Assembly: GCA_945868805.1 (NCBI GenBank)
Contig: CAMBMO010000009.1
Location: 33,311 to 97,310, forward strand
Length of the DNA: 64,000 nt
From: Singulisphaera sp. GP187
GTDB lineage: Bacteria; Planctomycetota; Phycisphaerae; Phycisphaerales; SM1A02
Direction: 5' to 3'
Positions within the stretch are counted from its first letter, which is position 1. The number at the start of each line of letters is the position of its first letter. Below, one piece after another: positions 1 through 64,000 of the stretch. The notes under the pieces are model-generated. The model was not told the origin of the DNA. It made no database searches and worked only from the letters and a program-made list of their open reading frames with translations. Made by a program: the position numbers and the translations under genes.

Positions 1-368
1 AACTTGACCGCGATATCGCCGTTGCCGAGGACCTTCAACGGAAGCTTTCCATCGCGCACAAGACCGACACGAACGAGTCCATCGACATCAACCTGCGCGC
101 CTGTGGCGAAATGCTTGGCGAGTTCCGCGACATTGACGACGTGGTAGTCGACTCGAAAGTCCGCATTCGAAAATCCGCGCTTCGGAAACCGTCGGAGCAG
201 AGGCGTCGATCCGCCCTGATATCCGGGACGGCTCGTCCAACCCGCGCGACTCTTGGCGCCGTTGTGACCGCGACCGCTGGTTCCCCCCTTGCCACTTCCC
301 TCGCCGCGACCGACGCGCATGCGAAGCTTGTGCTTTCCAACTCGACTTGTGACATCATGAATCATCAT
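1..368 (-). CDS. rplO: Ribosomal protein L15, 3' end cut by window edge
   Basis: Large-subunit protein L15, last gene of the spc part of the cluster inside this window. The ORF track misses it because the frame runs off the left edge without a stop; the listed 35..358 minus ORF is a wrong frame. Reading from ATG at 368 gives MMIHDVTSRVGKHKLRMRVG, then the Gly-rich L15 N-terminal stretch (RGEGSGKGGTSGRGHNG), and ends at the edge in PLKVLGNGDIAVK, the usual L15 core. An AGGAG sits about 10 nt upstream of the start. It lies 44 nt after rpsE with no rpmD (L30) between them. About 122 codons are visible; the C-terminal third is outside the window. Confidence 0.93.
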   Translation of the reverse strand, partial: MMIHDVTSRVGKHKLRMRVGRGEGSGKGGTSGRGHNGAKSRAGWTSRPGYQGGSTPLLRRFPKRGFSNADFRVDYHVVNVAELAKHFATGAQVDVDGLVRVGLVRDGKLPLKVLGNGDIAVK

Positions 369-412
369 TGTTCGATACTCCTATCTAGAAAACTGAAAAG
401 TAACGCTACGTA

Positions 413-1240
413 TCAAGCCTGAACTGATGCGGATGAATCTCCAGACCCTGCATCCGACGCCGGTGCCGGTGCCGGGGCTGGTGCCGGGGCTGGTGCCGGT
501 GCTGGTGCTGCCGCCACCACTGGAGCATCGGCGATCGCTGACGGCGCGTGAGCATGCGGAGCACCTCGATCGCCACCATCACTGCGCGGGCGCCCGCCGC
601 CTGATCGACCGCCACCACCGAAGCCACGTCCGCCGCCACCGCCTCCACGTCGACGTTCATCGCCAACGGTGTTGACTGGAGCTGCGGCGCGCTCGCCGGA
701 TCGCTGTGAAGGCATCGCTGCGACTCCGCGAGCGATCGCGTCTTCGACAGTCGTTGTTCCGAGTGTGACACCGCGGAGTTGTTCGATACGTTCACGGGTT
801 CGAAGCGAGTCGAGCGCGACAAAAGTTGCCTTCACCAAGTTCTTGGCGTTCGTCGATCCGTACGCCTTCGTCAAGCAATCCTGCACACCAAGCATGTCAA
901 GCACGGCGCGAACGGATGCTCCCGCAATAACGCCCGTTCCGGGGCTCGCGGGCACCAATCGCACCGTCGAGGCACCGAAGCGACCCTCGACCGAATGCGG
1001 CAAGGTTCGACCCTGCAATGGATAGGCACGCAGTTTGCGACGACCTTCCCGCGTGGCCTTCTCAACGCTTGTGGGAACCTGGTTGCTCTTGGCGTAACCA
1101 ACGGCGACCTTTCCGTGTCGATCGCCGACGACGACGAGCGCTCCGAAACTGAAGCGCCGCCCGCCTGCGACAGTTGACGAGGTCCGGAAGACCTTTACTG
1201 TCGTTGCATCAATGCCACTGTCATCAAAGTTGTCGTTCAT
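413..1240 (-). CDS. rpsE: Ribosomal protein S5 with long low-complexity C-terminal tail
   Basis: Small-subunit protein S5, involved in decoding accuracy. Residues about 15-165 align by eye with S5: the N-terminal dsRBD-like part (GRRFSFGALVVVGD, GKVAVGYAKSNQVP) and the C-terminal fold (VIAGASVRAVLDMLGVQD, STNAKNLVKATFVAL). At 275 aa it is roughly 100 residues longer than a typical S5. The extra C-terminus is a Gly/Arg-rich segment followed by an Ala-Pro repeat, encoded by near-repetitive GC-rich DNA. Neighbours are rplR upstream and rplO downstream. The core identification is certain; the role of the tail is unknown and could be RNA binding or a disordered extension. Confidence 0.95.
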   Translation of the reverse strand: MNDNFDDSGIDATTVKVFRTSSTVAGGRRFSFGALVVVGDRHGKVAVGYAKSNQVPTSVEKATREGRRKLRAYPLQGRTLPHSVEGRFGASTVRLVPASPGTGVIAGASVRAVLDMLGVQDCLTKAYGSTNAKNLVKATFVALDSLRTRERIEQLRGVTLGTTTVEDAIARGVAAMPSQRSGERAAAPVNTVGDERRRGGGGGGRGFGGGGRSGGGRPRSDGGDRGAPHAHAPSAIADAPVVAAAPAPAPAPAPAPAPAPASDAGSGDSSASVQA

Positions 1241-1289
1241 AGTTGTTCTCTGAAGCTTTCACTCGATCGAATCGATTGATTTCCGTTCG

Positions 1290-1664
1290 TCAAAACTTGA
1301 GACCTCCCGCTCGTGCGGCTTCGGCTAGTGCCTTGACCCGACCGTGATAGAGATAGCCACCTCGATCGAAGACGATTTGACTGATTCCCGCCTTGATCGC
1401 GCGTTGCGCCACAGCCTTTCCGACGGCGATTGCGGCATCTGAATTGCCGCCACTCTTGCCAGCACTACCGTCGGTCAGTTCGACATCCAACGAGGAAGCC
1501 GCGCAGAGCGTCTTTCCTGCGAGATCATCGATGATCTGAACATAGATGTGCCTCGGCGAACGAAAGACTGCAAGGCGAGGTCGCATGGGAGTCCCGCGAA
1601 TTGTCTTGCGAAGTCCCTTGCGTCGGCGACTGCGACGCGATCTTTTTTGTGTGCAAATGTCCAT
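1290..1664 (-). CDS. rplR: Ribosomal protein L18
   Basis: Large-subunit protein L18, which binds 5S rRNA in the central protuberance. The 124 aa product begins with a basic stretch ([19 protein letters not shown]) and continues [20 protein letters not shown], ending [25 protein letters not shown], all characteristic of L18. Length is normal. It lies between rplF and rpsE in standard spc order, with a 38-nt gap from rplF and 49 nt to rpsE. Start ATG at 1664 is the first available in the frame. Confidence 0.96.
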
Positions 1665-1702
1665 GGTAATTCCTGTGGCTTTCTGTAAGTTTCACTCGCG
1701 CC

Positions 1703-2266
1703 TTAGGCGCCGAATGCCTTGCCCTTCTTCCGCTGAATCACTTCAGTGGAGTATTTGATGCCTTTTCCGTTGTATGGCTCTGGCTTGCGCTGACTTCGAA
1801 TCAAGCTCGCGAAGGCACCGACTTGCTGGGCGTCGACGCCTGAAATCGTGATGATCGTGTTGTTCTCGATCACGCAGGTCACGCCCTCTGGAACCATCAA
1901 CTCGATTGGATTGCAGAACCCGATCGAGAGGGTCAACTTCTTGCCCTGGAGCTTCGATGTCCATCCCACACCGATGACCTCGAGCTTCAGGGAGTAACCC
2001 TCCGCGACGCCCTTGACCATCTTGTTCAGGACGGCTCGCGTCGTACCCCAGTACGCCCGCCGATTCCCCTCGTCGATGCGACCCATATCGTCGAGCGTGC
2101 AGGTGATGGACTTGCTCTTGTCGTCGTACACAACGATCACTTCGGAGCGATAGACGAACGAGTTCTTGCCCTTTGGACCTTGAAAATCCACTGTCCGGGT
2201 CGCCGCGTTGACCGAGACTTTGACTGCGGCTGGGACGGCAATGAGTTGTTTTCCGATGCGGCTCAT
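1703..2266 (-). CDS. rplF: Ribosomal protein L6
   Basis: Large-subunit protein L6, located near the GTPase-associated centre. The 187 aa product starts MSRIGKQLIAVPAAVKVSV, as L6 does, carries the two repeated L6 folds, and ends with the signature region QRKPEPYNGKGIKYSTEVIQRKKGKAFGA. Start ATG at 2266 is preceded by AGAAACACC, a weak ribosome binding site. The 127-nt gap to upstream rpsH is larger than most in this operon and holds four 13-bp tandem repeats. Confidence 0.96.
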   Translation of the reverse strand: MSRIGKQLIAVPAAVKVSVNAATRTVDFQGPKGKNSFVYRSEVIVVYDDKSKSITCTLDDMGRIDEGNRRAYWGTTRAVLNKMVKGVAEGYSLKLEVIGVGWTSKLQGKKLTLSIGFCNPIELMVPEGVTCVIENNTIITISGVDAQQVGAFASLIRSQRKPEPYNGKGIKYSTEVIQRKKGKAFGA

Positions 2267-2300
2267 GGTGTTTCTTTCTGGGGTATTGATTCGAGTCTTC

Positions 2301-2352
2301 TTCTTGTAGCTAGTTCTTGTATCTAGTTCTTGTATCTAGTGCTTGTATTTAG
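2301..2352. repeat. Four tandem 13-bp repeats between rpsH and rplF
   Basis: Four head-to-tail 13-mers lie in the spacer between the stop of rpsH and the start of rplF: ttcttgtagctag, ttcttgtatctag, ttcttgtatctag, tgcttgtatttag. Copies two and three are identical; copies one and four differ at one and two positions. On the mRNA strand the unit reads CUAGAUACAAGAA. Copies would be transcribed 35-86 nt before the rplF start codon. It could be a recent slippage product or a binding array; the sequence alone does not decide. Confidence 0.95.
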
Positions 2353-2393
2353 CTTCGTTGTCTTTGCGTAAAGATCGTTGGGGCCTTGCTCGA

Positions 2394-2792
2394 TCACGAG
2401 ACGGCGCAGACAACCTCTCCGCCAACGCGCATTTCGCGTGCTCTGCGATCGCTCATGACTCCGTGACTGGTCGAGACCACCGTGATCCCGAGGCCTTCGA
2501 GCAACCGAGGCATCGCCTCCGCACCGCAATAGACGCGACAGCCCGAATGTGAAACCCGATCAATGCGATTGATGAGCGTCTCTCCGCGCGGTCCATATTT
2601 CAATTGGACGCGCAGGAGTCCCTGCCGACCATCTGGAATGACCTCGAATCCTGTGATGTAACCCTCGTCGCGCAATACCTCTAACACACCGCGGTTTAGG
2701 CGGTTATTGAGGCAGTTCACGCTCTTGCGGCGGATCGACACCGCATTACGGATGCGGGTCAACATATCGGCTGTGAGATCTTGAAGTGACAT
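2394..2792 (-). CDS. rpsH: Ribosomal protein S8
   Basis: Small-subunit protein S8, a primary 16S rRNA binder. The 132 aa product opens SLQDLTADMLTRIRNAVSIRR and closes GLGITVVSTSHGVMSDRRAREMRVGGEVVCAVS; the STS-x-GVM-x-D motif is the S8 signature. Length is normal. It sits between rpsN and rplF in standard order. Start ATG at 2792 is preceded by AAGGATCC about 6 nt upstream, a plausible ribosome binding site. Confidence 0.96.
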   Translation of the reverse strand: MSLQDLTADMLTRIRNAVSIRRKSVNCLNNRLNRGVLEVLRDEGYITGFEVIPDGRQGLLRVQLKYGPRGETLINRIDRVSHSGCRVYCGAEAMPRLLEGLGITVVSTSHGVMSDRRAREMRVGGEVVCAVS

Positions 2793-2863
2793 GGATGGAT
2801 CCTTGAAAATGATTGACTGACACGGACTGAGCCTAAAAAACTCACTAACACCTCACCAACACT

Positions 2864-3049
2864 TCACCACGATGCCTTGCGCATCCCTGGGATCATTCCC
2901 AGGAGCGCCAATTCGCGCAGCATGTGACGACTGATTCTGAACTTTCGGTAATACGAACGAGGATGGCCAGTGATCTCGCAGCGATTTCGCTTGCGAGTCG
3001 AGAACTTCGGCGTGGCCTTCATCTTTGCGAATACTCGTTTGCTTGCCAT
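2864..3049 (-). CDS. rpsN: Ribosomal protein S14, short form lacking zinc cysteines
   Basis: Small-subunit protein S14. The 61 aa length matches the short type-Z S14, and the ends match ([37 protein letters not shown]). Short S14 normally carries a CxxC...CxxC zinc ribbon. Here only the first cysteine remains ([10 protein letters not shown]), and the second pair is replaced ([12 protein letters not shown]). The TGxPR...RISR wording resembles the cysteine-free form that is usually 89-101 aa. It lies 9 nt after rplE stops and before rpsH. The identification is secure; the hybrid of short length and missing zinc ligands is the odd point. Confidence 0.94.
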
Positions 3050-3058
3050 GGGGCTCCT

Positions 3059-3727
3059 TTAGACAGCGGGCGACGACGGGGGCGACAACGGGGGTGATGA
3101 CGGGGGTGACAACTTCGGTGACGACACTTCTGGTTTCACGAATGGCATCCCAAGCTCGGCCAGGACAAGCCGGCTCTTCTTTGGGTCGCTCCGCGAAAAA
3201 ACAATGTTGATGTTCATACCGTGCGTGTGATTGACGGCTGCCATATTGATTTCCGGCCAAACCGCCTGTTCAGTCAATCCCATGCCGAAGTTTCCTTGGC
3301 GATCGAAGGTCTTGTCCGAAACTCCGCGGAAGTCCTTGATACGAGGCATCGCGAGATTGATCAGACGATCGAGAAAGTTCCACATCCGCTCGCGCCTGAG
3401 TGTCACCATGAATGCACTCGGCGCGCCCTCTCGAACCTTGAAGTTCGAGACAGCTTTCTTCGCGATCAACATGATTGGCTTCTGACCAGAAATCGTCGAA
3501 AGGGTGCTGACCACGGCATCGCGATACTCAGGCTTGAGCTTCTGATTCTCAAGGTGTCGACCGACTCCAACATTGATTATGACCTTCTGAATGCGTGGCA
3601 ATTGATGGGCATTCTTCATGCCGAATTCCGTCAGCACGCGTGGCGAGACTTCATCGCGATAAACCCGACGGAGTCGCGGCTCTGGAAGCGACGCAGGAAC
3701 TTCTTTTTTCTTGTTTGTCGTTGTCAT
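3059..3727 (-). CDS. rplE: Ribosomal protein L5 with Pro/Ser-rich C-terminal tail
   Basis: Large-subunit protein L5, a 5S rRNA-binding protein of the central protuberance. Core motifs are clear: LPRIQKVIINVGVGRH, ISGQKPIMLIAKKAVSNFKVREG, RMWNFLDRLINLAMPRIKDFRG and GMNINIVFSRSDPKKSRLVL. The track starts 5 codons earlier at TTG (3742), but that codon sits inside the AAGGAGC ribosome binding site of ATG 3727 (MTTTNKKKE), so 3727 is preferred (222 aa). After the family end the protein continues with about 25 residues of Ser-Pro repeats encoded by near-tandem 12-15 bp units. Upstream rplX ends 11 nt before this start. Confidence 0.95.
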   Translation of the reverse strand: MTTTNKKKEVPASLPEPRLRRVYRDEVSPRVLTEFGMKNAHQLPRIQKVIINVGVGRHLENQKLKPEYRDAVVSTLSTISGQKPIMLIAKKAVSNFKVREGAPSAFMVTLRRERMWNFLDRLINLAMPRIKDFRGVSDKTFDRQGNFGMGLTEQAVWPEINMAAVNHTHGMNINIVFSRSDPKKSRLVLAELGMPFVKPEVSSPKLSPPSSPPLSPPSSPAV

Positions 3728-3738
3728 AAATTGCTCCT

Positions 3739-4080
3739 TCAACCCTTCCGCTTCGTGGCGCCACGCAACACATGCAGTTCACTGCCATTGCGCGTGGCAA
3801 TCCGTACTTTCGAACCATCGGCCTTTGTGACGAATCGAACCCGTGATGGCTTTCCATCGACCACCGGGCTGACATTCGAAATGTGAATCGAAAGTTCCTT
3901 CTCGATCACTGATCCCTTCGGTTGCTGCTGGGTTGCCTTCATGTTGCGTCTCCGCACATTGACACCCTTGACAATCACGCGCATCGACTTGAGATTGACT
4001 GTGAGGATCTCGCCAGATTCACCGCGGTGATTACCCGATGTGACCAGCACGACATCGCCTTTTTTTACATGGAGTGGCAT
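3739..4080 (-). CDS. rplX: Ribosomal protein L24
   Basis: Large-subunit assembly-initiator protein L24. The start is trimmed to ATG 4080 (MPLHVKKGDVVLVTSGNHRG), which gives the KOW motif right at the N-terminus as in L24; the 11 upstream codons in the track overlap rplN. The product of 113 aa includes VIVKGVNVRRRNMKATQQQPKGSVIEKELSIHISNV, the diagnostic middle of L24, and ends in a basic TKRKG tail. It starts 4 nt after rplN stops, so translational coupling is likely. Confidence 0.95.
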   Translation of the reverse strand: MPLHVKKGDVVLVTSGNHRGESGEILTVNLKSMRVIVKGVNVRRRNMKATQQQPKGSVIEKELSIHISNVSPVVDGKPSRVRFVTKADGSKVRIATRNGSELHVLRGATKRKG

Positions 4081-4084
4081 GGGA

Positions 4085-4471
4085 TTAGACAACCTCTGGC
4101 GCAAGGGAAACAATTTTCATGTAGTTCTTTTCCCGAAGTTCACGTGCGACTGCGCCGAAGATACGCGTGCCCTTGGGATTACCATCGTCATCGATTAGAA
4201 CGCATGCGTTCGAATCAAATCGGACATACGACCCGTCGTTTCGACGCACGGGATACTTGACGCGGACGATGACAGCCAGAGCCTTATCGCCCGACTTGAC
4301 ATCTCCGTTGGCGATCGCAGCTTTGATCGCGACCCGAACTCTGTCGCCTACCGACATCGACAGGCGTGTGAATCGACCACGAGCGGTGCTCGCACCGAGC
4401 ACGCCGATCACCATGGCCTCGCGTGCGCCGCTATTGTCGGCGACTTCAAGTCTGCTTTCTTTTTGAATCAT
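4085..4471 (-). CDS. rplN: Ribosomal protein L14
   Basis: Large-subunit protein L14, at the subunit interface. It begins [26 protein letters not shown], the conserved L14 N-terminus, and ends [24 protein letters not shown], again canonical. At 128 aa it is a few residues longer than usual because of an insertion near residues 28-34 and in [16 protein letters not shown] lies about 10 nt upstream of ATG 4471. Order rpsQ-rplN-rplX is standard. Confidence 0.96.
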
Positions 4472-4513
4472 CTGAGTGTTCTCCGTTAACCTTCTAAAAC
4501 TTGTTTCACAAAC

Positions 4514-4861
4514 TTACTTCTTGTCTGGTCGCTCGCTAACGCTCGTCGCCACGGGAACCGCCTCGCCGTAGACAACTTCTGTCTTGAGTGGCGCGTGTTC
4601 CACGATTCGAACGAGCGCCCATCGCTTGGTTCGAGAGACTGGTCTGCACTCGGCGATCTCGACACGATCGCCCATATGCGACTCGTTCGATTCGTCGTGA
4701 ACATGGAGCACGGTGCGCTGACGAACATACTTGCCATATCGCGGGTGACGAGCAGAGTAGGAAATCACGACGCGACGGGTTCGATCCTGACCATCTCGGT
4801 CGACCATGCCGACGAGACGAGGACTCGTGGGGGGAATCACCACTGGGGACTTGCGACTCAA
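4514..4861 (-). CDS. rpsQ: Ribosomal protein S17, TTG start
   Basis: Small-subunit protein S17, an OB-fold 16S rRNA binder. The match runs LVGMVDRDGQDRTRRVV...ARHPRYGKYVRQRTVLHVHDE, followed by GDRVEIAECRPVSRTKRWALVRIVE, the S17 signature. The first in-frame ATG lies inside the core strand, so the TTG at 4861 (MSRKSPVVIPPTSPRLVG) is taken as start; it overlaps the rpmC stop by a few bases, which suggests coupling. The 115 aa product has a slightly extended C-terminus (VATSVSERPDKK). Confidence 0.94.
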   Translation of the reverse strand: MSRKSPVVIPPTSPRLVGMVDRDGQDRTRRVVISYSARHPRYGKYVRQRTVLHVHDESNESHMGDRVEIAECRPVSRTKRWALVRIVEHAPLKTEVVYGEAVPVATSVSERPDKK

Positions 4862-5142
4862 GACTTCACCTGCTTTCGTGCGACTGGTTTACGGGCGACT
4901 GGTTTACGAAGGGCTGGGGACTTGGCAACAGTTGTCGCGGGTGAACGACTACCCACGACTCGACGGGTCGACACTTCTGTCAAAAGCCGAGCGAGATCGC
5001 CACGTAGCTTTCCGAACTGCGAAGAGTCCTTCACTTTTTCTGTGACGACTTGGGAACGCAGGTGGAAGATCGCGCGACGAACTCGGGTGCTTTCAACCCC
5101 GAGTTCTTCGTCGTTCAATTTCCTGATTTCATTCATATCCAT
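4858..5142 (-). CDS. rpmC: Ribosomal protein L29 with basic C-terminal extension
   Basis: Large-subunit protein L29, near the exit tunnel. The track ORF (5256) runs back into rplP; the family start is ATG 5142 (MDMNEIRKLNDEELGVEST), with AAGGAA about 8 nt upstream. The L29 helical hairpin is visible: ELGVESTRVRRAIFHLRSQ and FGKLRGDLARLLTEV. At 94 aa it is about 25-30 residues longer than usual; the extra tail contains a basic KPVARKPVARK repeat. The stop overlaps the TTG start of rpsQ. Confidence 0.93.
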   Translation of the reverse strand: MDMNEIRKLNDEELGVESTRVRRAIFHLRSQVVTEKVKDSSQFGKLRGDLARLLTEVSTRRVVGSRSPATTVAKSPALRKPVARKPVARKQVKS

Positions 5143-5191
5143 GATTCGGTTCCTTACTGGTGAATGCTTGCTAATTGACCGTGACTTCGAA

Positions 5192-5611
5192 TTACACCGC
5201 GAGACGCCGCGAGACCATCCTGCATCGAACCGGCATCTTGTGCGCCACGCGCGCAAGCGCCTGCTTCGCGAGATCTTCCGGGACTCCTTCGACTTCGAAG
5301 AGAATCGTTCCGGGCTTCACGCGCGCTGCCCAATACTCCACTTCCGCCTTTCCAGTACCCATTCGAGTTTCCAATGGCTTCTTCGAAATCGGCTTTTCAG
5401 GGAAGACTCGGATGTAGAGCTTTCCTTGACGACGAAGGAAGTGCTGCGCCGCGATACGACCCGCGTCGATCTGGCGACCGCTCAGCCACACCGTCCCCAA
5501 CGACTGCAAGCCGTAATCTCCGAACGCGACATAATTGCCGCGCGTCGCACAGCCCTTCATCTTGCCGCGCTGTTGCTTGCGGTACTTGACTCGTGATGGA
5601 AGTAGTTTCAT
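5192..5611 (-). CDS. rplP: Ribosomal protein L16
   Basis: Large-subunit protein L16, at the A-site side of the peptidyl transferase region. The 139 aa product begins MKLLPSRVKYRKQQRGKMKG and contains FGDYGLQSLGTVWLSGRQIDAGRIA, RVFPEKPISKKPLETRMGTGKAEVEYW and GTILFEVEGVPEDLAKQAL, all L16 landmarks. Length and start are normal. It lies between rpsC and rpmC; the gap to rpmC is 49 nt. Confidence 0.96.
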   Translation of the reverse strand: MKLLPSRVKYRKQQRGKMKGCATRGNYVAFGDYGLQSLGTVWLSGRQIDAGRIAAQHFLRRQGKLYIRVFPEKPISKKPLETRMGTGKAEVEYWAARVKPGTILFEVEGVPEDLAKQALARVAHKMPVRCRMVSRRLAV

Positions 5612-5673
5612 TGCTTATCTCTCAAGGAAGTAAAGAGCGTGAGTGAAGGTCATTGGGTTCGATACGAAGCGAA

Positions 5674-6381
5674 TCAGCGACGTCCTCGTGCACGAGCCTT
5701 GCCGCCCGCTGCGGTGGACTGGTACTCGGGCTGGGTTTCCTGCGCTGAATACATCCCGCGGTAGACCCAGACCTTTACTCCGAGCGCTCCGTAGGTTGTG
5801 AATGAATGGGCGAGTGCGTAGTCGACATGGGCCTGAAGAGTCGACCGAGGAATCGATCCAAGTCTCATGTCCAGCGTTCGACTCATTTCTGCGCCACCCA
5901 AACGACCCGCCAGGAGAATGCGAATGCCCTTCGCGCCGTTCTGCATCGCACTTTCGCAACGTTGCTTGATCAAGCGACGGAAGTTTGCGCGCTTCTTAAG
6001 TTGTTCGCCCATCGTCTCGGCGATCAGGCGTGCGTCAATTTCTGGATTGCGGACTTCAACCACGCTGACGGCGACCTTGCGACTCGTGAGCGCTTGCAAT
6101 TCGTTGATCAGTTGCTCTTTGCCCGAACCCTTGAGTCCGAGCACTTGGCCTGGCCGCGCAGTCTTGATCACGACAGTCAGCTCTTCGCGAGTTCGCTCGA
6201 TCAGAATGTCACTGACAGCGGCAAACGGAGGAGTTCGGTTCAACCGCTTGTCGATGAACTTGTGGATCTTGTAATCCTCGACGAGCAACTCACCGAAGAG
6301 CGCCTTGGGGGCGAACCATCGGCTCTTGTGCGCCTCGGTGATTCCGACTCGAAAACCAAATGGATGTGTTTTTTGACCCAT
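5674..6381 (-). CDS. rpsC: Ribosomal protein S3
   Basis: Small-subunit protein S3, at the mRNA entry channel. The 235 aa product opens MGQKTHPFGFRVGITEAHKSRWFA and contains the KH domain with a GLKGSG loop (RPGQVLGLKGSGKEQLINEL) and the S3 C-terminal domain (GAKGIRILLAGRLGGAEMSRT, HVDYALAHSFTTYGALGVKVWVYRG). The tail ends in a basic, Gly-rich run (AAGGKARARGRR). Length is normal. It lies 11 nt after rplV. Confidence 0.96.
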   Translation of the reverse strand: MGQKTHPFGFRVGITEAHKSRWFAPKALFGELLVEDYKIHKFIDKRLNRTPPFAAVSDILIERTREELTVVIKTARPGQVLGLKGSGKEQLINELQALTSRKVAVSVVEVRNPEIDARLIAETMGEQLKKRANFRRLIKQRCESAMQNGAKGIRILLAGRLGGAEMSRTLDMRLGSIPRSTLQAHVDYALAHSFTTYGALGVKVWVYRGMYSAQETQPEYQSTAAGGKARARGRR

Positions 6382-6392
6382 AATTTACGACC

Positions 6393-6764
6393 TCAGGATT
6401 TGCGCTCGGCGACGGTCACATAGATGTGGCATGTTCGCTTCTTGATTGCGTGAGAGCGCCCACGGTCTTTCGGCTGAAAGCGCTTGATGATTGGACCTTC
6501 GTCCACTTTGGTTTCCTTGATGAAGAGAGAACCGACATCGGCCGACCCTTCCTCTGCATTGGCAATGGCGCTCTTGAGAACGACCTTCACGAACACGGCG
6601 CCTCGGCGGGGACTGAAGTCGAGCGTCGACATCGCACTGGCGACATCGAGACCACGAATCATGTCAATGACAAGGCGGACTTTTCTCGGCGCGATTCGAC
6701 AGTGACGATGGGTCGCTGTGAACGCGTCTGGCGCTGCTTTGGTCTTTGTTTCGGTCTTTGCCAT
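6393..6764 (-). CDS. rplV: Ribosomal protein L22
   Basis: Large-subunit protein L22, whose beta hairpin lines the exit tunnel. The 123 aa product contains HRHCRIAPRKVRLVIDMIRGLDVASAMSTLDF and the tunnel loop region EGPIIKRFQPKDRGRSHAIKKRTCHIYVTV. A short charged N-terminal extension (MAKTETKTKAAPDAF) precedes the family core; ATG 6764 is the first start. The tunnel loop has QPKDRGRSHAIKKR where most homologues read PRAxGRAxxIxKR, a mild variation. Confidence 0.95.
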   Translation of the reverse strand: MAKTETKTKAAPDAFTATHRHCRIAPRKVRLVIDMIRGLDVASAMSTLDFSPRRGAVFVKVVLKSAIANAEEGSADVGSLFIKETKVDEGPIIKRFQPKDRGRSHAIKKRTCHIYVTVAERKS

Positions 6765-6805
6765 GATTTCCTTCGGTGAATTCCAGTTCGTTCAGAGATT
6801 CAAGA

Positions 6806-7102
6806 TCAGCTCGAGGACTTCTCGCCGCCGGCGATGCCTTCCTTCTTATTGGTGTGACCGCGAAACGTTCGCGTCATCGAAAACTCGCCAAGCTTGTGTC
6901 CAACCATGTCTTCGGTGACGAAGACATCGATGAAAGCGCGACCATTGTGGACCGCGAAAGTCGTGCCGACAAATTCCGGCACAATCGTGCATGCTCGGCG
7001 CCATGTCTTAATGGGTTGCCGACGGCTACCAGGTTGAACTGCTTCGACCTTACGGAAGAGCTTCTCGTCGACTGCTGGACCTTTTTTCGATGATCGAGAC
7101 AT
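6806..7102 (-). CDS. rpsS: Ribosomal protein S19
   Basis: Small-subunit protein S19, in the head of the 30S subunit. The 98 aa product begins [20 protein letters not shown] and contains [53 protein letters not shown], the uninterrupted S19 signature. It ends in a short acidic/Ser tail. It sits between rplB and rplV, 41 nt before rplV. Confidence 0.96.
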
Positions 7103-7168
7103 GTTCGTGATCTCCTGAGTGCTGAAACTGATTCGACGCTTTGTTGATCCTGTGGATGAATCTTTGAA

Positions 7169-8023
7169 TTACACCTTCAATTGCCCGTAACGACGACTGA
7201 ATCGCCGACGGAGAATTCGCTCGTCACTCGCCTTGCCACGAAGTCGCGTGCGACCGCCCTTGGAGGGAGTGTTGCTTGCATTGGATGGAATCTGACCGCC
7301 CTTCGAGCGACCTTCACCACCTCCGTGCGGATGCTGATGATGGCTCATCGCCATTCCTCTGGTGCGCGGTCGTCGACCGAGCCATCGAGCGCGACCAGCC
7401 TTGCCCAACTTGACGAGTGCGTGATCCGCGTTGCCAACTGGGCCAATCGTTGCTCGGCAGTCGAGCGATACCTGGCGAATTTCACCAGATGGCATAACGA
7501 GCGTCGCGAATCGGCCTTCCTTGTTTGTCAGTCGAGCTGACATTCCCGCCGATCGAACCATCTGAGCACCGCGTCCCGGCGCCATCTCGATCGCGTGGAG
7601 TTCGAGTCCTGTTGGGATGTGACGAAGCGGCATGCAATTGCCGACATCTGGATCGATCTGCTTCGCGGAACTGAGAACCTTCGACCCAGCGCGAATCGCC
7701 TTTGGTGCAAGGATGTAACGAACCGTTCCGTCTTCGTACTTGAGCAGTGCCAAGTGGCATGTGCGATTTGGGTCGTATTCGATTCCAACCACCAACGCGG
7801 GCTCGTCGTCCTTCTGTCGGCGCCAGTCGATCATTCGATAGCGTCGCTTATGTCCGCCACCCTGTTGAATGACCGTCAATTTCCCTTGGCAGTTTCGACC
7901 ACCCGTCTTGTGCAACGGGCGAAGCAGACTCTTCTCGGGCTTGGTCTTCGTGACTTCGGCGTGGAGATTGACCGACGCATTGCGGCGGCTGTTCGTGATT
8001 GGTTTGTAAACGCGAATCGGCAT
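7169..8023 (-). CDS. rplB: Ribosomal protein L2
   Basis: Large-subunit protein L2, essential for subunit association and close to the peptidyl transferase centre. The 284 aa product has the N-terminal OB region (RNCQGKLTVIQQGGGHKRRYR), the SH3-like region, and the conserved C-terminal loop HPHGGGEGRSKGG with its key histidine. The residues before that loop (GMAMSHHQ) differ from the common GVAMNPVD. It ends LRGKASDERILRRRFSRRYGQLKV. Length is slightly above the usual 270-277 aa. Confidence 0.96.
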   Translation of the reverse strand: MPIRVYKPITNSRRNASVNLHAEVTKTKPEKSLLRPLHKTGGRNCQGKLTVIQQGGGHKRRYRMIDWRRQKDDEPALVVGIEYDPNRTCHLALLKYEDGTVRYILAPKAIRAGSKVLSSAKQIDPDVGNCMPLRHIPTGLELHAIEMAPGRGAQMVRSAGMSARLTNKEGRFATLVMPSGEIRQVSLDCRATIGPVGNADHALVKLGKAGRARWLGRRPRTRGMAMSHHQHPHGGGEGRSKGGQIPSNASNTPSKGGRTRLRGKASDERILRRRFSRRYGQLKV

Positions 8024-8043
8024 TGTTGAGTTCTCCAGTTCGA

Positions 8044-8322
8044 TCAGAAGAGTTCGATTCGGTCCTCAGGATGCACGCGAACGACCGCATGCTTGACCCA
8101 CTTGCCTGGAATCAGTCCAAATTTCGCACGGCGATCCTCGCCCTTGCGATTCATGACGCTGACTCCGAGGACACGCACCTTGTAGAGCGTCACGATGGCG
8201 GACTTCACATCTGTCTTGTTGGCGCGCTTGTCGATCTCAAAGGTGTAGCGATTGACATCACTCGCGGCTCCGTTCGCCTTCTCGGTAATCAGTGGACGAC
8301 GAATGACTTCAGTCGGATTCAT
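8044..8322 (-). CDS. rplW: Ribosomal protein L23
   Basis: Large-subunit protein L23, a docking site at the exit tunnel. The start is ATG 8322 (MNPTEVIRRPLITEKAN), whose ATGA overlaps the rplD stop; the 10 codons upstream in the track belong to the rplD region. The 92 aa product contains NRYTFEIDKRANKTDVKSAIVTLYKVRVLGVSVMN, the L23 signature, and an extended basic loop. Translational coupling to rplD is very likely. Confidence 0.96.
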   Translation of the reverse strand: MNPTEVIRRPLITEKANGAASDVNRYTFEIDKRANKTDVKSAIVTLYKVRVLGVSVMNRKGEDRRAKFGLIPGKWVKHAVVRVHPEDRIELF

Positions 8323-8975
8323 GACTTGACCTCGGCGGTTTGTGCGAAGCATGACTCATCAAGAAACGCGTTCAATGTCGCCCGATCAATCACGAGGAAC
8401 CGGTGATTGAGCAACTCGAACACATTCAGCTGATCGATTCGAATGGTCGAGGAATAGGGCAGATTGCTTGCACTCTGTCGTGCGACCTCGTTCTTGGGAT
8501 CGAGCGCAATGAGACAGGTCCGGTCGATGCCGACTGCGCGAAGCAATTCTGCGAAGACCGTCGTCTTTCCCGAAGCGAGATTGAGGTTTTCGAAGCACTT
8601 CACTTCGCCGTCGACAAGCTTCGCGAGCAACGCGTTCCGATTGGCGAGGCGACGCATTTTCTTTGGAAGCGACGAACGAAGATCCTCGCGCGTTCGGGTC
8701 TTCGCGAAGCAAACGCCTCCACCCTTTCGAATCGGTGTGCGAGCTGCGCCTGCGCGCGCTCCTCCCGTTCCCTTTTGCTTGTAAATCTTTCGGGTCGAAC
8801 CGTGGACGCTTCCGCGACTCTTCGTTCGAGCTGACCCCTGTCGTTGGTTCAAGTGAACCGCAACATAGGCCTGCTTCAGCAGTGCGAAGCGAACTTCGCC
8901 GCCGAGAGTGATCGGGTCGATCTGGAGGGAGTCGACCTTCTTACCGTCATGAGAATAGATTGGTAAATCAATCAT
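8319..8975 (-). CDS. rplD: Ribosomal protein L4
   Basis: Large-subunit protein L4; its extended loop reaches the exit tunnel, and in some bacteria it represses the S10 operon. The 218 aa product carries the loop region GSARTKSRGSVHGSTRKIYKQKGTGGARAGAARTPIRKGGGVCFAKT and the globular part ending FLVIDRATLNAFLDESC. Start ATG 8975 has GAAGGAAC about 6 nt upstream. Unusually, a 198-nt spacer separates it from rplC, with a hairpin just before the ribosome binding site. Confidence 0.95.
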   Translation of the reverse strand: MIDLPIYSHDGKKVDSLQIDPITLGGEVRFALLKQAYVAVHLNQRQGSARTKSRGSVHGSTRKIYKQKGTGGARAGAARTPIRKGGGVCFAKTRTREDLRSSLPKKMRRLANRNALLAKLVDGEVKCFENLNLASGKTTVFAELLRAVGIDRTCLIALDPKNEVARQSASNLPYSSTIRIDQLNVFELLNHRFLVIDRATLNAFLDESCFAQTAEVKS

Positions 8976-9154
8976 TTCATTGTTCCTTCGGCGGGATTCC
9001 GCCGTTTTCGCCTTGCTCTCCCGGCGCCAATCACAACAGGCGGCGGGAAGAGTTCGACTTGGATTTCGTTCGAGTTGTCCTTGTCGCGCGGTTCCTTCAA
9101 GTCTTCACCCTCGGGATAAACCCTTCGGGATCGACCTTCCGGCCTTCGCGACAA
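8972..9154 (-). CDS. Possible 60-aa small ORF in the rplC-rplD spacer
   Basis: An open frame with TTG start at 9154 begins 20 nt after the rplC stop and ends with a TGA that overlaps the rplD ATG (ATGA). The predicted peptide is highly charged and ends RARRKRRNPAEGTMK. No known family is recognised and no clear ribosome binding site precedes the TTG. Its exact fit between the two genes and the overlapping stop are what make it worth noting. It may equally be an untranslated spacer whose open frame is chance. Confidence 0.2.
   Translation of the reverse strand: MSRRPEGRSRRVYPEGEDLKEPRDKDNSNEIQVELFPPPVVIGAGRARRKRRNPAEGTMK
8982..9004 (-). promoter_or_regulatory. Hairpin adjoining the rplD ribosome binding site
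   Basis: On the mRNA strand CGGCGG-AATC-CCGCCG (8989-9004) forms a perfect 6-bp GC stem with a tetraloop. It is followed at once by the GAAGGAAC ribosome binding site and the rplD ATG at 8975. The stem does not cover the ribosome binding site, so it could be a protein-binding element, a translation-coupling barrier or an mRNA processing site. No poly-U run follows, so it is not an intrinsic terminator. Confidence 0.55.
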
Positions 9155-9173
9155 AGCACGACGTACAGGACGT

Positions 9174-9887
9174 CTATGCCTTGGCCTGGAGCCTTGCCTT
9201 CGGTTTGTAGAGCCGGATCGCGGCTCGAACAGTGAGGTAACCAGAATTCGCGCCGGGGACCGCCCCCTTCACGATGAGTAAATTCTTTTCTGCGTCGATA
9301 CTGACGACGTCGAGACTTCGGACGGTCACGCGCTCGTTGCCGAGTCGACCAGGCATCTTCTTGCCCTTCTTGATCTTGGCACCGTGTCCGCGGTCCGTTC
9401 CGTGGCTTCCGATCGATCCTGGGGATCGATGCTTGCGCTCGGTACCGTGCGATGCGCAGAGTCCCTTAAATCGATAGGCCTTCATCACACCGGCAAATCC
9501 CTTGCCTTTGCTTGTTCCGATGACATCCACGAACTTCACGCTCTCGAATGCGCCTGCGTCGATGACCTGTCCAAGAGTAAATGCGCTGGCTTGTTCGTCT
9601 GATTCAAGACGGATCTCGCTGTGTACACGCTTCGGCGTGACCCCCGCCTTTGCGTCGTGACCAATGACTGGCATCGAACTACGACGAGGCTTCACATCCT
9701 CGTATGCGAGTTGCACGGCGCTGTATCCGTCCTTCTCGACTGTCTTCACTTGCGTGACGAAGCAGGGTCCAGCAGAAATGACGGTCACTGGAATATTGCG
9801 ACCATCATCGAGAAACCAACGAGTCATGCCGACCTTGCGACCGAGTATGGCTGTGTGGATGACCTTCGATGTGTTCTTCTGGGACAT
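9174..9887 (-). CDS. rplC: Ribosomal protein L3
   Basis: Large-subunit protein L3, which extends to the peptidyl transferase centre. The 237 aa product contains TAILGRKVGMTRWFLDDGRNIPVTVISAGPCFVTQVKTVEKDGY at the N-terminus and the L3 signature region FKGLCASHGTERKHRSPGSIGSHGTDRGHGAKIKKGKKMPGRLGNERVTVRSLDVV. The glutamine methylated in E. coli after GSIG is a serine here. Length is slightly above average. It starts 20 nt after the rpsJ stop. Confidence 0.96.
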   Translation of the reverse strand: MSQKNTSKVIHTAILGRKVGMTRWFLDDGRNIPVTVISAGPCFVTQVKTVEKDGYSAVQLAYEDVKPRRSSMPVIGHDAKAGVTPKRVHSEIRLESDEQASAFTLGQVIDAGAFESVKFVDVIGTSKGKGFAGVMKAYRFKGLCASHGTERKHRSPGSIGSHGTDRGHGAKIKKGKKMPGRLGNERVTVRSLDVVSIDAEKNLLIVKGAVPGANSGYLTVRAAIRLYKPKARLQAKA

Positions 9888-9907
9888 TTCGTGCGACTTC
9901 CTGGGGA

Positions 9908-10213
9908 TTAGGCCTTGATTTTCACGAACACGCCTGCGGGAACCACCAAGCGGTTCAGTGCATCAACGGTCTTCGTGTTCGGATCGGTAATGTCGATGAT
10001 CCGCTTGTGCGTACGGATTTCAAACTGCTCGCGACTCTTCTTGTCGATGAATGGCGAACGGTTGACGGTGTAGATTTCCCGACGAGTTGGCAACGGAACG
10101 GGTCCCGCCACACGCGCGCCGCTAATCTTGGTTTGCTCCACGATTTCTCTGGCGCTCGCATCGAGCACCTGATGGTCGTACGCTTCGAGTCTTATGCGAA
10201 TAGTTCCGTTCAT
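9908..10213 (-). CDS. rpsJ: Ribosomal protein S10
   Basis: Small-subunit protein S10 (also NusE in antitermination), first gene of the operon. The family start is ATG 10213 ([27 protein letters not shown]), preceded by AGGGGAA at ideal spacing; the 40 upstream codons in the track are leader. The 101 aa product contains [46 protein letters not shown], the S10 signature. Its ribosome binding site lies in a hairpin, and a promoter is visible 33-60 nt upstream. Confidence 0.96.
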
Positions 10214-10216
10214 AGT

Positions 10217-10241
10217 GATTCCCCTTGACAAGGGGCGAATC
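10217..10241 (-). promoter_or_regulatory. Leader hairpin enclosing the rpsJ Shine-Dalgarno
   Basis: The mRNA reads GAUUCGCCCCUUGUCAAGGGGAAUC just before the rpsJ start: GAUU pairs with AAUC, and CCCCU with AGGGG around a 5-nt loop, with a 2-nt CG bulge. The 3' arm contains the AGGGGAA Shine-Dalgarno. If the promoter assignment holds, transcription starts about here, so almost the whole 5' leader is this hairpin. It could tune initiation on the operon. Confidence 0.55.
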
Positions 10242-10245
10242 GGCG

Positions 10246-10273
10246 ATATTAGCGTCTCGCCGAAAACTGTCAA
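10246..10273 (-). promoter_or_regulatory. Sigma70-type promoter of the S10-spc operon
   Basis: On the minus strand a perfect -35 TTGACA (10268-10273) is followed after 16 nt by TAATAT (10246-10251), which keeps the key -10 bases T1, A2, A5 and T6. A start site about 7 nt further would fall near 10239, giving a leader of about 26 nt before rpsJ. The divergent exported-protein gene begins at about 10290, so the two 5' regions abut. Confidence 0.65.
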
Positions 10274-10289
10274 CTTGGGGCGATACATT

Positions 10290-11873
10290 GTGAATTGTCG
10301 AATCGGTGGAGCGCTGATAGTCGCGATCGGCATGTTTTGTATTGCGGTTCCAGCCGCTACCTTGACCGAGTCCCGGGAGACCGAATCCCAGACTCAAGGC
10401 ACTAAGTCCGATAATAGCACGCCTGCAAAGAAAATAACGCCGCCAACAAGAAAGTCGGTATCAACAACCACGCCATCTGCGATTCCACAGAAACCAGTAC
10501 CACCCCCTCCCGTAAAACCGCCACCGCCAATTGTGGTTACTGACCCAACCAAGACGAGTGCAACGGAAGATCTCGAGCAAGAACCCGTCACTCTCGAATC
10601 GCTGGGAGTCCGGTTTCGCCCCCCCGCCGGCGCCATCGTCACCAAGCCTGTCACTGGCGCGATGCCGATCTATACGGTCGACGATTCGCAGGATCCGAGT
10701 CGTTACCACATGCAAGTCCAAACTCTTGTCTCTGGGTTAGCCGAACCAACTCCACAGGCTCAGGTGAACGAGTATCTCGAGTCCATTAAGAAACACAATC
10801 AAAAATTCACAGTCGTTGTGAATGAGCCGTGGCTTCATCCGAAGGTGGACGGCCACATCTTTTTCACTCGCACCGACTTAGGTGAAGGAGTCGTCGCGAT
10901 CCAAGGATGGCTCATTCTGCAGACTGGTCCGTTCGATTTCCTCGTCTTCAATACCCTCAGTTCTGACGACGATTTCCTCGCGATTCGTTCACTTCTCGAG
11001 CGGAGTTTTTCGACGATTCAACTCGATGACCTTGAAGCGATGGCCGCGAATCGCGTCGCGCGACTTCGTCGTGGCAACGAGTTACTGCGAGCGATGACGC
11101 CCGAAAAACTCAAATCACTCAGCGGTGGCGAACCCCGCCTCTTCAGAGTCTGGCAGACGGATGAGCGCGGAAACGAGAAGGAGATCGGCTACTACCGAGT
11201 CACCGTTCGCTCCGGTGACATGAGCGATGCGAGCGGCGAAAAAGAGCCGAAAACGACGGAGAATCCGACAGGTTTGCTCGTACTCGTCCAGGGACGAACG
11301 ATTGTCGATTCGGAGAGCGCGAGATTTGCGGACATGGATGCGCGCTTCTGGTCGGCCTGGGATCGTGGCAGCGAGGCGTGGACGAGCAGAGTGACGGAGC
11401 GTGGCGGACCGATTCCAGAGCGGTCCATCGCTCAAACGGGACTTCGATCTGCCCGAGGAGTTGGCAATCCACGACAGACCCTGACCGTCATCACTGGCAA
11501 TGCACAGGCTCGTACTCGCGAAGAACAGGAGTGGACGGTGCCTTCGGGAATCTATTTGTCGCAGGCAGAGTCGCTCCTCCTTGGCGAACTCTTGCCACGC
11601 GACGCGGAGCAAAACGCACTCAATTTTGCGTACTACGCATTCGACCCGCGTTCGATGCGGATGCCTCAGCGCGTCGATACGTGGATGCGTGGCGCCAACG
11701 AACAGTGGATGCTCGTCACCCAACCAGGTCTCGACGAGACCCCAGAGATCACCTGGCACGATGCGAAGGGTCGGAGAATCCGGCGTTCAGAACCTGGTGG
11801 CATCGCGACCGAACTCTGCCTCCCACGACAACTTCAGCAGGTTTGGTCGGAAAAAGGGCTCCCAACGCGATGA
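10290..11873 (+). CDS. Exported protein of unknown function with Pro-rich linker
   Basis: No known family is recognised. The track start (10194) lies antisense to rpsJ; GTG 10290 gives [23 protein letters not shown], a plausible signal peptide, and a 527 aa product. After the signal comes a disordered Thr/Pro/Lys segment of about 80 residues ([15 protein letters not shown]), then a globular region beginning [18 protein letters not shown] that resembles an exported beta-rich domain. It is probably periplasmic. The stop overlaps the next gene by ATGA, and four genes follow in one direction, so it heads an operon. The start codon is uncertain (TTG 10275 is an alternative). Confidence 0.72.
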
Positions 11874-12634
11874 TGCGGGCGCGACTGAAGATCAGTATTT
11901 TCATCGCGCTCACAATGCAAATTTCCTGCGCGACTTCCATCGGTATTCATGACTCTCTTCCGCAAATCTTCGTTGTGCTTGGCACGAATCGATGCAACAC
12001 AGCTCTTCGTGCAACCGACCTCTTTGCGACCCCTGGCAGCGATTGTTCATGGCAGATGATCGACGCGACCGGACGCGCGATCGACGCGCCAATCATTCGA
12101 TTGAATTCGATTCAGAGCAGTTTGTATGGAGCAAATTTGGCGATTCCAATGGTCAGTGGTGAGATCGAATTTCTCGCGACGGGTCCATCAGGCGAATTCT
12201 CGCTCGTGGCGGTCGAGGCTCCAAATGATCAGGCAACGAGCGTCTTCGACCCGCCACTCGCGATCGCGCCTGTCCAGATTTCCCCGGATCAGAGTTTCGA
12301 TTCATCGACATTGATGCGGGTTGATTGGATGGACGGGAGGGGCGAACGCGATCGCGGCGTGGGAACTAGGACGATGCGGATCGTCGGTACTGAGCAAGTT
12401 CGGACTCCGCTGGGGGAGTTCGAAACGATCCGCCTCGAAACGAAATTCGACGCCGTGCTCCGCTTCGCGAAGGCCAACCGGACGACGACGCTGTGGGTTG
12501 CGCCAGGCATCGGACCAGTCGCAGAAGAGTGGCACGAAAGAATCACCGTCTTCGGAGTGCCAATTTCAACTGAGTCTGGAATCGCACTTCGAATTTTGCC
12601 AATTCCATCCACGAAAAGCTCTCTCGTCCCATAG
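11870..12634 (+). CDS. Small exported protein of unknown function
   Basis: Start ATG 11870 overlaps the previous stop (ATGA), giving a 254 aa product. The N-terminus [20 protein letters not shown] is a signal peptide; the cysteine could be a lipidation site but the box (QISC) is not canonical. The C-terminal half (RTMRIVGTEQVRTPLGEFETIRLETKF ... TTTLWVAPGIGPVAEEWHE) has the rhythm of exported beta-sheet proteins of the DUF3108 type, an inference from pattern only. The track ORF begins far upstream inside the preceding gene and is wrong there. It probably acts with its operon neighbour in the envelope. Confidence 0.78.
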   Translation: MMRARLKISIFIALTMQISCATSIGIHDSLPQIFVVLGTNRCNTALRATDLFATPGSDCSWQMIDATGRAIDAPIIRLNSIQSSLYGANLAIPMVSGEIEFLATGPSGEFSLVAVEAPNDQATSVFDPPLAIAPVQISPDQSFDSSTLMRVDWMDGRGERDRGVGTRTMRIVGTEQVRTPLGEFETIRLETKFDAVLRFAKANRTTTLWVAPGIGPVAEEWHERITVFGVPISTESGIALRILPIPSTKSSLVP

Positions 12635-12650
12635 AGTTCATCCACGCCCC

Positions 12651-13412
12651 ATGAACACCGAACCTTCCGTCCTGATCGCGATCCCCGCTCATAACGAAGA
12701 GCGCTACATCGATCGCGTGCTGCCGCGCGTGCTCGAGTACGGACTACCCGTGCTCGTCATCGACGATGGATCGACCGATTGCACCGCGGCCCGCGTGGCA
12801 AAATGGCCCGTTGAGCTCGTCCGAAATCCCGTCAACGCGGGATATGGTCGAGTCATGCGAGACATCCTTGCTTGGTCGAGCATGCGCGAGTTTGACTGGG
12901 TCATCACAATGGACTGCGATGACCAACACGAGCCCGCCTTCATTGCCCTATTTCTCGAGCACATTCGGCGCAACGATGTCGACATTGTCTCGGGGAGCCG
13001 ATACCTGAAGTCTCTCGCTGGCGACACAGTGGCGCCAGCGGACCGAAGCGAAATCAATCGCACATTGACGATTGAAATCAATCACGAGCTCAAGGGAGCA
13101 TTCGATGGCGGGATCACAGACGCATTCTGTGGATTCAAGGCGTACCGCGCGGTGGCGTGTAGCGCACTCCCTCTCGACGCGGATAGATACGACTTTCCCA
13201 TGCAGTTTTGGGTCCAAGCAGCCGCAAATCGACTGCGCGTCCGAGAAATCGCAGTTCCTCGAATCTATATGGACTCGACTCGCACATTCGGCAATGGACT
13301 CGACGACCCCATTCAGCGCCTTCTCGTTTATCGAGCGACCTTCCGCCGCGAGCTTGAACGATGCAAGGGGCGATTGTCGCATCTTCGCAGACCGCCATGC
13401 GTCCGAAGCTGA
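12651..13412 (+). CDS. Family 2 glycosyltransferase
   Basis: A GT-A fold glycosyltransferase, probably using a nucleotide-sugar donor at the inner membrane face. Start ATG 12651 gives 253 aa beginning MNTEPSVLIAIPAHNEERYIDRVLPRV, the GT2 N-terminal strand. LVIDDGSTD is the nucleotide-binding loop, and WVITMDCDDQHEP supplies the DxD metal site. SGSRYLKS and DAFCGFKAYR match the dolichyl-phosphate-mannose-synthase branch. It has no membrane segments. It starts 16 nt after the upstream exported gene and its stop overlaps the next start (TGATG). Acceptor and donor cannot be told from sequence. Confidence 0.85.
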   Translation: MNTEPSVLIAIPAHNEERYIDRVLPRVLEYGLPVLVIDDGSTDCTAARVAKWPVELVRNPVNAGYGRVMRDILAWSSMREFDWVITMDCDDQHEPAFIALFLEHIRRNDVDIVSGSRYLKSLAGDTVAPADRSEINRTLTIEINHELKGAFDGGITDAFCGFKAYRAVACSALPLDADRYDFPMQFWVQAAANRLRVREIAVPRIYMDSTRTFGNGLDDPIQRLLVYRATFRRELERCKGRLSHLRRPPCVRS

Positions 13413-14848
13413 TGGGGATGGCTGAAAACAACCTCGTTTGCGATCGCGCTGTCGGATTGGTCAGCGTTGAAATCCAACTGCCTGCCATCGATCTGGGCGA
13501 GTCGGCGGTTTCGCCATCGACATCGACAATTCGACGGAGACTTCGCAATTCGCTCGGCCTCACCCACGGATTTCTCTGCGGCACTGGGCACCAACCGGTC
13601 TTCTGGCACTCTGGAATTCTCGCGAAGTTCATCGTGGCATCGACCGTTGCCAGCGCGGGCACTCCTGGCGGACGCTGGGTGCACTTTCTGAGCGACCAAG
13701 ACGATGTTGATCCCTTTCGCATCGACCTTCCTGTGCGCGATCGCGCTGGTTCGGTGCGACGATCATCGATTCGAATCGCGGCTGCTCAGCCTCGATTCGC
13801 TCGTGATGCCCTTCCCTGCTCTCGAACGGCGATGCACCTGCGTCGCCCGGAAGGCGTGACGATTGCGTCACCAACTGCGTCATCCGCGCTTGACCGAGTC
13901 ATCGCTGCCGCGTCGACCTCAACTTCGCAGACGAGCGCAGCACTCCAAATTGCCCACACGAATCAAACCTGCGCAACCCGGTGGGTTGATGCACCGTGCG
14001 CCATCATCGAGAGTGGATCGTTGCTCAAGTCAGATGCCGGAGGCGAGATCTTGGAACGCATTTTCACAAACCCGCAGGAGTGCGCCATTGCCTTCAACGC
14101 GACTCTGCGAGTCGACCCGCATGCCGCTCGCCCACTACGGGAAAATGGGGATCGGAGCGAAGTCCCGCTCTGGGGGATTCGCGACGATGGGAGTCGCGAG
14201 CGACTCAATGCGGTCGAAGCTTCCAGGCGATGGAAAGAGGGACGACCACTACTTCCCCGTGCTTTTCTCGCATCCGGCTTGATGCGATTGATCTGCGACA
14301 CCTTTGTTCACGGCGTCGGTGGAGTTCGGTACGAGCGCGTCGGTCAGCGGTGGTGGAGCGACTTCCTCAAAATCGAACTTCCTCCATTCGCATTGGCGAC
14401 GGCGACGGTGCTCCCTGATCCGCATGATCTCGGGCTTGATTTCGACGCACGATCGCTTCCGGAAATTTCCTGGCGCGAGGCGTGGTGGGATCCGACCCGC
14501 CTCGATTCGCGCGAACGCCCTCCTTCGCAGATCGAACCCCGTCGGGCAGCACTCCTCCAGCGAATTGCGGACGCGCCGCGCAAGTCATCCGACCGCCGCA
14601 GTGCATACCGCGACCTCTGTGGTCACATTGAATCGCTCCGCGATTCGCACCGTGCAGAATTGTCCTCGCTCGAATCCGTCGAGGCGCAAGTCCGATCGAT
14701 TCGCGCCCAGATCGATTTGGCAGAAGATCGAACTTGGCCATTCGTCTTGATGCGAACGGAAGCGATCGACGCCCTGGCACGTACGATTCGCGACCGGATC
14801 AAGATCGAGATGGCTGGTGGCACGAAACCGGGCAACAAGTCCAGTTGA
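13412..14848 (+). CDS. BshC-like protein of unknown function
   Basis: A soluble protein of 478 aa from ATG 13412, whose A overlaps the glycosyltransferase stop (TGATG); ATG 13397 is an alternative. GTGHQPVFWHSGILAKF near residue 55 and VHFLSDQDDVDPFRIDLP recall the N-terminal motif (GQQPG...K) and active region of BshC, the putative cysteine-adding enzyme of bacillithiol synthesis. DTFVHGVGGVRYERVGQRW followed by ELPPFALATAT parallels a later BshC block. A long C-terminal helical region ends the protein. The resemblance is distant and no other bacillithiol gene is nearby, so function is open. Confidence 0.6.
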   Translation: MGMAENNLVCDRAVGLVSVEIQLPAIDLGESAVSPSTSTIRRRLRNSLGLTHGFLCGTGHQPVFWHSGILAKFIVASTVASAGTPGGRWVHFLSDQDDVDPFRIDLPVRDRAGSVRRSSIRIAAAQPRFARDALPCSRTAMHLRRPEGVTIASPTASSALDRVIAAASTSTSQTSAALQIAHTNQTCATRWVDAPCAIIESGSLLKSDAGGEILERIFTNPQECAIAFNATLRVDPHAARPLRENGDRSEVPLWGIRDDGSRERLNAVEASRRWKEGRPLLPRAFLASGLMRLICDTFVHGVGGVRYERVGQRWWSDFLKIELPPFALATATVLPDPHDLGLDFDARSLPEISWREAWWDPTRLDSRERPPSQIEPRRAALLQRIADAPRKSSDRRSAYRDLCGHIESLRDSHRAELSSLESVEAQVRSIRAQIDLAEDRTWPFVLMRTEAIDALARTIRDRIKIEMAGGTKPGNKSS

Positions 14849-15043
14849 CCTCCTTGACATTCCTGCTTGTAGAAACGTGGAGACTGCTCGCCACGCAACG
14901 ACACGCGGCACGGCAGTGATCATCTTCGCACGCTGACCGTGTGAGACGTTGAAAAGTCCCTCTCGTTTGATCGCTCATACGACGAAACTTGTGCGCTGAA
15001 CGAGCGTTCCTTCAGCGTCTGGCCAGGGCACTTCCGCGATCTA

Positions 15044-16051
15044 TCAAGGCGACGCAGGCTCGCGGGGAATCAGCGGATCGGGCCGATACATCCGCGTATC
15101 GAGACTCCAGACTCGCTCCGTAAAGTCCGCATTCCCAGCGTGCAACCGTTCGCGTGCGACGGCGCGGATCGCAACGGTCGTCTTTGCTTCGAGATTGTCG
15201 AGCATCGCGACGAAAACGGCCTCTGGAGTCGAAGGGAGCTTTGCAGCTCCGTGCTCAAGGAGTCCATGATGGGAAATGACGATGTGCTGGAGAACGGTGA
15301 TCGCCTCCGACGGCAACCGAATCCCACTCGTCCGCGCTGCCATCGCCGCCTTGAGTTGCAACCAAATCGCGCCACGAACGAGATGGCCGACAAGTTGACC
15401 GTCCATCGTGTAGTTGAACCCCTTCTCCCATTCCAACTCGACCGTCTTGCCGAGGTCGTGTAGGAAGAGTCCCAGGAGGACGATGTCTCGGTTGAGTTGC
15501 GGATAGAGCGGCAACATTCGATCCGCGAGGTTGATGAGCTGATTCGTGTGCTCGAGCAATCCGCCGATCCACGCGTGATGCACATTCGTCGCCGCTGGCG
15601 CATGCCGAAAGGCTGCCATCATCGCTTCATCGTTCAGGTATGCATCCGCCAGTGCCCGCATTCCGGGGTTGGTCATCGAATGAAGCGCCGCGCTGACCTC
15701 GCGAAACATCGCGTCAATATCCTTGTGTGTGGTAGGCAGAAGCGAAGCGAGGTCGCTCGCATTGACTTGAACCCCCTCGATTTGATCAAGCACGATCTGA
15801 TTCTGACCGTTGTAGAGCTCGACTCGTCCTGACACCTTGGCGTAACCGGTCGCACCGACCTCGGAGAGCGCGGATTCGTCGAATGTCCACTTTCGCGCAG
15901 CCACTTCGCCCGTCGCATCCCGAAGCAACGACTTGAAATAGCACTTTCCGCCCCGTGTCACGGCAGTCTGCGGATTTACGAGGCTGTAGACGCCATCGAC
16001 AAATCCACCAACTTTGAGATCACGAATGTTGACATGCGATATGGGGTTCAT
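15044..16051 (-). CDS. yhaM: YhaM-type 3'-5' exoribonuclease (OB fold plus HD domain)
   Basis: A cytoplasmic 3'-5' exoribonuclease of the YhaM family. The 335 aa product has an N-terminal OB nucleic-acid-binding fold (KVGGFVDGVYSLVN ... KVSGRVELYNGQNQIVLDQIEGV) and a C-terminal HD domain: HHAWIGGLLEHT, GLFLHDLGKT with the HD pair, and QHIVISHHGLLEHGA. Length matches YhaM (about 310-340 aa). It is last in the lysS operon, 55 nt after the hydratase gene. No Shine-Dalgarno precedes ATG 16051, but TAAGGT lies 7 nt upstream, so it may have its own leaderless promoter. Confidence 0.88.
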   Translation of the reverse strand: MNPISHVNIRDLKVGGFVDGVYSLVNPQTAVTRGGKCYFKSLLRDATGEVAARKWTFDESALSEVGATGYAKVSGRVELYNGQNQIVLDQIEGVQVNASDLASLLPTTHKDIDAMFREVSAALHSMTNPGMRALADAYLNDEAMMAAFRHAPAATNVHHAWIGGLLEHTNQLINLADRMLPLYPQLNRDIVLLGLFLHDLGKTVELEWEKGFNYTMDGQLVGHLVRGAIWLQLKAAMAARTSGIRLPSEAITVLQHIVISHHGLLEHGAAKLPSTPEAVFVAMLDNLEAKTTVAIRAVARERLHAGNADFTERVWSLDTRMYRPDPLIPREPASP

Positions 16052-16106
16052 TTCGAAGACCTTATCAAGCTCACCGTTCCTATCGAAGCGAGTCTAGCGG
16101 AGTCTC

Positions 16107-17078
16107 CTAGGTCGGTTCATCCCGCATTTCGGGGGCACGGCGCAGTCCCGCGAGCACCTCTGGAATCGCATCGCAAAGTTCCCCTGCAAGCAGTCCAGCT
16201 TCCCCAAACCGATCACTCCAACCCTGCGCGACGAGTCCATGAATGGCGACTCCAAGCCTCCCGCAGTCGAACAGGCTCATCCGATGCGGGGGGCGCGCGA
16301 ACTGCGCGACGAGTGAACCGATGACGCCCGCAAGTGCGTCGCCACTACCGGCTGTTGCAAGCGCAGCGTTCCCTGCGCGTGCTGACCAACTACGCACACC
16401 ATCGCTCACGACGGTACGCGCCCCCTTCAGAACGACGATGCATCCGACACGACGAGCGAGCGCGTCAGCCGCATCACCCCGACGCGATTCGTCAGTCGCG
16501 GCTGTCGGATCAAGTTCGAGTGCGACGGCAAGTCGCTGATACTCCCCTGGATGAGGAGTCACAATGACAGATGCATCGCGCATGTCCCTCGGAAAGTCCA
16601 CCAGACGCGCGAGCGCATTCAGACCATCGGCATCGATCACCAGTGGACTGCGGACATGGGAGAGGAGTCGCACGACGACTTGTTCCACTTCGAATCCTTC
16701 GCCGAGCGCGGGTCCCAATACGACCGCCTGAGCACGAGCGACGAGTGGATCGAGCAATTCCGCGCACTCGGACGGAAGCAAACTCCCACTTTCGTCGACG
16801 GGAAGTGCGTGTGCCGTCGCGGACTCGAGCGCCACAAGGGCCGATGGTGCGAGAGGGCGAGGAACTGCAAGTTCGACCAATCCGCAACCTGTTCGAAGCG
16901 CGGCACGCGCGGCAATGACCGGACCGCCAAGCATCACCCTCGGCAATTTCGCGCACCCACCAATGACGAGCACCGTCCCAAATGTCCCCTTGTGGCCGAG
17001 TGGATCCCGAATCGGCAGGGTCGGACATGGCATCGTGTCATGTCCGCATCGTCCGTCGACACGATCATCGATCGACAT
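16107..17078 (-). CDS. nnrD: ADP/ATP-dependent (S)-NAD(P)H-hydrate dehydratase
   Basis: Repairs NAD(P)H hydrates to NAD(P)H using ADP or ATP; ribokinase-like fold. The trimmed start ATG 17078 (MSIDDRVDG) overlaps the upstream stop by 14 nt and gives 323 aa; ATG 17033 (MPCPTLPIRD) is an alternative. Diagnostic motifs: HKGTFGTVLVIGGCAKLPRVMLGGPVIAARAALRTGCGLV, LVIDADGLNALA, VIVTPHPGEYQRL, VVLKGARTVV and ATAGSGDALAGVIGSLVAQ with the catalytic GSGD. Only the dehydratase domain is present; no NnrE epimerase domain is fused or adjacent. Confidence 0.9.
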   Translation of the reverse strand: MSIDDRVDGRCGHDTMPCPTLPIRDPLGHKGTFGTVLVIGGCAKLPRVMLGGPVIAARAALRTGCGLVELAVPRPLAPSALVALESATAHALPVDESGSLLPSECAELLDPLVARAQAVVLGPALGEGFEVEQVVVRLLSHVRSPLVIDADGLNALARLVDFPRDMRDASVIVTPHPGEYQRLAVALELDPTAATDESRRGDAADALARRVGCIVVLKGARTVVSDGVRSWSARAGNAALATAGSGDALAGVIGSLVAQFARPPHRMSLFDCGRLGVAIHGLVAQGWSDRFGEAGLLAGELCDAIPEVLAGLRRAPEMRDEPT

Positions 17079-18546
17079 CGACGACCTCAATCGAGATGTT
17101 TCCGATCGTTCCAAGCAAGGCGGAAAAGTCCGAGTCGAGTTGCGCATCATCCTGCGCGCTTGTCGCGATCAGCAAGTGACCAGGGTGGAACAAACTCGAC
17201 GCAAGTGTCGCGTCGAGGTCGACCCAAGCACCTTCAATTTGAGCTTGCGTCCACATATGCCACGCGAAGACATTGCGCCGCCCTCCAAACTCCTCGGCGT
17301 ACACGAGCCCACTTGCGACTCGAGCGGGAATGTGCTGCGCTCTCAAGAGTCCGGCAAGCAAGATCGCATGCTCGGAGCAATCCCCCGCCTTCGACTTAGC
17401 GACGGCACTTGCGCCGGCGAATGCCGTGGCGAGGTCCTTATGCACGATGTATCGCATCACGAATGCACGGAGTGCTTCGGCGCGCTCGTTGGTGGCGGAC
17501 GATTCGACGAGCCCGGCGGACTTCAACGCGCGCGTCGCGAGCGACTTCACGGCAGGGTCGTCCGCATCGATCAAGATTGTCGATGCGAGATAGCGGGAAT
17601 CCGCAAGATCCTCCGGTGTTGCGGGTGAAGATCGACCTGACTCGATGTCGGCGAAGAGCCCTCCCGCCGGATTCGTAGTGATGCGTTGCGCGCCTGCATC
17701 TGGGAGCGAAAGTGCGCCAGCATCCGACGATCGCACTGCCAGACGAGCATGCTTGGCCAAGAGCAATTCGGGGACTGGTTTCGTGAGCGAAACCATACTG
17801 CGGTCAATGAGGTCGATCGTCCCTCCAACGCCAGCCTTCTTTGCACGACTTTCCGTCGCGATCCTTGCCACCATGTCTCCAAGAGCGATTTTCGTCCGCG
17901 AGATGACGATGCGTCCGGTCGCGTCGACATCCTCCTCCGTCAAGAGCGCAACTGCGCTATTGGCGGTTCGCCACCGAGTCGTCTGACCTTCTCCTTCTCC
18001 GATTCGAGTCGAGGTCATCTCGACGACGCTCATTCCACTGGAGGGGTCAACCGTTGTATATCGGATCTCGGTCGCGCCTTCCTTTCGTTTCGCGTTCACG
18101 TGGCGTTCGACTTGTCCAGGGGTCAACCACTTTCCAGTTGGTGACTCCATCACGCGACTCTTCGTTCTCCCTCCTGCGGATTCCTCAACGACAACTTCGC
18201 TCGGCGAAAATCGGTATTTCGCTCGCGACTTCTCGGCACCAGAATCCTGTTCGACGATGCACTCCACCGGTGTTCCATCGCCAGCTTCGACGAATCGCCA
18301 CATCGCCTGCACAGTCGATGTCGCTCCAGCGCGCCCAATGGTCATGCGCATTTCGTTGAATGTCTGCACGCGATCGCCGGAAACTTCGACGCGTTCGTGC
18401 AACCAACCGCACTCCGTTCCCCCGATTGAAATAATGAACCAAGAATCCCGAGGCAGAAGTGTCTCGTCAACGGCGTGCGCGGAAGACGGAGCGAGCATCG
18501 CCCCAAGCGCGATGACCACCCACCACAATCGGTTATGTCGAGACAT
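17065..18546 (-). CDS. Exported transglutaminase-like protein
   Basis: A 493 aa protein with a signal peptide (LWWVVIALGAMLAPSSAHA) and a C-terminal transglutaminase-like core. The triad region is KAGDCSEHAILLAGLLRAQHIPARV (Cys), FAWHMWTQAQIEGAWVDLDAT (His and Asp). The middle is a beta-rich domain with no named family. It probably acts in the periplasm on peptide substrates, as protease or amidase rather than crosslinker; that is inference from the family. The start overlaps the lysS stop by 14 nt and the stop overlaps nnrD, so it is translated as part of the lysS operon. Confidence 0.85.
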   Translation of the reverse strand: MSRHNRLWWVVIALGAMLAPSSAHAVDETLLPRDSWFIISIGGTECGWLHERVEVSGDRVQTFNEMRMTIGRAGATSTVQAMWRFVEAGDGTPVECIVEQDSGAEKSRAKYRFSPSEVVVEESAGGRTKSRVMESPTGKWLTPGQVERHVNAKRKEGATEIRYTTVDPSSGMSVVEMTSTRIGEGEGQTTRWRTANSAVALLTEEDVDATGRIVISRTKIALGDMVARIATESRAKKAGVGGTIDLIDRSMVSLTKPVPELLLAKHARLAVRSSDAGALSLPDAGAQRITTNPAGGLFADIESGRSSPATPEDLADSRYLASTILIDADDPAVKSLATRALKSAGLVESSATNERAEALRAFVMRYIVHKDLATAFAGASAVAKSKAGDCSEHAILLAGLLRAQHIPARVASGLVYAEEFGGRRNVFAWHMWTQAQIEGAWVDLDATLASSLFHPGHLLIATSAQDDAQLDSDFSALLGTIGNISIEVVDVDR

Positions 18547-20158
18547 CGGGCGAACCTTCAGAGCGCATCAATGGAAAGAGAATCACATCCCGAATGGACG
18601 GACTATCCGTCAGAAGCATGACCAGTCGATCGATTCCCAGTCCAACACCACCCGCTGGCGGCATGCCAGTGCGGAGCGCGGTGATGAAATCGTCGTCGAG
18701 CGAACGAAAGACACTTTCCTCTTCATCGCCACCCTGCAATTGTTGGTTGAACTTCGCAAGTTGAATGTCGGGGTCATTGAGTTCTGTGTACGCGGGACCG
18801 AGCTCCATTCCCCCCACGAAGAAATCCCACCTTTCGGCGACGTCCGGCATCGACCTGCTCGGTCTGGTGAGCGGACTGACCGCGCTTGGATAGTCGAGCA
18901 CGAATGTCGGGCGACATGGATCGATCAGAGACTCGGCTTTGCGTTCAAAGAGTTCGTTCACCAGCAGCCAGTGATCGCGGGTCGTCGCCTCTACCAATCG
19001 ATTCGCAACTGCTGCCGCTCGTACCCGAGCTTGGTCAAACATCGGACACCCAACTCCGTGTTCGAAGAGATCCGAGAAGCGAACCTGCACGAAGGGCTTG
19101 CGGTAATCGATTCGCATCTCGCCCCAAGGAAGAATCGGACCCTCTTCCGCTCTCGGGTTCCATCCGCGCGCGTGCGCCTCGGTTGCGCAGTGGTGGACCA
19201 GCGACTCGATTAACTCGAGCATCGTGCCATAGTCCCCGAACGCTTCGTATGCCTCCAGAGCCGTGAATTCGGGATTGTGACTTCGATCGACACCCTCATT
19301 GCGAAAATTCCGGTTGATCTCGAAGACTTTCGGAAGCCCGCCGACGAGCAGACGCTTCAGATAGAGCTCCGGTGCGACACGCATGAACAGTGGCATACCC
19401 AAGGCATTGTGTGTCGTGATGAACGGCCTCGCCGCGGCGCCACCGGCGACTGGATGCATCATCGGGGTCTCGACTTCGAGATATCCGCGAACTTCCATGA
19501 ATCGCCTGATCGTGCTGACGATATGAGAGCGCGCTTGAAAAGTCTTGATCGTCTGCGGATTCGCGAACATATCGACGTAACGCCTCCGGTACCTGAGCTC
19601 CGCATCTTCCAATCCATGCCATTTCGATGGCGGTGGTTCGAGATTTTTCGATTGGATCGAGATCCCGCTTGCCCAAACGCAGACCTCGCCCTTCTTCGTT
19701 CGGCCGATTCTTCCCTGCACAGAGATGATGTCACCGTAATCGATCCCCTTCGCGACTTCGAAATCCTTCGCCGGAACCGCCGATTTCGAGATACTTGCCT
19801 GGAGATCTCCCGAAGCGTCACGGAGCCCTACAAAAATAATCTTCCCCATGTCGCGGTGCTGCATGACTCTGCCTGCAACGATGGCCTCGGCCCTCGTATC
19901 GACCACGACTGCCTGTGGGTTTTCCTTAGACGCCGCCACAGATTCGTCGTGGGCGGTGTGTGCCACGAGATCGAAGAGATTGCGCGCCACAGCAAGCGAT
20001 AGGAGTCCGTCTATGCGCTGCCCGAACGGTTCGATTCCGAGCTCATCGCGCAAGTGCGCCAACTTGACCCGACGGGCAGCGATCAGTTCCGACGCGGATG
20101 GATGCGCACCCGCATTGGAAGGCTGCGACCCAGATGGTGAAGGCTCTTCGCTCTGCAT
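18533..20158 (-). CDS. lysS: Lysyl-tRNA synthetase, class II
   Basis: Charges tRNA-Lys in the cytoplasm. The 541 aa product has the OB anticodon-binding domain (GRVMQHRDMGKIIFVGLRD), motif 2 (GLPKVFEINRNFRNEGVDRSHNPEFTALEAY), the substrate pocket (YPSAVSPLTRPS) and motif 3 (GVGLGIDRLVMLLTD). It carries a 25-residue Ser/Pro-rich N-terminal extension. No Shine-Dalgarno precedes ATG 20158, but TATGAT ends 6 nt before it, which fits a leaderless transcript. It heads a four-gene operon and is divergent from prfB across 54 nt. Confidence 0.96.
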   Translation of the reverse strand: MQSEEPSPSGSQPSNAGAHPSASELIAARRVKLAHLRDELGIEPFGQRIDGLLSLAVARNLFDLVAHTAHDESVAASKENPQAVVVDTRAEAIVAGRVMQHRDMGKIIFVGLRDASGDLQASISKSAVPAKDFEVAKGIDYGDIISVQGRIGRTKKGEVCVWASGISIQSKNLEPPPSKWHGLEDAELRYRRRYVDMFANPQTIKTFQARSHIVSTIRRFMEVRGYLEVETPMMHPVAGGAAARPFITTHNALGMPLFMRVAPELYLKRLLVGGLPKVFEINRNFRNEGVDRSHNPEFTALEAYEAFGDYGTMLELIESLVHHCATEAHARGWNPRAEEGPILPWGEMRIDYRKPFVQVRFSDLFEHGVGCPMFDQARVRAAAVANRLVEATTRDHWLLVNELFERKAESLIDPCRPTFVLDYPSAVSPLTRPSRSMPDVAERWDFFVGGMELGPAYTELNDPDIQLAKFNQQLQGGDEEESVFRSLDDDFITALRTGMPPAGGVGLGIDRLVMLLTDSPSIRDVILFPLMRSEGSPDVST

Positions 20159-20164
20159 CGATTG

Positions 20165-20170
20165 ATCATA
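20165..20170 (-). promoter_or_regulatory. Candidate -10 of lysS, leaderless spacing
   Basis: TATGAT on the minus strand ends exactly 6 nt before the lysS ATG, so transcription would start at or next to the A of ATG. No TTGACA-like -35 is visible at 16-18 nt spacing, and no Shine-Dalgarno lies between. Part of a pattern seen at many starts in the window. Confidence 0.45.
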
Positions 20171-20200
20171 ATCGACTCAACGCACAGCGATCGGACGATG

Positions 20201-20206
20201 TACAGT
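20201..20206 (+). promoter_or_regulatory. Candidate -10 of prfB, leaderless spacing
   Basis: TACAGT lies 6 nt before ATG 20213, the start preferred for prfB because it gives the family N-terminus. No Shine-Dalgarno separates them. ATG 20198, also in frame, overlaps this hexamer and would add five residues (MYSLA). Confidence 0.4.
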
Positions 20207-20212
20207 CTCGCC

Positions 20213-21335
20213 ATGCATTTCGAAACGCATCAGCCGGTCCTCGACGAACTTCAGGCGCGGATTTCAGCCATCCGCGACTCTCTTTAACTACCCTGACAAG
20301 GTTTCACAACGATCTCGTCTTGAGGCACTCATGGGAGAGGGCGATTTCTGGAACGATCAGAAGCGCGCCCAGAAATCGATCTCGGATCTCAAAATCGTTC
20401 GTGCATTGATCGATCCGCTCGAGGATCTGATCCGTGGTCACGGGGATGCGTCGGTTGGACTCGAACTCTCACGCGAATCGAACGACAAGGAACTTCTCAC
20501 CGAGGTCGACGAGAATCTGCATGCGCTTCTCGAAAAGATGAAACGCGTGGAGTTGCAAAGCCTCCTCTCCGAACGGCACGATCACAGGCACTGCTTCTTC
20601 TCGATCCAAGCGGGCGTTGGAGGCACCGAGGCAAACGATTGGGCTCAGATGCTCGAACGCATGTACTTGTACTACTGGGCTTCGATGGACTTCAAAATCG
20701 AGGAGATGAGTCGGACTTTCGGAACCGAGACTGGCATCGCAGAAGTTTCCTACGCAGTTCGAGGTCCGTTCGCGTATGGCTATTCCTCCTGCGAAGCTGG
20801 ATCGCACCGACTTGCACGTGTCTCGCCATTCAACGCTGAGGGCAAACGCCAGACTTCTTTCGCGACTGTTGATGTCACGCCCGAATTCGAGGAGTCCGAC
20901 ATCGAGATCCCCGACCGCGATGTCGAAATCATCGCATTCGTGCGCGCGAGTGGTCCAGGAGGTCAGAATGTCAACAAGGTTGCCTCCGCAATCCGCGTGA
21001 CGCATCATCCGACCGGTATTCAGGTTGTCGCGAATACTTTTCGGGATCAATCGCAGAATCGAAAGCAGGCGCTCTCTGTGCTGATGTCGAAACTCGAACA
21101 GATCGCGCAGGAAAAACGCGATGCGGAGATCTCAGAAGCCAAGGGTGGCAAGGTCGAACGCGGATGGGGAACGCAGATACGGTCATATGTTTTCTATGAC
21201 AATCGAGTCAAGGACCATCGAACCAACTACGAGGAGCCCAATCCGCAGCATGTACTTGAAGGGAACATCGGCGCTTTCGTCGATGCCGAATTGAACCGAC
21301 GCCGACGCGATCGCGAAGGCGTCCAAACCGGATAG
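20213..21335 (+). CDS. prfB: Peptide chain release factor 2, +1 frameshift at a UAA codon
   Basis: RF2 ends translation at UGA and UAA. The track ORF (20331) lacks the N-terminus. Reading from ATG 20213 gives MHFETHQPVLDELQARISAI, then RDSL and an in-frame TAA (20285-20287). A +1 shift at CTT TAA C continues as NYPDKVSQRSRLEALMGEGDFWNDQ, the normal RF2 sequence, for about 373 aa in total. Further marks are the codon-recognition SPF (RLARVSPFNAEGKRQTS) and catalytic GGQ (GPGGQNVNKVASAIR). Autoregulatory frameshifting is standard for prfB, but the stop is normally UGA; UAA is unusual. No AGGGGG stimulator precedes the site. Confidence 0.92.
20279..20288 (+). other. prfB +1 frameshift site CUU UAA C
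   Basis: The zero-frame codons UCU CUU UAA are followed by C. Slippage of the CUU-decoding tRNA onto UUU would move the frame to AAC UAC CCU and into the long RF2 ORF. The amino-acid context on both sides (RDSL then NYPDK) matches RF2, which argues that the break is programmed rather than a dead gene. Confidence 0.75.
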
Positions 21336-21342
21336 GAAACGC

Positions 21343-23427
21343 ATGAGCGCATCCGACGACACCAAGACTCATCGGGCAAAGATTCGGTTCGTCGATTTTG
21401 GTCGGGTCGTCTGCAACACGGACGAGGCCTTTCGGCGTGAATGGCTCGTTACAAATGGACTCGGTGGATACTCGTCGGGAACGATTGGTGGCGTGCGTAC
21501 GAGGCGCTACCACGGGATGCTTGTCGCCGCGACAGTCCCGCCTGCGGTCCGAACAATGTTGCTCGGCGAGACTTTCCCAACAGCGATCTATCGTGGCACT
21601 CGCTATCCGCTTTCCTCGAACCAGTGGAGGGATGAATCCATTTCGCCAAAGGGACACCTGTGGCTTCAGCGCTTTCATCTCGATCGGCAAATTCCAGTTT
21701 GGCGATGGTCGTTCTCCGACGCCCTGCTCGAGCGACGAATCTTCATGATTCACGGCGAGAACACTCTCTGCCAGCACTGGACCCTCGTTCAAGGGTCGAG
21801 TCCAATCCAACTCCAGATCGAAACGCTTGTAGACAATCGAAGTCACCACGACATCGGTCGACTCGACGCACAGACGCCGACCCTTGAGCGAGCGCCGCGC
21901 GGCATACGACTCGTATGGACCAACAAACTCCCGGGGTGTGGCTCGGAACTCTTCGTCCAGTGCGATAAGTCGGTGCCGACTCCAACTGGAAAGTGGTGGA
22001 AGGACTACCTGCTGACCGAGGAACGGGCGCGCGGATACGACTCGATCGACTGCCTCTGGCATGCTGCCACATTCGAGGTCGTACTTCCTCCAGGAGACTC
22101 GACGCTCTTCACAGCTTCGACGACTTCACAGCCATCATCGCCTCCAAACCGACTCCTCGACGCAGAGCTTGATCGATTGGACGCACTGCTCGCGTTGTCG
22201 GCCATCCCCGATACATATCCCGTGATTCGGCAACTCGTCCTCGCGGCAGATCAATTTGTCGTTCGACGCAATCGAAAGGGATCGCCAGAGGCCAATGGAA
22301 TATCGATCATTGCTGGGTATCCGTGGTTCGCGGACTGGAGTCGCGACGCGATGATTTCTGTTTCGGGACTTCTTCTCGCAACCAATCGTGTCGCGGATGC
22401 GCAAACCCTGCTCTCGACCTATGTGGACTACATCGATGAGGGCATGCTCCCGAATCGATTCCCAGACAGGGGCACTGGCGCGATCGAATACAACAGCGTC
22501 GATGCACCACTCCTGATGATCATCGCGGCGGAGAAGACCTTTTCCACGGGGATGGACGCCAAGTGGCTCGCCGAGATTTGGCCAGCTCTCCATTCGATCG
22601 TTGTGGCTTTCACCAAAGGCACGAGACACGGAATTCGCGTCGACCCAGCGGACGGACTCCTGTGCGCAGGCGAAAGAGGACTGCAACTGACCTGGATGGA
22701 TGCGAAGGTCGGCGACCGAGTCATTACTCCGCGGCAAGGCAAGCCCGTCGAAATCAATGCGTTTTGGTTTCAGGCGTTGGTGGCGATGGAAAAGCTCGCC
22801 AAGGCAATGGGCGTTCCTTTCAGTCAGTACGCGGACGCAGCAACCAAAGTCCGGGGGTCATTCAGCAAGTTTTGGAATCACGCATCCTCATGCTGTCTCG
22901 ATGTCATTGACGGACCCAACGGTTCGGACGGATCAGTGAGGCCAAATCAACTGTTCGCGTCGGCGATTGGAGACCCACTTCTCCCGCAAGGTCAGCGCAA
23001 GGCGATCATCGACCTGTGCATGGCTCGACTCTGGACACCGCAGGGCTTGCGCACAATCGATCCGAGGGATCCCGCCTACTGCGGGAACTATGGTGGAGAC
23101 CCAGCCACCCGCGACGGCGCATACCACCAGGGCACCGCCTGGCCGTGGCTCTTCATGCCACTCGTCCAATCACATGTCGGCGTCCACAACGACCGCAAGG
23201 CGATCGATGATTTTCTCTTTCCATTCGCCAACCATCTGCGCGAAGCGGGACTTGGATCGGTGAGTGAGATCTTCAGCGGAGATCCACCTCATCAATCCCA
23301 AGGATGCATCGCCCAAGCATGGAGCGTTGCCACACTTCTCGAGTTGCTTCGTTGGATTCACACCATCCCACCCTCGCCGTCATCGACACCATCACAACAA
23401 GTTCCCGAGGCGGTCCGAATTCCATGA
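21343..23427 (+). CDS. Glycogen debranching enzyme family protein (amylo-alpha-1,6-glucosidase)
   Basis: A 694 aa cytoplasmic enzyme predicted to hydrolyse alpha-1,6 branch stubs of glycogen or maltodextrin. Residues about 20-240 are the bacterial debranching N-domain (REWLVTNGLGGYSSGTIGGVRTRRYHGMLVA). From about 295 comes the (alpha/alpha)6 catalytic domain: AGYPWFADWSRDAMISVSGLL, GMLPNRFPDRGTGAIEYNSVDAPLL, TWMDAKVGDRVITPRQGKPVEINAFW and RDGAYHQGTAWPWL. AGGAAACGC precedes ATG 21343, which lies 7 nt after prfB. The stop overlaps the next start (ATGA), tying it to a GH63 glucosidase. Confidence 0.92.
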   Translation: MSASDDTKTHRAKIRFVDFGRVVCNTDEAFRREWLVTNGLGGYSSGTIGGVRTRRYHGMLVAATVPPAVRTMLLGETFPTAIYRGTRYPLSSNQWRDESISPKGHLWLQRFHLDRQIPVWRWSFSDALLERRIFMIHGENTLCQHWTLVQGSSPIQLQIETLVDNRSHHDIGRLDAQTPTLERAPRGIRLVWTNKLPGCGSELFVQCDKSVPTPTGKWWKDYLLTEERARGYDSIDCLWHAATFEVVLPPGDSTLFTASTTSQPSSPPNRLLDAELDRLDALLALSAIPDTYPVIRQLVLAADQFVVRRNRKGSPEANGISIIAGYPWFADWSRDAMISVSGLLLATNRVADAQTLLSTYVDYIDEGMLPNRFPDRGTGAIEYNSVDAPLLMIIAAEKTFSTGMDAKWLAEIWPALHSIVVAFTKGTRHGIRVDPADGLLCAGERGLQLTWMDAKVGDRVITPRQGKPVEINAFWFQALVAMEKLAKAMGVPFSQYADAATKVRGSFSKFWNHASSCCLDVIDGPNGSDGSVRPNQLFASAIGDPLLPQGQRKAIIDLCMARLWTPQGLRTIDPRDPAYCGNYGGDPATRDGAYHQGTAWPWLFMPLVQSHVGVHNDRKAIDDFLFPFANHLREAGLGSVSEIFSGDPPHQSQGCIAQAWSVATLLELLRWIHTIPPSPSSTPSQQVPEAVRIP

Positions 23428-26090
23428 GCAAAATCTCAGCGTCAGTCATCACCGCGGAGCAACAGCGACTCGACGATAAACATGCCGGTCGTGTCGCTTG
23501 GCGTAGCTTCGGCCCCTTTCTCTCTGATCGTCAATGGGGGACCGTGCGCGAGGACTATTCCCACGATGGGTCAGCTTGGGACTACTTCACGCACGACGAA
23601 GCGCGGAGTCGGGCGTATCGGTGGGGAGAAGACGGCATCGCTGGGTTTTGCGACCAGGAGCAATTGATCTGCATGTCGCTCGCACTTTGGAACGGGCAGG
23701 ATCCGATTCTCAAGGAGAGGCACTTCGGACTGACCAACACTCAAGGCAACCACGGCGAGGATGTCAAGGAACTTTACTGGTTTCTTGATGCGCTTCCAAG
23801 CGGGGCGTGGCAGCGGATGCTCTACAAGTATCCGCATCGACCATTCCCCTACGAAGAACTCGTGCGGGTCAATGCGTCGCGAAGCAAGCTTGAGCGTGAG
23901 TTTGAACTTCTCGACACGGGCGTATTCGACGACGACCGATACTTCGATGTCTTCGTCGATTATGCGAAGGAGGGAGTTTCGGATGTCCTCATGCGAATCG
24001 AAGTTTTCAATCGGGGTCCTGAAGCCGCGACGATCCATATCTTGCCGACGACGCTCTTTCGCAATACGTGGACCTGGACGAATGCTCCCGATCGCCCTTC
24101 GATGATCGCGACCAAACAAGGTGTGGAAGTTAAACACCCGAAGTTTGCGCCGATGCAGTTGCAGTTCGATGGGAATCCCGAGCTTCTCTTCTGTGAGAAT
24201 GAGACGAATATCACCCGAATCGACGGACTACCGCGCAATGGTCGATTCTTCAAGGATGGCATCAACGATTTCGTCGTGAATCACTCGAAGGACTCCGTCA
24301 ATCCTGCGAAGACTGGCACCAAGGTGTCAGCGCACTTCGCAGTCGATATTCCGGCGGGCAAGTCGCACATCGTTCGCGTTCGTTTGAGTCCCGCGGGAAC
24401 GCGAGGAGGATTTGCCGACTTCGATGCGATCATGACAAAGCGCAAGGCCGAGGCTGACGAGTTCTATGCGCAGAAACAGGCCCGCATTGACGATCCCGAA
24501 CTGCGCGACATCCAGCGGCAGGCGTGGGCTGGACTGCTGTGGAATCAGCAGACTTATGTGTACGAAGTTCGAACATGGCTCGAAGGTGACTCCGCGATGG
24601 ATCCCCCTCCGGAATCCAGAAAAACCGGGCGCAATTCAGAATGGCAGCACCTGAACAACCACTTCGTGTTCTGCATGCCCGACTCCTGGGAATATCCGTG
24701 GTACGCATCCTGGGATCTCGCGTTCCACTGCGTCGCACTTGCAGAGATCGACGCAGAAGAAGCGAAGGTGCAACTCTCGCACCTGATGATCGATCGTTCC
24801 ATGCACCCGAGCGGGCAGATCCCCGCGTACGAGTGGGCGTTCGGCGATGTCAATCCTCCAGTACACGCATGGGCTGCGCTTCGCATCCACGAAATCGATT
24901 GCGAACGAACAGGGCAGTCGGACGACGTGTTTCTGCGCAAGATCTTCCATCGACTGCTATTGAATTTCACATGGTGGGTCAATCGCAAAGATGCGGACGG
25001 TCGGAATCTCTTCGCTGGAGGATTTCTAGGACTGGACAACGTGGGTGTTTTTGATCGAAGCGCGGACCTGCCATCAGGTGCAGTGCTTCAGCAGGCCGAT
25101 GGAACTGCGTGGATGGGGATGTTCGCACTCAACATGATGCGAATCGCGGTGGAACTGTCGCTCCGCGACGGCGTCTATCAAGACATGGCCATGAAGTTCT
25201 TCGAACACTTTTTGGGGATCGCATCCGCAATGGCAGATTTCGCGGGAACGGGCGAAGGGCTCTGGGACGACGCGGACAAGTTCTATTACGACCGCCTTCG
25301 ATTTCCTTCCGGGGAAACGATTCCGATGCGAGTTCAATCAATCGTTGGACTCCTGCCGCTTACCGCCGTTCAAGTCATGAAGCCTGAAGGACTGGACAAG
25401 CTCCCGCTCTTCAAAGCGCGAATCGAATGGGTTTTCCAGTCTCGACCGGACTTGGCAAATCTTGTCTCCCACTGGAATCAGGGTGGAAGTGGCGATCAAC
25501 GACTCTTCTCGTTGCTCAGAGGGCACAGAATGAAGTGCCTTCTTCGCAGAATGCTCGATGAGAGCCAGTTCCTTTCCGAGTATGGAATTCGTTCGATGTC
25601 CCGCGCACTGGAAAACGACCCGTATGTCTTCTGGCACAATGGCCAGAGTCTTTCTGTGCGATACACCCCGGCCGAGGGTGCGAGTGGAGCGTTCGGTGGC
25701 AACAGCAACTGGCGTGGACCGATCTGGTTCCCGGTGAATTTCTTGCTCGTCGAAAGTCTTCTGCGATTTCACGACTACTACGGAGACGACTTCAAGATCG
25801 AGTGCCCTGCGGGCTCGAAGAATCTCGTCACCCTTTCCGAAGCTGCGAAGGTGGTTGCAGAACGACTCATCAAACTCTTCCGCAAGAACGCGCAGGGAAT
25901 TCGTCCCTGCCTCGGTGACCATCCGAAAATGCAGTCAGATCCGAATTTCAATCGTTACCACCTCTTTCATGAGTACTTCGACGGCAACAACGGTCGCGGT
26001 TGCGGTGCATCCCATCAGACCGGCTGGACCGCGATGGTCGCGCATCTCATTTCGCAGTTCGCGTCGACCACAACGGGCGCCAACAAGTAA
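23424..26090 (+). CDS. GH63-type glucosidase
   Basis: An 888 aa protein starting at ATG 23424 (MSKISASVITAEQQRLDDK), overlapping the debranching enzyme stop by ATGA. It matches bacterial glucosidases of glycoside hydrolase family 63 in the (alpha/alpha)6 clan: PDSWEYPWYASWDLAFHCVALAEID, MHPSGQIPAYEWAFGDVNPPVHAWA, LPSGAVLQQADGTAWMGMFALNMMRIA and GGNSNWRGPIWFPVNFLLVESL are the conserved blocks. It has no signal peptide, so it probably acts on cytoplasmic alpha-glucosides, perhaps small osmolytes such as mannosyl- or glucosylglycerate, or on glycogen fragments; the substrate is inference. Its stop overlaps the kinase start (TAATG). Confidence 0.88.
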   Translation: MSKISASVITAEQQRLDDKHAGRVAWRSFGPFLSDRQWGTVREDYSHDGSAWDYFTHDEARSRAYRWGEDGIAGFCDQEQLICMSLALWNGQDPILKERHFGLTNTQGNHGEDVKELYWFLDALPSGAWQRMLYKYPHRPFPYEELVRVNASRSKLEREFELLDTGVFDDDRYFDVFVDYAKEGVSDVLMRIEVFNRGPEAATIHILPTTLFRNTWTWTNAPDRPSMIATKQGVEVKHPKFAPMQLQFDGNPELLFCENETNITRIDGLPRNGRFFKDGINDFVVNHSKDSVNPAKTGTKVSAHFAVDIPAGKSHIVRVRLSPAGTRGGFADFDAIMTKRKAEADEFYAQKQARIDDPELRDIQRQAWAGLLWNQQTYVYEVRTWLEGDSAMDPPPESRKTGRNSEWQHLNNHFVFCMPDSWEYPWYASWDLAFHCVALAEIDAEEAKVQLSHLMIDRSMHPSGQIPAYEWAFGDVNPPVHAWAALRIHEIDCERTGQSDDVFLRKIFHRLLLNFTWWVNRKDADGRNLFAGGFLGLDNVGVFDRSADLPSGAVLQQADGTAWMGMFALNMMRIAVELSLRDGVYQDMAMKFFEHFLGIASAMADFAGTGEGLWDDADKFYYDRLRFPSGETIPMRVQSIVGLLPLTAVQVMKPEGLDKLPLFKARIEWVFQSRPDLANLVSHWNQGGSGDQRLFSLLRGHRMKCLLRRMLDESQFLSEYGIRSMSRALENDPYVFWHNGQSLSVRYTPAEGASGAFGGNSNWRGPIWFPVNFLLVESLLRFHDYYGDDFKIECPAGSKNLVTLSEAAKVVAERLIKLFRKNAQGIRPCLGDHPKMQSDPNFNRYHLFHEYFDGNNGRGCGASHQTGWTAMVAHLISQFASTTTGANK

Positions 26091-29029
26091 TGTCTCCCGC
26101 ACGAACCCTCTCGTTCTTGTCTGCCGGAGGAGCGTTGGTCGCTGGCCTCGCGTTCCTCGCTTCGATCGTGACCAATGGCGCGCACGGCGGAATCGAGTCG
26201 CCGTCGATCCGAGCACTCACGGCGATCTTGCTGATGGCGAGCGCACTCATCGTGGGTCTTCCACCATGGAGGTGGTGGGTGCTCACCGCCCAAGTGCTCT
26301 CGGTCGGACTCTTGATCACCGCATGCGCGGGGCTCGCCATGCCAAACGGTACGGAGAGCACTGGATTGATGGCGGGATTGACATTGCTCGCTCTCTCATG
26401 TGTTTCAACCACGCTTTCAGCGACATCCGGTCGCTGGCCCGCCGCGCTCTCGTCGAGTGCGGTGCTGGGATTGACGCTCTATGCGACACTCGCGCCCGAC
26501 GCTCCTGTCTTCAACATCCAAACAGCCGACCGGTTCGCGGCGATTGATCGAATTCCCGCTATCGCTCTCGCGGCGGCTGCGTTGGCACTGCTCTCGCGCG
26601 CATGGTTTGATGCTCCCGCTCGAAGCCTGCGATTGCCACGTTGGATTGGACTTGCGATCACCGTGATTTTTCTCTCGCTCTCCTTGACCGCGTGGCATCA
26701 GCTGACCCATGCGGAACGGATGAGCACGATGCGCCAGTCACAAGCCGGCGAAGATGCAATCGGGTTCATCTTTCAAGGCGGGTTGGATCGGATCATCCAA
26801 AATTTTCAAAGACTCGATCATTCGTTTAGTTTGCCATCCACGACGACCAATGGCGCGCTGACCGACCAAGCGAACACAATTATCTCGACGAATCCGGGAT
26901 TGATCGCCATCGAGTGGGTCGATGCGAATGGTCGCATCGGGTGGGCTGCGACGATGGCGGGCCTTCTTCATCCGGGCGAAGCTGGACTTGCGCCACTTGC
27001 ACTCCGGACCGATGTCATCGCTGAAGCGCGCGAAAGGCGTGGCATCGCGATCGCGGGTCCGATCGATATTGGCGGGAGACGGGCGACGATTCTCGTCTCG
27101 GTCCCTCCTGATGACGATGGTGCATTCATCGCGCTTGTGAATATTGACCGCACGATGAATTCACTGGCCCCGAGTTTCAAGAATGCTTTCGAGGCGGAGG
27201 TCTTCTTCAAGGAGAAACTCCTCTACGAACTCGGCGGAGCCGTAGGACCGAGCATCCTCGGCGCGGGGCAGTCGATCCACGTTGCTGGCGAAGAATTCTC
27301 GCTGAAGGTTCGGCCGATCCTGGCCGCAGACGGCGCGCTGTTCGTGCAACTCCCGCTCCTCCTTCTCGCTGCGATGCTCGCCGTGTCCATTTTACTCGGG
27401 ATGACACTCTTCTTCGCTCAATCATCTGCCCACCGTGCCAATCTCTCGTCCCGGGCCCACAGTCAGATGGAACAACTGATCGAAGGAGCGCGCCAAGTCG
27501 CCGTCATTGCGACCGACCGAACAGGGCTCGTCACGATTTTCAATCACGGCGCGGAACGGCTGACGGGTTTCCGCTCCATCGACATCCTGCGACGCAAGGA
27601 GGCCACTTGCCTATTCGATCCAGACGAGCTGAACGCAATTGCGCCGACGGCCCCAGCGCCGGCATCGTTCGCATCGCTCGCATTGCTCGCGGACGAACAA
27701 CGAGCCCACGAGCGCGACTGGACATGGAAGCGACCCGATGGCGGCCAGCGTCGCGTCAATCTCGCCGCGAATCCCTGGAGGGATGCGACGGGTGAGTTGG
27801 TGGGCTACTTGTTCATCGCGGTCGATGTCACGGAGCGCGCGGCGGCGATGCGAGCGCTCGATCATGCGAGGAAGATCGCCGACCGCGCGAGCAACATGAA
27901 AAGTTCGTTCCTCGCCAATGTCAGTCATGAGATTCGCACTCCAATGACGGCCATCCTGGGCTGCGCGGACCTTTTGCTCGACCACGAAACCACCGAAGCC
28001 GAGCGCACCGAGTTCGCTCAGACCGTTCGCAGGAATGGGGAGCACCTGCTCGGGGTTCTCGACGACATCTTGGACATCTCCAAGATCGAGGCTGGACGAC
28101 TTCGGATCGAGATGATCGAGGTGCGCCTGACCGAAATCGTCGATGAGGTCATTCAGCTCATGAGAGTCCGCGCACACAAACGCGCGATCGAATTGAAAGT
28201 CGTTCGGGAGGGCACCGAGACCGATCGGCTCGTGCGGACGGATCCGCTTCGGGTACGACAGATCCTGGTCAATCTCATCGGGAACGCGATCAAGTTCACT
28301 GAACGTGGTGGAGTGACGGTTCTAATCCGCACCCAAGTCGACGGAGACGCCCTCAATGCAGAAATCGAAGTTCGCGATACAGGCATTGGCATCTCCGCAG
28401 AACAAATCAAAGTGCTCTTTCAGAATTTTGAACAGGGCGACTCCAGCACGGCAAGGAGATTTGGCGGAACCGGGCTGGGACTTGCGATCTCACAGCGACT
28501 TGCGAGAATGCTTGACGGATTGATTGGAGTCCGATCAACAGTTGGGGAAGGAAGTTCATTCACTTTCTCCTTCCGGGCACCGCTCGCCTCGGACTATGTC
28601 GAGCCGGCAAGCACGTCGGAGGGAGCGAGTCCAATCGTGATCCGACTCGACGGTCGGCGCGTGCTACTCGTCGACGACAGTCTCGACAATCAGCGTCTGG
28701 TTTCAACGATTCTGCGAAGAGCAGGTGCGGAAGTAGAGGTCGCCGATCATGGTCGCCACGCTCTTGAGGCCGTCGCGCTCGGGCGATCGCGTCGCGAGTT
28801 TGATGTGATCATGCTCGACATGCAAATGCCCGAATTGGACGGGTATTCGACCGCGCGCGAGCTACGTGCGAGTGGCTATAAGGGCCGGATCGTCGCGCTG
28901 ACCGGAAATGCCGGCGAGGACGATCGTGGGCGGTGTCTCGACGCAGGATGTGACGACTACGCGACGAAACCGATCGAACGACTCAAGCTTTTGTCGCTCT
29001 GTGCCCAACCCCCGCTCGACACCGAGTGA
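26090..29029 (+). CDS. Hybrid sensor histidine kinase with PAS and receiver domains
   Basis: A membrane-bound two-component hybrid kinase of 979 aa; ATG 26090 overlaps the GH63 stop (TAATG). Residues about 1-200 hold six or seven hydrophobic segments, then a periplasmic region of about 150 residues (AGEDAIGFIFQGGLDRIIQNF) resembling CHASE-type sensors, and another membrane segment (QLPLLLLAAMLAVSILLGMTLFF). A PAS domain follows (VAVIATDRTGLVTIFNHGAERLTGF), then HisKA (SSFLANVSHEIRTPMTAILG, with H-box), HATPase (NLIGNAIKFTERGG, DTGIGIS, FGGTGLGLAIS) and a C-terminal receiver (VLLVDDSLDNQRLVSTI, MLDMQMPELDGYS). No separate regulator gene is adjacent. Confidence 0.93.
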   Translation: MSPARTLSFLSAGGALVAGLAFLASIVTNGAHGGIESPSIRALTAILLMASALIVGLPPWRWWVLTAQVLSVGLLITACAGLAMPNGTESTGLMAGLTLLALSCVSTTLSATSGRWPAALSSSAVLGLTLYATLAPDAPVFNIQTADRFAAIDRIPAIALAAAALALLSRAWFDAPARSLRLPRWIGLAITVIFLSLSLTAWHQLTHAERMSTMRQSQAGEDAIGFIFQGGLDRIIQNFQRLDHSFSLPSTTTNGALTDQANTIISTNPGLIAIEWVDANGRIGWAATMAGLLHPGEAGLAPLALRTDVIAEARERRGIAIAGPIDIGGRRATILVSVPPDDDGAFIALVNIDRTMNSLAPSFKNAFEAEVFFKEKLLYELGGAVGPSILGAGQSIHVAGEEFSLKVRPILAADGALFVQLPLLLLAAMLAVSILLGMTLFFAQSSAHRANLSSRAHSQMEQLIEGARQVAVIATDRTGLVTIFNHGAERLTGFRSIDILRRKEATCLFDPDELNAIAPTAPAPASFASLALLADEQRAHERDWTWKRPDGGQRRVNLAANPWRDATGELVGYLFIAVDVTERAAAMRALDHARKIADRASNMKSSFLANVSHEIRTPMTAILGCADLLLDHETTEAERTEFAQTVRRNGEHLLGVLDDILDISKIEAGRLRIEMIEVRLTEIVDEVIQLMRVRAHKRAIELKVVREGTETDRLVRTDPLRVRQILVNLIGNAIKFTERGGVTVLIRTQVDGDALNAEIEVRDTGIGISAEQIKVLFQNFEQGDSSTARRFGGTGLGLAISQRLARMLDGLIGVRSTVGEGSSFTFSFRAPLASDYVEPASTSEGASPIVIRLDGRRVLLVDDSLDNQRLVSTILRRAGAEVEVADHGRHALEAVALGRSRREFDVIMLDMQMPELDGYSTARELRASGYKGRIVALTGNAGEDDRGRCLDAGCDDYATKPIERLKLLSLCAQPPLDTE

Positions 29030-29053
29030 ATTCGCTACGATTCGATTCCCCTT

Positions 29054-29140
29054 GGTGGGGTGGCAGAGTGGTCGAACGCGCCTGACTTGAAATCCGGTAT
29101 GCCCTCAAAGGCATCGTGGGTTCGAATCCCACCCCCACCG
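29054..29140 (+). tRNA. tRNA-Ser (anticodon UGA)
   Basis: An 87-nt class II tRNA. Acceptor GGTGGGG pairs with CCCCACC, with discriminator G. The anticodon loop CTTGAAA gives UGA, which reads UCN serine codons. The variable arm ATGCC-CTCAAA-GGCAT is the long serine type, and the T arm is GTGGG-TTCGAAT-CCCAC. The anticodon stem CCTGA/TCCGG has a U-C mismatch at pair 29-41. CCA is not encoded. It lies 24 nt after the histidine kinase gene. Confidence 0.95.
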
Positions 29141-29231
29141 TTCTCGGTTGCTTGGTTTTTTGTTTCATGGTTTTGTCCAGCATCACCCGTTTCTCTGGAT
29201 CAACAGCATCAATCCCTCTTTAGGTTCTCCC

Positions 29232-32200
29232 ATGCTCCAATCAATCTCGATCATTCTCGCCACCCTCTTTACGGTCGCATCCTCCGCACAAGATGTTCCG
29301 CCAAACGCGACGATGCTGCGCTATCCCGACATCAGTCAAAATCGAATCGTCTTCTCGTATGCGAATGGACTGTGGAGCGTGGACAAGAACGGTGGAGTCG
29401 CCCAACCCGTCGCGGATCCGCCAGGCGCCGAGACTTTTGCGCGATTTTCGCCGGATGGAAAGTCGATCGCATTCATCGGCAACTATGAAGGCAATAAAGA
29501 CATCTATGTGACGCCAATCGGCGGTGGAATCCCAACGCGTGTGACCTATCACCCGTCATCCGAAACTCCCGCCGACTGGCTGAGTGATGGGCGCATCCTC
29601 TTCAGTTCACAGGGGATGGGGACCTATCCAAGGGCGCCGCAAATATTCGCCGTCAGCGCTGAGGGCGGACTGCCAATGGAGTTCCCAACCCCCTATGGCG
29701 CGAACCCGACAGTCAGCGCAAACGGAAAGTTACTCGCGTACACCCCTCACTCGACCGATACTCGAACTTGGAAGCGATACCGCGGCGGAATGGCGACTGA
29801 TATCTGGGTCTACGACCTCGACGCAAATACGGCAAAGCGCATCACGCAGTGGGAAGGAACCGACACGATTCCAATGTGGCATGGCGACACGCTTTACTAC
29901 CTCAGCGACGCTGGACCTGAACACAGACTCAACATCTGGTCGTGCGAGGCGCAAGGAGGGAATCGACGTCAGATCACTCGATTCGCAGAGTTCGATGTGA
30001 AATGGCCGTCGATGGGTCCAGATGATGGATCAGCCGGCGAAATTGTTTTTCAGAACGGAGCACAACTCATGGTGCTCGATCTCGGCACCCGCGAGTCACG
30101 CTCGGTCGAGGTCAAGATCCCCGGAGCGCGCTCAAAGTTGCGACCTCAGACGATCGACGCAAGCGGATTCATCGATGGGTGGGATATTTCGCCTTCTGGG
30201 AAACGCGCAATCGTTTCAGCGCGAGGCGATGTCTGGACTCTGCCAGCTGAGAATGGGATTCCGCGCAACCTGACACAAAGCGACGATTCGGCCGAGCGCG
30301 AACCAACATGGAGTCCCGACGGAAAGTGGATTGCGTGGTTCGACGATTCCTCCCACGAAGGCTATGAAATCTACATTTCTTCCGCAGATGGAACGGGGTC
30401 GAAGCGAAAGCTGACGACGACCGATGGGTCGTACAAATCGGACATCAACTGGAGCCCAGATTCAAAATGGATCGCCTTTGCCGGCAAGGCGAATTCGATG
30501 TTTCTCGTCGACGCGACGACGGGCGATACAAAACTCGTCGACCGTGAAGAATTCGACGATCGCGCGCCACATCCAAAGTGGAGCCATGATTCGTCTTGGA
30601 TTACATATCGCAAGTCCGATTCGACTGGAAGGTCCGCGCAAGTCCTCGTCTACGACGTTGAATCTGGCGAAGTGCATGCGGTCACTTCGCCCGCATTCTC
30701 GAGTGGTTCACCGACCTTCGATCGCACTGGAGATTGGCTCTACTACACCAGCGATCAGGAGTTCAAGCCGAAGTACGGATCGATGGATACCACGTGGATC
30801 TACGACGACTCCGAGGTCGTGCTCGCTGTGCCCCTGCGAACCGATGTCAAAGCTGCGTGGCAGACGAGCGAAAGTGATGAGGAGGTTCCCGCCCCAGAAA
30901 AGAAACCAGAAGCTCCCAAGGACGCGAAACCAGCTGACGAAAAACCGGCTGATGCAAATCCAGACGCCTCGAAGCCTGCGGATCCGTCGGTCGTTGTGCC
31001 CGCTGCAACTGTCCCTCCCGTGGCCACGCCCGAGGTCAAGCAAGAGACTCCTGCGGCAGCGCCAGCGACTCCGAAGCGAAAAGGATTCGTGATCGATTTC
31101 GACCGACTCGAATCACGCGCGGTTCGAGTTCCCGGCGTCACGCGAGGTGCATTCGGAAACATGTCGGTCAACGACAAAGGGAATCTGATCTATGTTCGTC
31201 GGGGCGACACCGGAGGCATCAAGATCATCGATGCTCGCGAGAAGAAACCATCGGAGAAAGCAGTGACGGGTGGCGGTGGATTCGCGATCACGCCAGATGG
31301 GAAAAAGCTCTTGATTCCCGAGGGCGGTAAGGCGAGAATCGTAGAAGCATCCGCTGGCGGTGCGTCGAAGGATGTCGTGACAAAGCCGATGCTTGTTGAG
31401 ATCGATCCACGCACCGAATGGCGTCAAATGGTGAGTGATGCATGGCTGATCTTCCGAGATTTTTTCTACGACCCAAGTATGCATCATGTCGATTGGCCGA
31501 CGATTCGAACGAACTACATCGCTCTCGTCGACGATGCGAATAGTCGTGAGGACATTTCATTCATCATCTCCGAGATGATTTCCGAACTCAATGTCGGGCA
31601 CGCGTACTACCGCGGTGGCGATGTCGAGGGAGGTCCGACATCGAACACCGGACTCCTCGGAGTCGACTTCGAGTTGGGTTCCGCACCTGGTCCCGACGGC
31701 GCGTCGGTCACCGCATACAAAATCAAGCGCATCTATGAAGGTGCGCCCTGGGATTCAGACGCGCGCAATCCGCTCCGCGCTCCCGGACTCAATATCAAGG
31801 CGGGCGAGGAGTACTTGCTCGAAGTCAATGGGGCGCCACTCGACATCCGCAAAGCTCCGTGGGCTGCATTTGTCGGACTCGGCGACAAGACGATCACCTT
31901 GCTCCTCTCGAAGAAGCCATTTCGTGACGACACTGCACGCTCAGTGGTTGTAACCACGATCGACAGTGAAGCGGATTTACGATATCGATCCTGGATTGAA
32001 GCAAATCGCGCTTACATCGATCAAAAGTCCCAAGGGCGAGTCGGGTATGTCTATGTCCCCGACACTGGTGTCGGCGGTCAGAACGATCTCATGCGCCAAT
32101 TCGTCGGGCAACGAGGCAAAGACGCGCTCATCGTCGATGATCGATGGAATGGTGGCGGACAGATTCCGACAAGATTCGTCGAACTCCTTGATCGACCGCT

Positions 32201-32678
32201 GACAAATTGGTGGGCGCGAAGAGATACCAAGAGCCAAGCATGGCCACCCGACGGTCACTTCGGTTCGAAGGCGATGTTGATCAACGGACTCGCTGGATCG
32301 GGTGGGGACATGTTCCCATGGCTCTTCCGACAGGCGAACCTCGGGCCATTGGTGGGCACGCGCACATGGGGTGGGCTCGTCGGAATCTCGGGGAATCCAT
32401 CACTCGTCGATGGCGCAAGTGTGTCCGTACCGAAGTTCGCTTTCTACGAGGACGATGGGACGTGGGGAGTCGAAGGTCACGGCGTCGATCCAGATGTCGT
32501 GGTGATGGACGATCCTGCGGTCATGAAGGGTGGACCATCGCGAGGTGGCATCGACCCTCAAATGGATGTGGCGATCGACTTGATGGAAAAATCCATACGT
32601 GAACGTCCATTCAAGACCGTTCCGACGCCGCCATATCCCAATCGTCAAGGGATGGGGCTTCCGACTGCAGATCAATGA
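29232..32678 (+). CDS. Tricorn-type protease, exported
   Basis: A 1148 aa S41-family protease, predicted to degrade oligopeptides in the envelope. Start ATG 29232 gives a signal peptide (LQSISIILATLFTVASSAQ). Two beta-propellers of PD40/WD40-like repeats (SPDGKSIAFIGNYEG, SPDGKWIAWFDD) fill residues about 25-550. A Lys/Pro/Ala-rich linker (about 553-617) leads to the C1 domain (EWRQMVSDAWLIFRDFFYDPSMHHVDW), a PDZ domain and the S41 core. The catalytic serine is in NGLAGSGGD (about residue 1022), with a histidine in ELNVGHAYY (about 789). TAGGTT lies 5 nt before ATG. Confidence 0.92.
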   Translation: MLQSISIILATLFTVASSAQDVPPNATMLRYPDISQNRIVFSYANGLWSVDKNGGVAQPVADPPGAETFARFSPDGKSIAFIGNYEGNKDIYVTPIGGGIPTRVTYHPSSETPADWLSDGRILFSSQGMGTYPRAPQIFAVSAEGGLPMEFPTPYGANPTVSANGKLLAYTPHSTDTRTWKRYRGGMATDIWVYDLDANTAKRITQWEGTDTIPMWHGDTLYYLSDAGPEHRLNIWSCEAQGGNRRQITRFAEFDVKWPSMGPDDGSAGEIVFQNGAQLMVLDLGTRESRSVEVKIPGARSKLRPQTIDASGFIDGWDISPSGKRAIVSARGDVWTLPAENGIPRNLTQSDDSAEREPTWSPDGKWIAWFDDSSHEGYEIYISSADGTGSKRKLTTTDGSYKSDINWSPDSKWIAFAGKANSMFLVDATTGDTKLVDREEFDDRAPHPKWSHDSSWITYRKSDSTGRSAQVLVYDVESGEVHAVTSPAFSSGSPTFDRTGDWLYYTSDQEFKPKYGSMDTTWIYDDSEVVLAVPLRTDVKAAWQTSESDEEVPAPEKKPEAPKDAKPADEKPADANPDASKPADPSVVVPAATVPPVATPEVKQETPAAAPATPKRKGFVIDFDRLESRAVRVPGVTRGAFGNMSVNDKGNLIYVRRGDTGGIKIIDAREKKPSEKAVTGGGGFAITPDGKKLLIPEGGKARIVEASAGGASKDVVTKPMLVEIDPRTEWRQMVSDAWLIFRDFFYDPSMHHVDWPTIRTNYIALVDDANSREDISFIISEMISELNVGHAYYRGGDVEGGPTSNTGLLGVDFELGSAPGPDGASVTAYKIKRIYEGAPWDSDARNPLRAPGLNIKAGEEYLLEVNGAPLDIRKAPWAAFVGLGDKTITLLLSKKPFRDDTARSVVVTTIDSEADLRYRSWIEANRAYIDQKSQGRVGYVYVPDTGVGGQNDLMRQFVGQRGKDALIVDDRWNGGGQIPTRFVELLDRPLTNWWARRDTKSQAWPPDGHFGSKAMLINGLAGSGGDMFPWLFRQANLGPLVGTRTWGGLVGISGNPSLVDGASVSVPKFAFYEDDGTWGVEGHGVDPDVVVMDDPAVMKGGPSRGGIDPQMDVAIDLMEKSIRERPFKTVPTPPYPNRQGMGLPTADQ

Positions 32679-32699
32679 GCCGCCGTCAGTCCGTGGCGG

Positions 32700-34235
32700 T
32701 CATCGAATCGGCTTCGTCATCGGACGATCTGTCGCGAACGGCGAGGCTGGTAGGCCGGCTTCGTTCACTAAGTTTGCGCGCGTTGGATTGCTGCTCCACG
32801 CGTAGCGAACGACCGTTGGATTCGCGACCTCTGGACTCGAAACCGTCACAGTAGTTCCAGAGACCTTTGCGTTGGCCCAGTGGAATCTCCCGTCGCTCCC
32901 TGCGATGGCGAATCCTCCGACTGGTGCGCCCTTCGCGCCTCCAAGACCTTCCGCGTGAGCGAAGGTGATCTTGATCGCTGATCCCTGAACTTCACTCTTT
33001 TCGTAGAGCGGTCCAGACCACTCGCCACCACGCGCGTACACCTGTGAGAGCGCCCACACTGCGAGTCGATCGGCAACCGCTTGCTTGTTACGGGGGTGGA
33101 TATCGTCCGCGTCGCCAACATCAATCGTGACGGCGAGTCCGCAGTTGGGAACGACTCGCGAGGTATTCAACTGCGCATCGCGCAAGGCCGACCACTGCCC
33201 TTCAACCGGATCCTCGCTAGGCGCTCGGAAATTCGCCAGCTGGACGATGCCAAATGGGAAATCTCCTTCGTTCCATCTGACGCGCCACGACTCGATCATC
33301 AACGGAAGCAGTTCTCGGTACTGATCCGCGCGGTCGGCATTCGATTCCCCTTGGTACCAAAGTGCGCCCCGAATTCCGAACGGAACAACTGGCGCGATCA
33401 TCGCGTTCCATTTCGATCCGAATACAGAACTCTGTGCGAGCGGATGGGCGGGATCCGCTGATGGCGCGGGAGCCTTTACGGTCGACGTGGGCGTCGCATC
33501 ATCAACAACAGAATCCGCCTTTTCGGACGCGAGTTGCTCAAAGGCGACTCCAGCGTCTTGCTGTTTGGCGACGATTCCGGCGAACATCGGGTGCCCTTGC
33601 GCCAGATCAATCGGAGTCCATGGCTCTGCAAGCGTTCCACCCCAATTGATCGAAAGGATCCCAACTGGCACATCAAGCGTCGAACCAATATTCGCTGCGA
33701 ACCAGCCCCCGACAGCAGTGAAGCCCATTGTGGCCTCGGGAGTTGCAATCACCCATTTCGTCGAAAGGTCATCAAGAGGACGAGCCGCCATCGCATGTGG
33801 CGGCGTAAAACTGCGCACGGTCGAAGGCAGAGTCGCCGCGAACTCCGTGGCGCCCGTGCACCCGGCGACCTTCCATTCCATGTTCGACTGACCACCGCAC
33901 AACCAAACCTCTCCTACAAGAACGTCTTGAAGTACGACGACATCGCTCCCGCAACTGATCTTGATTGTGATCGGATCTTTTGTCGCGCTCATCTCGGGAA
34001 GTTGAGCCATGAACTTGCCGTTGGTACCGGCCTGTGTTTTCGCGCTACAGAGAATCTTCCCGGTGCCGTCGACTGCATCGACAGTCACAATCAGATTCCC
34101 CGTCGCCTTGCCCCAAAACGGCAGTGCCATCCCCCTCTGCAAAACCATGTGGTCGGAGAGCACCGACGGAAGCTGGATATCCGCATGAGCAAGAGTCGAA
34201 AGGGCAATCGACAGAAGGAGCGAAGTATGTTTCAT
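32700..34235 (-). CDS. Sialate O-acetylesterase-like SGNH esterase
   Basis: A 511 aa exported esterase predicted to remove acetyl groups from glycans. The start is ATG 34235 (MKHTSLLLSIALSTLAHA, a signal peptide); the GTG 15 nt upstream is less likely. The N-terminal beta domain (LPSVLSDHMVLQRGMALPFWGKA) and the SASA domain follow. SGNH blocks are VGEVWLCGGQSNMEW (nucleophile Ser), GALWYQGESNA, and DVGDADDIHPRNKQAVADRLAVWAL (Asp and His). It converges with the tricorn gene 21 nt away. No sialic-acid catabolic genes are nearby, so the acetylated substrate is unknown. Confidence 0.9.
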   Translation of the reverse strand: MKHTSLLLSIALSTLAHADIQLPSVLSDHMVLQRGMALPFWGKATGNLIVTVDAVDGTGKILCSAKTQAGTNGKFMAQLPEMSATKDPITIKISCGSDVVVLQDVLVGEVWLCGGQSNMEWKVAGCTGATEFAATLPSTVRSFTPPHAMAARPLDDLSTKWVIATPEATMGFTAVGGWFAANIGSTLDVPVGILSINWGGTLAEPWTPIDLAQGHPMFAGIVAKQQDAGVAFEQLASEKADSVVDDATPTSTVKAPAPSADPAHPLAQSSVFGSKWNAMIAPVVPFGIRGALWYQGESNADRADQYRELLPLMIESWRVRWNEGDFPFGIVQLANFRAPSEDPVEGQWSALRDAQLNTSRVVPNCGLAVTIDVGDADDIHPRNKQAVADRLAVWALSQVYARGGEWSGPLYEKSEVQGSAIKITFAHAEGLGGAKGAPVGGFAIAGSDGRFHWANAKVSGTTVTVSSPEVANPTVVRYAWSSNPTRANLVNEAGLPASPFATDRPMTKPIR

Positions 34236-34260
34236 CGCTGTGTTGTACACGCCTCACGGC

Positions 34261-34288
34261 TTGCCCACCTCGCAGGAAGTGTTATGAT
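34261..34288 (+). promoter_or_regulatory. Promoter of tRNA-Gly
   Basis: TTGCCC (34261-34266) and TATGAT (34283-34288) are separated by 16 nt. The implied start near 34295 lies about 34 nt before the mature tRNA 5' end. The element sits between the divergent esterase gene and the tRNA. Confidence 0.5.
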
Positions 34289-34328
34289 CGCTCGCCACGA
34301 TGACGCGAGTCATTGGATCGTCGAGTTT

Positions 34329-34400
34329 GCGGGTGTAGCTCAGTGGTAGAGCGCAACCTTGCCAAGGTTGATGTCGAGGGTTCGAGTCCCTTCACCCGCT
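34329..34400 (+). tRNA. tRNA-Gly (anticodon GCC)
   Basis: A 72-nt tRNA. Acceptor GCGGGTG pairs with CACCCGC, discriminator T. The D arm is GCTC-AGTGGTA-GAGC, the anticodon stem-loop CAACC-TTGCCAA-GGTTG gives GCC, and the T arm is GAGGG-TTCGAGT-CCCTT. CCA is not encoded. It is followed by a strong inverted repeat that also serves the converging oligopeptidase gene. Confidence 0.96.
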
Positions 34401-34424
34401 TTCAGATTAAATCAGGCGAAGCGA

Positions 34425-34449
34425 AACCCGAAGCAAGTCGCTTCGGGTT
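34425..34449. terminator. Bidirectional terminator-like hairpin between tRNA-Gly and ptrB
   Basis: AACCCGAAGC-AAGTC-GCTTCGGGTT is a perfect 10-bp stem with a 5-nt loop. Reading plus, it is followed by CTTCGTTTGAGCTTTT; reading minus, by TCGCTTCGC. It lies between convergent transcripts, 25 nt after the tRNA and 40 nt after the ptrB stop. The following U tracts are weak, so efficiency is uncertain. Confidence 0.65.
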
Positions 34450-34488
34450 CTTCGTTTGAGCTTTTCGACTGGTTTTTCGCTTGGCAGA

Positions 34489-36636
34489 CTATTGGGCAGG
34501 TGGTTTCGCGAGATCGATAAAGAATGCGTATTCCAACGCGACCTGCTTCAATCGTTCGAATCTTCCAGAATTTCCGCCATGGCCCGCATCCATATTGATG
34601 CGAAAAATCAGTGGATTTGAATCGGTCTTCATCGCCCGCATCTTCGCGACCCACTTCGCAGGCTCGAAGTACTGCACCTGCGAATCCCAGAGTCCCGTCG
34701 TGACGAGGATCGCGGGATACGCCTTCCGCGCGATGTTGTCGTAGGGTGAATATGACCCGATGTATGCATACGCAGCTGGTTCACGGGGGTCTCCCCACTG
34801 CGTCCATTCATTGGTGGTGAGTGGAATCGTCTCGTCGAGCATCGTCGTCAGTGCATCGACGAATGGAACATGAAGCCCGATCGCGCGATACCTCTCCCCA
34901 GCCTGATTTGCGATCGCACCCATCAACAAACCGCCCGCTGAACCACCAGTAGCGAAAATCCGATCTTTCGCGCCGTACTTCTCTGAAACGAGAAAGTCCG
35001 TGGTATCCACGAAGTCATTGAATGTGTTCTGCTTGTGAGTCAGTCGTCCATCTTCGTACCAGTCCTGTCCGAGATCCGCGCCACCGCGGATGTGCGTGGT
35101 CGCGAGCAGGAATCCCCTGTCCATCAACGAAACTTGATTCGAACTGAACTCTGCGTCGGATGAAATCCCGTAGGCGCCGTACCCCTCTTGATAAACGGGG
35201 GCGGTTCCATCCTTCGCGTATCGATCTTTCCGCCACGCCAGCGAAACTGGAATTCGCTTTCCGTCGCGTGATTGGGCCCAGACACGTGCGGTGTCGTAGA
35301 GAGTGCTTTCGTAACCGATCACCGGTTGAACTTTGCGGACCGTCCGCGCTCCGGTCGCGAAGTCGACATCCCAAATCGTTCGCGGAGTGATCATCGAGGT
35401 GTAATTCACACGGACGTTTCGCAGAGATGGGTCTCTGTTCGTTCCGAGCGACATCGCGAAAGCGGTTTCGCCTGCTTCGACCGCAAAGGCCTTCGCGCAG
35501 GATGGCTTCTCTCCCCAAGGAATCACTCGAACAACCGAATTCGCGTCGGCGCGCTCAGCGACCGCGATCGCTCCATCGAAGAGTGTGAACTGATCGAGTG
35601 ACGTCTCACGACGATTGGGAATGATGACGATCCACTTGGATCGATCGCTCGCCGCACCATCGGGTGCCTCCACAAGTTTGAAGTTGCGCGCGGCTTCGTT
35701 TGTACGAATCACCCAGCGTCCGTTCGCATGATTCGCGTAGTTGCGCACACCAGGCAAGCGCGCAAGGATGACCGTCGGGACATCAGTCGGACGATCGGCA
35801 GGGATCGCGCGAAGTTCGGTCGTGTCGAACCCATCCATCGTGATCAAGATTTTTTCGTGCGAAGTGCTCGCTTCAACGCTCGTGCTGAGCGTGAGATCGG
35901 GTTCGTTGTAGACGAGGACATCTTTCGCCACTGGCGTGCCGACTTCATGCCGGTACACCGGGCCCGTCTGCAGCAACACGGGATCTTGCTGAATGTAGAA
36001 AAGTGTCTTGTTGTCCTTCGACCACGCGATACTTTCGAGCACCCCAGGGATCGCATCCGCCAAGACCTCTCCCGTGCGCAAGTTCTTGAATCGAAGGGTG
36101 CTGATCCGCCGACCCGTGACGTCGTCCGTCCATGCGAGCGACTGATTGTCTGGACTCACTTCAACGGCGCCGATCGAATAGAACGGTTTTCCCTTCGCGA
36201 GCGTTGGACCATCAAGCAGGACTTCTTCAGGCGCGCCCGCAGTAGGACCGTCAGGTGTTCCTGCCTGTCGAAGGTAAACGGCGTACTCGGCGCCACGGTC
36301 GAAGCGAGTCGAATACCAATAGCCGCGGTCGAATGCAGGAGGCGTCTGGTCGTCCTCCTTGATGCGTCCGCGCATTTCTGCAAGCAGCTTCGCTTCCAGC
36401 GGCGCGAGACCGGCGGTCACCGCAACTGTGTACGCATTCTCCGCGTTCAGATACGCCAGAATCTCCGGTCGCTTCGTCTTCGAATCATCGTCGCGCATCC
36501 AGTAATAGTCGTCGGGTCTCTCGCCCTGCGGACTCTTGATGACATAAGGAATGCGGGTAGCGACGGGCGGTGTCGGCTGTGATTGGTTCGCGGGCATGTT
36601 GGTCGTCGAGAGGCACACGAGAATTGATGCGATCAT
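34489..36636 (-). CDS. ptrB: Oligopeptidase B (prolyl oligopeptidase family S9A)
   Basis: Cleaves short peptides after basic residues. The track start (37005) runs antisense into the next gene; ATG 36636 gives 715 aa beginning MIASILVCLSTTNMPAN, a possible signal peptide, so it may be exported. The N-terminal motif RIPYVIKSPQGERPDDYYWMRDD and beta-propeller are typical of PtrB. The catalytic domain has Ser in ATGGSAGGLLMG, Asp near DSQVQYFEPAKWVAKMR and His in MDAGHGGNSGRF. TAGCAT lies 8 nt before ATG and no Shine-Dalgarno is seen. It is divergent from the DUF1549 gene with 47 nt between starts. Confidence 0.92.
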   Translation of the reverse strand: MIASILVCLSTTNMPANQSQPTPPVATRIPYVIKSPQGERPDDYYWMRDDDSKTKRPEILAYLNAENAYTVAVTAGLAPLEAKLLAEMRGRIKEDDQTPPAFDRGYWYSTRFDRGAEYAVYLRQAGTPDGPTAGAPEEVLLDGPTLAKGKPFYSIGAVEVSPDNQSLAWTDDVTGRRISTLRFKNLRTGEVLADAIPGVLESIAWSKDNKTLFYIQQDPVLLQTGPVYRHEVGTPVAKDVLVYNEPDLTLSTSVEASTSHEKILITMDGFDTTELRAIPADRPTDVPTVILARLPGVRNYANHANGRWVIRTNEAARNFKLVEAPDGAASDRSKWIVIIPNRRETSLDQFTLFDGAIAVAERADANSVVRVIPWGEKPSCAKAFAVEAGETAFAMSLGTNRDPSLRNVRVNYTSMITPRTIWDVDFATGARTVRKVQPVIGYESTLYDTARVWAQSRDGKRIPVSLAWRKDRYAKDGTAPVYQEGYGAYGISSDAEFSSNQVSLMDRGFLLATTHIRGGADLGQDWYEDGRLTHKQNTFNDFVDTTDFLVSEKYGAKDRIFATGGSAGGLLMGAIANQAGERYRAIGLHVPFVDALTTMLDETIPLTTNEWTQWGDPREPAAYAYIGSYSPYDNIARKAYPAILVTTGLWDSQVQYFEPAKWVAKMRAMKTDSNPLIFRINMDAGHGGNSGRFERLKQVALEYAFFIDLAKPPAQ

Positions 36637-36683
36637 GGAAGCGGATGCTACGGAGTTCCACCGCACCGCCCTACACTTTGCCG

Positions 36684-39467
36684 ATGCATCCGTCGTTGAC
36701 ACTCGCTTTGTGTGCCGCTCTCGCAATCGGCGCAGCACAGAGCGAGGATCCCCCGCCATCGAAGTCGAAATCCGCTCGAGCGATCGACTATGCGAAGGAA
36801 CGCACCTGGTGGTCGTATGCGCCACTTGCAACGGGTGGACCTCCCACTCTCTCCAACGAAGCCTCGTCCGAAAACTGGTGCAAGAATGAGATCGATCAAT
36901 TCGTGCTGGCGAAACTCGAGGAGCGGGGTCTTGCGCCCGCCCCACAAGCAAGTCCGACGGCGCTCGTTCGCCGTGCCTATTACGACTTGACTGGCCTTCC
37001 GCCAACGCCCGAGGAAATCGATGCGTTTGTGAGCGACACTGGTGCGCAAGTGTGGGAGCACCTCATCGAACGCCTTCTCAACAGCCCGCATTACGGCGAG
37101 CGATGGGGTCGGCATTGGCTCGATCTCGTTCGCTATGCAGATACCAACGGATTCGAGCGCGATGGCGACAAGCCCGCCGCTTGGCGGTACAGAGACTGGG
37201 TCATCGCCGCATTTAATTCCGACAAGCCCTACGACCGTTTTCTCGTGGAACAGCTCGCGGGCGACGAACTTCCCGACCGCAGCTTCGACACGATGATCGC
37301 GACGGGTTACTACCGACTTGGAATGTGGGACGACGAAGTCCCCGACTTGCAACAAGCGCAGTACGACGACCTCGATGGCATCGTTGACACCACTGCACGC
37401 ACGATGCTCGGCATGGGACTCGGCTGTGCACGTTGCCACGATCACAAGGGAGATCCGATCACCCAGCGGGACTACTACTCCTTCGCCGCATTCTTCGCAG
37501 GACTGAAGCCGTACAAGACTGCGACTGGAAACAGCCTTGAAGCCGCGAACGTCACACGCGTGATCACGCCAGAATTCGGAACGACCAACGGCGAGTCGAA
37601 GCGCGACGAGTGGAAAACACGGCGCAAGCAACTGATCGACGAGTTGCTTGCGATCGAGTTGAGCGCGGGCAACATCTCGGTCCCGATCGACCGTGCGCCG
37701 AGTGATGGACTCGCCGCGCACTACACATTCGAGACGATCGCAACCGCTCCAGAAATCGAACGTGCCTCACTCACCAGTACGGTTGACAGCGCGCACGGCC
37801 AGGTCGTCGACTTGCGTTGGGGCGAGAATGGACGCTTTGGTTACGGTGGCACATTCGACGGAGGCGACGACCGAATACTCATTCCCCGTACGATCGGGGA
37901 CGACTTCACGATCTCGCTTTGGATGAAAACAGATCGAGTCGGTCCGGGTTCGGACTCCGATCCTCGCTGGTTCACCGGCGCAGGGCTGGTTGATGGCGAA
38001 GTTCCTGGCATCGTCGACGACTTTGGCATTTCCATCGTCGGAAGTGGAATCATCGCTGCGGGAGTCGGCAATCCAGAGACCTTTCTGAATTCCTCGCCCG
38101 GCTTCAACGACGGCGAGTGGCACCATATTGCATTGACACGATCTAAGTCGACCGGCACCGTCGCGCTCATCGTCGATGGTATCGAATCGATGCGTGCGGT
38201 CGGAGGAAGACAGACTCTCAGCGCAGCGAAGCAACTCGTGATCGGTGGGATGCATCCTGGGGGAGGTCCCTTCACTGGCGCGATCGACGAAGTGCGAATC
38301 TATGACCGTGTACTCACCGCACCCGAAGTTCTCAGCATCGCGACTGGAGTTGGATCGCCAACGGAATATTCCACCAATGCATACCAGGCTCTCGCACAGC
38401 TCAAGTCACCGCAGTGGAGCGGTTCGACCATTCTTTGTGCAGGAGAGCGTGACGACCCCGTAGCGATGCATGTACTCACTCGAGGGAGCCCGCACGCGCC
38501 AGCAGAGGAAGTCCAGCCCGCGGTTCCGGCGATCGCGGCGACAATCGCTGTCGGCGAGAGCACCGAAGTTTTCAAAAGCGAATCGAGCGGACGCAGACTT
38601 GCCCTAGCGAAATGGATCACCGATCCCAACAATCCGCACACCGCGCGGGCGATGGTCAATCGAATCTGGCAGCATCACTTCTCGCGTGCGATCTGCCCAA
38701 CACCCAATGACTTCGGGCACTTCGGTGAACTCCCAACCCACCCTGAACTCCTCGATTGGCTCGCCCAGCGATTCATCGCAAGCGGTTGGAGCATGAAAGA
38801 AATGCACAAACTCATTATGTCAAGCGCCACCTATCAGATGTCGAGCGTCCCGAGCGTCGACGCGCTTGCGAAGGATGCGCCAAACGATCTACTCTCGCGG
38901 TTTCGATTGCGCAGATTGCAATCCGAAGAAATTCGAGATTCGCTGCTCGCTGTCAACGGAACGCTCAACGACCAGATGGGCGGTCCTGGGTTTCGTCCTC
39001 CAGTGCCTTCGGAAGTCCTCGCGACTTCCAGCAAACCCAATGAAGTGTGGCCACTGACCGAACCCGCTTCGTGGCCACGTCGAAGCATCTATATCCATGC
39101 GAAGCGGTCGCTTCTGTTGCCCTTGCTCGCGATCTTCGATCAGGCGGACATTGACAATGCATGCCCCGTGCGTTTTTCGACCGTTCAGCCGACGCAGGCT
39201 CTGACCATGCTCAACGGCGCACTGACGAACGATGCCGCACGCACCCTCGCTGACCGGGTTCGGCTTGAATTCCCCGCGGACGTCCGATCGCAAGTCCTGC
39301 GGGCAATGCGCCTCGCCTACGGTCGCAGTGTCGACGCGAAAGAGGTCGAGGAGGGCGTCGCATTCGTCCACGAATTGCAACTCGCCGAATCGATGTCAGA
39401 ATCAGATGCGATGAACATTCTCGCACTCGCCCTCTTCAACAGCAACGAATTCTCCCATGTCGATTGA
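36684..39467 (+). CDS. DUF1549-LamG-DUF1553 planctomycete exported protein
   Basis: A 927 aa exported protein of the planctomycete PSCyt2/PSD1 type; function unproven. ATG 36684 gives signal peptide MHPSLTLALCAALAIGAAQ. DUF1549 follows (NEIDQFVLAKLEERGLAP, LVRRAYYDLTGLPPTPEEIDAF, GRHWLDLVRYADTNGFERDG) with a CxxCH motif in MGLGCARCHDHKGDPI. A concanavalin/LamG-like domain (about 340-560: DDFTISLWMKTD, FNDGEWHHIALTRSKSTG, FTGAIDEVRIYDRVL) is inserted. DUF1553 closes it (ARAMVNRIWQHHFSRAICPTPNDFGHFGELPTHPELLDWLA). No separate N-terminal PSCyt1 cytochrome domain is present. TACACT lies 6 nt before ATG. It overlaps the DUF1501 gene by 11 nt. Confidence 0.92.
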   Translation: MHPSLTLALCAALAIGAAQSEDPPPSKSKSARAIDYAKERTWWSYAPLATGGPPTLSNEASSENWCKNEIDQFVLAKLEERGLAPAPQASPTALVRRAYYDLTGLPPTPEEIDAFVSDTGAQVWEHLIERLLNSPHYGERWGRHWLDLVRYADTNGFERDGDKPAAWRYRDWVIAAFNSDKPYDRFLVEQLAGDELPDRSFDTMIATGYYRLGMWDDEVPDLQQAQYDDLDGIVDTTARTMLGMGLGCARCHDHKGDPITQRDYYSFAAFFAGLKPYKTATGNSLEAANVTRVITPEFGTTNGESKRDEWKTRRKQLIDELLAIELSAGNISVPIDRAPSDGLAAHYTFETIATAPEIERASLTSTVDSAHGQVVDLRWGENGRFGYGGTFDGGDDRILIPRTIGDDFTISLWMKTDRVGPGSDSDPRWFTGAGLVDGEVPGIVDDFGISIVGSGIIAAGVGNPETFLNSSPGFNDGEWHHIALTRSKSTGTVALIVDGIESMRAVGGRQTLSAAKQLVIGGMHPGGGPFTGAIDEVRIYDRVLTAPEVLSIATGVGSPTEYSTNAYQALAQLKSPQWSGSTILCAGERDDPVAMHVLTRGSPHAPAEEVQPAVPAIAATIAVGESTEVFKSESSGRRLALAKWITDPNNPHTARAMVNRIWQHHFSRAICPTPNDFGHFGELPTHPELLDWLAQRFIASGWSMKEMHKLIMSSATYQMSSVPSVDALAKDAPNDLLSRFRLRRLQSEEIRDSLLAVNGTLNDQMGGPGFRPPVPSEVLATSSKPNEVWPLTEPASWPRRSIYIHAKRSLLLPLLAIFDQADIDNACPVRFSTVQPTQALTMLNGALTNDAARTLADRVRLEFPADVRSQVLRAMRLAYGRSVDAKEVEEGVAFVHELQLAESMSESDAMNILALALFNSNEFSHVD

Positions 39468-40950
39468 TTCACACGAACAACCCGCGAATTCGTTCTGTGG
39501 AAACACGCGCAGAGAATTCCTCTGGCAGGCCGGCGGCGCATTCACCAGCGTCGCACTCGCGGGCATGCTGGCGAAGGATGGTTTTCTGCAGAAGCAAGCG
39601 GTCGCCTTCGACGGCACAACGCCACTCGACACGCTCAGCTCAAACCCGCTCGCGGCGAGGGTCCCCCACTTTCCTGGCAAGGCGAAGTCGGTCATCTTTC
39701 TCTTTATGTATGGCGGTCCGAGCCATGTCGACACATTCGACTACAAGCCCGAACTCTATAAGTTCGATGGTCAAACGATTCAGGTCAAGACCAAAGGACG
39801 GGGTGGCGATAAGAGCGAAGGTCGAATCGTCGGACCCAAATGGAATTTCAAGAAGCACGGGCAATCGGGCGCATGGGTCAGCGACCTCTTTCCGCACTTG
39901 GCGACATGCGTCGACGACATGGCGTTCATCAAGAGTATGTATGCCGAGAGTCCTATCCACGGCAGTGCGATGCTGATGATGAATACCGGCAAGCTGCTCG
40001 GTGGCGCGCCATCAATGGGTTCGTGGGTGAATTACGGAATGGGATCGGTGAATCAGAATCTCCCTGGATTCGTTGTAATGCTCGATTCGACGGGCGGACC
40101 AATCAGTGGTGCGAAGAATTGGACGAGTGGATACATGCCTGCCTCGTATCAAGGCTGCGTGCTTCGCGGAAGTGGCGATCCCATTCTCGATCTCGCGACG
40201 CCCGCATCGAGAAATCAATCGACTCAGCGCAAACTGCTCGAACGACTGAAAATGTGGAACACGCGTCACGCGCTCTTGCGAAGTGGCAATCCAGATCTCG
40301 AAAGTCGTATCGAAAGCTACGAACTCGCATATCGCATGCAAGCGACTGCTCCCGAAGCGGTCGACATGTCGCTCGAATCTCCCGAGACAAAGACGCTGTA
40401 CGGCATCGATGAACCTCAGACCGAAGAGTTTGGGCGCAAGTGCCTGCTCGCACGAAGACTCGTCGAACGCGGGGTTCGATTCGTGCAGGTTTATTCGGGC
40501 GGATCCCACAACGATGCCAATTGGGATGCGCACGACGACTTGAAAAAGAACCACGACTACCACGCCGGGCGGACGGACAAGCCAATCGCGGCGCTCCTCA
40601 AGGACCTCAAGCGTCGCGGCATGCTCGACGAGACCCTCGTTGTCTGGGGCGGCGAGTTCGGTCGCCAGCCCACCGCCGAGTACGCCAAGGGCACCGGTCG
40701 CGATCACAATTCATGGGGATTCACAATGTGGATGGCCGGTGGCGGCATCAAGGGTGGAATCTCGGTCGGCGAAACGGACGAACTCGGATCGATCGGTGTT
40801 GGCGAACGATTCCATGTGAAACAACTTCACGCGACGATTCTGAATCAACTCGGAATCGATCCGAACGCGCTGAGCTATTTCTATGCAGGGCTCGATCAGA
40901 AACTTGTCGGCGTTGAAGGAGCCCAACCGATTCGACAAGTGATCGCGTAA
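39457..40950 (+). CDS. DUF1501 protein, Tat-exported
   Basis: A 497 aa protein of the DUF1501 family, which has an alkaline-phosphatase/sulfatase-like fold and is nearly always paired with DUF1549/DUF1553 proteins in planctomycetes. The N-terminus carries a twin-arginine signal (NTRREFLWQAGGAFTSVALAGML). Family blocks: KSVIFLFMYGGPSHVDTFDYKPEL, GAWVSDLFPHLATCVDDMAFIKSM, ARRLVERGVRFVQVYSGG, and ETLVVWGGEFGRQP...GRDHNSWGFTMWMAGGGIKGG. It starts 11 nt inside the upstream gene. Substrate and reaction are unknown; role in complex-carbohydrate or sulfate-ester use has been proposed for such clusters. Confidence 0.93.
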   Translation: MSIDSHEQPANSFCGNTRREFLWQAGGAFTSVALAGMLAKDGFLQKQAVAFDGTTPLDTLSSNPLAARVPHFPGKAKSVIFLFMYGGPSHVDTFDYKPELYKFDGQTIQVKTKGRGGDKSEGRIVGPKWNFKKHGQSGAWVSDLFPHLATCVDDMAFIKSMYAESPIHGSAMLMMNTGKLLGGAPSMGSWVNYGMGSVNQNLPGFVVMLDSTGGPISGAKNWTSGYMPASYQGCVLRGSGDPILDLATPASRNQSTQRKLLERLKMWNTRHALLRSGNPDLESRIESYELAYRMQATAPEAVDMSLESPETKTLYGIDEPQTEEFGRKCLLARRLVERGVRFVQVYSGGSHNDANWDAHDDLKKNHDYHAGRTDKPIAALLKDLKRRGMLDETLVVWGGEFGRQPTAEYAKGTGRDHNSWGFTMWMAGGGIKGGISVGETDELGSIGVGERFHVKQLHATILNQLGIDPNALSYFYAGLDQKLVGVEGAQPIRQVIA

Positions 40951-41005
40951 CAGGCTACTGAAGCACACCCGATTCACTGGCGTTCCTCAGCCTCCGACCG
41001 TTGCG

Positions 41006-42151
41006 CTACTCAACCACAAACCGATGGGACATCCTGTGTCGATAGGTCTGACCGGGACGCAAAATGACATTGGGCCACCCCGCCACTCCCTGTTTATTGA
41101 TGCTGTCCGGAAACGCCTGAGACTCTAAGCAGAGCGCCTCGTTCTTGTCATAGGTAGCGCCGTTTTTCCCCGGCAGTCCGTCGAGAAAATTGCCTGAATA
41201 AAACTGTATGCCGGGCTGGTCGCTGGCGATCATCATGACGATGCCGGTCTTGGGACTTCGCAGCAGTGCGCACTCGCGAAGTCGATCGTGGTTCCCCTCA
41301 TCAATCACGAAGTTGTGGTCATATCCGCCCGGATCGTCCTTGGTCGCCGCAAGCTTTCCGAAATCCGCGCCAATCGTCTTCGCAACGCGAAAGTCCAGCG
41401 GAGTGCCCACCACCGACGCGATTTCTCCCGTCGTGATCAGCGTCGCATCCACCGGCGTGTACTTCGCCGCGGGAATACGAAGTTGGTGATCGAGAATCGA
41501 TCCCGAATCATGACCACCGAGGTTCCAATATGAGTGATGCACCAAGTTCACGACAGTCGGCGCGTCGGTCGTCGCTTCCATCGTGATGCGCAGTTCGTTC
41601 TGCGCAGAGAGCAAGTATGTCACCTTCGCAGTGCAAGTCCCAGGGAAACCCTCTTCCCCATCTTTACTGGTGTAGGTGAAGGCGACGAATGGATCGCCAT
41701 CCTTCGTTCCCGACACGCCACTCCAAAGAACTTTGTCGAAGCCCTTCGCGCCGCCGTGAAGCGAATTGGGACCATTGTTGCATGTGACTTGGCACGCCTT
41801 GCCGTCTATTGTGAACTGCCCCTTCGCAATTCGATTGGCACAGCGACCGGCGGTACAACCGAAGTACTGCGTGCGATCGACATAATCCTGCAATGTCGGC
41901 CGACCGAGCACGACATCGACGAGCGCCCCCTTCGAATCTGGCACCCAGAGTTCGGTGATGATCGTGCCATAGTCCGTGACCTTCATCTTCATGCCACTGG
42001 CCGTGGTCAGTGTCCACAGATGCGCTGGTTGACTATTGAATTCCCCCCAGGGGACGACCGTCACAGTTGCGTTCATAGATCCTTCCTTCTGCGTGTCGAT
42101 CACAGTTCCTGCCAGAGTCGCGGCAAGGACCGCGCAAACATTGAACATCAT
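41006..42151 (-). CDS. Aldose 1-epimerase (galactose mutarotase family)
   Basis: Interconverts alpha and beta anomers of aldoses. The start is ATG 42151 with AAAGGAA upstream; it overlaps the permease stop (ATGATG), and the track extension to 42787 is antisense noise. The 381 aa product has MFNVCAVLAATLAGTVIDTQ at its N-terminus, a possible signal peptide, which would place it outside the cytoplasm. Family blocks: GRCANRIAKGQFTIDGK, NSLHGGAKGFDKVLW, LVHHSYWNLGGHDSGSILDHQL, GGYDHNFVID and NEALCLESQAFPDSIN with the catalytic glutamate. It is the last gene of a sugar-uptake operon, fitting a role on an imported or periplasmic sugar. Confidence 0.92.
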   Translation of the reverse strand: MMFNVCAVLAATLAGTVIDTQKEGSMNATVTVVPWGEFNSQPAHLWTLTTASGMKMKVTDYGTIITELWVPDSKGALVDVVLGRPTLQDYVDRTQYFGCTAGRCANRIAKGQFTIDGKACQVTCNNGPNSLHGGAKGFDKVLWSGVSGTKDGDPFVAFTYTSKDGEEGFPGTCTAKVTYLLSAQNELRITMEATTDAPTVVNLVHHSYWNLGGHDSGSILDHQLRIPAAKYTPVDATLITTGEIASVVGTPLDFRVAKTIGADFGKLAATKDDPGGYDHNFVIDEGNHDRLRECALLRSPKTGIVMMIASDQPGIQFYSGNFLDGLPGKNGATYDKNEALCLESQAFPDSINKQGVAGWPNVILRPGQTYRHRMSHRFVVE

Positions 42152-43137
42152 GAGATTCCTTTCGTCTGCGTACGGACACGGCTCGCCGCGTACCGCCGTA
42201 GAAATTCGTCGCCCAAGACACCGATCAAGATCACGATTCCGATCACCGCGAACTCCGCGGTATCTGGCAACCAAGGTACGAGAGTGATCGCGTTGCGTAG
42301 GACCTGCATCACCGCCGCACCAATGATCACTCCGATCACGCTTCCTTCCCCTCCTGCGAGCCGATATCCGCCGAGAACCGCCGCTGCGATCGCGTACAAC
42401 TCGTAAAAGTTGCCGAAGTCGCTCGGTTGAGCGCTCCCGACATCGCACACAAACAGCAATCCACCGTACCCCGCGAGCAAACTGCAGATCGCATACGCCA
42501 ACACTTGCAATCGTGCGACTGGAATCCCACTGTGAAGCGCGGCACTCGGATTGCGCCCAAGTGCCTTCATCCATCTTCCCCAGACCGTGCGATTGAGGAA
42601 AATCATCGAGAGCACAGCGATGATCACCAGCGACAATACGGGCGCAGGAACCGCGAAGTGTTCGACCCATGGAATCGAGATTCGTCCATTGCCGAGCCAA
42701 CGAAGATCTTGGAATTGTCCTTGGAATCCTTGTGTCTGATCCTGAGTAATCCCCCTCGCGATGCCACGAAACATCAAGAGTCCACAAAGTGTCACCAAGA
42801 ACGGTTGAATGCGTCCGTACGCCACGAGCCCCCCCTGCAAGACGCCGATGGCAATCGACATCAACACGATCATCGCCACCGTCTCAGTCGGCGACCATCC
42901 CATCTGGGTCAACAGGTACGGCGTCAAAATGCCGGCGAGGCAGACGACACCGCCGATCGAGAGATCAATTCCAGCTGTCAAGATCACAAATCCCACACCA
43001 ACGCTGAGGATTCCAAAGAGCGCGGTCCGACGAAGCAGGTTTTCGATGTTGTACGCAGTCAGAAAGTTTGGCGAGAGAATCGCAGTCGCGACAATGATCG
43101 CGATCAAGATGCTGGCGATACCGATTGACTTCTTCAT
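42148..43137 (-). CDS. Sugar ABC transporter permease (RbsC family)
   Basis: Membrane subunit of a ribose-type sugar importer. Start ATG 43137 overlaps the ATPase stop (ATGA), 329 aa. About ten hydrophobic segments are visible, with ENLLRRTALFGILSVGVGFVILTAGIDLSIGGVVCLAGIL and GVLQGGLVAYGRIQPFLVTLCGLLMFRGIARG typical of RbsC, and AIAAAVLGGYRLAGGEGSVIGVIIGAAVMQVLRNAITL near the C-terminus. It partners with the ATPase and binding protein upstream. Confidence 0.93.
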   Translation of the reverse strand: MKKSIGIASILIAIIVATAILSPNFLTAYNIENLLRRTALFGILSVGVGFVILTAGIDLSIGGVVCLAGILTPYLLTQMGWSPTETVAMIVLMSIAIGVLQGGLVAYGRIQPFLVTLCGLLMFRGIARGITQDQTQGFQGQFQDLRWLGNGRISIPWVEHFAVPAPVLSLVIIAVLSMIFLNRTVWGRWMKALGRNPSAALHSGIPVARLQVLAYAICSLLAGYGGLLFVCDVGSAQPSDFGNFYELYAIAAAVLGGYRLAGGEGSVIGVIIGAAVMQVLRNAITLVPWLPDTAEFAVIGIVILIGVLGDEFLRRYAASRVRTQTKGIS

Positions 43138-44675
43138 GCTGCGCACTCCTCGCGCTCGTGGACTGCCAGACGGGTGATCGACTCCTCGGTTGCATCCTGC
43201 GCCGACAACTCGCCAGTGATGCGACCATCGCGCATGACGATGATTCGGTCGCAGAGCAGAAGCAATTCTTCGATGTCACTCACCGCGCACAGCACCGCCG
43301 CGCCTCGATTCGCGCTCTCACGGATCAGCGCGTGGATTTCCGCACGTGCGCCGATATCGACTCCTCGACTCGGTTCGTCGAGCAGGAACACGGTCGGATC
43401 ACTCATCAACCACTTGGAGAGAACGATCTTCTGTTGATTGCCACCAGAGAAGAGTCGAGCCATACGCTCCTGCCGCACGGGTGAGATCCGCGTGAGATCG
43501 ATCATTCGCGAAACTCCCGCGCGCTCGGCCGAGGTCCGAATAAATCCCGCCATCGATTCGCGCGCGATTCGCACGATTGACGCATTGACGCAAAGCGAAT
43601 CCTCCGCAAAGAGGCCATCGCGTTGACGATCCTCGGGGACGAGTGCGATTCCCGCCCTCGTTGCATGCGCGGGTCGACCCCCTCGAAGAGCACGACCATC
43701 GATTTCCACGCTTCCCGCCAAGCGTCGATCAATTCCGAAAATCGAGCGCAAGACTTCCGTGCGACCCGCGCCGACGATTCCCGCCAGTCCGACGATTTCC
43801 CCCTTTCCGATCGAGAGATCGATCGACTCACTCGGGTGTGCCATGGTGCGAAGACCTCTCACTTGAAGTCGCACGGTTGCCGCGGCCTGACCGCGCGCGC
43901 TCGCCGCACCGTCCGACAGAGCAGTCTCAGCCAGCGCTACTTGCCGAATCGTTCCGACCATCGCCTGCACGAGCGCATCTCGGTTCAGCGCTGTCTTCGA
44001 AAATTCCGCAGTCACCGCGCCATCTCGCAAGACGACGGCTCGGTCCGCGCAGCGCATCACTTCGTCGAGCCTGTGGGTGATGTAGACGACTGCGACTCCT
44101 TGGTCAGCAAGGGTCCGAATCAGCCCGAGTAGACGACGAGTCTCGACCATGCTCAGACTGCTCGTGGGTTCATCCAGTATCAACACGCGGGCATCCATCG
44201 AAAGGGCCTTGGCCACCTCGACCATCTGACGATGCCCGATGGACAGACTCTCGACGGCGTGATCAGCTGAGATTTCCAATCCGACTCGGTCCATCCACTC
44301 GCGTGCCTGCCGATTGAGATCCCGCCCCCGCAGAAAGCCCCATCGATTTGGCTCGCGACCGAGAGCGATGTTTGAAGCGATATCCAAGTTTTCAGCAAGA
44401 TTCAGTTCTTGATGCACGAGGGCAATCCCAGCCCGCATCGCCTCGCGAACTCCGCGCAATCGCGTTGCCACCCCGTCGACATGCACCTCGCCAGAATCGT
44501 GCTCGATGACACCTGCAAGAATCTTCATGAGTGTGCTCTTCCCAGCACCATTAGCTCCGATCAGGGCCAAAATCTCTCCTCCACGAATATCCAGATCGAC
44601 TCCCCGCAGAGCTTGCACTCCTGCGAATCGCTTGCCCACTCCACGGCAACGCACGATCGGCGCAGATTCGATCAC
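43134..44675 (-). CDS. Sugar ABC transporter ATPase (RbsA family, two ABC domains), GTG start
   Basis: Energises sugar import with its permease partner. The start is GTG 44675 (MIESAPIVRCRGVGKRFAGVQAL), overlapping the binding-protein stop by GTGA; the 113 upstream codons of the track are noise. The 513 aa product has two ABC modules: Walker A GANGAGKSTLMK, signature LSIGHRQMVE, Walker B VLILDEPTSSL; and a second module with degenerate Walker A GIVGAGRTEVL, signature FSGGNQQKIVLSKWL and Walker B VFLLDEPSRGVD. This asymmetry is normal for RbsA/XylG/MglA. Substrate cannot be assigned. Confidence 0.94.
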   Translation of the reverse strand: MIESAPIVRCRGVGKRFAGVQALRGVDLDIRGGEILALIGANGAGKSTLMKILAGVIEHDSGEVHVDGVATRLRGVREAMRAGIALVHQELNLAENLDIASNIALGREPNRWGFLRGRDLNRQAREWMDRVGLEISADHAVESLSIGHRQMVEVAKALSMDARVLILDEPTSSLSMVETRRLLGLIRTLADQGVAVVYITHRLDEVMRCADRAVVLRDGAVTAEFSKTALNRDALVQAMVGTIRQVALAETALSDGAASARGQAAATVRLQVRGLRTMAHPSESIDLSIGKGEIVGLAGIVGAGRTEVLRSIFGIDRRLAGSVEIDGRALRGGRPAHATRAGIALVPEDRQRDGLFAEDSLCVNASIVRIARESMAGFIRTSAERAGVSRMIDLTRISPVRQERMARLFSGGNQQKIVLSKWLMSDPTVFLLDEPSRGVDIGARAEIHALIRESANRGAAVLCAVSDIEELLLLCDRIIVMRDGRITGELSAQDATEESITRLAVHEREECAA

Positions 44676-45772
44676 TTCGCAGATTTCTCCGCGCCCCCCG
44701 CCAACGTCTTTTTCAAGTCCGCCTCGAACGCTTCGACATTCGCAGGAGTGATCGTCACCGCCGGGATGTCGACGAATCCGCTCGCGGGAAGCGCATCCGC
44801 CTTTCCCCGACAGAGTGCATCGAGCAGTTTCATGCTGCGGTATCCATAGTTGTACGGGTCCTGCACAACCGTGCCAACGACCGATCCATCTCGAATCCCA
44901 GCGAGCGTTTCGGGAGCCTCGTCGAAACCAACGACCTTGATCTTGCCGATCTTCCCTGCGCCGCGTAGTGCTTCGAGCGCAAGGACCGGGTTGTAGGTGA
45001 AGAGCCCGACGACGCACGCTAAGTTTGGATTCGCGCTCATCATGTCTTCGACATTCGCCTTCGCCTTCGCACGGTCGAATTGATCGGTCAGCGTGTTGAG
45101 AATCGTGTACTTGCCGACAGTCATCGGCGTGTTGGGATCCTCGACCCGCGATTCGTCGCGAGCACGACCGAAAATCTCGTCGACGGCACCCTGTCTACGA
45201 CGACGAGCATTGTCCTGCTCCAGTCGCCCGACGAAGATTGCGATTTCGCCGCCATCTGGAAGTGCTTCTTTCACCAGCTTTCCTGCCATCCGCCCCGCGT
45301 CGTAATTGTCGAGACCGATGTATGTCAACCGTGCGCTCGCGGGGGCGTCGCTGTCATGAGTGATCAAGAGTGTTCGACGCGCGACTTGATCGAGCACCTC
45401 GACTTGATTCGTCGGGTCGATTGGACTGACCGCGATGCCATCGATCCCCTGCGCAAGCAGATCTTCGAGCATCCGCTTCTGATCTGCGAGTCCCTCAGCT
45501 GGCATGTGAACCGTCACTGTCGCTCCGGTGTCAACGCCCGCTTGCTCCGCACCGCGTTGGGCGATCACCCAGAATTCCGCGATGCCGTTGGTGACGAACG
45601 CGATGCGTGGTTGTGCAGTTGGATTGACCGCATGCTCCTTCACGAGTCTCGCCTGGCGATCTCGCGGGGTCGCTCGCGGCGGTGAGTTCTTCGCGTCGCC
45701 ACACGACGTGCCATTCACCACCATCAGGACCAACACGCATCCCACCACCGCGCTCGACAGAACTCGCTTCAT
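44672..45772 (-). CDS. Periplasmic sugar-binding protein of ABC transporter (RbsB family)
   Basis: Captures the sugar for the downstream RbsA/RbsC-type transporter. The 366 aa product has a signal peptide (LSSAVVGCVLVLMVVNGTSCGD) whose cysteine may be lipidated, although GTSC is not a canonical lipobox. The mature part is a type-I periplasmic binding fold: RIAFVTNGIAEFWVIAQRGAEQAGVDTG, GIDGIAVSPIDPTNQVEVLDQ, LITHDSDAPASARLTYIGLDNYDAGRMAGKLV and VVGFDEAPETLAGIRDGSVVGTVVQDPYNYGYRSM. AAGGAG precedes ATG 45772. It lies 22 nt after the SDR gene. Confidence 0.93.
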   Translation of the reverse strand: MKRVLSSAVVGCVLVLMVVNGTSCGDAKNSPPRATPRDRQARLVKEHAVNPTAQPRIAFVTNGIAEFWVIAQRGAEQAGVDTGATVTVHMPAEGLADQKRMLEDLLAQGIDGIAVSPIDPTNQVEVLDQVARRTLLITHDSDAPASARLTYIGLDNYDAGRMAGKLVKEALPDGGEIAIFVGRLEQDNARRRRQGAVDEIFGRARDESRVEDPNTPMTVGKYTILNTLTDQFDRAKAKANVEDMMSANPNLACVVGLFTYNPVLALEALRGAGKIGKIKVVGFDEAPETLAGIRDGSVVGTVVQDPYNYGYRSMKLLDALCRGKADALPASGFVDIPAVTITPANVEAFEADLKKTLAGGAEKSAK

Positions 45773-45794
45773 TGGTTGCTCCTTCGTTGTTCGA

Positions 45795-46580
45795 TCAGTC
45801 CACCGTCAGTCCGCCATTGACATGAATCGTCTGGCCCGTGATGAACCGAGACGCCTCACTCGCGAAGAAGACCACAGCGCCTCCGACATCGCTCGGAATC
45901 CCGAATTTCTTCCCCGGCAGAAGTTGCTCGTAGGCATCCTTCGATGCCTGCGGGACGTTGGCGTGACGCTCCACTGGAATCCACCCGGGGGCGACCGAAT
46001 TCACCGTGATGCTCCACGGCGCGAGTTCGGTCGCCATACTGCGCGTCCAACCGATCTGCGCTCCCTTCGCGGCGACATACGCGCTAAAATTGCCTACGCC
46101 GCGCGCAAAGTTTTCCGTCGTGATGTTGATGATCCGGCCGTGTCGCTGTTCTTTCATATGTGCGAGCGTCGCTCGCGTCAGAAGGAATGGACTCTTGACG
46201 AAGAAGTCGAGCATCGACTGATAGAAATCCCAGTCATACTCTTCGATGGATTTGTGCGGTTGTGCGGGGGTCGCGTTGATGACAATCGTGTCGATCGGTC
46301 CCAACTCCGCAACAATCTCGCCACACATTCGATCCACATCAGCCTCGTCGATGGAGTTGCCTCGGAAGAGTTCCCCCTTGAAACCCGCTGCCTTGAACTG
46401 TGCCAGTGTCTCTTGGGCGATTTCAGCACCATTGCAATAATTCAGTGCGACCGTCGCGCCCGCATCCCCGAGCGCAAATGCCATCGCCTTTCCCAGACCC
46501 TTGCTACTTCCAGTCACAAGGACAACTTGTCCGTCGAGCCGGAATGTCGGAATATTCATCGCCTCATTCGTCATCGCCAT
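45795..46580 (-). CDS. Short-chain dehydrogenase/reductase in a sugar operon
   Basis: An NAD(P)-dependent SDR of 261 aa from ATG 46580; ATG 46559 (MNIPTFRLDGQ) is also possible. The cofactor motif is LVTGSSKGLGKAMAFALGDAG, with INATPAQPHKS as a variant NNAG. The catalytic YxxxK is FSAYVAAKGAQIGW; the residue expected to be catalytic serine is not obvious in INITTENFARGVGN, so a Thr or nearby Ser may serve. The end ITGQTIHVNGGLTVD is typical. As first gene of the transporter operon it may oxidise or reduce the imported sugar or sugar acid; this is inference. Confidence 0.88.
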   Translation of the reverse strand: MAMTNEAMNIPTFRLDGQVVLVTGSSKGLGKAMAFALGDAGATVALNYCNGAEIAQETLAQFKAAGFKGELFRGNSIDEADVDRMCGEIVAELGPIDTIVINATPAQPHKSIEEYDWDFYQSMLDFFVKSPFLLTRATLAHMKEQRHGRIINITTENFARGVGNFSAYVAAKGAQIGWTRSMATELAPWSITVNSVAPGWIPVERHANVPQASKDAYEQLLPGKKFGIPSDVGGAVVFFASEASRFITGQTIHVNGGLTVD

Positions 46581-46643
46581 GGTGGAAACGAAGGCTACCT
46601 CGATACCATCACAGTGACTCGACCGCACCTACAGGAGAATCCC

Positions 46644-47054
46644 ATGGCCGACACGACAACGCCGTCCACCTGCTCCGAAACTTCCCGTCTCGACAAATTG
46701 GAGGCATCGTTGAGCCGAGTCAAGAAGTGGCTCTACATCAGCCTCGTGATCATCGTCGCATTGATTGCGTACGGCTTGGGGCAATCCTCGATGAAAGGAA
46801 ACGCAAACGCTGGTCCAGAGGCTGAGGCACGCTCTCAAAGAATGGATCCGGGAGCCCGACAGGACAGGCCCCGAACGCCAGTCATGACAGGAATGACGGG
46901 AATGACAGACGCAATGAGGGACGCTCGCAGAGACACTGCCAGAGAAACTGCCAGAGACACTGGAAGAGTCGATGGCGGAGACGGAAGGACAAACGGCCCG
47001 CAGAACGACAATTCACCGCGAGGACCAGCCCCAGTTCCCACTGACACCAAATAG
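46644..47054 (+). CDS. Small single-pass membrane protein with Arg/Asp-rich tail
   Basis: No family recognised. ATG 46644 has ACAGGAGAATCCC upstream, a good ribosome binding site; the track ORF start far upstream is spurious. The 136 aa product has an N-terminal coiled segment (SRLDKLEASLSRVKKW), one membrane helix (LYISLVIIVALIAYGLGQS) and a low-complexity tail with TGMTGMTDAMRDARRDTARE and GRVDGGDGRTNGP repeats. Positive charges before the helix suggest the tail faces the periplasm. It is divergent from the SDR gene by 63 nt. Confidence 0.72.
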   Translation: MADTTTPSTCSETSRLDKLEASLSRVKKWLYISLVIIVALIAYGLGQSSMKGNANAGPEAEARSQRMDPGARQDRPRTPVMTGMTGMTDAMRDARRDTARETARDTGRVDGGDGRTNGPQNDNSPRGPAPVPTDTK

Positions 47055-47097
47055 CTCGACGTTCGCCTGCGTGCTCGGCTCCATCAACCCCGACCAT

Positions 47098-47601
47098 TCA
47101 CCTCAACTGCGTGATAAGTACGACGAGCTGTGCCGGGCTTAACTCGCCGCCATCCCAGTTCGCCACGCACTGCGCCTTGGAGATTCCCTTGTACAGCTTG
47201 TGACCGTCGAAGTTGAAGAGGCACTTCGCCTGACTGATCCCTTCATAGATCTTTCCGTCACCAAATGTGTAAAGACACTTCGCTTGTGAGATTCCTTCGT
47301 AGACCTTGTCATCAGCGAGATTGAAGAGGCATTTCGCCTTCGAGATGCCCTCGTAAATCTTGCTTCCAGAGATGTTGTAAAGCGCCTTCGCCTGCGAGAT
47401 ACCCTCGTAGACCTTGTCGTCCTTAAAATTCAACAAACATTTCGCCTTTGAAATCCCCGAGTACGCCTTGATGCTTCCGGCGACGATGGATGGGCTGCTG
47501 GTTGTCAAGATCGATGATTCCTCCAGCGCGGAAATGATGGACGAGTTCCCCACCGTGAGAATCCCGCAGAGAAGGGCGATCGTTCCCAAGTGCATCGGCA
47601 T
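47098..47601 (-). CDS. Exported protein of six 18-19-residue repeats
   Basis: No family can be named with confidence. The 167 aa product has an N-terminal hydrophobic stretch (LGTIALLCGILTVGNSSI) that looks like a signal peptide. Residues about 43-155 are six tandem repeats with consensus K(V/I)YEGIS(K/Q)AKCLxNxxDD; five of the six carry the cysteine. The repeat phase (Y-x-G-I-S, then C-L, then D) suggests a small beta-hairpin solenoid. A short non-repeat tail (LSPAQLVVLITQLR) ends it. ATG 47601 is the upstream of two close starts; 47595 is the other. Confidence 0.75.
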   Translation of the reverse strand: MPMHLGTIALLCGILTVGNSSIISALEESSILTTSSPSIVAGSIKAYSGISKAKCLLNFKDDKVYEGISQAKALYNISGSKIYEGISKAKCLFNLADDKVYEGISQAKCLYTFGDGKIYEGISQAKCLFNFDGHKLYKGISKAQCVANWDGGELSPAQLVVLITQLR

Positions 47602-47693
47602 CAGCGTACGCCACTGGTGGCACGAAACGCATGATTTCTCCCAATCCCAGCCAGAACTCTTGCATTTCCAGCCCTTTGGAGCATCTTGCCTTC

Positions 47694-48440
47694 ATGCTCG
47701 CCCGTAGTTCCGCCAGCACGGTTTTCCCATTGCTCCTCACGCTTTCCGCGAGCGGTGGTGTGATTGAGGTCGGGGCAAGTCGCGACACCACGCTTTACGA
47801 GAGTGCCACCGGCGCCATTGGCAATGGTTCGGGGCAGTTTCTCTTTGCAGGAACGACCAATCAGCCACAACTGCGCAGAGCGATCTTCGCCTTCGAGCCG
47901 AACTCGCTGCTCCCGGAGAATGCGATTGTTCTTGGCGTCTCACTACGCCTTCATCTCGCATCGATGAGCACGCTGAGCAGTCACCTTTCGCTCTACCGAA
48001 TGAATTCGAACTGGAATGAAGGATCCAGCGATGCTGCCGGCAATGAGGGCAGTGGTGCGCCGGCGCTCGTCGGCGATGCGACCTGGATCCACTCTTCGAA
48101 TCCAGGATTGCTTTGGAATACACCAGGTGGCGACTTCGACCCCAACTCGATTGGCAGTGCAATCGTTGGAGATGTTGGCTTCTATTCGTGGACATCTGCC
48201 GACATGCTCTCCGACGTCCAAGCTTGGATCATGAATCCGCAGAGTTCCTTTGGCTGGATGCTGCGGGGAGACGAATCGACGGCGGGTACGGCACGTCGCT
48301 TCGATTCGAGCGAATCACTCGACAGCTCGCTGGTGCCGACACTCGTCATCGAATACACGCTTGTCCCGGCGCCAGGGGCGATCGCACTTCTTCTGCTCTC
48401 TTCGGCGTTTGCGAAACCGACTCGGAGGCGACGAGCCTGA
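47694..48440 (+). CDS. Exported DNRLRE-like protein with VPAPG C-terminal sorting tail
   Basis: A 248 aa protein from ATG 47694 (MLARSSASTVFPLLLTLSASGG, signal peptide). The body resembles DNRLRE-type surface domains: SRDTTLYESATG near the N-terminus, RRAIFAFEPNSLLPENAIVLGVSLRLHL, SLYRMNSNWNEGSSDA and the closing SSLVPTLVIEYTLVP. The tail VPAPGAIALLLLSSAFAKPTRRRRA is a PEP-CTERM-like signal: short motif, hydrophobic helix, basic end. The same motif ends the 62903 protein. Likely displayed on or processed at the cell surface. The stop abuts the stop of the convergent dockerin-tailed gene. Confidence 0.8.
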   Translation: MLARSSASTVFPLLLTLSASGGVIEVGASRDTTLYESATGAIGNGSGQFLFAGTTNQPQLRRAIFAFEPNSLLPENAIVLGVSLRLHLASMSTLSSHLSLYRMNSNWNEGSSDAAGNEGSGAPALVGDATWIHSSNPGLLWNTPGGDFDPNSIGSAIVGDVGFYSWTSADMLSDVQAWIMNPQSSFGWMLRGDESTAGTARRFDSSESLDSSLVPTLVIEYTLVPAPGAIALLLLSSAFAKPTRRRRA

Positions 48441-49652
48441 TCAACCTCCGCTAGTTCCCCACTGGCCGAGAAGGATCGCCATGTCGAGCCCATCGACAAT
48501 TCCATCGCCATTGATGTCACCCGAAGGCGCACTGCCGGTGAGCAAAAACTTGATCTCGCCCGTCTGAGTTCCCCATGTAACAAGTCTGGTTAATCGAACC
48601 AGATACGAGCGACCCGCCTCTGCGGCGAACGTCACGCTCGATGAATTGCCACTGCCGCATTGATCATTGCACGCGATCGGTACCCCCTCTGCCGCAGTGC
48701 ACTCATCGGGAGAACACGAATCGATTGCGAAGACCTCAAGCCCGGTATCCGCGCCTGTCAGTCCGCAAGTCGTCACCTCTGCCGCACCCGCACTGCCTGG
48801 AGTCCAGTTAAAGAAGAACTCCTTCGTAACTGTGTATGACGGAGCGCAGAAAAACGGCCCGCCCGAAATCGTCGGGGCGAACGCAAGGTCGAATGAATTT
48901 GTCACCGGCGCACCGATCACGAAGACTGGACTTGCGCAAGTCGACGCTGGAATCATGACGATGCCCGCGGTTCGCATCTCGAACTGGCCAGTTTCTGCGC
49001 TCGCTGGATCGAGCCACTGCGTCAGGTTGAGCAGAGAGTCGAGTGAACTCGCCTTCGTCATTCCGATCGAAGCCGCATCGGTAAACATCGTTTCAATTGG
49101 CATCCCAAAGCAATAATCCCTTATGCCCTGCGGAAGATTACTTTTCCCTGACACCGCGACGTAGTACTCACTGTTTGCGGATAGCAAATCGCCGAGGCGC
49201 GTTGTAGGAGAGTTTGCGAAGGAACCCGCTCCATCGAGAATCGGATACATCGATGCGGTCGAAGCGGCGCTTACGGTCGCGATGGGAGTCGCAACCAAGT
49301 GAGAGACACCATCGCAAAGCACTGCCTTCTTGTGAAAGATGGTCAGTCGCGCTGCCCAAGGAGGCGCGCCGCCCGTCACCATGTTCATGTCTACCTTGAA
49401 CGCATAGGGATTTGATCCAGTCTTCACCAAGAGAAGATCCACCAGATCCGGCGCTCCTACGAGAGCCAATGAGGTCGATCCTCGGATATTCGTAACCCCC
49501 GTGTTCGTCGTTCCGGAGACAGTCTGGGCGCTCCCAGGCGTTGGTCCCGCATCTTTCGCTCCCTCGTCCCAGTCGGGTCCGGCGAATGCGGGTATCGCTG
49601 TGAATGCAAACAAAATTGTTGACACGATCATGCGGTTTGGGGTCTTCGTCAT
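48441..49652 (-). CDS. Exported protein with single dockerin-like C-terminal repeat
   Basis: A 403 aa protein with signal peptide (RMIVSTILFAFTAIPAFAG). The central region is an exported beta-sandwich type sequence with several cysteines (CAPSYTVTKEFFFNWTPGSAG, CSPDECTAAEGVPIACND), resembling pre-peptidase C-terminal-like domains; no catalytic motif is seen. The last 26 residues, GDINGDGIVDGLDMAILLGQWG, form one dockerin-like calcium loop plus helix. Such single repeats are common tails on planctomycete exported proteins, probably as anchors or sorting tags rather than cellulosome parts. AAGGCAG precedes ATG 49652. It is divergent from the kinase gene. Confidence 0.8.
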   Translation of the reverse strand: MTKTPNRMIVSTILFAFTAIPAFAGPDWDEGAKDAGPTPGSAQTVSGTTNTGVTNIRGSTSLALVGAPDLVDLLLVKTGSNPYAFKVDMNMVTGGAPPWAARLTIFHKKAVLCDGVSHLVATPIATVSAASTASMYPILDGAGSFANSPTTRLGDLLSANSEYYVAVSGKSNLPQGIRDYCFGMPIETMFTDAASIGMTKASSLDSLLNLTQWLDPASAETGQFEMRTAGIVMIPASTCASPVFVIGAPVTNSFDLAFAPTISGGPFFCAPSYTVTKEFFFNWTPGSAGAAEVTTCGLTGADTGLEVFAIDSCSPDECTAAEGVPIACNDQCGSGNSSSVTFAAEAGRSYLVRLTRLVTWGTQTGEIKFLLTGSAPSGDINGDGIVDGLDMAILLGQWGTSGG

Positions 49653-49788
49653 AACTGCCTTTGTGAATGTGCGTTTGGAACCTAGGTGCGAAGTCGTCGG
49701 AGATCAGCGCTTTGAACAATCAACCCAATTCTGTCCCAACGATGAAACATTGCAAGTCGCCTCCACGTTAATTGGTCGAACGCGCCAT

Positions 49789-49794
49789 TACAAT
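49789..49794 (+). promoter_or_regulatory. Candidate -10 of the kinase gene, leaderless spacing
   Basis: TACAAT ends 6 nt before ATG 49801 (TACAAT-GAAAAA-ATG), so the transcript would begin at the start codon. No Shine-Dalgarno and no clear -35 are visible. Confidence 0.45.
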
Positions 49795-49800
49795 GAAAAA

Positions 49801-52293
49801 ATGGATCACCCAGAGGACGCTGATCGCACTATTCCGCCAAGTGTCGGAGCGGGGATTCCACCGAGTGGGGGACCAATCGGGTCGCGAAATCCCCCATTGG
49901 ATGTGACAGCGGACTCTTCTTCGCTCGATCCGCGAAATCGAGCGACCGAACTCGATTCTCGTTCCTGGGCAGGCGCGCCGATCCGTGGAGAATTGGGCAA
50001 GGGAACGCCCCACATCAGCGCGAGATACAAAATCCTCTCGCAGCTTGGCGAAGGTGGTTTCGGGGTCGTCTACCTCGCCGACCAAACCGAACCTGTTCGA
50101 CGACGCGTCGCTCTGAAGCTGATGAAGATGGCTTTCGCATCGCCCTCGATGCTGGCGAGATTCGAAGCCGAGCAGCAGGCTTTGGCGATCATGGATCATC
50201 CCGGTCTCGCGAAGGTCTTTGACGCAGGAACGAATCCGGAGGGTCAGCCCTACTTTGCGATGGAGTATGCACCCGGCGAACCGCTCGCGAGTTTCTGCGA
50301 CAAGCGAAAACTCGACATTCCCACTCGAGTGCGATTGCTCGCCCAAGTCTGCGACGCCGTTCACCACGCGCACATGAAGGGAGTGGTGCACCGAGATCTC
50401 AAGCCAGGAAACATCCTCGTCGGCGAGACGGACGAGGGATTCCGAGCGAAAGTGATCGACTTCGGTATCGCCAAAGCAATCTCCGCCGGAGCAGCTGAGA
50501 ATGTGATGGAGACCCAGTTCGGTCAGTTTGTCGGAACGCCCGTTTACATGAGTCCAGAACAAGCGGAGGGTGGCACGATCGATATCGACACTCGGAGCGA
50601 CATCTATTCGATTGGCGTGATTCTCTATGAACTCCTCGTCAGCAAGACTCCAATCGAATCAGAGACATTCCGACGCTCGGGTCTCGTGCATCTCTATCGA
50701 ACGATCATGGACACCGAGCCCCTTCGTCCAAGCGCTCGGCTCGAAACGACAACTCCAGAAGAGCGAAAGTCCATAACCGAGGTTCGCCAAATCGACTTTG
50801 GACAGCTCGAACGAGTGTTGAAACGCGACCTCGACTGGATCACGATGAGGTGCCTCGAAAAGGACCGAACGCGCAGATACGAGAGTGCAAGCGGACTCGC
50901 CGCGGATTTGCGCAGATACCTCGACGGAGAAGCGGTGTTGGCCGGTCCACCGACAGCTCGATATCGACTCGGGAAGTTCGTTCGTCGCAATCGAATGGCA
51001 GTCGGATCAGGTGCATTTGTAGCGATCGGACTCGTGGTGTTTGCCATTGTCATGGGTGTGCTCTGGCGCGATGCGAACCGACAAAAGCAACGCGCAGTGC
51101 AAACGCTCGATGTCTTCCTTTCGTCGCTCAAGCCCTCCAATGTTTCCGGGACGCAGTCCGCGAGTGCGACGACCGTGCAGGAGTACCTGCGCATGGTCGA
51201 GAAGGAGTCTGATTCGAAACTGCAAGACCAACCAGACATCGCCAACGATGTCCGCGAAGTGATTGGGCCCGTCTTCACATCGCTAGCGGACTATGACTCG
51301 GCCGCACGGACGATGTCGCAGTCGGTGACCTATCGGCGAGCACTTGCGCTGGACGGCAACACTCCGAATCAAGTCGCACTCGCGCATGCACTTCATGAGT
51401 ATGGCCGCGCACTCTTCTGGATGGAGAAACTCGACGAGTCGAAAGTGGCTTACGAAGAGGCGCTGGAAATCCGCAGAAGTCACCTGACAGCGCTGGATCC
51501 GCTGACCGCGCAGACGATGACTCACCTCAGCATGGTGTACTGCGCGAGCAACCAGCTCGCGCTCAGCGATCAGCTCGGCAACGAATCCGTCGCGCTGATG
51601 CGAAAGATTGACAACCAAGAGGGTGAGGAACTTTCTCGAACACTCTTTTCGAGAGCGACAACGCTGTGCAGGGCGAAACGGTTCGACGAAGCTCGTGGTT
51701 TCGCAGAGGAGTCGGTTCAATTGCTTCTCAAGAAGCATGGACCGAACGATTGGCGACTCGGTCGTAATCTCGGGTTGCTCGCGGATATCGAACTCGCCAG
51801 CAAGCGACCCGAACTCGCGGTTGTTCATCAGCGACAGGTGATCGAATTGCTCGTGCCAAGATTCGGGCTCAACCATCCGACGGTGACCGCGGCTCGGCAC
51901 AAGCTTGGTGAGACTCTTTGCCTGCTCGCAACCGGGACGATCGATCCAAAACTGGACACTCCTATTCTGGATGCCGCCCTGCTCGACGAAGCGATGCGAT
52001 CCGTGCAACTCGCCATCGATGGCAGGCGACTCGAGGCGAACTTCCCGCTCAATCTGGCGACCTCGCTCTCGCTCCTCTCGAGATTGCATGCTATAAGAGG
52101 GGAATATGACTCGGCTATCGCGTTGGAACAGCAGGTCATCAAGCTCTTGCATGAGAAGGCGCCACACGCCGCCGACCAAGTGAACTGGGCGCAAGAGCGA
52201 CTGAAGAAACTCGAAGTTCGCCGATCAGCGAGCCGTCAGCCGCCGGTGGCCACCGAGATTCCCACTGCGATTGCACCAAACCAAATTCCCTAG
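49801..52293 (+). CDS. Membrane Ser/Thr protein kinase with TPR domain
   Basis: A Hanks-type kinase of 830 aa from ATG 49801. After a disordered N-terminus comes the kinase domain (about 80-345): glycine loop LGEGGFGVVYLA, lysine in RVALKLMKM, catalytic VVHRDLKPGNILV, DFG (VIDFGIAKA) and GTPVYMSPEQAEGG. A membrane segment (about 399-424, VGSGAFVAIGLVVFAIVMGVLW) separates it from a C-terminal region of TPR-like helices (ARALFWMEKLDESKVAYEEALEIRR, FDEARGFAEESVQLLLKKHG) outside the membrane. Domain order is typical of planctomycete sensors. Substrates are unknown. Confidence 0.93.
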   Translation: MDHPEDADRTIPPSVGAGIPPSGGPIGSRNPPLDVTADSSSLDPRNRATELDSRSWAGAPIRGELGKGTPHISARYKILSQLGEGGFGVVYLADQTEPVRRRVALKLMKMAFASPSMLARFEAEQQALAIMDHPGLAKVFDAGTNPEGQPYFAMEYAPGEPLASFCDKRKLDIPTRVRLLAQVCDAVHHAHMKGVVHRDLKPGNILVGETDEGFRAKVIDFGIAKAISAGAAENVMETQFGQFVGTPVYMSPEQAEGGTIDIDTRSDIYSIGVILYELLVSKTPIESETFRRSGLVHLYRTIMDTEPLRPSARLETTTPEERKSITEVRQIDFGQLERVLKRDLDWITMRCLEKDRTRRYESASGLAADLRRYLDGEAVLAGPPTARYRLGKFVRRNRMAVGSGAFVAIGLVVFAIVMGVLWRDANRQKQRAVQTLDVFLSSLKPSNVSGTQSASATTVQEYLRMVEKESDSKLQDQPDIANDVREVIGPVFTSLADYDSAARTMSQSVTYRRALALDGNTPNQVALAHALHEYGRALFWMEKLDESKVAYEEALEIRRSHLTALDPLTAQTMTHLSMVYCASNQLALSDQLGNESVALMRKIDNQEGEELSRTLFSRATTLCRAKRFDEARGFAEESVQLLLKKHGPNDWRLGRNLGLLADIELASKRPELAVVHQRQVIELLVPRFGLNHPTVTAARHKLGETLCLLATGTIDPKLDTPILDAALLDEAMRSVQLAIDGRRLEANFPLNLATSLSLLSRLHAIRGEYDSAIALEQQVIKLLHEKAPHAADQVNWAQERLKKLEVRRSASRQPPVATEIPTAIAPNQIP

Positions 52294-52334
52294 TTTTCTC
52301 GCACTTTGATTTGCATCGTGTACTTTCTGATTCG

Positions 52335-54656
52335 ATGTTGCGTGCTCATCGGCTCTCCCTGCCATTCATCAGCATCTTGGCAGGATGCGTCGGGGTGTGG
52401 ATGCCACCGTCGTCCTTCGGCGAATCGCCGCCAACGCCACCTCAAGAGTCCGTTGAATTCCTACAAGCTTGGTGCATTGATTGCCATGGTGGATCGAAAC
52501 CAAAGGGAAAGTTTAGTTTGGACGACGTTATCAATCGCCTTGCAGACTCGACCACGACAGCAGCGGATCGCTCGGTTCTTCGGAAGGCGTTGCAACGACT
52601 CGCCGAATCCGAGATGCCCCCTGCTGATGCGGATGAGCTGCCGTCGCCCGACGAGCGCGCCACCGGAGTCGACGCACTTCGAAGCGAACTCGCAAGTGCT
52701 CGTCCCGAAGTCGTTCCTCGAAGCGGTCCACCTCGTCGACTCAACCGCGCGGAGTATTCGAACACGATTCGCGACCTCTTCGGAATCGATTTGCGCGCCT
52801 CTGATGGAATGGGAAGTCTCCCCCCAGACGATGTCGGAGCAGGATTCGACAACATTGGATCTGTGTTGAGCCTTTCTCCGACGGCGTTCGAGAAGTATTT
52901 CGACCTCGCCGAATCGATCGCAAGTCGCGCGTCACCCGAAGTCGCTGCAACCGCGCCAATCTCAATTGTCGTGGAGGGTCGCTCGATGGCGATCACCGAG
53001 GGCGCGGGACGAGCGCTCGAACGCGTTGGAGTGCTCTGGTCCCGAGGCGAAGCGCGTACACGCGTCGAACTTCCGAGGGTCGGCACCTACTCGATCTCGT
53101 TACTCGTCGGGGGTAATCAAGCCGGTCCCGATCCGGTTCGAATGGGATTGCTCGACGGCAAAACTCGAATCGCCGATTGCTCTGTTTCTGAAGACGCCAA
53201 GTCTCCTGGAGTTCGTCGCATCGAACATCATCTAAGCGAGGGAGCGCACTCGCTCGCAGTCACATTCGATAATGACTATTACGAGAAAGATGGTCCTGGT
53301 GGGAAGTCCGCCGATCGAAATGCGGTCGTGCATTCGATGACAATCGAGGGACCGCTCGAAACTTATCGAGTTCCACACTGGCGTCGTTCCCTCGATGCTG
53401 CACTCGCCCGGAAACCGAGCGATCAGCGATTGCGCGATTCGCAGGTGTGGCTTGTCGAGCGCGTTCTGCGACGACCCGCTACCGAAACGGACCGCGCGTT
53501 GCTCGACCAGGTCACTGCATCGCTCCCCGCCTCGGCGAGCGAAGAGTCGCGCGTGAAGGCGACGATCGAAACATTGCTCGTCCACCCAGAGTTTCTTTTT
53601 CGAATCGAAGGCGATCCAACAGACTCTCCGAGCGACCTCGCACCGAGCGAACTCGCCACTCGAATGTCCTACTTTATCTGGGCGAGCTGCCCTGACGAAA
53701 CGCTCGCATCGAAGGCAGAACACGGAGACCTTTCGACAGTCGAAGGTCGGCGCATCGAGATCGATCGACTCCTTCAGGACCATCGGTCGTCGAGTCTGGC
53801 TGATCGCTTCGCGACGCAGTGGTTGGCGATTGACGGACTCGGTCAGACGATGCCGGACTCGACTCAGTTTCCGGATGTCGATCTCGCACTTCTTCGGTCG
53901 ATGCGTGCTGAGACGGTCATGTTTTTCGAAAGCGTGCTCCGCGAAGGTCGCCCCATCGACACACTCGTTGACGCGGATTTCACATTCGTCGATGCGCGCC
54001 TTGCCAGACACTACGGAATCTTGTCGAGATCGGTCGACGACAATGATGCGATGGTCCGAGTTCCCGTCGACCCCGCGCGCGGGGGCGGAGTCCTCGCCCA
54101 TGCATCCGTGTTGACCGCGACGTCGAACCCGACTCGCACATCACCAGTCAAGCGTGGCAAGTGGGTGCTTGAATCCTTGCTCGATGCGGCACCACCACCT
54201 CCCCCGCCGGGGACGAATCAAATTCCCGATCGCGTCGAAGATCGCCAAGGCAAGTCGATCCGTGAACTCATGGAGATCCACCGGAGCGACCCGAATTGCG
54301 CGGCCTGCCACCGACGGATGGATGCGCTCGGGTTCGCATTTGAAGGATTCGATCCCGTCGGCCGCGCCAGAGAACGCGTCGACGGAAATCCTGTTGAGGC
54401 GATCGGGACTCTTCCGGACGGCACAACGCTCACCGGCCTCGCCGGAGTACGAGCGAAACTGCGGGAACACGCCGGATTCACGCGCTCCTTAGTCCGCCAC
54501 TTGATGACATATGCAACGGGCTGCGCGCAGGACGAAAAGAGTGACGATGAGATCGACCAGTTGATCAGAACTCTTCCGACGAGACCCAAGCTCTCCGACA
54601 TCGTGCACGCCATCGTCGAAAGCCCTTCGTTTCGAATGCGAACTCCCAATGGATGA
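52335..54656 (+). CDS. PSCyt1-DUF1587-DUF1595-DUF1592-DUF1588-DUF1585 cytochrome-like protein
   Basis: A 773 aa exported planctomycete protein; ATG 52335 gives a signal peptide (LSLPFISILAGCVGVW). Domains in order: PSCyt1 with heme motif WCIDCHGGSKPKGKFSLDD (Cys about 47); DUF1587 (RRLNRAEYSNTIRDLFGID, LPPDDVGAGFDNIG); a beta-rich ligand-binding region; DUF1595 (VWLVERVLRRPATETDRALL); DUF1592 (ELATRMSYFIWASCPDETL); DUF1588 with a second CxxCH (PNCAACHRRMDALGFAFEGFDP); DUF1585. It is paired with the DUF1552 gene. Likely electron transfer linked to an unknown oxidation. TACTTT lies 8 nt before ATG. Confidence 0.93.
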   Translation: MLRAHRLSLPFISILAGCVGVWMPPSSFGESPPTPPQESVEFLQAWCIDCHGGSKPKGKFSLDDVINRLADSTTTAADRSVLRKALQRLAESEMPPADADELPSPDERATGVDALRSELASARPEVVPRSGPPRRLNRAEYSNTIRDLFGIDLRASDGMGSLPPDDVGAGFDNIGSVLSLSPTAFEKYFDLAESIASRASPEVAATAPISIVVEGRSMAITEGAGRALERVGVLWSRGEARTRVELPRVGTYSISLLVGGNQAGPDPVRMGLLDGKTRIADCSVSEDAKSPGVRRIEHHLSEGAHSLAVTFDNDYYEKDGPGGKSADRNAVVHSMTIEGPLETYRVPHWRRSLDAALARKPSDQRLRDSQVWLVERVLRRPATETDRALLDQVTASLPASASEESRVKATIETLLVHPEFLFRIEGDPTDSPSDLAPSELATRMSYFIWASCPDETLASKAEHGDLSTVEGRRIEIDRLLQDHRSSSLADRFATQWLAIDGLGQTMPDSTQFPDVDLALLRSMRAETVMFFESVLREGRPIDTLVDADFTFVDARLARHYGILSRSVDDNDAMVRVPVDPARGGGVLAHASVLTATSNPTRTSPVKRGKWVLESLLDAAPPPPPPGTNQIPDRVEDRQGKSIRELMEIHRSDPNCAACHRRMDALGFAFEGFDPVGRARERVDGNPVEAIGTLPDGTTLTGLAGVRAKLREHAGFTRSLVRHLMTYATGCAQDEKSDDEIDQLIRTLPTRPKLSDIVHAIVESPSFRMRTPNG

Positions 54657-54663
54657 AGCAAAT

Positions 54664-56043
54664 ATGACCGACCATTTCCGTCCAATCTCTCGTCGCACAG
54701 TTCTTCGAGCCGCTGGCGCTGCGATCGCACTTCCATTTCTCGATGCGATGATTCCAGGTCGCCTGCTCTGGACCAGAACCGCACTGGCCGCAACTCGCAT
54801 GGCGGTCGCGACAACTCCGGCAAGAATGCTTTTCGTGTTCCTCCCCAACGGGGTCGATCTGCCATCGTGGCCCGGATCGGCAACCAGAGCACTCGCCAAT
54901 CATGCCGGTCAATACTCGGTGATTCGAAATCTCTGCCACCGCAATGCCGAGGCTCTCGGCGATGGCCCCGGCGACCATGCGCGCAGTGCCGCATGCTTTC
55001 TGACTGGTGCCCATCCCTTCAAGACTTCGGGAGGAGACATCAATGTGGGGATCAGCGTCGATCAAGTCGCCGCATCACAGCTGACAGGAAGAACGCGACT
55101 CGATAGTCTCGAACTCGGCGGTGAACCAGGTATGACCGCGGGGAGCTGCGACTCGGGATATAGCTGCGCGTATAGCGCCAACATTTCGTGGCGCGGACCG
55201 CATACGCCAAACGCGAAAGAGAATGACCCGCGCCTTGTCTTCGATCGGCTCTTCGCCATCGGTCCAGAAGGCGAATCAGCGCAAGGACGCACGCGTCGAC
55301 TGCAACTGCGCTCGAGCATTCTCGATGCGGTTCGCGGTCAAGCCGCCGCGCTGTCTTCGCGAGTCGGAGTCTCGGATCGTCGCAAAATCGACGAATACCT
55401 AGAGGGCGTTCGCGCGCTTGAGAAACGCGTCCAAGCAAGCACCAATGTCGGATCGGATTCGAATCCCCTTGATATCAAGGCTCCCCATGCCCCTGCGGAT
55501 TACCGCGAGCGCGTCACGCTGCTCTCCGACATGGCAGTACTTGGATTGCAGCTCGACCAAACCAGAATCGCGACACTCATGCTCGCCAACGAGGGATCGA
55601 ATCGCTCATATCCCGACATCGGCGTCAAGGAAGGCCACCACGATGTGAGCCATCATGCCGACGATCAATCAAAGCGCACCAAGTTCGCTGCGATCAATGC
55701 GTGGCAAGGTGAGCGGCTGGCCCACATTCTTGATCGCTTGAAGCGCGTCGACGAACAAGGTCAAAGCGTGCTCGACCACACGATGGTGGTTTATGGTGGC
55801 GCGATTGCCGATGGAAATCGCCACAATCACGACGACTTGCCGATCATCCTCGCCGGCGGTTCCGCGCTCGGAATACAGCACGCGCCACAACGCGACTGTT
55901 CGCGAGGAACGCCACTTTGCAATCTCTACCTGTCCATGCTGAAAAAGATGGAAGTCAAAGCGGATCGATTCGGTGACAGTACCAGCGCGCTCGCGCTCGA
56001 CTCAATCGAACCACCGCCCGCTCAACCGACACCCTCGACCTGA
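54664..56043 (+). CDS. DUF1552 protein, Tat-exported
   Basis: A 459 aa DUF1552 family protein, the usual partner of DUF1592-type cytochromes. ATG 54664 gives a twin-arginine signal (MTDHFRPISRRTVLRAAGAAIALPFLDAMIPG); ATG 54649, overlapping the previous stop by 8 nt, is the alternative. Family blocks: RMLFVFLPNGVDLPSWPG, ARSAACFLTGAHP, GISVDQVAASQLTGRTRLDSLELG, CAYSANISWRGPHTPNAKENDPRLVFDRLF, and HDVSHHADDQSKRTKFAAINAWQ. Like DUF1501 it probably has an alkaline-phosphatase-like relation, but the activity is unproven. Confidence 0.92.
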   Translation: MTDHFRPISRRTVLRAAGAAIALPFLDAMIPGRLLWTRTALAATRMAVATTPARMLFVFLPNGVDLPSWPGSATRALANHAGQYSVIRNLCHRNAEALGDGPGDHARSAACFLTGAHPFKTSGGDINVGISVDQVAASQLTGRTRLDSLELGGEPGMTAGSCDSGYSCAYSANISWRGPHTPNAKENDPRLVFDRLFAIGPEGESAQGRTRRLQLRSSILDAVRGQAAALSSRVGVSDRRKIDEYLEGVRALEKRVQASTNVGSDSNPLDIKAPHAPADYRERVTLLSDMAVLGLQLDQTRIATLMLANEGSNRSYPDIGVKEGHHDVSHHADDQSKRTKFAAINAWQGERLAHILDRLKRVDEQGQSVLDHTMVVYGGAIADGNRHNHDDLPIILAGGSALGIQHAPQRDCSRGTPLCNLYLSMLKKMEVKADRFGDSTSALALDSIEPPPAQPTPST

Positions 56044-56080
56044 TTCCCATTCTGTTTGTCGTTGTGATTACCATTCTTGG

Positions 56081-56569
56081 ATGCACAATCTGATCGGGAT
56101 CCTGCTGGGCGTCTTCGTGATCTGCATCCTTCTTGCATCACACTTCACCCGCTCGGCACTGCGATCTCTCGGAGATTCTCACCGCAGTGAACTCGTTCGC
56201 ATCGCCGCGAATTCGTCGATGATGAATATCGCTGCTCCCATCATCATCGCCATCGGGTATGTCGTGTTCGTCATGAGCGCGCGCGATCAACTTCCCACCG
56301 CGACAGTCGCGGCGTTGGGGCTGCTCCTGATCCATTCAGTCGTCACTGCTGTGATCGCCGACCGCGCGTACCGAGTTGCCGGAATGCCGAGAGATTTCTT
56401 GCGCTTCTTCCGATTGGCACGTGGCACCAGAATTCTGGGTGCGCTCCTGCTTTTCACCGGGATCGTCTGCTGGCTGGTTTTCGCCCGAGGGTTCCAAGAG
56501 ATGGGTTACGAACAGCACTCGACGGAAGTCCACTTTGAAGATTCGGCGGTTCGCTCGACAGCTCCTTAA
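56081..56569 (+). CDS. Small multi-pass membrane protein of unknown function
   Basis: No family recognised. ATG 56081 gives 162 aa with four hydrophobic segments: LIGILLGVFVICILLASHF, IAAPIIIAIGYVVFVMSA, TVAALGLLLIHSVVTAVIAD and ILGALLLFTGIVCWLVFARG. A basic loop RVAGMPRDFLRFFRLARGTR lies before the last helix. The C-terminus is hydrophilic (QHSTEVHFEDSAVRSTAP). TACCAT lies 6 nt before the start with no Shine-Dalgarno. It is 37 nt after the DUF1552 gene and 89 nt before the oxidoreductase gene. Confidence 0.75.
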   Translation: MHNLIGILLGVFVICILLASHFTRSALRSLGDSHRSELVRIAANSSMMNIAAPIIIAIGYVVFVMSARDQLPTATVAALGLLLIHSVVTAVIADRAYRVAGMPRDFLRFFRLARGTRILGALLLFTGIVCWLVFARGFQEMGYEQHSTEVHFEDSAVRSTAP

Positions 56570-56658
56570 CTCTCGCTCAGGTCCCTTCAACTCGACCGCC
56601 GCCTCTATCTCCGTCCTTCGACTGGAAAACAACCGTTCTCGCACTAAGATTTCAGTTG

Positions 56659-58374
56659 ATGGCTGATCCAGATCCCAGCGCAGTTCCTCGTCGCGCCTTC
56701 CTGCGCACTGGATTCGCCGCAGTCGGAGCGTTCATGGTGGCTCCGCTCCACCATCGCCACTGGTTCATGCCACAGGATTTCAGTCGGCGACCGCTCTGGA
56801 CACCGCTCCCGCAAAGTTGTCCGATCCTCGCGATCGCGCCGAACGCTCCCACTATCTCTGTGGGCGGACTTCCATTCGCTCCAACCTGGTTCGGCGACAC
56901 ATTCGACGCAGGCGGGCTTCCATTCCATAATCCAGAGTCACCGACAAGTTGGGCACAACTCGATGAACATCTCGATGTTGCGATCATCGGCGGAGGACTC
57001 TCTGGACTCGCGACCGCCTATTCAATGCGCGACCGCGACTTCGCGCTCTTCGACCTTCGACCGCGCTTCGGCGGAAACGCGATGGGAGAGAGTTGGAATC
57101 GACTCCCCTACTCCCTCGGGAGTGCGTACTTCATGGTTCCCGACGAAGGCGATGAACTCGACACTCTGTACAGCGATCTCGGCGTCTATCCACTTGCCGA
57201 AATCGACACGGGCACTGGCTTTCGATTCGAGTACGGCGGCAAGATCCTCGACAACATTTGCGCCAATTGCACTCCAGCCGAAATCGCCGCATTGCAGAAG
57301 TACCGCGCAACGGTCGAGTATTACGCCAATCGTGCCTATCCAGACATTCCATGGACGGATCGCGCGACGAAAGAGCTCGTGCGTTCCCTCGACACACAAT
57401 CATTTCACGGCGCGGTCGATGTGGCATGTGGTGGGACGACGCCTCCACTCCTTGCCAAAGCCCTGCAGGCATATTGCTATTCGAGCTTCGGAGTCGGATG
57501 GGACGAACTCTCTGCCGCTGCTGGCTGGAATTTCGTCGCCGCCGAAGAATTCGGTCGAATCGTTCTCCCCGGCGGAAATGCCGGACTTGCCACGCTCTTC
57601 TGGAAAGACCTTGGGAGCGTTCCAATTCGATCAAATGGTCGCCCGCGACTTCGCGCCAACTGCATCGTGACAAATATTCGCATGGAGAAAGAGGGCGTCT
57701 CGTTGGCATGGCGCGATCGCACGGGCGCGACCCACACTCTCGGCGCAAAGCACGTGGTCTATACGGGATCGAAGCACATCTTGAAGCACATGATGCCTGA
57801 ACTGGCTCAGTTGGATCCCGAGAAATTCGAAGCGACCCATCAAGTGCCGACCGTCGCGTACCTCGTCGTCAACGTCCTACTCACGCGTCGCGTGCACGAG
57901 CAGTTCTACGACCTCTTCGCGATCCACGACGACCAATTTCCGATGAACGACGAGGCCTTCGAACTCGATCGCAGAATCACCGACGCAGTCAATGGAACAT
58001 TTGCCGTCGCGACGCCTCACCCGCACGGCGACATCTTGACTCTGTACTGGCCACTCCCTTGGCACACCGCTCGATTCACGATCGTTTATGACGAGAATCA
58101 TCGTGCCTACGCCGAACTCGCAGTTCCTCAGATTCGAAGGTTGCTCGAAGTCTTGGGGATGAGCGACAGCGATGTTTCGTCCATTCGGATGACTCGCTGG
58201 GGACATGCGATGCCCTACGCGCGACCTGGTGCATACACCGGCGATCTCTGCGAGATCCTTCGCAGGCCAATCAGCGACCGAGTTTGGTTCGCCAATCAGG
58301 ACAATTGGCTCTTGCCAGCCGTCGAGACCTGCTTGACCGAAGCGCGCTGGGTCGCCGACAATATGCCTTCATAG
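56659..58374 (+). CDS. Tat-exported FAD-dependent oxidoreductase (amine-oxidase-like fold)
   Basis: A 571 aa flavoprotein with a twin-arginine signal (SAVPRRAFLRTGFAAVGAFM). The FAD-binding Rossmann motif is DVAIIGGGLSGLATAYSMRDRDFALFDLRPRFGGNAMG, with the second glycine pair, and the closing FAD contact is RVWFANQDNWLLPAVETCLTEARWVAD. The middle carries substrate-domain features of the NAD(P)/FAD amine-oxidase class (LPGGNAGLATLFWKDLG, HVVYTGSKHILKHMM). Function is open; export and position near DUF1592/DUF1552 genes suggest periplasmic redox chemistry. TAAGAT lies 8 nt before ATG. Confidence 0.85.
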   Translation: MADPDPSAVPRRAFLRTGFAAVGAFMVAPLHHRHWFMPQDFSRRPLWTPLPQSCPILAIAPNAPTISVGGLPFAPTWFGDTFDAGGLPFHNPESPTSWAQLDEHLDVAIIGGGLSGLATAYSMRDRDFALFDLRPRFGGNAMGESWNRLPYSLGSAYFMVPDEGDELDTLYSDLGVYPLAEIDTGTGFRFEYGGKILDNICANCTPAEIAALQKYRATVEYYANRAYPDIPWTDRATKELVRSLDTQSFHGAVDVACGGTTPPLLAKALQAYCYSSFGVGWDELSAAAGWNFVAAEEFGRIVLPGGNAGLATLFWKDLGSVPIRSNGRPRLRANCIVTNIRMEKEGVSLAWRDRTGATHTLGAKHVVYTGSKHILKHMMPELAQLDPEKFEATHQVPTVAYLVVNVLLTRRVHEQFYDLFAIHDDQFPMNDEAFELDRRITDAVNGTFAVATPHPHGDILTLYWPLPWHTARFTIVYDENHRAYAELAVPQIRRLLEVLGMSDSDVSSIRMTRWGHAMPYARPGAYTGDLCEILRRPISDRVWFANQDNWLLPAVETCLTEARWVADNMPS

Positions 58375-58384
58375 CATCGGCGCC

Positions 58385-61228
58385 ATGCAGGTCATGAGAA
58401 TCATCGGCCTTGTCGTTCTACTACTGAGCGTCGCTGGGATGTGGACGACGGCACTCGTGCTTCATCCAATGCTTCCCGCCCGGATTCCGCTCCATTTTGA
58501 CCTTAGCGGAGTTCTAGATCGGTTCGGCTCACCGAGCTTTGCAAACTGGTTTCTGCTTCCGATCATTGGGACAGTCATCCCGTTCTTCCTCGTGGGAATC
58601 TCATTCGCAATGTGGTGGCTCCTTCGAACCGTGCCTGGAATCATGAATCTTCCCAGAAAAGATGAGCTCCTCGCGCTACCGCTCGATGCCCAACGACGCG
58701 CGCTCTTCCCAATTGAAGCGGTGATGACGTGGATATCGATCGCGATGATGATCGGATTCGCTGGGCTCCTGTTCGGTACCGAGCGCGTCGCAACTGAAGC
58801 GTGGAGGACACTCCATTCGTGGCCACTCTTCGCTTTCATCCTTCCGAAGTCGCATCCGGACCGAGACGCTGATCCAGGCGGCGCTCGCGAGCCAAGTATC
58901 TTCCAGAGGATGATCCCGACTCCCAGAACACTCGCGCCCCTGATCGCTCTCCTCGCCTGCGCCTGCTTTATCGCCCCCGTCGACGGTGCGCAATCCCACG
59001 CCGATGCCATCTCAAGCGCACTGCAGGATTCGAAGGCAAATCGTCCCGAGATCGAGAAGGCACTTCACGACGCTCCGACTGATCAGAAACTCGGCATGAA
59101 CTGGCTTGTCACGCACATGCCACGCCGCGACCTCGAAACGCTTTCGGCGCAGTTTTTGCTCGACAACTGTGACGAGGCATACCGCGCATGGAAGGGCGCG
59201 CGTTGGCACGATGCAGTCAGCCAGGAACTCTTCTTCGATTGCATCTTGCCGTACGCATCTATCAGTGAAACTCGCGACGAATGGCGCACGACCTTGCGCG
59301 AGAAGTGTGCGCCGATGATCGCCAATGCGAAATCTCCCGGCGAGGCGGCAGTGATCATCAATCGCGAACTCTTCCCCCTGATTCAGGTGAAGTACTCAAC
59401 CAAGCGCAAGCAAGCTGACCAGAGTCCGCGCGAATCGATGGAGTCCGGGCTGGCGTCCTGCACGGGGCTCGCGATTGTGCTCGTCGATGCATGCAGATCG
59501 GTCGGCATTCCAGCCCGTTTCGCTGGGATTCCAATGTGGCTTGATGGCAGTGGCAATCACTCGTGGACCGAAGTGTGGGACAACGGCTGGCATTTCACGG
59601 GCGCTGCCGAACCAGATGGCGACAACCTCGACAAGGCGTGGTTTGCGGATCGCGTCGCGACTGCCAAGCGCGATCAACTCGATCACGCCGTCTATGCGGT
59701 GACCTGGAACGAATCGCCCTTTCGCTTTCCGACCGCTTGGAGAGAAGACGACGATGGCATCGTGAGGGCGATCAATGTGACTGACCGCTACGCACATGGG
59801 AACACCTCAGTCAACCCAGGAGAGGCTCGCGTTCGAATTCGCGCCATCGATGGCGACGCGAGAGAGGCAGTCCAAATCGCCATCACCGATGCTGCTGGCA
59901 AGCCCGTTTTCTCGGGTACGACCAACGACGAGGGATTCGACTCAAACGACCATCTCACGCTTCGCCTTCCGATCGGTGAATCGTTCACCATGACCTCGCC
60001 CGATGCGGCTCCGCTCACTCTCATGGTCGACCGCGACGAACAACTGGTCACGGTCAAGGTCCAGCGATCAGACTCGGCTCAGGCGGTCAAGGAACTGCGG
60101 GGATTCCTTCAAGCACACGGCACAGCAAATCTCCAACAGCAACCATTTTCGTCGATAGCCCTCTCGAAGTCCGACGCGATAAAGGCGCGCGACCTGATTT
60201 GGAAAGACTATTCATCGAGTGTTCGCGCAGATCGTCGAAAGGAGCTCGCCTCGGGAGTCATCGACGTTGATGGCGTCTCGATGCCGATCTGGTTCAAGAC
60301 CTACGGCGACAAACCGCTCGGCGGCCGCAGTCTCTTCATTTCGATGCACGGCGGTGGTGGCGCTCCCAAGGAAGTCAACGACAAGCAGTGGAAGAATCAA
60401 CAACGACTCTATGAACCAAAGGAAGGCGTCTACGTCGCTCCGCGCGCGCCGACCGACACTTGGAATTTGTGGCACGAAGGTCACATCGATCCCCTGTTCA
60501 CTCGACTCATCGAAGACTTCGTGATCGTCGAGGGCGTGAACCCCGACCGTGTTTACATCATGGGGTACAGCGCGGGCGGAGACGGTGTCTACCAGCTTGC
60601 CCCGCGCATGGCCGATCAACTCGCCGCAGCGGCGATGATGGCTGGACATCCCAACGAGACGAAGCCCGATGGATTGCGCAACCTCCCATTCACATTGCAT
60701 GTGGGCGAAAACGACACGCCATTCAAACGCAACGAGATAGGCGCCCAGTGGAAGGTGCAACTCGACGAACTTGCCGCGGGCGATCCCGGTGGCTATCCGC
60801 ATCTCGTCGAGATTCATGCGGGAAAGGGCCACTGGATGGACCGTGATGATGCAAGTGCCGTTGCGTGGATGGCAACCCATGCCCGCGACATGCGCCCCAA
60901 GCGAATCGTCTGGCTTCAGGATGATGTGACCCATGATCGCTTCTATTGGTTGGCGACAATGAAACCGCAAGCGGGCGCGCGCGTCATCGCATCACGCGAG
61001 GGTCAACTTTTCACAATCGTGGACTCCTCGACCGATCAGCCGCTCGTACTTCGTCTCGACGACAGCATGTGCGATCTCGACCAACCGATCACGATCAAGC
61101 GTGGCGATGCGGTCGTCCTCAACGAACGCGCCCCCCGCATGATTGGGACGATTGCTCGCACACTGCTCGAACGCGGTGATCCAACCGCGAGTTTCAGCGC
61201 GGAGGTTGCGGTGCCGGCGACGAAGTGA
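58385..61228 (+). CDS. DUF1648 membrane domain fused to transglutaminase-like and alpha/beta hydrolase domains
   Basis: A 947 aa three-part protein. Residues 1-150 are a DUF1648-type membrane domain (LHPMLPARIPLHFDLSGVLDRFG) with about three helices. A second hydrophobic stretch follows (IPTPRTLAPLIALLACACFIAPVDGAQ, about 177-203) that reads like the signal peptide of a separate protein. Next is a transglutaminase-like core (ESGLASCTGLAIVLVDACRSVGIPARF, GNHSWTEVWDNGWHFTGAAEPDG), then an alpha/beta hydrolase (SLFISMHGGGGAP, YIMGYSAGGDGVYQLAPRM, AGKGHWMDRDD). It starts 10 nt after the oxidoreductase stop. Whether it is one protein or two genes joined by a lost stop is open. Confidence 0.8.
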   Translation: MQVMRIIGLVVLLLSVAGMWTTALVLHPMLPARIPLHFDLSGVLDRFGSPSFANWFLLPIIGTVIPFFLVGISFAMWWLLRTVPGIMNLPRKDELLALPLDAQRRALFPIEAVMTWISIAMMIGFAGLLFGTERVATEAWRTLHSWPLFAFILPKSHPDRDADPGGAREPSIFQRMIPTPRTLAPLIALLACACFIAPVDGAQSHADAISSALQDSKANRPEIEKALHDAPTDQKLGMNWLVTHMPRRDLETLSAQFLLDNCDEAYRAWKGARWHDAVSQELFFDCILPYASISETRDEWRTTLREKCAPMIANAKSPGEAAVIINRELFPLIQVKYSTKRKQADQSPRESMESGLASCTGLAIVLVDACRSVGIPARFAGIPMWLDGSGNHSWTEVWDNGWHFTGAAEPDGDNLDKAWFADRVATAKRDQLDHAVYAVTWNESPFRFPTAWREDDDGIVRAINVTDRYAHGNTSVNPGEARVRIRAIDGDAREAVQIAITDAAGKPVFSGTTNDEGFDSNDHLTLRLPIGESFTMTSPDAAPLTLMVDRDEQLVTVKVQRSDSAQAVKELRGFLQAHGTANLQQQPFSSIALSKSDAIKARDLIWKDYSSSVRADRRKELASGVIDVDGVSMPIWFKTYGDKPLGGRSLFISMHGGGGAPKEVNDKQWKNQQRLYEPKEGVYVAPRAPTDTWNLWHEGHIDPLFTRLIEDFVIVEGVNPDRVYIMGYSAGGDGVYQLAPRMADQLAAAAMMAGHPNETKPDGLRNLPFTLHVGENDTPFKRNEIGAQWKVQLDELAAGDPGGYPHLVEIHAGKGHWMDRDDASAVAWMATHARDMRPKRIVWLQDDVTHDRFYWLATMKPQAGARVIASREGQLFTIVDSSTDQPLVLRLDDSMCDLDQPITIKRGDAVVLNERAPRMIGTIARTLLERGDPTASFSAEVAVPATK

Positions 61229-61248
61229 CCTGCAGGGATCTGACGGGA

Positions 61249-61590
61249 TTACACGGTCGAAGATGCCAGCAACCCCCGCTTGAGCACCCAGCGCTCGAAG
61301 ATCCAGGTTGCGAATGGCGGCACTGCGGCGACCAATGCCCACACCGTAACTGTCCGCCCCCACTTTTGCGACTTTGCAGCTCGAAAAGCACAGACGAGAT
61401 AGACAATGAACAATCCCCCGTGGACCGGTCCCATGATCTGTACGCCAACGGGATTCGCGAATGCTCCGTACTTGAAATACATCCCCGCAAGCAACCCCGC
61501 CCACGACCACGCCTCGGCGATCGCCGCGAGTCGAAACTGCCCAGACGCCGATTCAAACCACGCCATTTCCTTCGGTGAATTGCTCATCAT
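61249..61590 (-). CDS. DUF3817 family membrane protein
   Basis: A 113 aa protein with three hydrophobic segments. The pattern FRLAAIAEAWSWAGLLAGMYFKYG, then VGVQIMGPVHGGLFIVYLVCAFRAAKSQKW and TVWALVAAVPPFATWIFERWVLKR, matches the DUF3817 family (small integral membrane proteins of unknown function) in both order and length. ATG 61590 is preceded by TAGGAT three bases away and no Shine-Dalgarno. It is divergent from the TerC gene by 35 nt. Confidence 0.85.
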   Translation of the reverse strand: MMSNSPKEMAWFESASGQFRLAAIAEAWSWAGLLAGMYFKYGAFANPVGVQIMGPVHGGLFIVYLVCAFRAAKSQKWGRTVTVWALVAAVPPFATWIFERWVLKRGLLASSTV

Positions 61591-61625
61591 GCGATCCTAG
61601 TCGTACCGATAGGATTCTTTTCCCT

Positions 61626-62702
61626 ATGCCCCCCACGACGTTTGCCTGGATTGGTTTCATCGCGATCATCGGGGTGCTGTTGGCGCTCGACCTAGGCGTC
61701 TTTCACCGCAAGGCGCATGTGATACCGATCAAGGAAGCCCTGAAGTGGTCGGTGATCTGGGTAACCGTCGGACTCTCATTCTCGATCGTTGTGTACTTCG
61801 CGTACGAAGGGCACTGGCTCGATCTTGGCGCGACATTCGACCCTATCGACGGCAAGTTGAACAACGGACGATTGGCAGCCGAAAAATACCTCACGGGATA
61901 CATCGTCGAGCAATCCCTCAGCGTCGACAACCTCTTTGTCATCGCGACGATCTTCACTTCCTTTGCAGTCCCCACTATTTATCAGCACCGGCTCCTCTTC
62001 TGGGGAATTCTGGGAGCACTCGCAATGCGTGGCGCGATGATCGGTATCGGTGCGCAACTGGTTGCCAATTTTCACTGGATTCTTTATGTTTTCGGTGGGT
62101 TTCTCGTACTGACCGCCTTCAAGATGCTGTTGGGTGGTGGATCGCACTCTGATCCGTCCATGAACGTCGCAGTGCGCCTCGCGCGCCGGATCTTCCCCGT
62201 GACCGATCGTTATCACGGCAATCACTTCATTGTCCGTGCGGGCAGCTCGAATTCCACGGAAGCTGCCCTCCCGGGGTTCGCCCCGCTCGACGACCCTGCA
62301 GTCGCGCGAGTCAAGTTGGGCACATGGATGCTGACGCCGATGGCGATCGCGCTACTCGTTGTTGAGACGACCGACCTGATCTTCGCGGTGGATTCGATCC
62401 CGGCGATCTTTGCAATTACAGCCGATCCCTTCATCGTCTTCACAAGCAACATCTTCGCAATTCTTGGCTTGAGATCGCTCTTCTTTCTCTTGGCGGGGAT
62501 GCTCGACAAATTTCGATATCTCAAGTACTCGCTCGCAGCGATTCTCCTGATCGTCGGGGCAAAGATGTTTGTGTCCGACTGGCTCGACAAGATCTTTGGC
62601 GGGCACTTCAACATATATCTGCTTGCGATCGTCTTCGTGATTCTGTTGGTTGGTTGCGTCGCATCTTGGCAGGCGCAACGCAGTTCGAACCGACGTTTGT
62701 GA
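61626..62702 (+). CDS. TerC family integral membrane protein
   Basis: A 358 aa TerC family protein with about nine membrane helices. ATG 61626 gives MPPTTFAWIGFIAIIGVLLALDLGVFHRKAH, the family N-terminus. Acidic intramembrane motifs are YIVEQSLSVDNLFVIATIF and VVETTDLIFAVDSIPAIFAITADPFIVFTSNIFAILGLRSLFFLLAG. A hydrophilic loop of about 60 residues (GGSHSDPSMNVAVRLARR ... LPGFAPLDDPA) separates the halves. The family is linked to metal homeostasis, tellurite resistance and loading of exported metalloenzymes with manganese. No ter operon is nearby, so a metal-export housekeeping role is more likely. Confidence 0.93.
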   Translation: MPPTTFAWIGFIAIIGVLLALDLGVFHRKAHVIPIKEALKWSVIWVTVGLSFSIVVYFAYEGHWLDLGATFDPIDGKLNNGRLAAEKYLTGYIVEQSLSVDNLFVIATIFTSFAVPTIYQHRLLFWGILGALAMRGAMIGIGAQLVANFHWILYVFGGFLVLTAFKMLLGGGSHSDPSMNVAVRLARRIFPVTDRYHGNHFIVRAGSSNSTEAALPGFAPLDDPAVARVKLGTWMLTPMAIALLVVETTDLIFAVDSIPAIFAITADPFIVFTSNIFAILGLRSLFFLLAGMLDKFRYLKYSLAAILLIVGAKMFVSDWLDKIFGGHFNIYLLAIVFVILLVGCVASWQAQRSSNRRL

Positions 62703-62806
62703 CGTTATCAGACGACAATGGCACTTTCTGACTCCACAAACCATCAATTTAGGTTCTCCAATCTCCTAATTATTGGGTTCATCATTTGACAGGCATGAAA
62801 ACCGTG

Positions 62807-62865
62807 CCACCTTGAGGGTGGAGAGACTCGGTAGAGGGATTGTGTATCGGACAATTGAATCCGAT
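62807..62865 (+). promoter_or_regulatory. Leader with two small hairpins before the VPAPG surface protein
   Basis: The 200-nt spacer before the 62903 gene contains CCACC-TTGAG-GGTGG (62807-62821) and ATCGGA-CAATTGAA-TCCGAT (62846-62865). TTGACA occurs at 62786-62791, but no good -10 follows at 17 nt. A GGAG ribosome binding site lies just before the start. A structured leader could stabilise mRNA for an abundant protein; the evidence is sequence pairing only. Confidence 0.35.
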
Positions 62866-62902
62866 TCTGTATTGGCTTCTTCCCTACCTTGGAGAATCTC
62901 TC

Positions 62903-63445
62903 ATGAAGACCGTAGTTCTTGGCGCATCGCTCGCCGCAATCGTTGGGTCTGTCGCAACTGCTGATGTGACCTATTCCTTCACAAATCAAACATGGACTGG
63001 CTTCAATTTCGCCGAAGCCTATACCGCTGGCGGTCTCTCTGGGACGCTGACTGGTGCGTCCATTAATGTGACGCTCAATGCGGCAGTCAACTACACATAC
63101 GCGGACGACTTGACCGTCTATGTCGCTGGTTCGCCTCTGGCGCTCGGCGGCGCACTGCAGTGCGGCGGGTTCTCAAACTTGCAAGCTGCTCAGCGCTACT
63201 ACTGGCCAAACGGTGGTTCGTCCGCCCCTGGCACCACCTCGATTGGCACCAAGAACTTCACTACTGGCATCAATATGACTGGCAGTACAAACAGCGTTTG
63301 GATTGGTAACGGCTATGGCGCCGCAGGCACCTCAGGTACTTGGACTGGATCTATCACACTTCTTGGTGTGACTGCAGTGCCAGCTCCTGGTGCAATTGCA
63401 CTCGTTGGACTTGCAGGTCTCGTTGGTCGTCGACGACGATCATGA
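62903..63445 (+). CDS. Exported protein with VPAPG C-terminal sorting tail
   Basis: A 180 aa protein from ATG 62903, with TTGGAGAATC as ribosome binding site. The signal peptide is KTVVLGASLAAIVGSVATAD. The mature part is Thr/Ser/Gly/Asn-rich beta sequence (TWTGFNFAEAYTAGGLSGTLTG, VNYTYADDLTVYVAGSP) like filament-type or PEP-CTERM surface proteins. The tail VPAPGAIALVGLAGLVGRRRRS is the tripartite sorting signal. It is monocistronic, with its own leader and a strong terminator, which suggests high expression. Function is unknown. Confidence 0.85.
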   Translation: MKTVVLGASLAAIVGSVATADVTYSFTNQTWTGFNFAEAYTAGGLSGTLTGASINVTLNAAVNYTYADDLTVYVAGSPLALGGALQCGGFSNLQAAQRYYWPNGGSSAPGTTSIGTKNFTTGINMTGSTNSVWIGNGYGAAGTSGTWTGSITLLGVTAVPAPGAIALVGLAGLVGRRRRS

Positions 63446-63489
63446 CTTCTGAATGAGAGTCGGTAAGTTTCTAAAGTTTGTCTTCAAAG

Positions 63490-63519
63490 GGGGACGCCCA
63501 CGCGGCGTCCCCTTTTTTT
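63490..63519 (+). terminator. Rho-independent terminator after the VPAPG protein
   Basis: GGGGACGCC-CACGC-GGCGTCCCC forms a perfect 9-bp GC stem with a 5-nt loop, followed directly by TTTTTTT. It lies 44 nt after the 63445 stop. This is the clearest intrinsic terminator in the window. Confidence 0.93.
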
Positions 63520-63542
63520 CGTTTTGCTCTTTTGGTTTTCGA

Positions 63543-64000
63543 TCAGAGCCTGCGCCGCGCATCATGAAGAGCGCCAAGTGAATTCCACGATTCATCGAAC
63601 GCCCATTCATAATTTCGCCATCGTCCAATCGAAGCGCGGTTGATCGGGCGCCTCACTTGATCATGGCTCAGGGTCAACACAGTGCGCAGATTGCCTTCGG
63701 GGGCAAGAGTTGCCTCGTCCATCGCAAGACCCATCTTGGACAAACATCGGCTTACATGCCCTGCAGGATCGGCGATCAAGTCTTCATACACAATCGCCTC
63801 GTGTTCAAAGTCCAGCACCTCAAGCGCCTGCGGCAGAATCGATCGGTGCGCAGCAATCACTTTATGAATGGACTCGATCGACCCAGACCATCCAAATGCG
63901 CTGGGATGAAAATTTCCAAGAAAAGTGCTGATTGCAGTATCACGCGGATCTCGGTCGACGGCAATCATGACCGTGCCAGGCAGAATGGTTGCGATCAGCG
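63543..64000 (-). CDS. Sulfotransferase family protein, 5' part outside window
   Basis: The frame is open to the right edge (LIATILPGTVMIAVDRDPRDT), so the N-terminus with the PAPS 5'-phosphosulfate loop is missing. The visible 152 codons show the 3'-phosphate binding block VDRDPRDTAISTFLGNF, then IVYEDLIADPAGHVSRCLSKMGL and the C-terminal RRPINRASIGRWRNYEWAFDESW, matching TPR-linked or stand-alone bacterial sulfotransferases. It converges with the VPAPG gene across the terminator. Acceptor is unknown. Confidence 0.85.
   Translation of the reverse strand, partial: LIATILPGTVMIAVDRDPRDTAISTFLGNFHPSAFGWSGSIESIHKVIAAHRSILPQALEVLDFEHEAIVYEDLIADPAGHVSRCLSKMGLAMDEATLAPEGNLRTVLTLSHDQVRRPINRASIGRWRNYEWAFDESWNSLGALHDARRRL

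Follow-up and report, generated by a model that had tools for sequence, protein, structure and literature searches.

A covarying hairpin in the place of the Shine-Dalgarno-like element at the prfB frameshift site of Phycisphaerae

The DNA analysed here, a stretch of 64,000 nucleotides referred to as the window, carries on its forward strand a prfB gene that is divided between two reading frames. The leader in the zero frame (positions 20213-20284, 24 codons, MHFETHQPVLDELQARISAIRDSL) was identified by reading the open reading frames, and its peptide is conserved in relatives. It ends with the shifty P-site codon CUU (20282-20284), which is followed by the stop codon UAA (20285-20287) and then by a C at 20288, such that a +1 slip would allow the P-site tRNA to re-pair with UUU. 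The main frame, encoding the body of RF2 with its SPF and GGQ motifs (349 amino acids plus stop), runs without a break from 20286 to 21335 on the same strand, and its product scores 370.8 bits against the NCBIfam prfB model TIGR00020 (cut-off 370). The window's slip site reads CTT TAA C; its E. coli counterpart at the same place reads CTT TGA C. The locus therefore has an early in-frame stop with the rest of the gene in the +1 frame, the shifty CUU_U, a C after the stop and a stop codon readable by RF2 (UGA or, rarely, UAA), here UAA. The original prediction, that a prfB leader ending in CTT TAA C enters the RF2 frame by a +1 shift, is borne out by the frames, by the TIGR00020 match and by the conservation of the site.

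Immediately upstream of prfB, and divergent from it, lies a gene for lysyl-tRNA synthetase (18533-20158, reverse strand). In E. coli prfB and lysS form one operon, hence the neighbourhood is retained in the window with a different orientation. Downstream, an archaeal-type glycogen debranching enzyme is encoded on the forward strand at 21343-23427, beginning 7 bases past the prfB stop, and the next large open reading frame (23304-26090, forward strand) has a weak match to glucosylglycerate hydrolase.

In a first set of relatives, nearly all prfB genes of the order Phycisphaerales carry CTTTRAC at the same place behind the same leader peptide. An alignment of the prfB 5' region, as the original prediction had proposed, found the position and sequence of the site kept in several independent assemblies, with CUU URA C preserved exactly; the UAA is real. 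Close relatives have no uninterrupted frame across this position, and relatives with UGA, which might have indicated an assembly error, share the same +1 architecture. These results support the conclusion that the window's prfB has a +1 frameshift site that is retained by selection, uses UAA and lacks a Shine-Dalgarno (SD)-like stimulator.

The window does not contain an SD-like AGGGGG 3 nt upstream of CUU. Counting upstream from the C of CUU (-1, -2 and so on), the best duplex of positions -18 to -1 with the anti-SD is 0.1 kcal/mol in the window, and the median among Phycisphaerales is 0.0 kcal/mol, compared with -12.1 kcal/mol for E. coli by the same computation. Sites from the other Phycisphaerae orders reach about -4 kcal/mol, many of them through a GGGAC that pairs weakly with the anti-SD, so SD pairing may retain a residual role in these orders; the remaining phylum reaches -4.8 kcal/mol, with 14 of 40 sites at -6 or better. 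An altered anti-SD was considered as the cause of the missing pairing and rejected, because the 3' tail of 16S rRNA is canonical in relatives (...GGATCACCUCCUUUCU), where it was seen within its 16S context; the match in the window's own genome (C8) is a chance match outside 16S. The claim that the AGGGGG-type stimulator is missing thus holds. Its reading as plain absence does not, since a conserved hairpin occupies its place.

This hairpin (20256-20276, forward strand) consists of 7 base pairs closing a 7-nt loop and ends exactly 5 nt before CUU. Its 5' arm, CGCGGAU (20256-20262, -26 to -20), pairs with the 3' arm, AUCCGCG (20270-20276, -12 to -6), for a minimum free energy of -10.4 kcal/mol. 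The loop (20263-20269), UUCAGCC in the window, is variable, and its synonymous conservation is at background level. The 5-nt spacer ACUCU (20277-20281) contains the E-site codon UCU, so the covarying 7-bp stem stands just upstream of that codon. The spacer has the same length in all aligned sites, CUU never varies among those of the class, and the alignment of sites is free of gaps, which means that the distance from stem to CUU is fixed. The 3' arm overlaps positions -9 to -4, which in E. coli prfB are taken up by the SD:anti-SD duplex.

The hairpin comparison covered Planctomycetota. All seven pairs are present at 48 of the 51 distinct Phycisphaerales sites and at 50 of 69 distinct sites from the other Phycisphaerae orders, where a further 9 have six; at least six pairs were found at none of the 40 distinct sites from the rest of the phylum. 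The stem exceeds synonymous shuffles in stability in Phycisphaerales and the rest of the class (mean z -2.3) but not in other planctomycetes (-0.3). The window's hairpin taken alone is not unusual among synonymous codon shuffles (p 0.09), and the evidence for it is comparative; the fold of the window's whole 5' region is likewise no more stable than shuffles. RNAalifold returned no consensus on the full mixed class set because about ten class members have no stem in this register, some of which form other stems nearby. Restricted to Phycisphaerales it recovered the stem, as it did with the 114 of 124 sequences that form six or more pairs, a selected set. No Rfam covariance model matched window positions 19900-20700 up to E = 1. 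A second helix, (-28,-4), (-29,-3) and (-30,-2), which reaches the E-site codon, is common in Phycisphaerales and is not common in the rest of the class.

Sites within the phylum are thus of three kinds: true SD sites (e.g. L127 and L233), sites with the weak GGGAC, and sites with a hairpin and no SD. Three loci outside the class (L122, L204 and L224) have an SD-like run or purine stretch together with a strong hairpin just upstream in another register; this type may be an intermediate between one stimulator and the other.

The leader encodes a palindromic peptide, R-I-x-x-I-R, that supplies four of the seven pairs automatically. The case for the hairpin therefore rests on the other three pairs, which provide an independent test, and on the natural controls described below. 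By codon phase, (-25,-7) and (-22,-10) are pairs of third codon positions, and both alternate repeatedly among G-C, C-G, A-U and U-A. At the former, Phycisphaerales and one other family have G-C and most other orders have C-G, with cases of A-U, U-A and G-U; the arms of one version from sister orders read CCCGGAU and AUCCGGG. It is the top covarying pair among 861 column pairs (95% paired against 54% expected, MI 0.80). When changes were placed on the RF2 tree, both sides of (-25,-7) changed together on 6 branches, 5 of which replaced a standard pair by a different standard pair (p 6.8e-8), and both sides of (-22,-10) on 4 branches, all compensatory (p 1.9e-4); ranked by compensatory double changes, the two come first and second among the 861 column pairs. 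In an independent count over 79 spaced sequences, 91.7% of cells were paired; shuffled data gave 83.4% (0 of 500 shuffles), slid registers gave 19-45%, and double-change cells numbered 48 where 20 were expected. Within Phycisphaerales, synonymous codon identity is 0.97 and 0.95 for the two codons of the 5' arm, 0.90 and 0.69 for those of the 3' arm, and 0.43-0.52 for those of the loop. The third positions at the loop ends, -19 and -13 (window 20263 and 20269), also change jointly, on 11 branches (p 1.2e-4), and the products of these joint changes are mostly not standard pairs (C/C, U/G, C/G).

Lineages that have lost the shift serve as natural controls. Five genomes, all Phycisphaerales (G024, G031, G049, G053 and G057), encode the same N-terminus of RF2 in a single continuous frame. 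They keep four or five of the seven pairs, and the outer pair (-26,-6) is gone in all of them. All 73 distinct Phycisphaerales sequences that shift have Ala at codon -9, the source of the C in this pair; the five non-shifting genomes have Gln, Asp or Glu. The complete stem has accordingly been lost in lineages that lost the shift. In two genera (g7 and g14) the motif of stem plus site is missing throughout the sampled genomes.

We then consider the stop codon. The stem-plus-site motif, with at most two mismatches, is present in 103 of 121 genomes of the window's family, 35 with TAA and 68 with TGA. The choice is uniform inside each sampled genus, the exception being the window's own genus, which is mostly TAA. 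At distinct sites, found by a search that accepted TAA or TGA as the stop, TAA accounts for 26 of 51 in Phycisphaerales (TGA for the remaining 25), 3 of 69 in the other Phycisphaerae orders and 0 of 40 in the rest of the phylum; a phylum-wide scan for CTTTRAC proved too loose for use. One prfB match (G402:C3:1488-2520) is broken into two overlapping parts that lie in different frames, reflecting either a second frame change within the gene or an assembly error. UAA at prfB is not new but a minor variant already on record: TAA was found in 1.4% of 8,164 shifting genomes, in a survey which reports that SD-like sequences occur almost universally and that TAA has not reached broad fixation within clades (Prince et al. 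2025, PMC12421855), and the GeneTack consensus for prfB is YTT_TRA_C (PMC3711429).

On the RF2 tree (103 rows), the states TAA, TGA and no shift are separated by about 14 changes, and the only effect of UGA to UAA after the shift is a replacement of Asp by Asn. The simplest account that fits these observations is that UAA may be a tolerated, near-neutral G-to-A swap. The original prediction had raised weak RF1 as a possible setting for UAA, and this was not upheld: RF1 of the same genome (L098 42-1121) has intact PAT and GGQ motifs, and RF1 is present in 58 of 61 relatives, UAA users and UGA users alike. Loss or breakage of RF1 was thus rejected as the reason for UAA, and with RF1 intact no special cause of UAA is demonstrable. 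The RF1 of this genome falls under both NCBIfam RF1 cut-offs (354 vs 400; 344 vs 423), marking it as a divergent RF1. Stop usage in 231 long open reading frames of the genome (390 kb sampled) is 65% TGA, 18% TAG and 17% TAA. A stronger stem, with fewer G-U pairs, at UAA sites was suggested by counts; phylogenetically independent pairs gave no support, and the idea was dropped.

Several other explanations for the conserved region were weighed. The conservation could reflect the coding sequence or the nascent peptide (EARIxxIRDSL) without any RNA structure, the shift being driven by CUU URA C alone or together with the nascent chain. The peptide is strongly conserved and, as noted, its palindrome yields most of the stem; against this, (-25,-7) and (-22,-10) swap jointly through synonymous codon pairs on independent branches, synonymous conservation falls on the stem codons and not on those of the loop, and the five shift-less members of the order alter the peptide itself at codon -9. 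We therefore regard a purely peptide-based constraint as unlikely. The hairpin might instead be bound by some protein or other regulator acting on prfB mRNA, apart from any effect on frameshift efficiency. The function of the stem is itself deduced, which leaves room for this idea, whereas the constant 5-nt distance to CUU, the occupation of the SD position, the variable loop and the fact that several lineages have lost full stem and shift site together are all at odds with it, making a separate binding site quite improbable.

Slightly less probable still is internal initiation of RF2 in the main frame, for which an ATG at 20331 is available, with the leader as a regulatory relic. A start there would lose an N-terminal part of RF2, and in relatives without the shift this N-terminus is encoded in a continuous frame, implying that the leader is part of the protein; moreover, conservation across the whole class covers the leader peptide, the shift site and the stem jointly. 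That the window comes from a draft genome in 47 contigs could favour a sequencing or assembly error, or a broken prfB, but scores of independent assemblies, the single-contig G027 and G046 among them, carry this site, and an artefact or pseudogene was rejected on the strength of the relatives' conserved site as having almost no chance of being correct.

Taken together, the comparisons make it highly probable that prfB in this group is an autoregulatory +1 programmed frameshift whose upstream stimulator is a hairpin within the mRNA rather than an SD:anti-SD duplex. There is precedent for this proposal. An artificial hairpin placed upstream of CUUUGA gave about 60% of SD-driven +1 shifting in a purified 70S system, seen only without RF2 (Huang et al. 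2018, PMC6321510), and the Phycisphaerae hairpin looks like a natural version of it. The 5' stem-loop of T4 gene 60 is thought to pull the mRNA 5'-ward by zipping at the exit channel (PMC5009743). A +1 slip requires movement in that same direction, and the 3' arm lies over the SD place; for these reasons we take the hairpin to be the stimulator.

We infer the following sequence of events in vivo. The ribosome would read the leader and halt once CUU occupies the P site and UAA, or UGA in relatives, the A site. The arms of the hairpin, by then already out of the exit channel, would re-pair from the loop downwards, and the bottom of the stem would zip against the E site, drawing the mRNA one base 5'-ward. 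Leu-tRNA could then slip from CUU to UUU, and AAC (or GAC) would be decoded in the new frame to give RF2. With release factor abundant, termination would win and little RF2 would be made. It follows from codon specificity that the feedback would be altered at UAA: RF1 and RF2 can both terminate there, so the loop would sense total UAA-release capacity, and at UGA it would sense RF2 alone.

We suggest, at about even chances, that the class Phycisphaerae has swapped the supposedly near-universal SD-type stimulator of prfB for an exit-channel hairpin, and that some Phycisphaerales have in addition moved to UAA and thereby to a sensor of RF1 plus RF2. A class-wide natural alternative with repeated compensatory changes would indicate that the stimulator is exchangeable while the slip site stays constant, and it would provide a natural example of a mechanism that the open-licence literature has so far demonstrated with an artificial hairpin. 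The UAA and UGA sites form a ready panel for asking whether the feedback responds to RF2 alone or to both release factors.

With the E. coli type of prfB site (AGGGGG UAU CUU UGA C) the window's site shares the gene, the codon position, CUU, the +1 direction, the stop followed by C and a U-rich E-site codon; it differs in having a covarying hairpin in place of the SD-like stimulator, and UAA as its stop, as in many sister genera. The recorded UAA-type prfB sites (PMC12421855, PMC3711429) likewise have CUU UAA C at the same codon. Compared with the survey (PMC12421855), TAA is here stable at genus level within a single family, in about a dozen genera, which qualifies the survey's statement on fixation in clades, and an SD-like element is missing across the order. 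The artificial hairpin H1 (PMC6321510) is similar in that an intra-mRNA stem beside the E site replaces the internal SD, but H1 was designed, with 12 bp and a UGCG loop, whereas the Phycisphaerae stem is natural, has 7 bp and a 7-nt loop, and is maintained by evolution. The resemblance to T4 gene 60 lies in an exit-channel stem thought to pull the mRNA 5'-ward, which in gene 60 accompanies a bypass of 50 nt and at prfB would accompany a slip of one nucleotide.
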